From an uncultured delta proteobacterium (lineage in GTDB: Bacteria > Desulfobacterota > Syntrophia > Syntrophales > Smithellaceae), in the NCBI GenBank assembly GCA_903904655.1, contig CAIVDK010000356.1:1-39884 (forward strand): a stretch of 39,884 nt of DNA, in the 5' to 3' direction. The notes under the pieces are model-generated. The model was not told where the DNA came from. It saw only the letters and a program-made list of their open reading frames with translations, and did no database searches. The position numbers were made by a program, and so were the translations under genes. Of the stretch, positions 1 through 39,884 are shown piece after piece. How positions within the stretch are numbered: position 1 is the first letter of the stretch; every line of letters starts with the position of its first letter.

Positions 1-1324
1 GAAACTCTCTTTCTCCGCAATCGCTGAACTTTATCTTGCGCGAAGCCTGCTCTCCGGCCAGAGCGCTGATCGACTGGATATGGTTGCCGATGCTTTTAAT
101 ATCTCCGGCCATAGCCGTGTAAGCAAATACTCTCCTGGAAAGCTGTGCGGACAATTGGCGGCCTGATGCCTCCAAGAGAAATTTAACAATCTGCCTACGC
201 AGATTGTTAACTACCATCTCCACATAGGAAATATCATTACGTCTCCCCTCTTCATAGTGGGACATTAGCTTGACGGTTCTGGCAAACATGATCTGAACAA
301 GTTTTGTCTGCCGTTGCAGCTCCTTTTGCACATGATCCAATGACTTGACCGGATTGATTAAATCTTTACGGTCAAGATATTCCGGCCAGATGGGCAGAGC
401 GTCGTCTTCACCGGGCAGGATTTTGTTTATCAGCGCTGCATAGGGTCGCAGGAAAAAAATAAAAACGACGACAATCAACAGGTTCAGTAAAAAATGGGCC
501 CAAACGATCTGTTGGGCGACACTGCTGGACATACTTTGCAGAATGTCGAGGAAAAACGGGAAGCCGATGAGACAAATCAACACACCTACGCATTTGAAGA
601 TCAGATGTGACACGGCGGTTCTTTTACCGCTGATATTGGCAACGCTTCCGGCCAACAGAGCCGTCACCGTCGTACCGATATTGGCGCCCAAAATAACAGG
701 CACGGCATTTTCCAACCCGACCAGATCCTGTTGCGCCAGAACAGCCAGAATACTGATAGGTATCGCGGAGGCGTGGACAACGGCTGTAACCACCATACCC
801 ACCCCAATTCCGAATAGCGGATTTTTGATCTGAGTAAAATAATTAATAAAAGCGGGTGATTGCTTGAGGGGCGCCGCCACCTGGCTGATGATATCCAGAC
901 CAAAGAAAATCAGGCCGAAATAAAAAATCATTTCACCGGCGGTTTTCCATCCACCCCGGCGTGTCAGCCACAAAAGTCCGCCGATGGAAATGAAAAAAGG
1001 AGAAAATTCCGTAAACCGCCAGATGACAAACTGCACGGTCAGGGTTGTACCGATGTCCGCGCCCAGAATGATGGCCAGGGAACTGTAAAAGCTGATCAGA
1101 CCGGCGCTGACCAAACCAATCGTGAGCGCGGTTGACGCCGAAGAGCTCTGAAAGACGATCGCGGAGACGATACCGGTGATCAACCCATAGAGTGGTTTCT
1201 CCACGGCATACTTGACCAATTCTTTTATTCTGGCGTCCATCATACGACGGACGGCGGCAGAAAGGCGAATCATGCCGACCAGAAAAAATATGATGCCGCT
1301 TGCGGCGATCAACGCTTCTTTCAT
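1..1324 (-). CDS. Na/Pi cotransporter family protein, 3' end truncated by the window edge
   Basis: Reverse strand from ATG at 1324 reads MKEALIAASGIIFFLVGMIRLSAAVRRMMDARIKELVKYAVEKPLYGLITGIVSAIVFQSSSASTALTIGLVSAGLI, with the QSSSA motif typical of NptA/PF02690 proteins. It is not in the ORF track because it runs off the window. Confidence 0.88.
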   Translation of the reverse strand, partial: MKEALIAASGIIFFLVGMIRLSAAVRRMMDARIKELVKYAVEKPLYGLITGIVSAIVFQSSSASTALTIGLVSAGLISFYSSLAIILGADIGTTLTVQFVIWRFTEFSPFFISIGGLLWLTRRGGWKTAGEMIFYFGLIFFGLDIISQVAAPLKQSPAFINYFTQIKNPLFGIGVGMVVTAVVHASAIPISILAVLAQQDLVGLENAVPVILGANIGTTVTALLAGSVANISGKRTAVSHLIFKCVGVLICLIGFPFFLDILQSMSSSVAQQIVWAHFLLNLLIVVVFIFFLRPYAALINKILPGEDDALPIWPEYLDRKDLINPVKSLDHVQKELQRQTKLVQIMFARTVKLMSHYEEGRRNDISYVEMVVNNLRRQIVKFLLEASGRQLSAQLSRRVFAYTAMAGDIKSIGNHIQSISALAGEQASRKIKFSDCGEREF

Positions 1325-1348
1325 TTATTTAGCAAATCAATTTCGGTA

Positions 1349-1852
1349 TCAATCAACTTTTTTGAACATCTTGCCTTTGGCACCGCAGACGGGGCAGGTT
1401 TCCGGCGCTTCTTTTTCCGCGGTAAAACCGCAGACGGGACAAACATAGTAGCTGTAAGCGTCTTTCGCGGCATCCGGAGAATCAAGCATCTGCTGATAGA
1501 GCCGGGCATGAATTTTTTCCACTTCATTAGCGAAATTGAATGAACGTTCGGCTTCTTTGTGCCCTTCGGCTTTGGCGCTCTCAATCATCGCCGGATACAT
1601 GCTCTTGAACTCGTGTGTTTCACCGGCAACCGCTTCCTGCAAGTTCTCTTTGGTGGAACGAATGCCTTTCATGGCCCGTAAGTGAGCGTGGGCATGGACC
1701 GTCTCCGCTTCCGCCGCCGCGCGAAAAAGCCTGGCAGCCTGGGGAAATCCCTCCGCGTCGGCCTTGGCGGCAAACGCCAGATATTTGCGGTTGGCCTGCG
1801 ACTCACCGGCAAAAGCTTCTTTTAAAGCATCTTCTGTTTTCGACATGGTCAT
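1349..1852 (-). CDS. Rubrerythrin family protein
   Basis: Ferritin-like ESQANRKYLAFA and EKIHARLY segments plus C-terminal rubredoxin-like CPVCGFTAE...CPVCGAKG. Confidence 0.95.
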   Translation of the reverse strand: MTMSKTEDALKEAFAGESQANRKYLAFAAKADAEGFPQAARLFRAAAEAETVHAHAHLRAMKGIRSTKENLQEAVAGETHEFKSMYPAMIESAKAEGHKEAERSFNFANEVEKIHARLYQQMLDSPDAAKDAYSYYVCPVCGFTAEKEAPETCPVCGAKGKMFKKVD

Positions 1853-1867
1853 CTCCTTTTCTTGGTT

Positions 1868-2608
1868 TTATTGCAATTTCATATTAAAGGTGGATATCTT
1901 ACCTGTATCCGTTTCCTTGATTTGCAGACGCAGGACTTTTGCCGTCTTCGCCTCTCCGGGATAAAAAATAAAACCATGAGCCAGTTCTCCCGGCTTGACC
2001 GCGCGGTATTGCAAAGATCTGGTCTGCAAATCCTGCTTAATTTTAGACTGCACATCCGTCTGGTCGATGGCGGCCTGGCCGCCGCCGGAAACCACTCCCG
2101 CCGCGGCGCCAATGGCTGCGCCTTTTCCGGCTGCAGCACCCACATTGGTTCCGGTGACGATGCCGATCGCCGCTCCGATCACCGCTCCCGCGGCGCCAAA
2201 AAGCAATCCTCTTTTAGCTGCCTCAGGCACTACTCTGCCCAGTTCAGTCTCTCTCGCCAGGCGATCATAAGCAAGATTTTGCTCCAGTATCGGCCAGACA
2301 TTACCCTCCGCATCAATCAAAAATGTTTGCTCCGCAATAATCATCAACGGATGATTGCTTTTGTTATCAAAAGCCACCTGCACCGGAAGAATGCCCGCCT
2401 GCCGGATATCAAAACCAAAGGCTGCTTTGGCTTCCTCGACATTGATAAAACTTCTGGCGGCAATGACTGCGCCGTCAATATAGACCGCATTGGGGGTGCT
2501 CTGGGGCGTTTTAAAAGGCACAACTTGCCTTTCATAGCTTGCGCAACCCGTAAAGAATAAAAAACAAAAAAAGAAGAATGCAAAACAGTTCTTTTTCTGA
2601 AAAATCAT
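1868..2608 (-). CDS. Predicted lipoprotein with glycine-zipper segment
   Basis: Signal peptide with lipobox-like FTGCAS; Gly/Ala-rich GAAGAVIGAAIGIVTGTNVGAAAGKGAAIGAAAG. Confidence 0.7.
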   Translation of the reverse strand: MIFQKKNCFAFFFFCFLFFTGCASYERQVVPFKTPQSTPNAVYIDGAVIAARSFINVEEAKAAFGFDIRQAGILPVQVAFDNKSNHPLMIIAEQTFLIDAEGNVWPILEQNLAYDRLARETELGRVVPEAAKRGLLFGAAGAVIGAAIGIVTGTNVGAAAGKGAAIGAAAGVVSGGGQAAIDQTDVQSKIKQDLQTRSLQYRAVKPGELAHGFIFYPGEAKTAKVLRLQIKETDTGKISTFNMKLQ

Positions 2609-2852
2609 ATTCTCCTCCTCACATCATCGTGGAATTGCTTTTATCATGACAAATTTATTGTGAAACCACAAGCGCAATGATTGTGCAATCCGGATGCAAA
2701 CCAAACAGAATTTCTGAATACAAGGATATCGCCGTTGTGTTTCACAGCAGAAAAATGCAGGTCATCAGTTTGTATTTGACAATCAATGGTTTATTTGTTT
2801 ATAAATTGCACGTGAATATGAAGTCGGTTGTTATCTTAAACTTAATGTTCTT

Positions 2853-4184
2853 GTGGCTCGAAGGGTGGATAATATGATGAAGGAAGAAAGTGTTAGCCCC
2901 GCCGATTCATTGCTCCGAAACGTCTCCCCGCATAATGCCCAACCTTGGCTTTTTCAACATCAGAAACTTTTCACTACGGAGGATACCGACCAATCTCTGG
3001 CCCTAAAAAATCTGATTAACAAATTAAATTATATTAATTTTACTGATGGACACATATTCTTCCTTTTAAATCCGAACGACACCGGCGCACAAATAATGAT
3101 TAAAGCCTATCCTCAACCCTGCGCAAAAAACGAGCTTGTTTCCCACTTGGACCCATCGGATACTTTAGCTTTGACGGACCTCAAAAACCATGGATTAAAT
3201 AATCTGATGATTGATGAAGGCCACACAGCCATATTAGCCGCAGTTCAACTCATCAGCCTTGAAGGCGGTATTTTAAGAACAAGCTTGCCGGAGGTTAGCA
3301 AAATAAAAACTCTTCGCAAGATAAAACGATTTCCATGTGATGTCTTAAACTGTAAAATCATCCAGGGTGATTTTCATGCACCGGGCCAATTAATCGATTT
3401 TAGCGCAGGAGAACTGGGAATCAGCCTCAACGGAAGGAAAAATATCAATGGATTCGATGACTCAAAACCGGCTTTGCTCAACATCAATCAAAATGGCATT
3501 CAAATATACTCCGGTTTGTGCCAATGTGTTCGCAATGGAATAGATTCCCTCGACAATAAAGTTGTGTTCGCGCCACTTAACAATCAGTTTTCTTTATTCC
3601 CCAAAAGAGAAATGCGCAATGCCCGCCAACATGGCGGGCCATCATTTTCAGTGAGCTTTCAACATCCATTTTTCAAAGGCTATATAGAAAGAGATATATT
3701 CGACATTTCCCAAGCGGGATTTTCCATTAAGGATAAAACAGAGGAAGATATTCTCTGGCCCGGCCTGTTCATACCGGACATATCTATCGTTTATGCCGGT
3801 ATTGTGAAAATGAAGTGTTCCGCACAGGTTGTTTACCGGGAGGTGGAGGCTGAAACAAATATGATTAAGCACGGCCTGGCTATAGCCGACATGAATCTGG
3901 AGTCTTTCACGCATCTGAGCCAGATTCTCGGAACATCTAATGTGAGTTACGCAAGCATCTCCACGGAAGTGGAAATGGATACTTTATGGGAATTTTTTTT
4001 GATACCGGATTTATTTATGGTGAAAAATACAAAAATATCCAATCATACCGAAGCTCCTTTAAAGAACTTTACAAAAAATTATACCATGACAATCCGGATA
4101 TCGGCCGACATCTTTTATATAAAAAAAATGGCAAGATCTATGGCCATATCGCCATGGTTCACGCCTATGAACATTCCTGGCTAA
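2853..4184 (+). CDS. PilZ-like domain protein, 5' part of a frame-broken PilZ/acyltransferase-like ORF (true start probably 2874 or 2877)
   Basis: ORF with two PilZ-like segments (KIKRFPCDVLNCKIIQGDFHAPGQLIDFSAGELGIS; GYIERDIFDISQAGFSI). Meaningful coding moves to another frame after the T8 run at 3993-4000. Confidence 0.55.
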   Translation: MARRVDNMMKEESVSPADSLLRNVSPHNAQPWLFQHQKLFTTEDTDQSLALKNLINKLNYINFTDGHIFFLLNPNDTGAQIMIKAYPQPCAKNELVSHLDPSDTLALTDLKNHGLNNLMIDEGHTAILAAVQLISLEGGILRTSLPEVSKIKTLRKIKRFPCDVLNCKIIQGDFHAPGQLIDFSAGELGISLNGRKNINGFDDSKPALLNINQNGIQIYSGLCQCVRNGIDSLDNKVVFAPLNNQFSLFPKREMRNARQHGGPSFSVSFQHPFFKGYIERDIFDISQAGFSIKDKTEEDILWPGLFIPDISIVYAGIVKMKCSAQVVYREVEAETNMIKHGLAIADMNLESFTHLSQILGTSNVSYASISTEVEMDTLWEFFLIPDLFMVKNTKISNHTEAPLKNFTKNYTMTIRISADIFYIKKMARSMAISPWFTPMNIPG

Positions 4185-4951
4185 TCCATCATTTTGCAGC
4201 GCGAAGAATGAGCAATCGTCTGCCCGGCATGACGGTATTAAAACATATTTTTCAATATGCGGGATCGTATAACCGACTGCCGTCAGCGGGCATGAATCAT
4301 GTGATGACTTATTATCAACCTAATAATGACATCATCGAACGGATTTTCGGAAAATTTACCCGGCACTTAAATGACAGCAAGAAAAGCTCCGTGGATGTAT
4401 TTTCATATATGCTGTTTCACAAAGAAAATCCTGCTAGGAAACTTCCAGATGATTGGGTTTTAAGAGAAATCACTCTCCGAGATCTATCGAAGCTGAAAGA
4501 TTTTTATGAGTCGACTTCCGGCGGTCTACTATTGAGCGCCATCGGACTTGATGTTCCATCCGAATCGTTTAAAAAATCATTTGCCGACGCCGGCTTCATA
4601 AGAGAATACCGGACATACTGTCTTTGCTACAAGGACAAACATATAGCTTTTTTTATCCTGGACCAATCGGACATCAAACTGAACCTCTCCGATTTAATTA
4701 ACGGCATCAAAATTATTATCACAGAACCGGACATATTGTCATGGGCCATGCTCGCTGCGGTCGTTAATTGCCTGGGCGGGTATTACCCGGAAACCAGTAT
4801 CCCATTACTTATTTTTCCTTCCTATTTTTTGACTTTGCAAAACATAACGGTGGAAAAGCAATATGCTCTCTGGATTCTGCACGCCAAAGCCTGTGATGAT
4901 TTACTTGTATACATGAATCGACTGATTAATCTTCAGACAAGAAGGCCATAA
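3986..4951 (+). CDS. 3' part of the frame-broken PilZ protein, acyltransferase-like region
   Basis: Continuous coding-like protein (GEKYKNIQSYRSSFKELYKKLY...HIAMVHAYEHSWLIHHFAARR) that continues the upstream ORF if one T is added to the T8 run. Confidence 0.55.
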   Translation: MGIFFDTGFIYGEKYKNIQSYRSSFKELYKKLYHDNPDIGRHLLYKKNGKIYGHIAMVHAYEHSWLIHHFAARRMSNRLPGMTVLKHIFQYAGSYNRLPSAGMNHVMTYYQPNNDIIERIFGKFTRHLNDSKKSSVDVFSYMLFHKENPARKLPDDWVLREITLRDLSKLKDFYESTSGGLLLSAIGLDVPSESFKKSFADAGFIREYRTYCLCYKDKHIAFFILDQSDIKLNLSDLINGIKIIITEPDILSWAMLAAVVNCLGGYYPETSIPLLIFPSYFLTLQNITVEKQYALWILHAKACDDLLVYMNRLINLQTRRP

Positions 4952-7122
4952 TGGAAGATAGTCCTCTTTATAACAGCATGATTATTCAAAATTATCTGGA
5001 ATATTTGAAGAATGATTATCCGGATTTGAATATAGAGGACTTACTCAAAAACGCCGATATTACCTTTCAGGAAATTGAAGACCGCGGACACTGGTTGACG
5101 CAGACGCAGGTCAATCGCTTTCAACAATGTGTCGATAAAGCAACGGGGCAGCCTCATGTGGCTAGAGATGCGGGCAGATATGTGGCCTCGCCGAAGTCGT
5201 CAAGCATCTTTCGTCAGATTATTTCAAGTTTTTTATCGCCGGCGATCGCTTACTGGGCGGCGGAAAAAATGGCGTTGTCGCTCAGTCGCCACCTGTCATT
5301 ACAAAGCAAATCATTGGCTCACAATAAAATTGAAATTGTCGCAAAGGTAAAACCCGATGTAAAAGAAGAGCTTTTCCAATGTGAAAATCGCATTGGAATT
5401 TTTGAAGCGATCGCAAAATTTTACACAGACAAATATGCTCACGTCGAACACCCCGAATGCATTCATCGAGGTGACAGCTATTGCCGCTACATCATCTCAT
5501 GGCAGCTATCGCGATCTTTAAAATGGGAAAAAGCCAGTTTTTACGTTGCTATCTCAAGTTTGATTATTGTTTTCCCCTTCCTGTTTTTTCTAAATTTTAA
5601 AGATTGGTTAATCTTCTTATTTTCGGCCGCCTTACTATCAATCGGCACACTACTGTTCAGTTCTTTAGTCCGGAACAAAGAATTGGCCACAAATTTGAGT
5701 GACCAGGGACAAGCTGCCGACGAAGTTGTCAAACAAGTTAATCTTCGCTACAATGAAATTCTACTCATTAGCGAAATTGGTGAAGCCGCTTCCAGCATTC
5801 TCGACCCTGGCAAGTTATTAATTCATATCGTTAATGCCCTGCAGAAACGCATACCTTTCAATCGTGGTGTCGTGATGCTTGCCAACCAAGAAAGAACCCA
5901 CCTGGATTACATTACCGGTTACGGTTATACATCTCAGGAAGAAGCGCTGCTGAAAAGAACCAAGTTCAACCTCACCAATCCGAACTCCAAAGGCGTGTTT
6001 TATCGTGCGTATAAGGACCAAAAACCTTTCCTGATCAACAGTGTTAACGATGTTGAGAAAGATCTCTCGCAAAAGAGCTCCGGCGTTGCCAAAGAATTCA
6101 GTATTAATGCCTTTATTTGTGTTCCTATCGTTTACAAAGGAAAGTCGGAAGGCATTCTCGCCGTGGATAATACCATAGAAAAAAGTACGCCGACACAAAG
6201 CGACTTAAGTTTAATGATGGGTATTGCCCATGAGATTGGCATCAGCTTGAATAATGCATTCTCCCATAAGAAACTTCAAGAAAGTGAAGAACGTTTTCGC
6301 AATCTGAGCGACAGCTCTCCTGATATCATCTATCAACTGGATCATGACGGACGGATTAAATATATAAATCCCGCCTGGGACGAGATCTTGGGGCAGGACA
6401 AGAATGACCTCGAGGGTAAACATATTTCCGATTTTATACGCCAGGAAGACCATCTTGCGCTTACCGAAACATTGCAAAGCATTCTTACCGATAAATTGAG
6501 AGTCAGAGATAAATATTTTACCATTTTCAACTCAAAAGGCTTGCCACATTACATCACCCTGACCGGCGCGCCTGATTATGATGCAGAAGGCAATGTCATC
6601 GGAATCGTCGGAACGATTAAAGACATCTCTAAATTACGTAGTATGGAAACACAGCTTCTGCAGGCCTCCAAGATGGAAGCCGTGGGTACTTTAACCAGCG
6701 GCATCGCTCATGATTTTAACAATATCATTCAGGCGATTATGGGTTACAACCAATTAATGATTTCCGGCAGACTCGGCAACGAAACGGATATGCCTTACCT
6801 CACCAGCATCGGAGAACTTCTCACGCGGTCCAGCGAACTTGTCCGGCAACTGCTTCTTTTCAGCAGAAAGGTCGAACCCATCGCTAAAGTGATCAACATC
6901 AATGAAGAGATCAAAAGTATCCACAGCCTGCTCGATAAATCGATTTCCAAAATGATCGAGATTAAAACCGATCTTAGCGAAGACATTTCCCTGATTAACG
7001 CAGATGCAAATCAGATCGGACAGATCATCATGAATCTGGTCATCAATGCCCGCGATGCAATGGGTGACAGCGGTATCATTACGATCAAGACCGCAAATCT
7101 GGTTTTACATGAAAAAACATGA
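4951..7122 (+). CDS. Membrane sensor histidine kinase, N-terminal part (sensor domain, TM pair, GAF, PAS, HisKA, start of HATPase)
   Basis: H-box TSGIAHDFNNIIQAIMGY; N-box NLVINARDAMGDSG; then stops at TGA 7120-7122 before the G boxes. Confidence 0.85.
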   Translation: MEDSPLYNSMIIQNYLEYLKNDYPDLNIEDLLKNADITFQEIEDRGHWLTQTQVNRFQQCVDKATGQPHVARDAGRYVASPKSSSIFRQIISSFLSPAIAYWAAEKMALSLSRHLSLQSKSLAHNKIEIVAKVKPDVKEELFQCENRIGIFEAIAKFYTDKYAHVEHPECIHRGDSYCRYIISWQLSRSLKWEKASFYVAISSLIIVFPFLFFLNFKDWLIFLFSAALLSIGTLLFSSLVRNKELATNLSDQGQAADEVVKQVNLRYNEILLISEIGEAASSILDPGKLLIHIVNALQKRIPFNRGVVMLANQERTHLDYITGYGYTSQEEALLKRTKFNLTNPNSKGVFYRAYKDQKPFLINSVNDVEKDLSQKSSGVAKEFSINAFICVPIVYKGKSEGILAVDNTIEKSTPTQSDLSLMMGIAHEIGISLNNAFSHKKLQESEERFRNLSDSSPDIIYQLDHDGRIKYINPAWDEILGQDKNDLEGKHISDFIRQEDHLALTETLQSILTDKLRVRDKYFTIFNSKGLPHYITLTGAPDYDAEGNVIGIVGTIKDISKLRSMETQLLQASKMEAVGTLTSGIAHDFNNIIQAIMGYNQLMISGRLGNETDMPYLTSIGELLTRSSELVRQLLLFSRKVEPIAKVININEEIKSIHSLLDKSISKMIEIKTDLSEDISLINADANQIGQIIMNLVINARDAMGDSGIITIKTANLVLHEKT

Positions 7123-7841
7123 TTGATGGCTTTCACATCGATCCCGGCACTTATGTTCAATTGTCTATTGCGGACACGGGCTGCGGGATGGATCCGGAAA
7201 TGACCAAACGCATTTTTGAACCTTTTTTTACCACCAAGAAACCGGGCAAAGGCACCGGCCTGGGGCTGGCGGTCGTTTACGGCATTATAAAAAACCACGA
7301 CGGTTATATTTACTGTGAAAGCGAACCGAATAAAGGCACAATCTTTTCCGTTATTCTTCCCGCTTCAGCGGTGGGAAGGGAACCGCAGAAGGTTCAAGAA
7401 AAGCCAAAGCAAAACGCTTACGGCACGGAAAAAATACTTTTGGCTGATGATGAAGAAAGCATCCTGGAGACGGTTAAAGACACTTTAAAGTTATTTGGCT
7501 ACCAGGTTGTAACGGCGGAAAACGGCGAGGAGGCGCTGGAGACTTATCGCCACAAGAAAGATGAAATCGATCTGGTGATTCTTGACCTGATCATGCCGGG
7601 CGGCGGCGGTAAAAAATGTTTGCACGGTTTGCTGGAAATCAATCACAACGTTAAAGTATTGATGACCAGTGGCTATTCCAGTAACCAGCAGATAGCAGAG
7701 TTAAAACTCGCCGGCGCAGCCGGATTTATTCATAAGCCATACCGACCCGAAGATTTACTTTTCACGATCCGGGAAATTATGAATACGCGGAATCATGCGG
7801 ATAACGATCGGATTCCCTTGCATAACAACAATGGCGTGTAG
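7119..7841 (+). CDS. C-terminal HATPase G-box segment plus receiver domain of the same sensor kinase
   Basis: [40 protein letters not shown] followed by a receiver ([11 protein letters not shown]...[13 protein letters not shown]...MTSGYS...HKPY). ATGA overlap with the upstream ORF. Confidence 0.82.
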
Positions 7842-8638
7842 GTAAAACGCCTGCGATCCACGAGGTATTTCTCAAGGTCAACATAAAACTGCCGATAGCC
7901 ACCTGGATATTCCTCAATCCAGTCTCCTGATTTTTTTGCCGCGATTTCCAGTTTTTTAGTCCAGTTATACTTATCTTTTTCTCTGATTTCGCCAAAAATT
8001 AAGTTGTGCGCCATCAGTTCCACGTCAATATTTTGAAACCCGTTGTCATACAGGAAGGAATAAAGCTTACGCCCGACAAAAGTATCAAAGTTATACTGTT
8101 CGTCAAGCGTTTTCATGATCTTGTCAAGCACCACCGAAAGGGACGCTGGCATGTCATAGTGCGTAAGACAATTGTAGTCCAGGTCGATCAGACAAAGAGT
8201 GCCGCCGGGCTTCAGACAATTTTTGAGATTTCTTACAATATCCAATGCTTCCTTCCGGAAATACTCCAGAACAAACCGAACCCAGATCAGATCGAATTCA
8301 CCAAGCGCATCCATCGGCTCACACAAGTTCTGAATGCTAAATGTAATTCCTTTTTTACCTCCGTAATGTTCCTGAGCGTATGATATTCTCTGTTCGGAAA
8401 AATCAATACCCACAATACTGCCTTGCGGTTGAATCATGTCATAGAGCAGCGATGTGGTTCTTCCCGGTCCACAGCAGCAATCTAAAATTCTCATGCCCGG
8501 TTTGACGCCGCACCAGGCGGCCTGCCTGCGTAATGCATCAGCGTCCGTTTTAATATCGAGGCGAATGGCCTCCTCTTCGCTTTCCATGAGATAATCGCTT
8601 ACTGGATTGAATTTATTCGCTAATGATTTGTTTTGCAT
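7793..8638 (-). CDS. Class I SAM-dependent methyltransferase
   Basis: Motif I MRILDCCCGPGRTTSLL; post-I GSIVGIDFSEQRISYAQ; LKPGGTLCLIDLD. Confidence 0.88.
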   Translation of the reverse strand: MQNKSLANKFNPVSDYLMESEEEAIRLDIKTDADALRRQAAWCGVKPGMRILDCCCGPGRTTSLLYDMIQPQGSIVGIDFSEQRISYAQEHYGGKKGITFSIQNLCEPMDALGEFDLIWVRFVLEYFRKEALDIVRNLKNCLKPGGTLCLIDLDYNCLTHYDMPASLSVVLDKIMKTLDEQYNFDTFVGRKLYSFLYDNGFQNIDVELMAHNLIFGEIREKDKYNWTKKLEIAAKKSGDWIEEYPGGYRQFYVDLEKYLVDRRRFTYTPLLLCKGIRSLSA

Positions 8639-8863
8639 GATCCGTCCCTAGAGAAGAATTGAGATATCCATTGCGAATGACTGTTAAAAAATGTTGTCCG
8701 CAGGAATCCATTACCACCTTATCTGTATGACGTTTTTAACAGATCTGTAACATTCACGCAAGAAAATTGAATTGCCGGTTCCCAATAGTTAAAGACTCTG
8801 TAATGATTTTTGCTTTCATATCAGGGTAACAATCTTTCTCTTCTTCTGACAAATCTGGGATAC

Positions 8864-11413
8864 TTACCAAGTTATGATAAACGCAGCCCAATCGGACGAT
8901 CCATATCCCCTTTGAATCATCCCATTCTGCGCAGCTCTTAATGCATCCGCCGCACTGCCGCTTTTTCCCAGATTTTTATAAAACATCTCCATCAATGCCG
9001 CTTTCGACTTATCCTCAACCTCCCAGAGTTGAGTCATCACCGATGGGCTGACGGCATAAAGCCATGCGCTCGTCAAGGCCGGTACTCCCGTACCCTTTGA
9101 AGATAAGCCTCTTACCGCCCGGCATGCGCTCAACACAGCCGTGCGCCCACTCAGTTGCAGGCGGAAAATATCGCGACTGCTCAGACATCCATGACGCGCT
9201 TCGGTTGCAGCCGGAGGCAAACAGGAATCAAGCGGCGTCTCGTCCGTTAAATAGCAATTCAGGACAAAGTGAATAATATCATAGCCGCCGGTTAACTTTT
9301 GCAAATAATCACTGGATGAAGCGTCTTGGGCAACATAATCAGCCTGCGGAAATATTTTTTTCAGCATCTTGATTTCCTCTCCGGCGCGCGCGACAGTTGG
9401 TTGTTTTCCAACACACGGAGAGTCGACCAGGATGATCGCCTTCTTCGCACCCGGCATTGGCTTCTTCGCCGGCAAATGTTTCAGCAGGCCGACATGGGGC
9501 AGATGAAACATCGTAAAACCTTCCACCAGATAAGACCGCGCATAACGCATCGAGGCAAAAGGCAGGTTGTAAAGCGCTCCATGGGGCACAAAACCCAGCC
9601 GGTCCCCGTAAACAAATGGAATAACAGGTTTTAAAAATGTGTCGTAAAGCTTTTCAGCCAGAGCATTGGTTTGACTTCTATCCTTCGACATCATCGCACT
9701 GCCATGGGTGTGTACCAGCCGGTCAACGTCGTTGCGGGACATCCTGATTTTTTCCTGATGGAATCCATTTTTACTGATCACCCAAATATATAAATATTGT
9801 TCTCCGACATAATAGGTAAAAAGAGTTGTATTATGATCCAGCAGTCGCTGAATATCGCCCATCTCCGGAGAGACAACACCAACGAGTGAATATAGAGCTT
9901 CGTCCTGCTCTTTAATCCAGGAAAGCTTTTCAACATAGGCTCTGCGAGATTTATCTATTTTATCAACTGTCTCCATAAAAGCAGCAGCACCGCCGACCGG
10001 TGATAAAAGCCTTTTGTAATGCCGGGCCAACTGTTGACGATAAACGTGCATTTGCTTTAAACCTTCCAATACAACGGGTGTTTTCCCGATAACGTCTCCC
10101 GACAGCCGTTCGGCCATCATGGCCGCTTTTGATCGTTCGGCCGTTTTGAAAGCCACTCTTTCATCATTCTTTCCGACGTGCAGTTCTAGAAGCGCTTCGT
10201 AAATCGTTTGACGTTTGAAAGATCCGATTCCCCTGAAGTCCGCATGACATAAAAGCCATGGGCTATGATCTTCCATCAGCGTCAGTGCCGTGTTCATGGC
10301 ATTCATCGTCGGGTCAATGTCGTCCATTCCTTGATAATGATGAGCAAGAATCATGTTCGCCCAGATCGAATAAAAAACCAGCTGATATCGATCGGCGATT
10401 GTGGCAAGGGCTTGACCCGCTTTGATTCCTTCGGATCTGTTTTTATCGAGGAGATAAACCTGATTGAGGAAAAAAATACCGTCGGCTTCGCCCAAGTGAT
10501 AATCGGTTTTCTGAGCTATGCTGACAGCCGTTTCAATATTTTTAAGGGCTTCCGGCACATTTCCCGCGATTCCGTAAGCTAATCCCAGCAAATTGTGCAC
10601 ATCACATGCCATAGACGACGGGATGATCTCCGGAAAATAGCGACGGACTTTTGTATTCAGAATATTCTTATTCAAAGCGGAAGCCTGCTCCAGATGAAAT
10701 AGACATTCGGAAATATTCCGGCGGACATTTTGATAAAAGTCCGCATCGAAATCCGACAAACCTAATCGGCCGGATACGGCCGGAAAGTAATCCGCCATGA
10801 TCAGTGTCATGCCATATCCCAGCTCGGTATCGCGCCTGAGCGCCAGCAAGTCCGGATTGTTGGAATCGTTTGGATTGGCTGCCAGGGCTTGACCGAAATA
10901 TTTACGCGCCTTGGAATAATCGCCATTTTTCAAATGATAATTGCCGTAATTATAGAAGATAAATGCACTGAAGGGAACCGGAACCTTGGACCATTTTTTT
11001 TCCTGCTCTTCCACAGCGCGGTAAGCCGTTTGAATGTTGCCCAAGCGGATCAGCACAGATATTTTTCGGCTGAAAGCAGTCCCTTCTCCAGGGGCATTGT
11101 TCCGTTTACGAAATTCATCAATCGCGCGGTTGAAAAAATGAATCGACCGTTCCTGATCGCCGGCTGACTCAAAATGGGTTGCCACACGGATGAAAATATA
11201 AGGCACAGCCCAGTCCAGCATGAGGCTTGCGCTTTTGATCGCATTGACTTCACGGGTTGGAATATCCGCGTCATAAGGACCATTGAGTTCAACCGGAACT
11301 AAAAAACCAGGAGGCGTCGGCATGGTTTCCATCATGTTGGCGCAACCCCAAAAACCCATCAGGAATACCATCAAGAGAAACCATTGCATCCGGCAAATAA
11401 AAGAATGACGCAT
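8864..11413 (-). CDS. TPR-repeat lipoprotein with C-terminal CHAT (caspase-like) domain
   Basis: Start MRHSFICRMQWFLLMVFLMGFWGCAN (lipobox-like); TPR-like repeats; C-terminal GYDIIHFVLNC...GRTAVLSACRAVRGL...ALTSAWLYAVSPSVMTQLWEVED. Confidence 0.85.
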   Translation of the reverse strand: MRHSFICRMQWFLLMVFLMGFWGCANMMETMPTPPGFLVPVELNGPYDADIPTREVNAIKSASLMLDWAVPYIFIRVATHFESAGDQERSIHFFNRAIDEFRKRNNAPGEGTAFSRKISVLIRLGNIQTAYRAVEEQEKKWSKVPVPFSAFIFYNYGNYHLKNGDYSKARKYFGQALAANPNDSNNPDLLALRRDTELGYGMTLIMADYFPAVSGRLGLSDFDADFYQNVRRNISECLFHLEQASALNKNILNTKVRRYFPEIIPSSMACDVHNLLGLAYGIAGNVPEALKNIETAVSIAQKTDYHLGEADGIFFLNQVYLLDKNRSEGIKAGQALATIADRYQLVFYSIWANMILAHHYQGMDDIDPTMNAMNTALTLMEDHSPWLLCHADFRGIGSFKRQTIYEALLELHVGKNDERVAFKTAERSKAAMMAERLSGDVIGKTPVVLEGLKQMHVYRQQLARHYKRLLSPVGGAAAFMETVDKIDKSRRAYVEKLSWIKEQDEALYSLVGVVSPEMGDIQRLLDHNTTLFTYYVGEQYLYIWVISKNGFHQEKIRMSRNDVDRLVHTHGSAMMSKDRSQTNALAEKLYDTFLKPVIPFVYGDRLGFVPHGALYNLPFASMRYARSYLVEGFTMFHLPHVGLLKHLPAKKPMPGAKKAIILVDSPCVGKQPTVARAGEEIKMLKKIFPQADYVAQDASSSDYLQKLTGGYDIIHFVLNCYLTDETPLDSCLPPAATEARHGCLSSRDIFRLQLSGRTAVLSACRAVRGLSSKGTGVPALTSAWLYAVSPSVMTQLWEVEDKSKAALMEMFYKNLGKSGSAADALRAAQNGMIQRGYGSSDWAAFIITW

Positions 11414-11482
11414 GATCAAGTCCGCATTTATTCTGAAGTGGTAAAAACAGGTCTGCTCTTCGCCAGGGTCTGCCACGCCATG

Positions 11483-12403
11483 CTATTTCAGGAAGCCCTG
11501 AATGATCCGGTTCACCGCCTGGTCATACGTCAATCCCAAGCTCATCAGTTTGGTCAGTTGATCACTCGCAATTTTCCCGATCGAGGCTTCATGAGTCAAT
11601 TCTGCGTCGGGATGACCGGCTTTGAGTGACGGCATGGTTTCATTGGTTCCGTTATCCATAATAATCGCATCGCATTCAATATGACCGAAACATTTGTTCT
11701 GCGCATCCATTGTCGCGTAGAATGTCTGCTTGGAATTACCCTTCATCACCGACCGCGATATCATGTTGGCACGGCTTCCCGCGCCTTTTAAAACAATATT
11801 GTTTGTTGATACGGCTGTCTGCTCCCCATCCGTTAGAACTCTTTCCGTAATCAGCAAAAGACTGTCCGGTCCCAACACCGCTTCATTGAGCCGGTTGGCT
11901 TCATCCACGCCGCTGATCTGGGTCAACTCCATCTCGGCGCGCGCGCCTTCAGCCAGGAATACTTTGGTGGTCGGATTGAGCGTCCTTCGGCCCTTACCAT
12001 CGCCTGAGGCATAGTGTTTTTCAACATAGGTAACCTTTGCCCTTTTGCCGACATGGAAATCATGGATACCTGCATGTCCTTCCGGCTCGGACGAACCGCA
12101 GTGAATGCCGCAGCCCGCGACAATCGTCACCTCGGCGTCATCCCCAATGATAAAGGAATTATAGACAACATCATAAAGACCGGCCTGACTCAAAATAACA
12201 GGAATATGAACCGATTCGTTTTTCGTCCCCGGTTTGATCGTTACAACAATACCGGTTCCTTCAGCGTTACTTTCAATATGGATATTGGCCGATACCTGCC
12301 GGCTCAGGAGCTTGCCATTTTTTCGTATATTGTAGGCGCCTTTGGGCAGGCTTTCCAGATCAGCGACCGTTTTTAATAATGATTTATCTATAGCATCCAG
12401 CAT
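11483..12403 (-). CDS. sufB: SufB/SufD-family Fe-S assembly protein (short form)
   Basis: GKRRTLNPTTKVFLAEGARAEMELTQISGV and HIECDAIIMDNGTNETMPSLKAGHPDAELTHEASIGKIASDQLTKLMSLGLTYDQAVNRIIQGF. Start chosen at the ATG after AAGGAGATCGTG. Confidence 0.85.
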   Translation of the reverse strand: MLDAIDKSLLKTVADLESLPKGAYNIRKNGKLLSRQVSANIHIESNAEGTGIVVTIKPGTKNESVHIPVILSQAGLYDVVYNSFIIGDDAEVTIVAGCGIHCGSSEPEGHAGIHDFHVGKRAKVTYVEKHYASGDGKGRRTLNPTTKVFLAEGARAEMELTQISGVDEANRLNEAVLGPDSLLLITERVLTDGEQTAVSTNNIVLKGAGSRANMISRSVMKGNSKQTFYATMDAQNKCFGHIECDAIIMDNGTNETMPSLKAGHPDAELTHEASIGKIASDQLTKLMSLGLTYDQAVNRIIQGFLK

Positions 12404-13142
12404 CACGATCTCCTTCACAGCTGTCCCGATAAGTGCACACACTCAAATCATCCAGAAGCGGCAGAGCGCCTTCCAGGTTTCCGCTATAGACAATCTTGCC
12501 TGAATTAATGATAATCACAACATCCGCCGCCTCCAGAAAGGCTCTATTATGACTGACGACGATTGTGGTTGTGTGATTTTCGGCCAGCTCTTTTTTCAGA
12601 AGACTCACCATCGGACCAATTGTCCATAAATCGATCCCCGTATCCGGTTCATCATATATCGCCAGCTTGGGATTGGCGGCAATGGTTATTGCCAGCTCGA
12701 TTTTCTTGATTTCACCACCGGAAAGTCTGGCATCCACCTCTTTGTCCAGAAAGGACAAAGGACAAATGCCCACTCTTCCAAGAATCTCCAGAAGTTTATT
12801 TTCATCCTCAATACCGGTGGCAACGGTCAGCAGATCGCGGAAGGTGATACCCTTGAAGCGCGCAGGTTGTTGAAAGCTGTAGGCGATACCTGCTTTTGCC
12901 CGCTCAGTGATCGTCCAGGCGGAAATATCCTGTCCATTGAAAATGATCGCGCCCTGCGATACCGGATTAACACCCATGATCAATTTAGCCAGCGTGGTCT
13001 TGCCACTGCCGTTAGGCCCGGTGATCCCGTAAAATTTGCCATCTTCGAAAGTGAAATTGATCCCGTCGATGATGTTGCGCAAGCCACCGCTGTTTTCTTC
13101 ACTCTCCTGTACGGTGAAATATACATTCTTTAATTCCAGCAT
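12384..13142 (-). CDS. sufC: SufC-like ABC ATPase
   Basis: Walker A GPNGSGKTTLAKLIMG; signature RLSGGEIKKIELA; Walker B LAIYDEPDTGID; overlaps sufB. Confidence 0.9.
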   Translation of the reverse strand: MLELKNVYFTVQESEENSGGLRNIIDGINFTFEDGKFYGITGPNGSGKTTLAKLIMGVNPVSQGAIIFNGQDISAWTITERAKAGIAYSFQQPARFKGITFRDLLTVATGIEDENKLLEILGRVGICPLSFLDKEVDARLSGGEIKKIELAITIAANPKLAIYDEPDTGIDLWTIGPMVSLLKKELAENHTTTIVVSHNRAFLEAADVVIIINSGKIVYSGNLEGALPLLDDLSVCTYRDSCEGDRDAGCYR

Positions 13143-13220
13143 GAGTTGGATCTGCCTTTTCCCTTTAAATTTTACATGTCCGCTATATGCTTGTTTTTTT
13201 CTTCTGTCAATGGGGCAAAG

Positions 13221-13265
13221 ATTTAAGTAATTAAGTTTTAAGTAATTAAGATTTAAGTAATTAAG
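13221..13265. repeat. Three tandem 15-mers (A/T)TTTAAGTAATTAAG
   Basis: 13221-13235, 13236-13250 and 13251-13265 differ only at the first base. Confidence 0.95.
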
Positions 13266-13295
13266 AGAAGTTAGTGTAAAATTAGAAATTTTTTA

Positions 13296-13379
13296 CTTAA
13301 GTCTTAAATCTTAAACCTTAAATCTTAAAACTTAAAACTTAAACCTTAAATCTTAAATCTTAAATCTTAAATCTTAAAA
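13296..13379. repeat. Twelve tandem heptamers CTTAAAN (one CTTAAGT)
   Basis: Counted directly: 84 bp in perfect 7-bp phase. Confidence 0.95.
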
Positions 13380-13386
13380 CTTTCTT

Positions 13387-14958
13387 TTACTCTTCCCCCG
13401 GCCTTTTGGGATAGCCGGTGATGTCGCGGATTTCCTCATAGAGGGGTTTTAACCTCTTATACATTTGTTTGTAAACACGTTTATAGAGCTGATCGTATGT
13501 TTTGTGCGTATTCAGATCCGGTTCGAAATACTGTCCGATGTGTGTCATCTCGGCAACAGCTTTCTTGAAGTTCTGATGCAGTTTCAGGCCGACCGCCGCG
13601 TCGATGGCCGCACCCAGTCCCGATGTTTCATAAATATGTGAGCGTGCTGTCGGCATGCCGAAAATATCAGCGGTGAGCTGCATGGCCGCGTCGCTTTGCG
13701 AGCCGCCGCCGGAGACACGCAGTTCAGTAATATCCACGCCGCTGCGCTTTTCCTGACGCTCCTTACCCTCTCTGAGCGCGTATGCCAGACCCTCCAGCAT
13801 AGCGCGATAAAGGTGCGCCCTGTTATGCACATCGCCAAAGCCGATCACGGCGCCCTTGGCCTCCGGCCCCGGCACTTTAATGCCCGGCGACCAGTAGGGC
13901 TGGAGAATCAGCCCCATGGAACCCGGCGGCACTTGATGTAAGAGATCTTCAATAAGCGTTTCGACTTCAACACCCCGTTCCTCGGCGATCTGCTGCTCCA
14001 ACTGCGCAAACTGCTCCGTAAACCAACTGACCATCCAGTAGCCCCGGTAAATCATTATTTCCAGACTGTAGGCATCCGGCACTGCCGAGGGATAAGGGGG
14101 AATCAGTGGAATGGCTTCAATATATTTATAGTGCGTCGTATTGATTGTGGCAGTTGTGCCGTAACTCAGGCAGCCGATATGCGGTTCAAGACATCCGGCA
14201 CCGATCACTTCACAGGCCTTATCCGCGGCGGCAGCAATCACTGGCAATCCTTCCGGTATTCCCGTATCCGCAGCTGCCTGACGGGTAATTTCTCCCAGCA
14301 CACCCGAAGGCTCAATTAAATCCGGCAGCATGTGAGGCTCAACCTGCGTAACCTCCCATTTCCAGTTCCACGAAGATGCCCAGGCCTTCTTTTTATAATC
14401 GAAGGGTACATAGCCGACCTGACATCCGACGGAATCAACAAACCGGCCGGTCAAACAATAGGTCAGATAGCCGGAAAGAAATAAAAACTTATGCGTCTTT
14501 TCCCAGATTTCCGGCTGATAACGTTTAATCCAATTGCTCTCCGCTTCCGCCTGCAGGTAAGCCACGGTTTCGCTCATGCCCGAGAGTTTAAAAGCCATCC
14601 CCCACAATCCGCCTATCGGCTTCAAGCCGCTGGTGCGTCTCTGATCCAGCCAGACCATCGCCCGCCGCAACGGCTTGCCGTTTTTATCGAGATTGATCAG
14701 GGTGGAACGTTGTGTTGTCAGCGTGACGCCCGCAATCGCTTCCTTCGGCAAGGTTGTTTCATGCCAAAGCATTTGACAGGCCTGACAAAGCGATTTCCAG
14801 TAATAGTCGACATCCTGTTCCGCCCAACCCGGTTCACGTGAAATATAAGGTTGCATCGGAACCCTTTTTTTAAAAAGCAGGTTACCCTTTAAATCGAAAA
14901 TAAGTGCCCGGACAGACTGTGTGCCGTTGTCGATACTGAGAATTAAGTCTCTGGTCAT
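13387..14958 (-). CDS. FGGY-family carbohydrate kinase
   Basis: [48 protein letters not shown]. Confidence 0.92.
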
Positions 14959-15151
14959 GAATCACCTCTATCGTGCGAAACGCAAATGCAAGATTCTCTC
15001 ATCATAAGAAAACGTCGTCATTTCGACGTGAATAAAAGTTGGATATTCATAGCACTGAATGCTTTTTTTTAAAACATGGTTTATTTTTCACATTAGTGAA
15101 TACAAGGGATAGGTATTTGCCGGACAAGAGCGAAAGGAATGTCGTTGAAAC

Positions 15152-15188
15152 TTAAAGAGCAGGACAACGCAAGTTGCCTGCTCTTTAA
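15152..15188 (-). terminator. Terminator-like hairpin downstream of the histone-like gene
   Basis: Inverted repeat TTAAAGAGCAGG(...)CCTGCTCTTTAA. Confidence 0.65.
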
Positions 15189-15208
15189 ATGATCATTGTT
15201 CATGGCTG

Positions 15209-15391
15209 TTACTTTTTAGCTGCTGCCTTCTTGACAACTTTTTTGGCGACGACTTTCTTCACAACCTTCTTCGCTGCTGCCTTCTTGACAACTTTCTTGG
15301 CTACGACTTTCTTCACAACTTTCTTGGCTACCACTTTTTTTGCGGCGGGCTTTGCAGCCTTCTTTACTACTTTCTTTGCTGTTGCTGTCAT
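15209..15391 (-). CDS. Lys/Ala/Val-rich histone H1-like protein
   Basis: MTATAKKVVKKAAKPAAKKVVAKKVVKKVVAKKVVKKAAAKKVVKK...; strong RBS AAAAGGAGGCTAAACCCAATG. Confidence 0.85.
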   Translation of the reverse strand: MTATAKKVVKKAAKPAAKKVVAKKVVKKVVAKKVVKKAAAKKVVKKVVAKKVVKKAAAKK

Positions 15392-15764
15392 TGGGTTTAG
15401 CCTCCTTTTATTGAGTTTACTTCTTGGTTACATAATTAGTAACCTTTCATATGTTGCTTAATTTTACTTTATTTTTTCCCTCCGGTCAACAAAAACTACC
15501 AAAAATTATTATATTTTTTTATTTTTTAATCCCGGCAAGATAAATTATTCTGATCAATGAAACCCAAATCGAAAATTTGCAGTCAAAGATTTGCGTGTAG
15601 ATCATTTTACGATCATTATGAAATCCAGTGATGGCAAGTGTTTCCGGCCTTCGCCATCATTCTGCAAATATAAGTTCTTCGAACGGATAGCCTAAAGACA
15701 ATCTCAAACAGTGACGGAAGGATTGATATCGCATCCACCGTTCATCAGTGCTGCGGCATGACGA

Positions 15765-16556
15765 TCACAGATAATTTTTTGCACCGACATAATGTTTGGC
15801 GAAGTATTCATCGGATAAAGAGTTGATACGGATCATTTTGCCGCGAGACGGCGCATGAATAAACCGACCATCGCCGATATAGATGCCCACGTGCGAAACT
15901 TTCCCGCGACCTTTCATCAAAAAAAATACCAGATCGCCTTTTTGTAAATCGTTTTTGTCAATCGCATCGCCTGCGTCATACTGTGTTCTTGAATGCCGCG
16001 GCAGATCCAGACCATTTAACTGATAAACTGTCATCGTGAGACCGCTGCAATCAAATCCCGTCTCGGCGGACGATCCGCCCCACAGATAAGGTACCCCGAT
16101 AAAGTCCCGGGCGCTTTTCACCAGCGACTCTCTTAAATAATCCGTACCATATTGCTTTCGCTTTACCGCCGCGGAATCTTCCGGCAGCACGATATAGAAT
16201 TCATCAATCACGCCCGCACTTTGCAGTGATTGTGCGCGCAGACGTGCCTGATCTTTTGATGAGAAGTTGCCGAAACGAACTTTAAACAAACCATCGGCTG
16301 CTTTGAAATAAGTAGCGTCCAGGCCCTGGCCTTTGAGCTTTTCCGTCAGACGCACCGCGTTTTCCGCCTGCGCGAATGCTCCCGCCTGAATCGTGGTTCC
16401 CATAATCGCCAGCGGTCTCTTTTGCAGCCGGGGTGGCACAGCGTCAACTTTCTCTCCACGACTCGCGCAGGCCTGCAGCAACATTACAAGAATCAGAAAC
16501 AACGCAATACTCAGGCTAGTTTTTTTTATTTTTTCCACGCTGTTTTTATCCTGCAT
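15765..16556 (-). CDS. SPOR plus NlpC/P60 peptidoglycan hydrolase, lipoprotein
   Basis: Lipobox LLQACAS; SPOR-like IQAGAFAQAENAVRLTEKLK; NlpC/P60 FDCSGLTMTVY, GKVSHVGIYIGDGRFIHAP. Confidence 0.92.
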   Translation of the reverse strand: MQDKNSVEKIKKTSLSIALFLILVMLLQACASRGEKVDAVPPRLQKRPLAIMGTTIQAGAFAQAENAVRLTEKLKGQGLDATYFKAADGLFKVRFGNFSSKDQARLRAQSLQSAGVIDEFYIVLPEDSAAVKRKQYGTDYLRESLVKSARDFIGVPYLWGGSSAETGFDCSGLTMTVYQLNGLDLPRHSRTQYDAGDAIDKNDLQKGDLVFFLMKGRGKVSHVGIYIGDGRFIHAPSRGKMIRINSLSDEYFAKHYVGAKNYL

Positions 16557-16565
16557 ACAGCCTTA

Positions 16566-17915
16566 TCATAATTTCCAGCGGGTTTGCACAAAGGCCGCCG
16601 CTTCTTCACTATTGTGTATTCTGTTTTCCAGTTGCTCTTCTTCCAGCGTCCGCAAGACTTCCCCGATAAGCTTCCCGGGTGTATATCCCATCGCCATTAA
16701 GTCATGGCCGGTCAAGAGACGCGGCGGATGCAGCGCTTCATGTTCCAGATTCTGCAGCTGCTGGCGGCAGAAATCGTAATGGTCCAGCATTCCGTGACTG
16801 GCCAGGCAATCCAGGCGATGCAACTGCAGATGCAGATGAAAATTCGGCATCCGCAAAAATCGCTTTAACCGGGCGGGCCGCATTTTCTGCACGTTCATAA
16901 AAGCCATGTGATGATGGATCAGGCTCAGCACTGTATCTTTTTGCGCGCGTGAGAATCTCAACCGCTGGAGAACACCTTCAGCTATAGCCTCCCCCCATTT
17001 CACATGTCCGTAAAAATGGACGCCGTCATCATCCTCCGTGCGCGACACGGGCTTGCCGACATCGTGTAAAAGCGCTCCCCAGGCCAGCGCCGGATCAATA
17101 TCCGGACTGGCTTCATCCGCCAAGATTTCCAGCATGATGATCGTATGCCGCCAGACATCACCTTCCGGATGAAAACGAGGCGGCTGCGACACACCGCGCA
17201 TCTCATCCACTTCTGGTAGTATCTGCTGCAAGAGTCCTGTATCGGCCATTAATTCAAAACCAAGGCGGGCACCGCCACGGGTTAGTATTTTGCGAAGCTC
17301 TTCGGCAATTCGTTCGGCGCTAATTCCCTTAATGTTTGCAGCATTGGCTTGAATGGCGCTTTGCGTTGCCGGATCCATTGCATAATCCAGATTGGCGGCA
17401 AAGCGAATGGCCCGCAGCATCCTTAGATAATCTTCATTAAAACGAATGGATGGGTCGCCGATGGTTCGGAGAACTTTCCGGTCAATATCCGCAAGGCCGT
17501 CCACATAATCGATGATTTGATGGGTTTCGGGATCCATCAACAAACCGTTGATGGTAAAATCACGCCGGAAGACATCTTCCCTGACCGATGAAAAATGAAC
17601 ACACGTAGGTCTTCTGCCGTCTTCATAGATATCGTCACTGCGAAAAGTTGCGACCTCATAGGGATGACCATCCGCAATCACCATGATCACGCCGAATTTC
17701 GCACCGACAGTCAGCGTCCTCTCAAATAGTGCCGTGACCTGATCAGGTAGAGCGGACGTTGCGATATCATAATCGCCGGGCGTAACACCGCGCACAAAAT
17801 CACGCACACAGCCACCGACAAAATAGGCTTCAAACCCTGCTTGCTTGAGACGGCGTACTATAGACATAGCGGTGCTTCGTCCGGTCTCGCTGTTTTTTGC
17901 TCCCGATGGGGTCAA
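16566..17915 (-). CDS. cca: CCA tRNA nucleotidyltransferase / poly(A) polymerase family with HD domain
   Basis: FEAYFVGGCVRDFVRGVTPGDYDIATSA; RRDFTINGL; LLHDVGKP. Annotated start is TTG; an internal ATG (MSIVRRL) is possible. Confidence 0.88.
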   Translation of the reverse strand: MTPSGAKNSETGRSTAMSIVRRLKQAGFEAYFVGGCVRDFVRGVTPGDYDIATSALPDQVTALFERTLTVGAKFGVIMVIADGHPYEVATFRSDDIYEDGRRPTCVHFSSVREDVFRRDFTINGLLMDPETHQIIDYVDGLADIDRKVLRTIGDPSIRFNEDYLRMLRAIRFAANLDYAMDPATQSAIQANAANIKGISAERIAEELRKILTRGGARLGFELMADTGLLQQILPEVDEMRGVSQPPRFHPEGDVWRHTIIMLEILADEASPDIDPALAWGALLHDVGKPVSRTEDDDGVHFYGHVKWGEAIAEGVLQRLRFSRAQKDTVLSLIHHHMAFMNVQKMRPARLKRFLRMPNFHLHLQLHRLDCLASHGMLDHYDFCRQQLQNLEHEALHPPRLLTGHDLMAMGYTPGKLIGEVLRTLEEEQLENRIHNSEEAAAFVQTRWKL

Positions 17916-17939
17916 TACCTACTCCTCGTGTCGCTTCTT

Positions 17940-19223
17940 TTATCGCTTTCCCAATTTGATCGCACAGAATTCACCGCACATCGTGCAGCCTTCATCCTGG
18001 GCGCTCTTGCTTTTTTCCAGAAGAGCAACCGTTCTTTCCGGGTCAATGGATAAATCCACCTGCCCCTGCCAGTCAAAGTTTTTCCGGTATTGAGACATTT
18101 TTCGGTCCCGCTCCCTGGCTCCGTGCACACCTTTGGCGATGTCCGCAATGTGAGCGGCAATCCGCGCGGCAATGACGCCGTCGCGTACATCGGCCAACGT
18201 TGGCAGACGCAAATGTTCAGCCGGGGTGACGTAACAAAGGAAATCAGCCCCGGCGGCTCCGGCAATCGCGCCGCCAATCGCGGAGGTAATATGGTCGTAA
18301 CCGGGCGCTATGTCCGTCGGCAGCGGTCCCAAAACATAAAACGGAGCACCCTGGCATATTTTCTTCTGGAGCTTGATATTGGCTTCCACTTCGGTAATCG
18401 GCACATGGCCGGGCCCTTCAATCATGACCTGGACTCCCGCATCGCGAGCGCGGCAGGCCAGCTGCCCCAAAATGATCAACTCCTGTAACTGCCCCCGGTC
18501 GGTTGCGTCGTCAATGGCGCCGGGACGCAAACCGTCACCCAGAGACAAAACCATGTCGTAGCGGTGAGCAATTTCCAGAAGGCGGTCATACTCCTCATAA
18601 AGTGGATTTTCCCGATCATTGCAGTGCATCCAGTTGGCCGTCATAGAGCCGCCCCGGCTGACAATACCCAAAACTCTTCCTTGATTCTCCACTGTGGCCA
18701 CACTCAGGCGATTGACACCACAGTGCACCGTGATGAAATCGACGCCATCCCGGCCGTTTTCTTCGATTACGGCAAACATATCCTCCGATGTCATTTCCGC
18801 AATCGCTTTTTTCTCGCCCAGAATCTTTACCGCTGCTTGATAAATCGGCACCGTTCCGATAGCCACGGTGGCTTTCTCCATGACCGCCTTGCGGATTTGA
18901 GCCAGATCGCCGCCGGTGGAAAGATCCATCACCGCATCGGCGCCCGCGTCTGTGGCGATTTTTAATTTTTCCAATTCCAAAGCCAAATTATTATTGTCTC
19001 TGGATGTGCCAATATTGGCGTTGACTTTCGTACGCAATCCAAGGCCTATGGCGAGCGGCTTGATTGTCTGATGGTTCACATTACGGCAAATCACGATAGT
19101 TCCATCGACCATGCCCTGCTTGATAAATTCCGCCTCAACACCTTCTTGTACCGCGCAGATTTTCATCTCTTCCGAAATGATCCCTTTGCGGGCTTTTTCT
19201 AACTGTGTCATTATTGCCTCCAA
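17940..19223 (-). CDS. thiC: Phosphomethylpyrimidine synthase ThiC
   Basis: Full-length ThiC-like sequence with C-terminal Fe-S motif CTMCGEFCAIK. Confidence 0.97.
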   Translation of the reverse strand: MEAIMTQLEKARKGIISEEMKICAVQEGVEAEFIKQGMVDGTIVICRNVNHQTIKPLAIGLGLRTKVNANIGTSRDNNNLALELEKLKIATDAGADAVMDLSTGGDLAQIRKAVMEKATVAIGTVPIYQAAVKILGEKKAIAEMTSEDMFAVIEENGRDGVDFITVHCGVNRLSVATVENQGRVLGIVSRGGSMTANWMHCNDRENPLYEEYDRLLEIAHRYDMVLSLGDGLRPGAIDDATDRGQLQELIILGQLACRARDAGVQVMIEGPGHVPITEVEANIKLQKKICQGAPFYVLGPLPTDIAPGYDHITSAIGGAIAGAAGADFLCYVTPAEHLRLPTLADVRDGVIAARIAAHIADIAKGVHGARERDRKMSQYRKNFDWQGQVDLSIDPERTVALLEKSKSAQDEGCTMCGEFCAIKLGKR

Positions 19224-19235
19224 ACTTTTTTAATA

Positions 19236-20033
19236 TCATTTACCTAAAATGTTCACCGGCCCATGACCTTTTCCCAGGGACAGTGAATTTTTAATTGCTT
19301 TAGTTACCATCCTTTTCGCCTGCTCGACAGCCGGATGCATACTTTTTCCTTGCGCAAGATTTGCTGCCAGCGCCGAAGCAAATGTGCAGCCGGTGCCATG
19401 TGTGTCTTTTGTTTTGATCCAATCTTCTGAAAACTCGTAATACTGATTCCCGTCATAGAGGATATCAATGCTGCCGTAATTCCTTTTCCCGGGCAAATGC
19501 CCTCCCTTAATAACAACATTTTCTACTCCCAGATCGACAATGGCGGCACAAGCTTTTTTCATCGCCGCAACCGACCGGATTTTCATCTGAGCCAGAGATT
19601 CCGCTTCCGGAATATTCGGTGTGAGAACCCTGGTCAACGGCAGAAGCCTTTTGACCAGCGCCTGTCGGGCCTGCTCCTGCATCATCGTCCGGCCTCCCTT
19701 GGCAATCATCACCGGATCGACAACGACATTTTTTATTCTGTATTGTTCAATCTTCCTGACCACTGTATTGACCGCACCCGCCGTCAGCATCATGCCGGTT
19801 TTTAAAGCATCCGCGCCAATATCGCTCAAGACGGCATCCAGTTGCGCTGCAATGAATCTTTGCGGCACAGGGAAAATATCCTGAACCCCACGGGTATTCT
19901 GAGCCGTGAGCGCTGTAATCACCGTCAGGCCATAGCAGCCACAGGCGTGAACGGCTTTCAGGTCCGCCTGAATGCCTGCCCCGCCGCCGGAGTCGGAACC
20001 ACCAACACATAAGACTTTGAACAGCCTATTCAC
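19236..20033 (-). CDS. thiD: Hydroxymethylpyrimidine/phosphomethylpyrimidine kinase ThiD
   Basis: GGSDSGGGAGIQADLKAVHACGCYGLTVITALTAQNT; DTHGTGCTFASALAANLAQG. Confidence 0.96.
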   Translation of the reverse strand: MNRLFKVLCVGGSDSGGGAGIQADLKAVHACGCYGLTVITALTAQNTRGVQDIFPVPQRFIAAQLDAVLSDIGADALKTGMMLTAGAVNTVVRKIEQYRIKNVVVDPVMIAKGGRTMMQEQARQALVKRLLPLTRVLTPNIPEAESLAQMKIRSVAAMKKACAAIVDLGVENVVIKGGHLPGKRNYGSIDILYDGNQYYEFSEDWIKTKDTHGTGCTFASALAANLAQGKSMHPAVEQAKRMVTKAIKNSLSLGKGHGPVNILGK

Positions 20034-20717
20034 TCAGTTCGCCTCCGGAAAAACATCTTTTTGCCAGTACCGGATCACCAGCAGATTGCCCGACTGGATA
20101 CGGATGACGGCTGGATTACCGGAAATAATATTACTGACACCCCGCGATTCAGACATCATCAACGCCTCGTCGCTGAGGGGATAGAGAAATCCCCGAAGGG
20201 TAACGCCCTCGACTCTGGGACAAAGCGCGATAAGAGAGACCAGACAACCGGCGGCGTCTGTAAATTGGACTTCGCCATCCGGCACAAAAGCTTCGCAGTA
20301 TTCATCCATCAGGCCGGTTTTAATTCCCGCTTCCCTGCCTTTAATCAGCAAAAATAGATTGGCCAGCGCGTGATCCATTCTTCCGCCTTGCGCGCCCCAG
20401 ATCTCAATGGTTTCCGGATGTTGCGATAGCGCGTAATCCAGAGCCAGAGCCGTATCGGTAAAATCCTTCTTGGCCGGATGCTTAATGATCTTTACTCCCG
20501 AACGTTCGTAATGCGCCAGTTGCGACGGCAAAATGGAGTCCATGTCACCCACCAGCACATCCGGCGTCAGCGAGGCTGCTGCCAGGTGGCGCGTACCGCC
20601 GTCACAGCCGATCAACACGCGGTTGCCCGTTTGATCCATTCTCTTTCGAAAAAAATCCGGATTCCCCAGGCGACCGCCACTGACAATGATAATGTTTTGA
20701 TGCATAATAAACCCCAA
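20034..20717 (-). CDS. Thiamine diphosphokinase
   Basis: IGCDGGTRHLAAASLTPDVLVGDMDSI; KKDFTDTALALDYAL; WGAQGGRMDHALAN. Confidence 0.92.
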   Translation of the reverse strand: MGFIMHQNIIIVSGGRLGNPDFFRKRMDQTGNRVLIGCDGGTRHLAAASLTPDVLVGDMDSILPSQLAHYERSGVKIIKHPAKKDFTDTALALDYALSQHPETIEIWGAQGGRMDHALANLFLLIKGREAGIKTGLMDEYCEAFVPDGEVQFTDAAGCLVSLIALCPRVEGVTLRGFLYPLSDEALMMSESRGVSNIISGNPAVIRIQSGNLLVIRYWQKDVFPEAN

Positions 20718-20770
20718 GCCACGGACATTCTGCCCTCCGCTTTGCGGGATTGCTTCGTTTCACTAATAAA

Positions 20771-20807
20771 TAAGCCATACCCTTGCACCGGAAAAGGATA
20801 TGGCTTA
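20771..20807 (-). terminator. Candidate expression-platform hairpin between TPP riboswitch and first thi gene
   Basis: Minus strand TAAGCCATATCC...GGGTATGGCTTA followed by TTTATTAG. Confidence 0.6.
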
Positions 20808-20827
20808 GATTGGTTTAGAATGATCGC

Positions 20828-20911
20828 CACTCCCTACGCCGGCATTACCCGGGTCAGGTTCAAAGGGTATAATCTCAGCCGTCCATTCCACGGATTGAAC
20901 GGCACCCCGCG
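20828..20911 (-). promoter_or_regulatory. TPP riboswitch (THI element)
   Basis: Minus strand CGGGGTGCCGTTC...GGACGGCTGAGATTATACCCTTTGAACCTGACCCGGGTAATGCCGGCGTAGGGAGTGGCG matches the THI-box core (CTGAGA, ACCCTTTGAACCTGA, CCGGGTAATGCCGGCGTAGGGA). Confidence 0.97.
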
Positions 20912-21042
20912 AATAAAAATTAATACATTAACTTTTAAAAAGCAATCTCAATCTCACAACCGTTCGGATCTCCGGAAATCCGGCATATGCCGTTACCCGG
21001 TTGCTGAATAACTTTAAATTTTCCTGCTTCATTGCAGAAGAT

Positions 21043-22383
21043 TTATTTCATCTCGGCCAATTTTCGTTGCAACTGGCGAAGTGTAATGCCAAGGATCCGG
21101 GCGGTCTCGCGGCGGTTGCCGCCGGTGGAATTTAAAACAAACATCATGTGGGCCGTATCATTTTCTTTGAGTGTGCAAAGACTGCGGCAAGATAAGGAAG
21201 GCGGAGCCTCGGGCGCTCCATTCCCACCCAAATGCGCAGGCAGGATCACCGGCCCGCAGGCCAGCAAAACGGCATTCTCGACTATCTGTGACAATTCACG
21301 GATGTTTCCGGGATAATCTTTATGCGTAAGCATTTGCATGGCTTCGGGGCTGATGCCATCAATGCTTTTTTTATGACGCAGACAAGCCTTCTGCAAAAAG
21401 TGGGCGGCCAGAAGCGCGATATCCTCTCTTCTCTCTCTGAGCGGCGGCAGGCAGACATAAGCGGACTTGAGCCGGTACATCAGATCGATCCGAAATTTTC
21501 CTTCCTGACAGGCCGCTTCCAGATTGGTATTGGTCGCTGAAATAAGCCGAATATCCACACGTACGGGACTTTTCGCGCCGAGTGGCGTGAAGGTCTTGTC
21601 TTCCAGAACGCGCAGGAGCTTGGATTGTAATCCAATCGGCAGTTCGCCGATTTCATCCAGAAAAAGTGTGCCACTGTCCGCCTGTTCAAAAAATCCCGCG
21701 TGAGCGCTCTCGGCACCGGTGAACGCCCCTCTGGCGTGCCCGAAAAACTGGCTTTCAAACATCGTCGCAGGTATGGCGGATACATTGACGGCCACAAAAG
21801 GGCCGGCAGGTCCCGGTCCCGCCCGGTGAATGCCCCGCGCCATCAATTCCTTTCCTGTTCCCGATTCGCCGGTGATCAAAATCGGATTGCCGCTGCGCGC
21901 CATCACCTGAGCGTAGGATATCAGAGCCTTCACTTGTTTATCCTGCGTAATCGTGTCGGCAAACGCCGTCGGAATGTCAACCGACTCACGACTGGCGTTG
22001 ATGGAAAGACCGGCCAGCAGCCCTTTTCTTTCATAGGCTCTTTCGATGGATAAGAAAAGCAATTCATTGTCCACGGGTTTGACCAGATAATCATAAGCAC
22101 CCTGGCGCATGGCCCTCACGGTAGTCTGAATATCATCAACGGCGGTCAGAATGATAAATTCCGTCCCCGGACAAAAAGGCTTGGTGGCTTCGAGCACCTG
22201 CATCCCGTCAATATCAGGCATCAGCAGATCCAGAAGAACAATGTCAAAGTTTTCCTGTCGAATCCTCTTAATCGCTTCCCTGCCGTTATCGCAGGCCTCG
22301 GCGTTCTTAATGCCGCGCCACTTGAGAATTCTCTTTACCGAGGAAAGAGACACCTCTTCATCATCGACAATCAATATTTTCAT
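21043..22383 (-). CDS. NtrC-family sigma-54-dependent response regulator
   Basis: Receiver (DIVLLDLLMPDIDG); AAA+ GESGTGKELMARGIH, GAFTGA; C-terminal Fis-like HTH ETARILGITLRQLQRKL. Confidence 0.95.
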   Translation of the reverse strand: MKILIVDDEEVSLSSVKRILKWRGIKNAEACDNGREAIKRIRQENFDIVLLDLLMPDIDGMQVLEATKPFCPGTEFIILTAVDDIQTTVRAMRQGAYDYLVKPVDNELLFLSIERAYERKGLLAGLSINASRESVDIPTAFADTITQDKQVKALISYAQVMARSGNPILITGESGTGKELMARGIHRAGPGPAGPFVAVNVSAIPATMFESQFFGHARGAFTGAESAHAGFFEQADSGTLFLDEIGELPIGLQSKLLRVLEDKTFTPLGAKSPVRVDIRLISATNTNLEAACQEGKFRIDLMYRLKSAYVCLPPLRERREDIALLAAHFLQKACLRHKKSIDGISPEAMQMLTHKDYPGNIRELSQIVENAVLLACGPVILPAHLGGNGAPEAPPSLSCRSLCTLKENDTAHMMFVLNSTGGNRRETARILGITLRQLQRKLAEMK

Positions 22384-24602
22384 AGCTGTTGTCTCCCCAA
22401 GTCATGGATGATCTTTTGAAGCTGATCAATGCTAAACGGTTTGTGCAGCGTGTGGTCAGGCACCATCTTGATCTGAGCAGGCGGCTTGAGCGCCTTGCGG
22501 TCGGTCGTGTACAGGATGACCGGAAGGAGCGGAAATTTCGCGCGGATTTTTTCCAAAAGATACCAGCCGTCAAACCCCTTGAGGCGTATTTCCGATACGA
22601 CGATATCCACCTCCGGATTCTCCGCCAGGAAATTGAGAATGTCCTCTGGTTTGTCCTCGACTTCCGAACGCCAGATCACGGCATCCACGAAATTGGCCTT
22701 GAGCTCTTTGAGATATTTAACATTGTGATCCACGCATAAAATAGCCGGATAAAAACTGATATCGGTCTCGCCGTCCACGGGGAGATAAATGGAAAAACGG
22801 CTGCCCTTGCCCGGACGCGATAAAACGCTGATCAGCCCATGGTGTTCCTTGATCAGACCATAGGAAATGGAAAGCCCCAGCCCTGTGCCTTCACGCTCCC
22901 GTCTGGTTGTAAAAAAGGGGTCGAAAATCTGCTTCATAATTTTGCGTTCAATCCCCTTCCCGTTGTCTTCAATATCCACCACAACGGCTTTTAAACGTTC
23001 TATGTAACGGCAGCAGATCCGAATCAGGCCTTTTTGCCCAGCCGGAATCGCCTGATGGGCGTTAATCAGCAGATTGGCAATGACCTGCTCGATTTTCTGA
23101 AAATGCCCGGAGATGGGAGGAATGTTTTCGGAAATTTCCTGATCGATTTTGGATACGGTTCTTCTGACCTGCGCACCCACAATCATCAGAGCGCCCGCGA
23201 TCACATCCGGCACGGCGACCAGTTTCTTCTGCGCGGTCTCATCGGAGCGCGAAAATTCCTTCAAGCTGGTGATGACCCGGCTGATCCGGTTGGCTCCGAT
23301 TTTAAACGCCTGGATAATCTCCTGCATGTTATGGCAGACTTCTTCATAGGACAAGCCGCGTTTTTCCCAATCGGGATGATGGGCGCTCGAGCGGGAGAGA
23401 ATGGTCTCTACCGTGTTCCAGATTTCTTCCAGAATCGGAACATTATAGGCAATAAAGCTGACGGGGTTATTGATTTCGTGCGCAACGCCGGCCACCACCT
23501 CGCCCAGTGCAGTCAGCTTGTGCGTTTGAATCATCTGCTGGAGCCGCAGCTCTCCTTCTTGACGGATTCTCTTGTCCTCCGTCACATCCTGCCAGGCGCC
23601 GACAATATAACTGGTGGAACCGGCCGGATGCTGAACAATCCGCCAGTAATCGGAAAACCAGCGGTAGGAATCATCCATTACCCGGAAACGGTAACTATAA
23701 CGATGAAACCCCTTGGCGCGTTCGTTTTGCAAATCGGCAAGGATGCGTTCCTGATCGTCCGGATGAATGTGCTCTCTCCAGAAGCTCTCGTCATCGACAA
23801 AACACGGCGCGGGATAGCCGGTAATCTCCTCAATCGTGTTACTGACAAAAGTCAGCGCGCAATTCCCATCGGCCTTGCGGGTATAGGACACAATCGGCAG
23901 GGATTCCAGAAGCAGGGAAAGATGATCGGTGGTCTGTTTGAGGGCTTTTTGTGTCCGGTGACGCTCCATCAGTTCATTGAGCAGCGCCTCGTTGGCCTGG
24001 GCCAGTTCCGCCGTTCTGGCCTGTACGCGTTCTTCCAGCTCTTCTTGCGCCTTCAGTAACGCTTCTTTCGCTTTCTTCCGTCGGGTAATATCTTCCAGCG
24101 TTTCGATCGCGCCGATCAGTTCACCAGCTGCGTTGCGAACAATGGCTGCCGTAAATCGCAGCCATTTGCCCTGATTGCCCAACTCCGGAAAAAAATCTAT
24201 GGCTTCATAGGCTTCATCCAGCAGTTTGGACTTGGTATACTTGCCGGCATACCATCTGGAAATATTGTCCTGTTCACGGCTCACCAGAAGATCCGCCATG
24301 CAGGGGCGCTTCTTGCTGTAAAATGCCCGCCATTGCTGGGACGTACCGATGACGTCTTCGGCCTTGATTTTGGTGAGTTCCTCGAGGGCTTTATTCCAGT
24401 ATAGGATGTGGTGATCTTTGCCGATCACAAACGCGGGAATAGGTGAACCGCCAATGACGCTCTTCAGACGCTGCTCGCTTTCTTTCAGCTCCTCTTCCGC
24501 GCGTTTTCTTTTGATTTCCGATTGCCGGAGCTCTTTGAGTTGACGTCGTAGTGTCTGAATTTCCTGGATAGGATAGTCGTCACTTTCTGGCCTGCCCGTC
24601 AT
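22380..24602 (-). CDS. PAS-domain sensor histidine kinase with C-terminal receiver-like domain
   Basis: H-box VAGVAHEINNPVSFI; FDPFFTTRREREGTGLGLSISYGLI; 4-nt overlap with the response regulator. Confidence 0.93.
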   Translation of the reverse strand: MTGRPESDDYPIQEIQTLRRQLKELRQSEIKRKRAEEELKESEQRLKSVIGGSPIPAFVIGKDHHILYWNKALEELTKIKAEDVIGTSQQWRAFYSKKRPCMADLLVSREQDNISRWYAGKYTKSKLLDEAYEAIDFFPELGNQGKWLRFTAAIVRNAAGELIGAIETLEDITRRKKAKEALLKAQEELEERVQARTAELAQANEALLNELMERHRTQKALKQTTDHLSLLLESLPIVSYTRKADGNCALTFVSNTIEEITGYPAPCFVDDESFWREHIHPDDQERILADLQNERAKGFHRYSYRFRVMDDSYRWFSDYWRIVQHPAGSTSYIVGAWQDVTEDKRIRQEGELRLQQMIQTHKLTALGEVVAGVAHEINNPVSFIAYNVPILEEIWNTVETILSRSSAHHPDWEKRGLSYEEVCHNMQEIIQAFKIGANRISRVITSLKEFSRSDETAQKKLVAVPDVIAGALMIVGAQVRRTVSKIDQEISENIPPISGHFQKIEQVIANLLINAHQAIPAGQKGLIRICCRYIERLKAVVVDIEDNGKGIERKIMKQIFDPFFTTRREREGTGLGLSISYGLIKEHHGLISVLSRPGKGSRFSIYLPVDGETDISFYPAILCVDHNVKYLKELKANFVDAVIWRSEVEDKPEDILNFLAENPEVDIVVSEIRLKGFDGWYLLEKIRAKFPLLPVILYTTDRKALKPPAQIKMVPDHTLHKPFSIDQLQKIIHDLGRQQL

Positions 24603-24760
24603 GATTCCGCCCCTTTACCTGAAGTTGAGAGCTAACATGAATCTAATGGTTTTAGATCCCGGTGACACCGCGATGAAGAAACTATTTAAAATACGGAAGA
24701 ACAATATTTCAACTGATAGCATAGCTAAATAGAACTGTAACCATGCTTTTTATTTAAGGC

Positions 24761-26368
24761 CTACGCCCTCCGGAGGATTTTGATAGTCTCATCAACATAG
24801 GCAGGAGGAAAATGTTCTCCCCGGTATTTCAGCAGGACATCCGCCATGCAGCCCAGGAACGCGGCTGCCACAGCAGGATCAAATTGATTTCCGGCGCCAC
24901 TTTCTAGAATGCGGAGAACCTTGGGCAAAGGCATGGGGTCGTAACTCATCGTTTCCGTCTCCGTATATTTCGGGTAATCACGGGCCGACGTCAGGGCATC
25001 AAAAACATCCGCTACTGCAAGAATTCGGGCGCACAGGGGAATATCCTCCCCCCGGAGTCTGTCGGGATAGCCACTGCCGTCGAAACGTTCATGGTGGTGA
25101 GAAGCAATAAATGGTACTTGTGACAATGCTTTGGAGAAATGGAAGTTATCGAGGATTTCTTTTGTTCTTACGGCGTGCAGCTCCATTTCCATCCGTTCCA
25201 CCGCCGTAAACTGGCCGCTTTTGAGGAGTACGGCGTCTTTAGTGCCGATCTTGCCGATATCATGAAGAAGGCCTGCATATTTGATCAATTCCCTCTCTTC
25301 TGGTCCAATGCCCATACTGCGGGCAATCATCAGAGAATATTCCATTACCCGTTCCGAATGTCCGGCGGTCAGATGGTGTCTGGCGTCGACAGTTGCAGAA
25401 AGTGTGCGCATTGAACTTTCGAAAGAAAGCTTGAGCTCATCGATCAACTGAGCGTTTTCGATGGCAATCGCCATCTGGGAGGCCAGCGACTTCAACAGGT
25501 TCTCATCATCATCGTTAAATACCCCACCACCCTGTTTATTTATTACCTGAATGACGGCGATTCGCCCTCCTGAACGGTTGTTAATCGGCATGCATAAAAC
25601 GGTCTTTGTGCGAAAATTCTGTTGTAGATCAAACTCACGTTTGAAATAGGGCAGTTCCCAGGCATCTGCGGTGTTGACGGTTTCTCCCGTTTTGGCCACA
25701 AACCCGCTGATTCCTTCCCCGATAGGCAGCGAGAAATACTCAATTTTTTCCGCAACGGTGGTCCAGATTTCATTTCGATCCCAGTCGATTAAATACAGGC
25801 TTGTTCGTTCGGCATTCATGATTTCGGTGACGCGGCTGATAATCAGGGGAAAGAGGTTTGCAAACTCCACTTCTGCCGTCAGGTCAAGGGCAATCTCCAG
25901 AAGATTAGATATTTTTTTATTTGACGCGATTTGCTTCGCCAAGAGCTGACTGTTATCAAAGGCCAGGCGCCGTTCTTTCAGGATACGATACAGCTTGCTA
26001 TTGAGCTCTGTCGTTGTAAAAGGTTTTTTGATGAAATCATTGGCGCCGGCGGTAATAATTGATTCGTATGTAAAGTCATCATCATAACCTGTAACGACTA
26101 CGAAAGGAATATCAGATTGAATCTTGCGAACATCGGAAATTAAATGGAGACTCTCCATTGTTTCGATATCGGCAATCACTATATCGAAGTGCTGCTTTTC
26201 GATAATACCCATGGCCGCATCTTTGCAATTCACCGCCATGCACTGAAATCCGCAGGAGATCACAAGCTCCGTCATCATCAAACTGGCTTGGGGATCATCA
26301 TCCACAACAAGAACTGCTTCGTGATTCGTCATGCTGTCCATTGCTATCACCAATTGTTGTCTGAACAA
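24761..26368 (-). CDS. Receiver-GAF-HD-GYP protein (predicted c-di-GMP phosphodiesterase)
   Basis: VLVVDDDPQASLMM; LLHDIGKIG; HHERFDGSGYPDRLRGEDIP. Confidence 0.93.
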   Translation of the reverse strand: MFRQQLVIAMDSMTNHEAVLVVDDDPQASLMMTELVISCGFQCMAVNCKDAAMGIIEKQHFDIVIADIETMESLHLISDVRKIQSDIPFVVVTGYDDDFTYESIITAGANDFIKKPFTTTELNSKLYRILKERRLAFDNSQLLAKQIASNKKISNLLEIALDLTAEVEFANLFPLIISRVTEIMNAERTSLYLIDWDRNEIWTTVAEKIEYFSLPIGEGISGFVAKTGETVNTADAWELPYFKREFDLQQNFRTKTVLCMPINNRSGGRIAVIQVINKQGGGVFNDDDENLLKSLASQMAIAIENAQLIDELKLSFESSMRTLSATVDARHHLTAGHSERVMEYSLMIARSMGIGPEERELIKYAGLLHDIGKIGTKDAVLLKSGQFTAVERMEMELHAVRTKEILDNFHFSKALSQVPFIASHHHERFDGSGYPDRLRGEDIPLCARILAVADVFDALTSARDYPKYTETETMSYDPMPLPKVLRILESGAGNQFDPAVAAAFLGCMADVLLKYRGEHFPPAYVDETIKILRRA

Positions 26369-26520
26369 AATATGTAAAAGATTATAAAGGATTGTATGGA
26401 CCGTGTCAATGCCGGAGACAACATTTGGTCAAGATTTCCTTGACATACAAGACGGCGTTTCTTATACTCCCTTCCAATGAAAGCAAGGTCTTATCAAAAA
26501 ACTCTATAAAGAAGAAGACG

Positions 26521-28131
26521 ATGATCGACAAGAGCAAGCGGTTTGTCAGGCCTACCTTTCCCCTGGAGAAAGCAGAGACCCTCAACGGCAAACGGATCTA
26601 TTTCGACAGCATGGCGGAAATGTTGACGGTTCGCGCCCGGGAAATACCGGATGCCGTCCATGTCCTTTACTACGACGAAGTCATTACCTATGCCCAGACC
26701 AATGAACGGGCCAACCGGGTTGCCAACTACCTCAAGGAAAAAGGCGTAATCAGGGGAGATGTCGTCTCGGTCATGGTTTTAAACTCCCCCGACATTTATT
26801 ACACCATGTTCGGTGCGCAGAAACTTGGCGCCATCGCCGGCGGCATCAACTATATGCTGAAAGGTCCCGAGATCGCCTATGTCCTGGAAGATTCAAAGCC
26901 CAAGGTGGCCTTTGTGGGCAGCGAATACATGGAAGAATTTGCCAGGGGCTGGAAAGTGTCGCAACACAAGCCGATCGTCATCGAGGTTGTTACCGAAGTA
27001 CAGCACAGCGTCACGATCGCCGGAGGAACCCTGAAGGAAATCCTGAAACAATATCCTGCGGATGAATGTCTCGTACCGCAGACGCCCGACGATCCCTTCC
27101 TGCTCCTCTATTCCTCGGGGACCACCGGCATGCCCAAGGGCATCCTTATCTCTAACCGGAACCAGTTTGCCGTTTGCAAAGACATGACCATGATGGGGAT
27201 GTGCCAACCGGGGGATGTGATGATGATCGTTCTCCCCATGTTTCATACAAACCCCCTTTGTGTTTTTACCTATCCTTTCAGCTACCAGGGCCTGACCCTC
27301 TGTATCCGGAAGTCCTTTTCACCCGCCGACTTCTGGCCATCCCTGACCCGCTACGGCGTGACGATCCTGATGGCCGTGCCGGCCATGTACGCCTATGTCT
27401 ATAACATCGCCGATCCAAAGACGATTGATTATAGTAAGCTGATCCTGCGCTATGCCTTTGCCGGCTCCGCCCCCATACCTTTGGAACTGGTGAAAGGTTT
27501 CAAGGAAAAATTCGGCGTGCGGATTATCGACGGTTACGGTCTGACCGAAGTCACCGGCGTTTCGACCATGAGCTTCAACACGCCGGACAACTGGACATCC
27601 ATCGGCATGGCCGCACCCAGCCAGGAAGTCGAAATCATGGATGACAACAACAGCATCCTGCCCTATGGTGAACGGGGCGAAATCTGCATCAAGGGCGATG
27701 CCGTCATGATGGGCTACCTGAACAAGCCCGAGGCCACGGCCGAAACGATCAGAGACGGTTGGCTCCATACGGGCGACATGGGCCATATGGACGAAATGGG
27801 GTATGTCTACATTTCTGGACGTAAAAAGGAAATGATCAACCGGGGCGGAGAAAACATCTATCCCCGGGAGATCGAAATTCCTCTCGAAAAACACCCGAAG
27901 ATTGCCGAGGTTGCCGTCGTCGGGGCGCCGGACCCGGCGCTGGGCGAGCGCGTGCGGGCCTGTATCGTGCTGCATCAGGGCGAAACGATGACGCCAGATG
28001 AGATCAAGGCCTATCTTCAGGATAAGATTGCCAAATACAAGTTGCCTGAATTTGTTGAATTCATGGATCAATTTCCCCGTAATCCGACCGGCAAAATCCT
28101 GAAGCAGGACCTAAAGAAGATGTTCCCATAG
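26521..28131 (+). CDS. AMP-binding acyl-CoA/acid-CoA ligase
   Basis: LLYSSGTTGMPKGI; GYGLTEVTG; GWLHTGDMG; PRNPTGKILKQDLK. Start set at ATG 26521 (MIDKSKRF). Confidence 0.93.
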   Translation: MIDKSKRFVRPTFPLEKAETLNGKRIYFDSMAEMLTVRAREIPDAVHVLYYDEVITYAQTNERANRVANYLKEKGVIRGDVVSVMVLNSPDIYYTMFGAQKLGAIAGGINYMLKGPEIAYVLEDSKPKVAFVGSEYMEEFARGWKVSQHKPIVIEVVTEVQHSVTIAGGTLKEILKQYPADECLVPQTPDDPFLLLYSSGTTGMPKGILISNRNQFAVCKDMTMMGMCQPGDVMMIVLPMFHTNPLCVFTYPFSYQGLTLCIRKSFSPADFWPSLTRYGVTILMAVPAMYAYVYNIADPKTIDYSKLILRYAFAGSAPIPLELVKGFKEKFGVRIIDGYGLTEVTGVSTMSFNTPDNWTSIGMAAPSQEVEIMDDNNSILPYGERGEICIKGDAVMMGYLNKPEATAETIRDGWLHTGDMGHMDEMGYVYISGRKKEMINRGGENIYPREIEIPLEKHPKIAEVAVVGAPDPALGERVRACIVLHQGETMTPDEIKAYLQDKIAKYKLPEFVEFMDQFPRNPTGKILKQDLKKMFP

Positions 28132-28289
28132 GGGCGACCTTATACAAATTTAATCTTAACCCTGTAACTGCAAAGCGAAGAATCAGAACGTTAAGGGAGC
28201 GATTTACGAGTGGAGCTTCTTTGGTGATATCGCGTTAAGGTATTGCTAAATGAAGGGGTTTTTATGGTGTATTTTTTTGCGAGGGAAAG

Positions 28290-28673
28290 GAGAGTCGATA
28301 TGAAATGAAGTGGTAGGGGAATTTTATTCAAGCCTTCGTGATGCAAACCTACTGGCTCATGAGCGTTATTGAACGGGCCAAGAGCACCGACGCGGAGAAA
28401 ATCATCAAGGTCTGGGAAAGGGATACCTACAAATATGTGAACGGCAAGATCGTCAAAATGAGGGCCTGCGATCACCGGTCGATCTCGGACTGCGCTATCG
28501 AAGAGTATGTGGCGCCCGACCAACAGAAGGTGTCGTTTAATATCCCACCCTATTACTGGTTCCAGGGCATCTCCGCCGCGGGTCCGACCTGGCAGATCCC
28601 GACCGCAAAGATATTTCCCCCCATGGATGAGAAGCTGGATCGGTGCAAGGGAAAGAACGGCTGGGGCGAATAA
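28290..28673 (+). pseudogene. C-terminal remnant of an ABC transporter substrate-binding protein
   Basis: MQTYWLMSVIERAKSTDAEKIIKVWE...KVSFNIPPYYWF...MDEKLDRCKGKNGWGE is homologous to the last ~110 aa of the next gene. The 5' side has an RBS and ATG AAA TGA only. Confidence 0.85.
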
Positions 28674-28708
28674 TTGATTGATAATTGACAAAAAAGGAGG
28701 AACTTCAA

Positions 28709-30172
28709 GTGAAAAGCATAGGTAAAAGTATTTTGATTGCGGTGTGCGTTTTTTCTCTATTGTTTCTAACGTTTTATAGCCCGTCCCCGGTTCTGGCAGC
28801 CAAAGCGGATAAAAAACCCAAGGCAGTGAAAGAGGAAGTAGCTAAGGCTTCCTTTGACGCTAAGAAAATGTCCGATATGTCCGATTTTGATCCGAACAAT
28901 CCGGTCATTCCCACGGGGGATACCATCAGAATTGCCGTCGTGATGCCGTTTTCCGGACCAGCGGCGTTGAATGGGGAAATAACCTTTCTCAACGCCCAGT
29001 GGGTGGCCCATGACATCAACAAGCGGGGCGGCATCTGGGTCGACGGCAAAAAGAAGCTGATTCAAATCATCAAGGCCGATCACATGTCCAAGCCCGATCA
29101 GGCCAAGAAGATCTGCGAACGGATGATCCTCCAGGAAAAGGTTCACGTCCTGTTCGGCACGGCCGGCAGCAACATCATGAAGGTCATGATGGAGACGGCA
29201 AATAAATACAAAGTTATCAACCATAACTTCGCCGCCCTTTCCGATGATCTCATGGATGCCACGCAGTTCAACCGTTACACCTTCATGACGACGTACGACA
29301 CCTCGTCGATCGGTCGCGGCATTGCTTATTATTTTGGGCAGATCCGAAAAAAGGAAACGAAATTCTATATCCTCTGCCAGGACTATTCCTTCGGCCATGC
29401 CATGGCAGGAGGTTTCAAGCAGGGCCTCAAAGAGTATTACCCCGAGGCACAGGTTGTCGGTGAAGACTATCACAAGCTCTTTCTGACGGATTTTGCCCCT
29501 TACCTCGAGAAGATCAAGGCCTCCGGCGCCGAAGCCGTTTATACCGGCAACTGGATTCCCGACCTCAGCAACCTCCTCAAGCAGGCGCGACAAGCCGGGA
29601 TCACGATACCTTTTGCCAACAGAATCATGGACGATCCGGCTATGCTGGCGGAGCTGGGGATTGAAGGATCGAAAGGCCTGATCAATATAACCCAGGCCGA
29701 ATACACAAATCCCTATTTCAAAACACCGGAGCAGATAAAATTTCACAAGGTGTGGACGGACCTATGGAAAAATAAATGGACCAAGCCTTACAACAATAGG
29801 CTGGTGTCCCATCCGGACGGGCAGCAGGGCTCCTATCTGATGCAGCTCTACTGGCTCATAAGCGTCATCGAACGGGCCAAGAGCACCGACCCGGAAAAGA
29901 TAATCGCCGTCTGGGAGACGGACAGCTTCAAAACCCTGAGCGGCAAGATTCTGCGGATGAGGCCCTGTGATCACAAGGTAATTCAGGATCTCTCCATCAG
30001 CGAGTTCGTGCCACCGGATCAACAGAAGGTTTCCTATAATATACCTCCTTATTACTGGTTCAACGATTGCTCCTACACGGGATATCTGAACGTCATTCCC
30101 GCTGCCAAAATCCTCCCATGGATGGATGAGAAGCTGGATCGGTGCAAGGGGAAAGATGGTTGGGGGAAATAA
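28709..30172 (+). CDS. LivK-type ABC transporter substrate-binding protein
   Basis: Signal peptide MKSIGKSILIAVCVFSLLFLTFYSPSPVLAAKA from GTG 28709 with AAGGAGG upstream; IRIAVVMPFSGPAALNGE. Confidence 0.92.
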   Translation: MKSIGKSILIAVCVFSLLFLTFYSPSPVLAAKADKKPKAVKEEVAKASFDAKKMSDMSDFDPNNPVIPTGDTIRIAVVMPFSGPAALNGEITFLNAQWVAHDINKRGGIWVDGKKKLIQIIKADHMSKPDQAKKICERMILQEKVHVLFGTAGSNIMKVMMETANKYKVINHNFAALSDDLMDATQFNRYTFMTTYDTSSIGRGIAYYFGQIRKKETKFYILCQDYSFGHAMAGGFKQGLKEYYPEAQVVGEDYHKLFLTDFAPYLEKIKASGAEAVYTGNWIPDLSNLLKQARQAGITIPFANRIMDDPAMLAELGIEGSKGLINITQAEYTNPYFKTPEQIKFHKVWTDLWKNKWTKPYNNRLVSHPDGQQGSYLMQLYWLISVIERAKSTDPEKIIAVWETDSFKTLSGKILRMRPCDHKVIQDLSISEFVPPDQQKVSYNIPPYYWFNDCSYTGYLNVIPAAKILPWMDEKLDRCKGKDGWGK

Positions 30173-30194
30173 ATCCGATACCTTAATCGCCACA

Positions 30195-30227
30195 GCGCAC
30201 CCGGAGTGAAGGTCACACCGGGTGCGC
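30195..30227 (+). terminator. GC-rich hairpin after the substrate-binding protein
   Basis: GCGCACCCGG...CCGGGTGCGC; no clear T-tract. Confidence 0.5.
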
Positions 30228-30367
30228 CGTTCCCACTCGGATGCCGTTTCCAATTTACTATAACAAGGAGGAATGAAAGGAGGTTCGGAGTAATATTAAC
30301 CCCCGGGTTACACTTTTCGTTAGAATGAAAAAGTGAGATCAGTCATCAATAGTGGACACCAAACAAT

Positions 30368-30525
30368 TTACGCTGCCAGTTGTTTTTCATAGAACCAGCG
30401 TTCAAAAGCTGCTGGTGACAAAAAGCCGAGCCTGGCCTGTTTTCTTTGTCGATTATAAAAAATCTCAATATATTCTGTTATGTCCTTTATTGCCTCTTGC
30501 CTGGTCTTATAGGCATATGCCTCCG
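30368..30525 (-). mobile_element. 3' fragment of an IS3-family transposase (OrfB C-terminus)
   Basis: Minus strand AYKTRQEAIKDITEYIEIFYNRQRKQARLGFLSPAAFERWFYEKQLAA*; adjacent end-like AGTGGACACC near 30351. Confidence 0.82.
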
Positions 30526-30575
30526 CATCTATGTCAGCAGGGCAGGCGGCAAAAATGGTTTTTCCCTGCCCGGTA

Positions 30576-31229
30576 CTAATATTTAATCATGTCAATCTTT
30601 GTCAGCACCGACTGATTCGAGACACGTGGGGCATTCACCATATTCCATGCAACATACTGCTCAGCGTAGGTACTTTCAGCAGACATCCCATCCACGGGCA
30701 CGATGACCTGCATTCCCCGGAGTGCTGCCTCGCTGGCCGTATACAGAACTGCCCCGTGCGCTGCAGTTCCTGTTACAATAACAGCTTTTATGCCTCTTCC
30801 CTTAAGAATATTCTCCAGATCTGTCCCGAGGAATTTATCGGGCCCCGATGTGACTACAGGCTCCCGCCCGAGAGGCGCCAACTCCTTTGCAATATCGGCA
30901 ACCGTTGCACCGGGGGAGAGGCTGTACACCACGAAGACACCTTTCGAGCGTGCCTCCGTAAGAAGCTTTTGAACCTTCGGAATGGAAGCAATACAGCGGG
31001 GGCGTTTTTCTGCATTACAGGTCTGCTTGTTAAAATCGAGCAGCAGAAGCGCTGTCACCTTCGGATCTACCGTCACAGATTTTAATTCCGGTGCAGAAGG
31101 AACCTTCACGGCGCTCCATTCTTCAATGATATTCTGTGCTGAGGCAGGGTAGCAAAACAGAACCATTGCACAAAAGCAAAACATTAAAAGAGCAGCTTGC
31201 CGACATGCAGTTTTTTGTATCATCTTCAT
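30576..31229 (-). CDS. Secreted isochorismatase-like hydrolase
   Basis: Signal peptide ...LFCYPASAQN; ALLLLDFNKQTC; TSGPDKFLGTDL; AVIVTGTAAHGAVLYTASEAALRG. Confidence 0.85.
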   Translation of the reverse strand: MKMIQKTACRQAALLMFCFCAMVLFCYPASAQNIIEEWSAVKVPSAPELKSVTVDPKVTALLLLDFNKQTCNAEKRPRCIASIPKVQKLLTEARSKGVFVVYSLSPGATVADIAKELAPLGREPVVTSGPDKFLGTDLENILKGRGIKAVIVTGTAAHGAVLYTASEAALRGMQVIVPVDGMSAESTYAEQYVAWNMVNAPRVSNQSVLTKIDMIKY

Positions 31230-31287
31230 TTTACTCGCCTTTCCAAATAATATGACAAAAAATATTGTTTAGGGATCAACAGGTGCT

Positions 31288-32067
31288 TCACTTATCGACT
31301 TGCATCAGTGATTGCGGTAGCGCTACGTTTGTCTTCCCGACCTTCTTGAAACGAAAATCGCATTTTTCGCGACCTTCGGCGAGGGTCATGGTCCGGCTGA
31401 GCCCCCAGCCCATCATGTCACTTACGGCCTTGTCCATGCTGCACAGATACGGTGCCAACTCCAAAGCGTTTTGCGCGCGAAGGAATTTGCAACTCGCGCA
31501 TTCGGTGTAATCGATGCCAAAGTCGAAGTCCCGGCCATTGCCTTCTACATAGGTAAGGATATATCCGCCGGGATACTTGCGCTCCTGAAATTCTGCCGCC
31601 CGCTTTTTCAGACGTCCCGAGAACCATCGGGAAAACATAAGATAACCAATCATCCGGCGCACAAACCACGGGATCGCTTTCAACGCCGCACCATTGATCG
31701 CATGGATCAGTTGCCCGGTATCTTCAAGAGTCCGGCCATTTGCTTGCATGGCCCGATATATGGCCAGATATCGACTTGCAGGAAAGAGAAATATCAGGAA
31801 AGGATTGTTGCCGCCGATATAGGGAATCTGAGGGATCAAGGTTTCATATTCCCGGCGCGACGCCATGATCAGTGCCTTGGCTTGCTCTTCACCTATGCGT
31901 GCCACAAGCATTGGACCAACGCGGGCAACCGATTTGTCAAAGTTCTTCAAGAGCTTTGATTTCCGTGAAACGTAGTTTTCGTAAACCAACAGTTCCTCCC
32001 GTCTGAACTTTAAGGACATAGACTTATAAGGCCTTGATTTGCATTTTGCAATAATATTGTTCTTCAT
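31288..32067 (-). CDS. L-2-amino-thiazoline-4-carboxylic acid hydrolase family protein
   Basis: FGIDYTECASCKFLRAQNALELAPYLCSMDKAVSDMMGWGLSRTMTLAEGREKCDFRF resembles the ATC_hydrolase family; recognition from memory. Confidence 0.7.
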   Translation of the reverse strand: MKNNIIAKCKSRPYKSMSLKFRREELLVYENYVSRKSKLLKNFDKSVARVGPMLVARIGEEQAKALIMASRREYETLIPQIPYIGGNNPFLIFLFPASRYLAIYRAMQANGRTLEDTGQLIHAINGAALKAIPWFVRRMIGYLMFSRWFSGRLKKRAAEFQERKYPGGYILTYVEGNGRDFDFGIDYTECASCKFLRAQNALELAPYLCSMDKAVSDMMGWGLSRTMTLAEGREKCDFRFKKVGKTNVALPQSLMQVDK

Positions 32068-32078
32068 CTATTCATCAC

Positions 32079-32546
32079 ATCATTGACCGGGAAGAAATTC
32101 TAAAAGCGCAGCAGAGTCAATCCTTTCCCATTTTCACTTCCCCGCTGGAGGCTGCCGCTGCGTTGAATGTCTCTCTGGCCTATTATGAACAAAAAGCGGC
32201 GCGGGACAACCGGGGCAAAACGCCAAACCATAAAATGGATCTGCGCACCGTGGCAACCATCCGGGAACGTTGCGCACGTGAAAAAGAATCCCTTTAACGG
32301 ATGAGGCTCGCGCCTGTAACAAAAAAAGAAGCCGAAGGCATGCTCAAAGAGTTGAGGGCGTATCCGCTGCTCACCGGCGCCAGAGGCAGAAAACCGGCGG
32401 ACGTTAAATCCCTTGTGGATGTCGTTTGCCGGGTGTCCGCTCTGCTTGCCGCCTGCCCGGCAATCAGCGAGATCGACCTTAATCCGGTTATTGTTCATCC
32501 AAAAGGACAAGGTGTGTCGCTGGTCGATGCGCGCGTTTTTTTCTGA
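32079..32546 (+). pseudogene. Internally deleted ADP-forming acyl-CoA synthetase
   Basis: SFPIFTSPLEAAAALNVSLAYYEQKAARDN...* (CoA-ligase-like), then after a stop RMRLAPVTKKEAEGMLKELRAYPLLTGARGRKPADVKSLVDVV...ISEIDLNPVIVHPKGQGVSLVDARVFF* (end of the ATP-grasp subunit). Confidence 0.8.
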
Positions 32547-32875
32547 GAAGAATCACGGGCGTGAATCCCCCTTTGCGGAATAAGTGAAACTAATCAATTC
32601 CCGCTTGTAGCTTTTAGGTGTCTGAGGTCGGGATCAATGCTGTAGCTTTCACCCGGCGACGTTAGGTTCTAGTGAATCTCAAAGCCTGCATAGTCGGGTT
32701 TGACCAAGCGTGGTAGGTGATGTTGCGTTTTGATGATATCCGTGCAAATGGACTGAAGCGGCGCAGTTCCCCATACAGGCGCAGGTTGTGAAATGGATGA
32801 CAGCCCGATGCGATGGTGACGGTGAGGCCGCTGTAAGGAAGACATGCAGGGGCGGCAAGATTTTTACGGGGGAAA

Positions 32876-33454
32876 TTATTTTTCATCCAACTCAGGCGTC
32901 TTACCGTTTTTCTTGTAAAAGCTTCGGTTGAGTAGTTCCCTGAATATAAAACAATCCAGGATTTGTTTTGAATATATTCTTCTGAAAGCAGGGTCTTTCA
33001 TCTTTCCGCTTAGATTTAATTCCCTGATAAAGGAAAAAATGGATGGTTCCCTCTTATTGTCGTCGGGATAGAGTATTTCGGAAAACGCCTTTACGCTCTG
33101 TCTGCGTATCAGGATTTCTCTGATGACAGCCAGGGCAGAAGGATAGGATATTTCGCCTGAAAGATATTGTCTAAGCAGCCTGCACTTGAATGCTTTGCAG
33201 ACTTTAAAGCGTCTTTTGTCATTATACAGCCTGCACAGTTTTCCCTCTTGCCAGATGCAAGGCTGCAGAAAAAACGGTTTATCCCTAACTTCAACAGATT
33301 CAACTCCCAACTGTTTCAGAAGCGTCGGGTCATCACTTTTATCAATTTTGACATGCATGAACATGCTGCCATCGCAGCATAAGCCGCATTCGATGCAGAT
33401 GTTGTTACCGTTTTCCCCATCGCAAAGCTGCGGAGTATTGGATTCATTCATCAA
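32876..33454 (-). CDS. YkgJ-like cysteine-cluster protein
   Basis: CIECGLCCDGSMF...FFLQPCIWQEGKLCRLYNDKRRFKVCKAFKC. Confidence 0.82.
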   Translation of the reverse strand: MMNESNTPQLCDGENGNNICIECGLCCDGSMFMHVKIDKSDDPTLLKQLGVESVEVRDKPFFLQPCIWQEGKLCRLYNDKRRFKVCKAFKCRLLRQYLSGEISYPSALAVIREILIRRQSVKAFSEILYPDDNKREPSIFSFIRELNLSGKMKDPAFRRIYSKQILDCFIFRELLNRSFYKKNGKTPELDEK

Positions 33455-33525
33455 TTAAAATTCTCTCGCGAAGGCATCTGATTTAACAAGTCTGTTTAAT
33501 ATAAAGGGATAAAGGAACTCTTTCA

Positions 33526-33990
33526 TCAGGCAAACGTGGCAACCACCGTATATTGCCGATGGCCTTGGCGGCCAGTCAAGATAAGGTTTCCGCAGCGAAG
33601 CCAGGCATGGGCCGCGAGCCTCTCCGGATGCGCGTCAGCTTTCGCCACGCCCAGATAAAGCGTGCCGGCGATATGGCGACGCTTCAGCATCCATTGGGCA
33701 GCCACGGCCTGCGGCAGACAGACGCTCTCCCAGGGTGTATAGTTTGCAGCCGCACAGATGGCCTGGCCCACGCTCCGCGCAAGATGCAAATCCGAAGCAC
33801 TGATTCGCGCATCCGCCTCATGCATATGCCTGCCCAACGAGACGGCCAGCCACTTAAACGGTAGGGCAAGCACGGCCAGACGCGCAACGCCCAACAGCAA
33901 AAAGGCTTCCAGCAACAATATCCGCTCGGCGCGGGTGCGGCGGCGCCATTTGGCGAGGACATCCCGAAAAGATTTGAACCATGTTGTCAT
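33526..33990 (-). CDS. Lasso peptide biosynthesis B2 protein (transglutaminase-like leader peptidase)
   Basis: ESVCLPQAVAAQWMLKRRHIAGTLYLGVAKADAHPERLAAHAWLRCGNLILTG: Cys and His motifs of the B2/Transglut_core3 family. Confidence 0.93.
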   Translation of the reverse strand: MTTWFKSFRDVLAKWRRRTRAERILLLEAFLLLGVARLAVLALPFKWLAVSLGRHMHEADARISASDLHLARSVGQAICAAANYTPWESVCLPQAVAAQWMLKRRHIAGTLYLGVAKADAHPERLAAHAWLRCGNLILTGRQGHRQYTVVATFA

Positions 33991-34056
33991 ATTAGCATTA
34001 TGAATAATCAGTACAACCTTGCCATTTTCATCTTTTTAAAAGGTTTCCAAGGGCTA

Positions 34057-35097
34057 TTAGCTTTTAGCCCAGACATGATTCAGAAATCCACATATCTTTT
34101 CGGCTTTTTTGAGCCGCTCGACATGTTCCGGCGGATCGAGACAAGCGGCGTCTCGAAGCAGGCGGACCATGTCATCGTGATCCATGATCCGGAATTTCAA
34201 TAAATCCATGGCATTTTTGTTGCCACTCATTCTGCCGATGGATGTAGAAATCTGCTGCAGGTTCTCTTTATCCAACGGATTTCCAAGGGATCCGGCATCG
34301 AGGGCGTCGAACATGGTTTGGAACCTCGTAGAAATATTTAACCTGGCCATATACATGTTTGTATCAACGGCAAGAGCCCCTTTGGTCTTGGAACGAACAA
34401 AGGAAGGGAAATAGGGAAAAACTATCGGGAAGCAGTTGTTGAGAAATGGCGTCACCTGATGGTAATCCGCCTTGATCCCCATGTATTCCTTGTACGAATG
34501 GATGTCATGGAAACCGGAATCCCTAAGCAAGGCATGGTCTATTTTGGGATTATGCACAGAAACGGTGTCATTGGAAATATCAAAGAAATAGTCTCCGGCC
34601 TGGAATGCCGTTTGAAAGTACATGTTTTTGTACGCTCCCCAAATAACTTGAAATATCCCCCCCGAGGAAATAAAGGTTTGGAACCGGGAAAACCCTTCTG
34701 TTTGCGGCAGGAAGCTTTCCTTCGTCAGGAGGCGCCATACCATTCTTGTTATGGTCGTACAACTCCCGATCGGGTAATTTGTTAAATTTTCCGGCGACAG
34801 CCTCTTTAAAAAAGGATCAACCGCTGCCTGAAGCATCGGGCCATAAAAAACATGGGGGGTGTCAATGGACGGTGTCTGAAGGTTTTCTATGGGGGCGTCA
34901 TACTGGCGAAGCGAGAAATCGTTGACCGCCATGTCGATGGCCTCGCGCAACAGATTAAAATCAAGAATGATTGAGGAAAGATGGGGGATGATATGGGTAC
35001 GGGTCAACCGTTCCTGAACCGAATTCACCGGGGTGATTCTCTGGCTACTCAGGTATGCCTCTACAGATTGTTTCTTTATGCTGTTTAGTAAGGGCAT
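34057..35097 (-). CDS. Uncharacterised protein inside the lasso locus
   Basis: 346-aa ORF collinear with the neighbouring biosynthetic genes; family not recognised. Confidence 0.75.
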   Translation of the reverse strand: MPLLNSIKKQSVEAYLSSQRITPVNSVQERLTRTHIIPHLSSIILDFNLLREAIDMAVNDFSLRQYDAPIENLQTPSIDTPHVFYGPMLQAAVDPFLKRLSPENLTNYPIGSCTTITRMVWRLLTKESFLPQTEGFSRFQTFISSGGIFQVIWGAYKNMYFQTAFQAGDYFFDISNDTVSVHNPKIDHALLRDSGFHDIHSYKEYMGIKADYHQVTPFLNNCFPIVFPYFPSFVRSKTKGALAVDTNMYMARLNISTRFQTMFDALDAGSLGNPLDKENLQQISTSIGRMSGNKNAMDLLKFRIMDHDDMVRLLRDAACLDPPEHVERLKKAEKICGFLNHVWAKS

Positions 35098-35187
35098 AAA
35101 AACCTATTCATAAAAGGATGGACGGAGAACGGGCGTTGTCACAACGATCCGAGCGGCAAGTTTCTCCGGTTTGCTTCATTTTTATCA

Positions 35188-36048
35188 TCAGTAAATAATC
35201 TTCCCATTTTCATCCAGATACCCGAAACGGCGCATGACCTCCCGATGGTCATCCACGATCCGCTTCGCTTGTGTTTCGTTCAGTTCCTCGCGCCATGAAC
35301 CGATCTGCCCTTTTCGGAAAAAGCGGCTGGACGCCGAGTTTTTTTCGCGGAAGCCCTCCGCCTCTTCCAGTTGCTGCACGACATCGAACAAACTGAAATC
35401 AATCGCCTTTGAAATCTGCTCCCGGGTGTAGTCAAGGCCGGCAAAGCGGATGGCCTTGGTGAAGGTTTCCAGGGGTTGCGATTTCATGTCTTCATAGCGC
35501 AGCAGGCAGACGGGAAACGGGGCGGAATCCACCCAGCTCAAAATATGATTACTCCAGGAAAGCAGTTTCTGGCGCAACTGATTGTGCAGCCGGTCGGGCT
35601 TTCCGCAAAAGGCAAAGGCTTTATCGGCCATGCGGGTTATGGAGGTATCATAGTCCGATCCATTATGATGGGCAAAAGAAACCGCCACATCCAGGGGATT
35701 GCGGATGAAATAGAGCGCCCCGCCCGTGGCAGCATGCGGAATCAAGGACATGTTGTCCGCCACATCGGTATAGGCATCGTGGATTTTCATAAAGAGCTGT
35801 TCCGTAGCGTTTTCAGCAAGGTGGATATAGAGTTCCGGGCGCAACCGGTCAATCTCGTCAGCGGTCAGGTCGGAGGCTTCGAAACCCATATTGTTGTCGA
35901 AGACACCCCTTGCGCTCGCGATGGGCGTACTTTCCAGCTCGTTGATACTTGCCGGTGTATCCGCATCGCGCAAAAGATTGGTCAGAAAGACGCGAAACCA
36001 GGTGTTTCCGGATTTCGGGTAGGAGGCGAGCCAGATGATGCCTTTCAT
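35188..36048 (-). CDS. PAPS-dependent sulfotransferase
   Basis: N-terminal WLASYPKSGNTWFRVFL (5'-PSB) and LYFIRNPLDVAVSFAHH (3'-PB); C-terminal RKGQIGSWREEL. Confidence 0.93.
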   Translation of the reverse strand: MKGIIWLASYPKSGNTWFRVFLTNLLRDADTPASINELESTPIASARGVFDNNMGFEASDLTADEIDRLRPELYIHLAENATEQLFMKIHDAYTDVADNMSLIPHAATGGALYFIRNPLDVAVSFAHHNGSDYDTSITRMADKAFAFCGKPDRLHNQLRQKLLSWSNHILSWVDSAPFPVCLLRYEDMKSQPLETFTKAIRFAGLDYTREQISKAIDFSLFDVVQQLEEAEGFREKNSASSRFFRKGQIGSWREELNETQAKRIVDDHREVMRRFGYLDENGKIIY

Positions 36049-36953
36049 GACAAGAACCTCGCCTCCACCATGTCCATCAATTCATCGAGTAAAAAACCCT
36101 TGTCCGGCCGGACGGTTCGGTAAACGGCGGCATGGGCCGCAACGGCCGCGCATTGCCGGAAATGATCCTTTTTCCCGCCCAGCCCTTCCAGAAAGCGTCG
36201 GCGGTAGGTGTTGTCGAGGAGGGGATCGATCTTCCCGGCACCCTTCAAAGTGGTGATTTCCATTTTATCCGTATTGGTCATTTCCAGGATGAATACGGAT
36301 TTTATCGGAACAGGGGTATTTGAGAAGCCATCCGCGGGCAGAAAATACTTCTCCAGGTCCTTGCCCCAGCGGACGCTTTTGAGGGTGTTCTTATCGGCAT
36401 TTATTTTTTTGAGGACATCAGCCCATAACTTCAACCGGGGAAACCCGGGGATCACTAACGGATGCCCATTATCCGTCGTGATCGCACAAACGTCATCGGC
36501 CAGAAAGGCGTAGCCACGTCGATGAAACCCCGCGGCCAGCGTGGACTTGCCGATTCCGGAAGGTCCGGAAAAAATGATACTCCCCCCGTTCACCGCAATG
36601 GCGCCGGCATGGAGCGCCAGAATGTTTCGCTGGTGGAGGAGCGCACCCATGGCCGAACCCATTAAAAAGACGAGGATATCGTCTTCATTGGCCCCGGCTT
36701 CCGGCAGGATGGTGATGCGGCAGCCTTCCTGCACATGATAGCGGGCGACGCCATCCACCCGCAGCAGAAACTCTCCCGGATCCGCCTGGAAACGCACGCC
36801 TTTGAATTTGGGATTCTTCAGGGCTTCGGGCGCTTCGCCGTAGGTAATAACCACATCCGGATCGGTATCAGGCCGGGGATCAAGAACGGGTGTGGCCGGC
36901 AAGGAAATAACAGAGGTGATTTCCAATCCAAAAATATGATATGTATCATCCAT
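36045..36953 (-). CDS. HPr kinase-like protein, candidate lasso-peptide kinase
   Basis: P-loop IIFSGPSGIGKSTLAAGFHRRGYAFLADDVCAI. 4-nt overlap with the sulfotransferase. Start set to ATG 36953 (MDDTYHIFGLEI) rather than the TTG at 36995, which lies in the repeat. Confidence 0.88.
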   Translation of the reverse strand: MDDTYHIFGLEITSVISLPATPVLDPRPDTDPDVVITYGEAPEALKNPKFKGVRFQADPGEFLLRVDGVARYHVQEGCRITILPEAGANEDDILVFLMGSAMGALLHQRNILALHAGAIAVNGGSIIFSGPSGIGKSTLAAGFHRRGYAFLADDVCAITTDNGHPLVIPGFPRLKLWADVLKKINADKNTLKSVRWGKDLEKYFLPADGFSNTPVPIKSVFILEMTNTDKMEITTLKGAGKIDPLLDNTYRRRFLEGLGGKKDHFRQCAAVAAHAAVYRTVRPDKGFLLDELMDMVEARFLS

Positions 36954-36969
36954 GTGTAATCTGGTCCTA

Positions 36970-37417
36970 TCTCGAACATCTGAATTAATTGACAATTGAT
37001 CACGCGATACTGTTTAGCCTGGTCGGGCAATATATACCGGATCGCTTTGTTCTCCGGCTGATTTGGCAATATCTTAAACGCACGGTTTATGAACGACTGG
37101 CTGATTATTGCCCCGAAGCGGTGGAAATTGCGGAAGGCGGTTTGTCTGGTAAATCATGTCCTGAAAAGCATGAAGTTGGAAAAACATCTGGACAAAACCT
37201 TTATCGGCAGGGCGTCAAAAGGATTTGATTTTTTAGGCTACCACCTTTCACCCGGAGGCTAAGCTGTTGCCGCCGGAACCATCCACCATCACATCGAACG
37301 TCTTGACCGGCTTATGAGCAGGGTTCGTCTCCGTGCCGCATCGGGCAATACACAAGACGGTGGTGGGCGTGGGTTGCTACTTATCTTGTGTTTTCCAGGA
37401 CTGCTCCAACGGGATTG
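36970..37417 (+). pseudogene. Reverse-transcriptase fragment, copy 1 (internally deleted, frameshifted)
   Basis: TIDHAILFSLVGQYIPDRFVLRLIWQYLKRTVY in one frame, then ARFMNDWLIIAPKRWKLRKAVCLVNHVLKSMKLEKHLDKTFIGRASKGFDFLGYHLSPGG in another, then YEQGSSPCRIGQYTRRWWAWV. Confidence 0.88.
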
Positions 37418-37601
37418 GCTCATTTTCACTTGACGCCCTCCGTAGGTGTGCAGAGGCCAAAGGACTCTGTGTCGCGATTGTAGTTCGGGCTTACCATGTG
37501 TCACGGGCCATCGGCGGCCCGAACCTGTCGGCCCCCGCGGCCTTCCTTGTGTCCCTCCCTCCACCTGTGGGCATGGCGAGGCCATCTTTCTTTTGTGAGT
37601 A

Positions 37602-37781
37602 TCAAGAGCCCTGGTGTGTTGACTCATACTCGGCTTGACCGGGCTTGGCGCCGCTCAGTGTTTGTCTGTTTTGAAGTTTTATTAGAGTTGGTCGTCTCCA
37701 CTCGGGTTGTCCGCTTGGTGGCAGTCCGGATAGGATCGGTCGCTCGTCATTGTGTTCTACGTTGGTTGTTTTGGTTTTCAT
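37602..37781 (-). CDS. Candidate lasso peptide precursor 1 (59 aa)
   Basis: RBS AGGAGAG-ACTTATA-ATG; MKTKTTNVEHNDERPILSGLPPSGQPEWRRPTLIKLQNRQTL|SGAKPGQAEYESTHQGS. Leader spacing PxL...T-x-| as in paeninodin-type leaders; Glu9. Absent from the ORF track. Confidence 0.8.
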   Translation of the reverse strand: MKTKTTNVEHNDERPILSGLPPSGQPEWRRPTLIKLQNRQTLSGAKPGQAEYESTHQGS

Positions 37782-37952
37782 TATAAGTCTCTCCTGGTGT
37801 GGTCTAGGCCTACCCCGCCGAGTGGTTCAGTTTCGGGGTCTCCGGTGATTTGCGCTCCTTACTCTCTCTTCTGTCGCTTGTCAATGCTAATCTGGCGTGG
37901 CGCGTTTTGTTCTTCAAATCCGGGCTTCTGTCAATTTGTGTTGGTGTTTCCC

Positions 37953-38400
37953 TCTCGAACATCTGAATTAATTGACAATTGATCACGCGATACTGTTTAG
38001 CCTGGTCGGGCAATATATACCGGATCGCTTTGTTCTCAGGCTGATTTGGCAATATCTTAAACGCACGGTTTATGAACGACCGGCTGATTATTGCCCCGAA
38101 CCGGTGGAAATTGCGGAAGGCGGTTTGTCTGATAAATCATGTTCTGAACAGCCTGAAGTTGGAAAAACATCCGGACAAAACCTTTATCGGCAGGGCGTCA
38201 AAAGGATTTGATTTTTTAGGCTACCACCTTTCACCCGGAGGCTAAGCTGTTGCCGCCGGAACCATCTACCATCACATCGAACGTCTTGACCGGCTTATGA
38301 GCAGGGTTCGTCTCCATGCCGCATCGAGCAATACATTCGACGATGGTGGGCATGGGTTGGGGCGTCTCTTGGATCTGTATGTACTGCTCCAACGGGATTG
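37953..38400 (+). pseudogene. Reverse-transcriptase fragment, copy 2
   Basis: Gap-free direct repeat of 36970-37417 at an offset of 983 bp, with the same internal deletion. Confidence 0.88.
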
Positions 38401-38539
38401 TCTCCGCTAAATTTAGCGCCGCCCGCCCGAGCTCTACCGAGAACAATAGACGCCGTATGGCGGTCCGTGCTCGTTTGATTTGTGGTAATCCAATCTTCGG
38501 AGTCGCGCTATTCGCCGCTGCGGTTCTTCCTGCTGTGGC

Positions 38540-38761
38540 CTAAATCACGTAACCTACCCAAGTTTTCTCGGTTCCCCCGTTTAGGGTTCCACCATTTGTC
38601 CGTGCGGTTGCCCTTGTTTTTACTTTCGGTGCCTGCCACCTCGATTTCTCTGGGATTGCGGGGCGTTGTGAGGTTTGGGATACTCGTGAGGCGTGTTTTG
38701 TGAGTACGGTGTTGTCCTCCACGATTGCGCTATTGGGTTCTGGGTTCGGCTTTTCGGTCAT
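38540..38761 (-). CDS. Candidate lasso peptide precursor 2 (73 aa)
   Basis: RBS AAAGGAG-AAAGAA-ATG; MTEKPNPEPNSAIVEDNTVLTKHASRVSQTSQRPAIPEKSRWQAPKVKTRATARTN|GGTLNGGTEKTWVGYVI; same WxxP-to-Thr spacing as precursor 1; Gly1/Glu9. Confidence 0.82.
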   Translation of the reverse strand: MTEKPNPEPNSAIVEDNTVLTKHASRVSQTSQRPAIPEKSRWQAPKVKTRATARTNGGTLNGGTEKTWVGYVI

Positions 38762-38863
38762 TTCTTTCTCCTTTCTGCGTTTTTCAGGGTTTCGTCTCCA
38801 CGGAACTGTTACTCGGACCTACGGTTTTCTTGTCGCTTTCCGCTCCTGCGGCGTTCACTTTTG

Positions 38864-38980
38864 TTATTGGTTCATCTTGTGTATTGACATGATTGCTTCG
38901 TGCCGCGCGGTTTTTGCTCCTCTGTCTTCTATCGACCTTTTTAGGCTGCGGGGTGTCCTCCACCAAGCCTTGGCAACAAT
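38864..38980 (-). pseudogene. Possible third, decayed lasso precursor
   Basis: IVAKAWWRTPRSLKRSIEDRGAKTARHEAIMSIHKMNQ*: WxxP followed by GAKxxxxE as in precursor 1, but no start codon or leader Thr. Confidence 0.25.
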
Positions 38981-39073
38981 CTAATGGTCTATTTTTTTGG
39001 AATTACATTACAATAAACACGTCCAATTTTCAATATGGTTTCTCAGACATTGCATGTTCGTGTATGTTAAGAT

Positions 39074-39109
39074 AAGCACTACTCTTTGCTTTCCCGTAGA
39101 GTAGTGCTT
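39074..39109 (-). terminator. Hairpin spanning the stop codon of the cyclase gene
   Basis: Inverted repeat AAGCACTACTCT (39074-39085) / AGAGTAGTGCTT (39098-39109); no U-tract on the minus strand. Confidence 0.55.
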
Positions 39110-39884
39110 TGCTTCATGTTGTATTTTTTTATCAGTCCTACATAGCGCAGGTAGAAAGTGAGCTTACGGTGATCTGATATCTCTTTGATCTTGTGCCTCT
39201 CAGGCGGTTGGTTAATCAAATTTTCAAATGCTTTTGGCCGGAAAAAAGACAGGTGTTCCTGCTCTGGAATGGCAAAAAACAACTGTGCCAGGCAACTCTT
39301 GCCGTTTCTCATGTTTTGTCGGGAATAGGCTATCCGCAAGCCTTCTCCCTTGTCTTTTCGTACCCTGATTTTTTCGGTGAGGATTCCTTTCATGGCTTCC
39401 CGGAACAGCAAGCGCGATTGCATATCCCGGTAAGTGTATTCAATGGGGATACCAAACCAGAATTCCAGCACATCTTTATCCAGTAACGGATATTTGTATT
39501 CAAACCCATATCGTTCGGCATGCATCCCCCAGTTATCCATACGCTCCGGGATATGGTAGTTTTCAAGTAAATTCAGCATAAACCGGGTACGGTTTCCATA
39601 ACCGAAGATATTTTTCCGTTCATGGAACAACAGCAACTTCCAATGTTTCAGAATAAATAATGCTTTCAGAAAACGTAGCTTTGACCAGTCTGTATATTGA
39701 GATTGATAGGTTTTAAGCAAACCAAATGGCACCAGAAGGGGTAATATATCCGTCCGAAAACGGCTAATGCTTGATCTGAGTCCGACTTTTCGGATAAATA
39801 TCAGGAGAGTGAACCATTTGAACTTGAAAAACAAATGGTTAAATGTACCGCGTGTGCTCAGCGAAACAAATTCATCTCCACCCC
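39079..39884 (-). CDS. Asparagine-synthase-like lasso cyclase, C-terminal part, 5' end beyond the window
   Basis: Open frame to the edge reads GGDEFVSLSTRGTFNHLFFKFKWFTLL...ERMDNWGMHAERYGFEYKYPLLDKDVLEFWFGIPIEYTYRDMQSRLLFREAMKGILTEKIRVRKDKGEGL (AsnB C-domain; GGDE of the SGGxDE loop). Confidence 0.9.
   Translation of the reverse strand, partial: GGDEFVSLSTRGTFNHLFFKFKWFTLLIFIRKVGLRSSISRFRTDILPLLVPFGLLKTYQSQYTDWSKLRFLKALFILKHWKLLLFHERKNIFGYGNRTRFMLNLLENYHIPERMDNWGMHAERYGFEYKYPLLDKDVLEFWFGIPIEYTYRDMQSRLLFREAMKGILTEKIRVRKDKGEGLRIAYSRQNMRNGKSCLAQLFFAIPEQEHLSFFRPKAFENLINQPPERHKIKEISDHRKLTFYLRYVGLIKKYNMKQSTTLRESKE

Follow-up and report, generated by a model that had tools for sequence, protein, structure and literature searches.

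The window analysed here, an entire 39,884-bp contig from a fragmented genome (473 contigs), carries at its right end two mutually unrelated candidate lasso precursor genes, each backed tail-to-tail by a copy of the same dead 3′ piece of a reverse transcriptase (RT) gene of the UG4 group. We interpret this arrangement, with a probability of about 0.6, as a two-unit array of lasso-precursor cassettes in which recombination at the UG4 RT adds or replaces precursors and keeps the RT copies alike. UG4 is an orphan group of bacterial RTs for which we know of no assigned job; its recurrent tail-to-tail placement next to lasso precursors and exported-protein genes, together with the repeated alternation of RT pieces and unrelated precursors, offers a concrete and testable idea of that job. 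It would also account for the gain of new cores by lasso clusters that have a single enzyme set, and the RT tail could serve to locate precursor arrays in genomes. UG4 RTs and kinase-type lasso clusters were each already known, and what appears to be undescribed is their association: we found no description of a UG4–lasso link, or of alternating RT tails and precursors, in the open-access literature (subscription journals fell mostly outside this search).

A lasso cluster with two precursor–RT units

The lasso cluster occupies the minus strand at the right end of the contig, and the features considered below are as follows.

33526-33990, minus strand: lasso B2 leader peptidase (NF033537, 3.6e-30, over the cut-off)
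34057-35097, minus strand: 346-aa protein with no Pfam match (counterpart in sibling locus L105, 57%)
35188-36048, minus strand: sulfotransferase (PF00685) with a probable tailoring role in the cluster
36045-36953, minus strand: HprK-related kinase, starting ~17 bp from RT copy 1
36970-37404, plus strand: RT copy 1, dead 3′ part of a UG4-group RT gene, with an internal deletion, MND replacing MDD and an in-frame TAA
37412-37601, no strand: 3′ spacer of unit 1, from the RT end to the precursor 1 stop, weakly related to the unit 2 spacer
37602-37781, minus strand: lasso precursor 1, 59 aa, leader ..EWRRPTLIKLQNRQT, core about SGAKPGQAEYESTHQGS, C-terminal Ser
37953-38387, plus strand: RT copy 2, counterpart of copy 1 (97.3% identity across the first 370 bp)
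38395-38539, no strand: 3′ spacer of unit 2 (90.7% identity to L105 over 38388-38539)
38540-38761, minus strand: lasso precursor 2, 73 aa, leader ..RWQAPKVKTRATART, core about GGTLNGGTEKTWVGYVI
39079-39882, minus strand: lasso cyclase (C protein; NF033535, 1.2e-10), an asparagine-synthetase-like fragment cut by the contig end

The kinase matched HprK_rel_A at 1.7e-10, well under the curated cut-off, and a CxxCxxCC protein also belongs to the cluster. No B1/RRE protein was found on the contig, whose end cuts the cyclase; one congener (G006, locus L048) has a PqqD-like ORF on the upstream side of its cyclase, a position that in the window falls past the contig end. The 346-aa protein is possibly a new tailoring or immunity protein. 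The same genome (G000) holds two more lasso clusters with an HprK-like kinase, cyclase and B2, on contigs C3 (L051) and C158 (L050).

Both small ORFs are very probably genuine lasso precursors, as a preliminary description of this DNA had proposed, judging from their motifs and their position next to B2, the cyclase fragment and the HprK-like kinase. They share with the precursors of congeneric clusters (in G006 and G017) the motif W..P.[L/V], a Thr exactly 13 residues past the Trp, a Gly/Ser-rich core and an Asp/Glu at ring distance, and in the congeners, too, cyclase and kinase flank short ORFs. In the window precursors the cleavage site decides whether a Glu is core residue 8 or core residue 9, so that rings of 8 or 9 residues are both compatible with the sequence. 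Precursor 1 ends in Ser and precursor 2 in Ile, and the L105 ortholog of precursor 2 ends in Ser. The precursor blocks (37400-37950 and 38500-38900) are very A-poor on the plus strand (8-15%), and the precursor sense strand is therefore T-poor.

Between cyclase and kinase, an element of ~430 bp is present twice on the plus strand (repeat D1, with a period of 983 bp). The preliminary description had recognized this period and the repeat itself, giving the element a slightly greater length of 448 bp, and had counted about 11 differences over the first ~370 bp; in an ungapped comparison we found 10 differences in 370 bp (97.3%), 15 in 395 and 29 in 435, with a longest identical run of 94 bp and only 71% identity in the final ~65 bp. 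Its minus-strand order was also borne out (precursor 2, RT copy 2, precursor 1, RT copy 1, kinase), with the cyclase ahead of precursor 2; to this we add that the RT reads on the plus strand and the precursors on the minus strand, each RT copy thus lying tail-to-tail with its precursor. Copies are not scattered genome-wide, these two being the only ones in the assembly, and no DNA copy of the element was found in 149 relatives or in plasmids; matches in three relatives (E ~1e-3, 26-51 bp long) were taken as chance.

The precursors themselves are unrelated, in line with the preliminary description, which had called the precursor regions almost unrelated: compared against dinucleotide shuffles, the two coding sequences gave a z score of −0.7 and their 5′ flanks one of 0.5, whereas the ~150-bp 3′ spacers retain a weak similarity (z 4.1, reached in 1 of 300 shuffles).

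Read through its lesions, the element is the 3′ part of a UG4-group RT, with PADLOC RT_UG4 as the best profile for both copies (1.7e-30 and 8.5e-25; next group 1.3e-9, that is, ~1e-9). Both copies lack the same piece of the palm domain, have MND where the catalytic MDD is expected and carry the same TAA; with the YxDD motif damaged in both, this is a dead fragment and not a working UG4 member. Because the deletion, the damaged motif, the TAA and the 5′ boundary are common to the two copies, a single dead fragment was duplicated, and two independent RT insertions are ruled out. Of the two processes joined in the earlier suggestion that RT pieces had landed, or been gene-converted, separately beside each precursor, landing thus drops out and gene conversion or other recombination remains. 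No intact UG4 RT was found in this genome, where the remaining RVT_1 matches are different RTs and none is a parent for the fragment, and the locus itself is therefore uninformative on RT activity.

Searches for associated signatures were negative. Rfam returned no match at E ≤ 1 for window positions 36000-39884, so no recognizable group II intron RNA lies in the region and identity as a group II intron was rejected; no intron families reached gathering scores in the relatives. A common RNA fold at RT ends was not found (z < −3 in L143 only, the window copies being without structure). No template/variable (TR/VR) repeat pair was seen, the RT repeat being the sole repeat found, and the neighbours of the RT copies are lasso genes, with fimbrial genes absent.

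Comparison with a sibling locus

An 'uncultured Geobacter' metagenome-assembled genome (MAG) contains the same cluster (L105), in which the RT fragment occurs only once and one precursor is orthologous to precursor 2. Between the window and L105, identity was 88.3% for the dead RT, 90.7% for the spacer behind the precursor, 81.4% for the precursor coding sequence and 90.4% for the cyclase end, suggesting that precursors evolve only slightly faster than dead RT sequence; at this rate, the 3% difference between the RT copies would pair with roughly a 5% difference between precursors. The earlier proposal of precursor diversification far outpacing that of the dead RT therefore fails if point mutation is meant: because the L105 precursor is at 81% where the dead RT is at 88%, the unrelated window precursors did not arise by point mutation since the RT duplication. 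With only modest divergence of the L105 precursor and unrelated precursors in the window, recombination must be involved.

A second precursor in L105, unrelated to the first (core about GGGNPNTTEDVNYRLADS), is bracketed by duplicated flanks: an additional copy of the cyclase 3′ end (94% over 190 bp) and one of a 52-bp piece of the 3′ spacer found in unit 2 of the window. Thus, across the window and L105, constant flanks were duplicated twice, each time with a differing precursor in between. A transposase-like remnant lies adjacent to this second precursor and second cyclase 3′ end (L105:7250-7975).

UG4 RTs and lasso genes in other lineages

A scan of one genome per species yielded 72 UG4-like loci. 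Besides L105, lasso enzymes stand beside the UG4 RT in 4 of the ~58 other UG4 loci. In Desulfobacter latus (L106) the RT is interrupted by an inserted gene and faces a 57-aa candidate precursor plus a cyclase; in a Bacteroidales MAG (L136) it faces a 60-aa precursor (..WIRPEIKVLSMAESQGGIAIVNEG..) and a cyclase; and in a Hyphomicrobiales MAG (L137) it faces a precursor-like ORF in the company of B2, kinase and sulfotransferase. The fourth, from a Proteobacteria MAG (L143), runs full-length UG4 RT, precursor A, RT tail copy, precursor B, lasso cyclase, and so displays the window's RT/precursor alternation in another lineage. Its tail copy reaches the RT stop (a 126-bp match at 95%, or 121 of 130 positions over 130 bp; 93-95%), and precursors A and B have a common Y.PP.LLIS leader motif, their cores being uncertain because the Thr is missing at the usual place. 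Weaker asparagine-synthetase matches near UG4 RTs in L126 and L123 were left out of the lasso loci. The ORF inserted in the L106 RT (L106:4300-5800; 430 aa) looks by eye like an IscB/RRXRR nuclease.

In a tree of 68 UG4 RTs, lasso-linked members occupy at least two well-supported, separated places; the lasso-linked Desulfobacterota RTs probably form a third, the fossils being short rows of unsure placement. B2 genes are rare, occurring in 30 of 398 genomes of the phylum, and their density, estimated from listed genome sizes, is ~1 per 40-45 Mb. The ~58 UG4 loci hold <0.5 Mb, for which ~0.02 lasso clusters would be expected compared with the four seen besides the query's sibling, an enrichment to be read as order-of-magnitude only because other phyla are possibly several-fold lasso-denser and the query itself is lasso-linked. 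Conversely, a UG4 RT was absent from all 30 further lasso regions inspected in related genomes, and lasso clusters therefore do not need one. The RT fragment is likewise absent from the congeners' lasso loci, where the precursor–kinase interval has antisense PEP-CTERM and PilZ/Arc-like genes (L044, L045 and L048) and therefore looks like an insertion hot spot.

Intact UG4 relatives are small RTs (~320-370 aa). Across UG4 loci in general, the RT and its next downstream gene converge in 42 of 54 loci (34 of 40 when the two lie within 300 bp of each other), and this gene frequently overlaps the RT end. Upstream neighbours are of mixed orientation (29 to 21); a control set of non-UG4 RTs (6 convergent, 5 same) was too small to be useful. 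Convergent partners include PEP-CTERM, Fib_succ_major, TSP3-repeat and outer-membrane-like proteins, and signal-peptide-like starts, called with a crude predictor, occurred in 14 of 30 compared with ~20% elsewhere (p = 0.002). A fimbrial neighbourhood, so far the group's one noted association, has been reported for 66% of UG4 RTs (PMC8934634), which makes it frequent and not universal; in keeping with this, the UG4 RTs that we saw on enterobacterial plasmids either closed fimbrial operons or stood tail-to-tail with genes for inverse autotransporters. PADLOC lists UG4 among defence RTs, and the partners here are exported proteins and RiPP precursors, not defence genes. No UG4 RT was confirmed in viral contigs.

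Repetition at UG4 loci also takes other forms. In a Nitrospinia MAG (L108:1995-4617), three differing small secreted-protein genes stand in succession behind the RT, with a 100-150-bp element repeated in the intervals between them, and in a Parabeggiatoa MAG (L142) and a member of the Bacteriovoracales (L151) several UG4 RT fragments with 74-94% similarity to one another are spaced at intervals of a few kb and all point the same way.

Proposed mechanism and alternatives

Together, these comparisons establish that tail-to-tail UG4–lasso pairing is recurrent, as is a duplicated constant side accompanied by a different precursor. The preliminary description was right to tie a dead RT piece to the precursors as a unit, and UG4 relatives do flank RiPP precursors elsewhere; it lacked the RT group, the tail-to-tail rule and the recurrence in other phyla. 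We read the locus as a cluster of kinase/sulfotransferase type in which each unit consists of a precursor gene with the same UG4 RT 3′ piece tail-to-tail behind it, the RT end and 3′ spacer forming the constant part and the precursor with its upstream region the variable part. Recombination at the RT end may then add, exchange or homogenize units, whether RT copies cross over unequally or undergo gene conversion, or a new cassette inserts next to the RT end. What remains for the window is either an old tandem pair with homogenized RT halves or a precursor cassette added beside the RT. If precursors are added or replaced in this way, one modifying-enzyme set could therefore receive new cores. 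More speculatively, an intact RT might drive the turnover, for instance by copying into cDNA a transcript that extends past the RT gene into its convergent neighbour; here the RT is dead, and host recombination alone could still act.

A bolder extension, which we regard as distinctly doubtful, is that UG4 RTs drive a system of gene-cassette diversification separate from diversity-generating retroelements (DGRs) and integrons, with the RT 3′ end as constant acceptor. Lasso precursors, PEP-CTERM, lectin-like or adhesin genes would be installed tail-to-tail against the RT end, and duplicated RT tails would remain between successive cassettes.

The convergent order of RT and precursor could instead be an insertion preference of the element and not a function. 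A selfish UG4 element would land at 3′ ends or terminators, one copy would have died behind a precursor, and plain tandem duplication, long precursor drift and gene conversion keeping the RT halves alike would have done the rest, with no role for the RT in turnover. We consider this account somewhat unlikely, and several observations sit well with it: the RT is dead at the window locus, UG4 is absent from most lasso clusters, convergent insertion at gene ends would give the observed downstream-orientation bias, and the distant relationship of the two 3′ spacers also fits an old plain tandem duplication followed by gene conversion. It accounts less readily for partners that are enriched for lasso precursors and exported or surface proteins and are not random genes, for the fimbrial neighbourhood reported for 66% of UG4 RTs (PMC8934634), for the lasso link in separated parts of the UG4 tree, and for an alternation that arose again in L143, where the duplicated piece reaches the RT stop.

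An assembly artefact, in which two strain alleles with different precursors and one RT locus were falsely joined in tandem by metagenome assembly, appears improbable. Fragmentation of the genome into 473 contigs, a contig end just past the array and the one-copy state in L105 would be in keeping with such a join, but the RT copies are identical over at most 94 bp with their differences scattered, both lie within the 39.9-kb contig with unique flanks, and the same layout occurs in the independent L143. Targeted, DGR-like hypermutation of a precursor in place with unchanged flanks is very improbable, despite an RT that adjoins a short variable gene and UG4 partners that are often surface proteins of the kind diversified by DGRs, given that no template/variable repeat pair was found, that the unrelated sequence spans the whole coding sequence and 5′ flank and not a short variable repeat, that the ortholog precursor diverges only modestly more than the dead RT, and that UG4 differs from the DGR class of RTs.

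Relation to known systems

Among described systems, the window fragment resembles UG4 RTs (DRT/RT_UG4 in PADLOC) in sequence group and in its place beside a variable surface or exported gene, and differs in having a lasso precursor as partner, in being dead and in the duplication of its 3′ piece between precursors; on enterobacterial plasmids, RTs of the fimbrial cases mostly read in the direction of the operon at whose end they lie, unlike the tail-to-tail arrangement seen here. The cluster is like kinase-type lasso clusters of the paeninodin type (PMC8498205) in its putative HprK-like kinase, B2, cyclase and the C-terminal Ser of precursor 1, the residue used by paeninodin-type kinases, and a sulfotransferase gene is noted in some published clusters. 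It differs from them in having two unrelated cores split by RT pieces and in the lack of a terminal Ser in precursor 2, and its leader Trp and Thr stand two residues closer together than the spacing of the canonical YxxPxL leader would have them (PMC10368454). DGRs likewise place an RT beside a gene of varying product, but the window differs in its opposite orientation, its RT class and the lack of a TR/VR pair, and where DGRs make A-directed substitutions, the window exhibits whole-gene replacement. Finally, integron cassettes, and group IIC introns at attC sites or terminators, resemble the window in combining a constant end with an exchangeable gene and in insertion near gene ends; group IIC introns are set apart by their RNA, for which window positions 36000-39884 have neither an Rfam match nor a recognizable counterpart, and integrons by their integrase, none being seen in the window cluster, where the RT 3′ end itself supplies the constant part.
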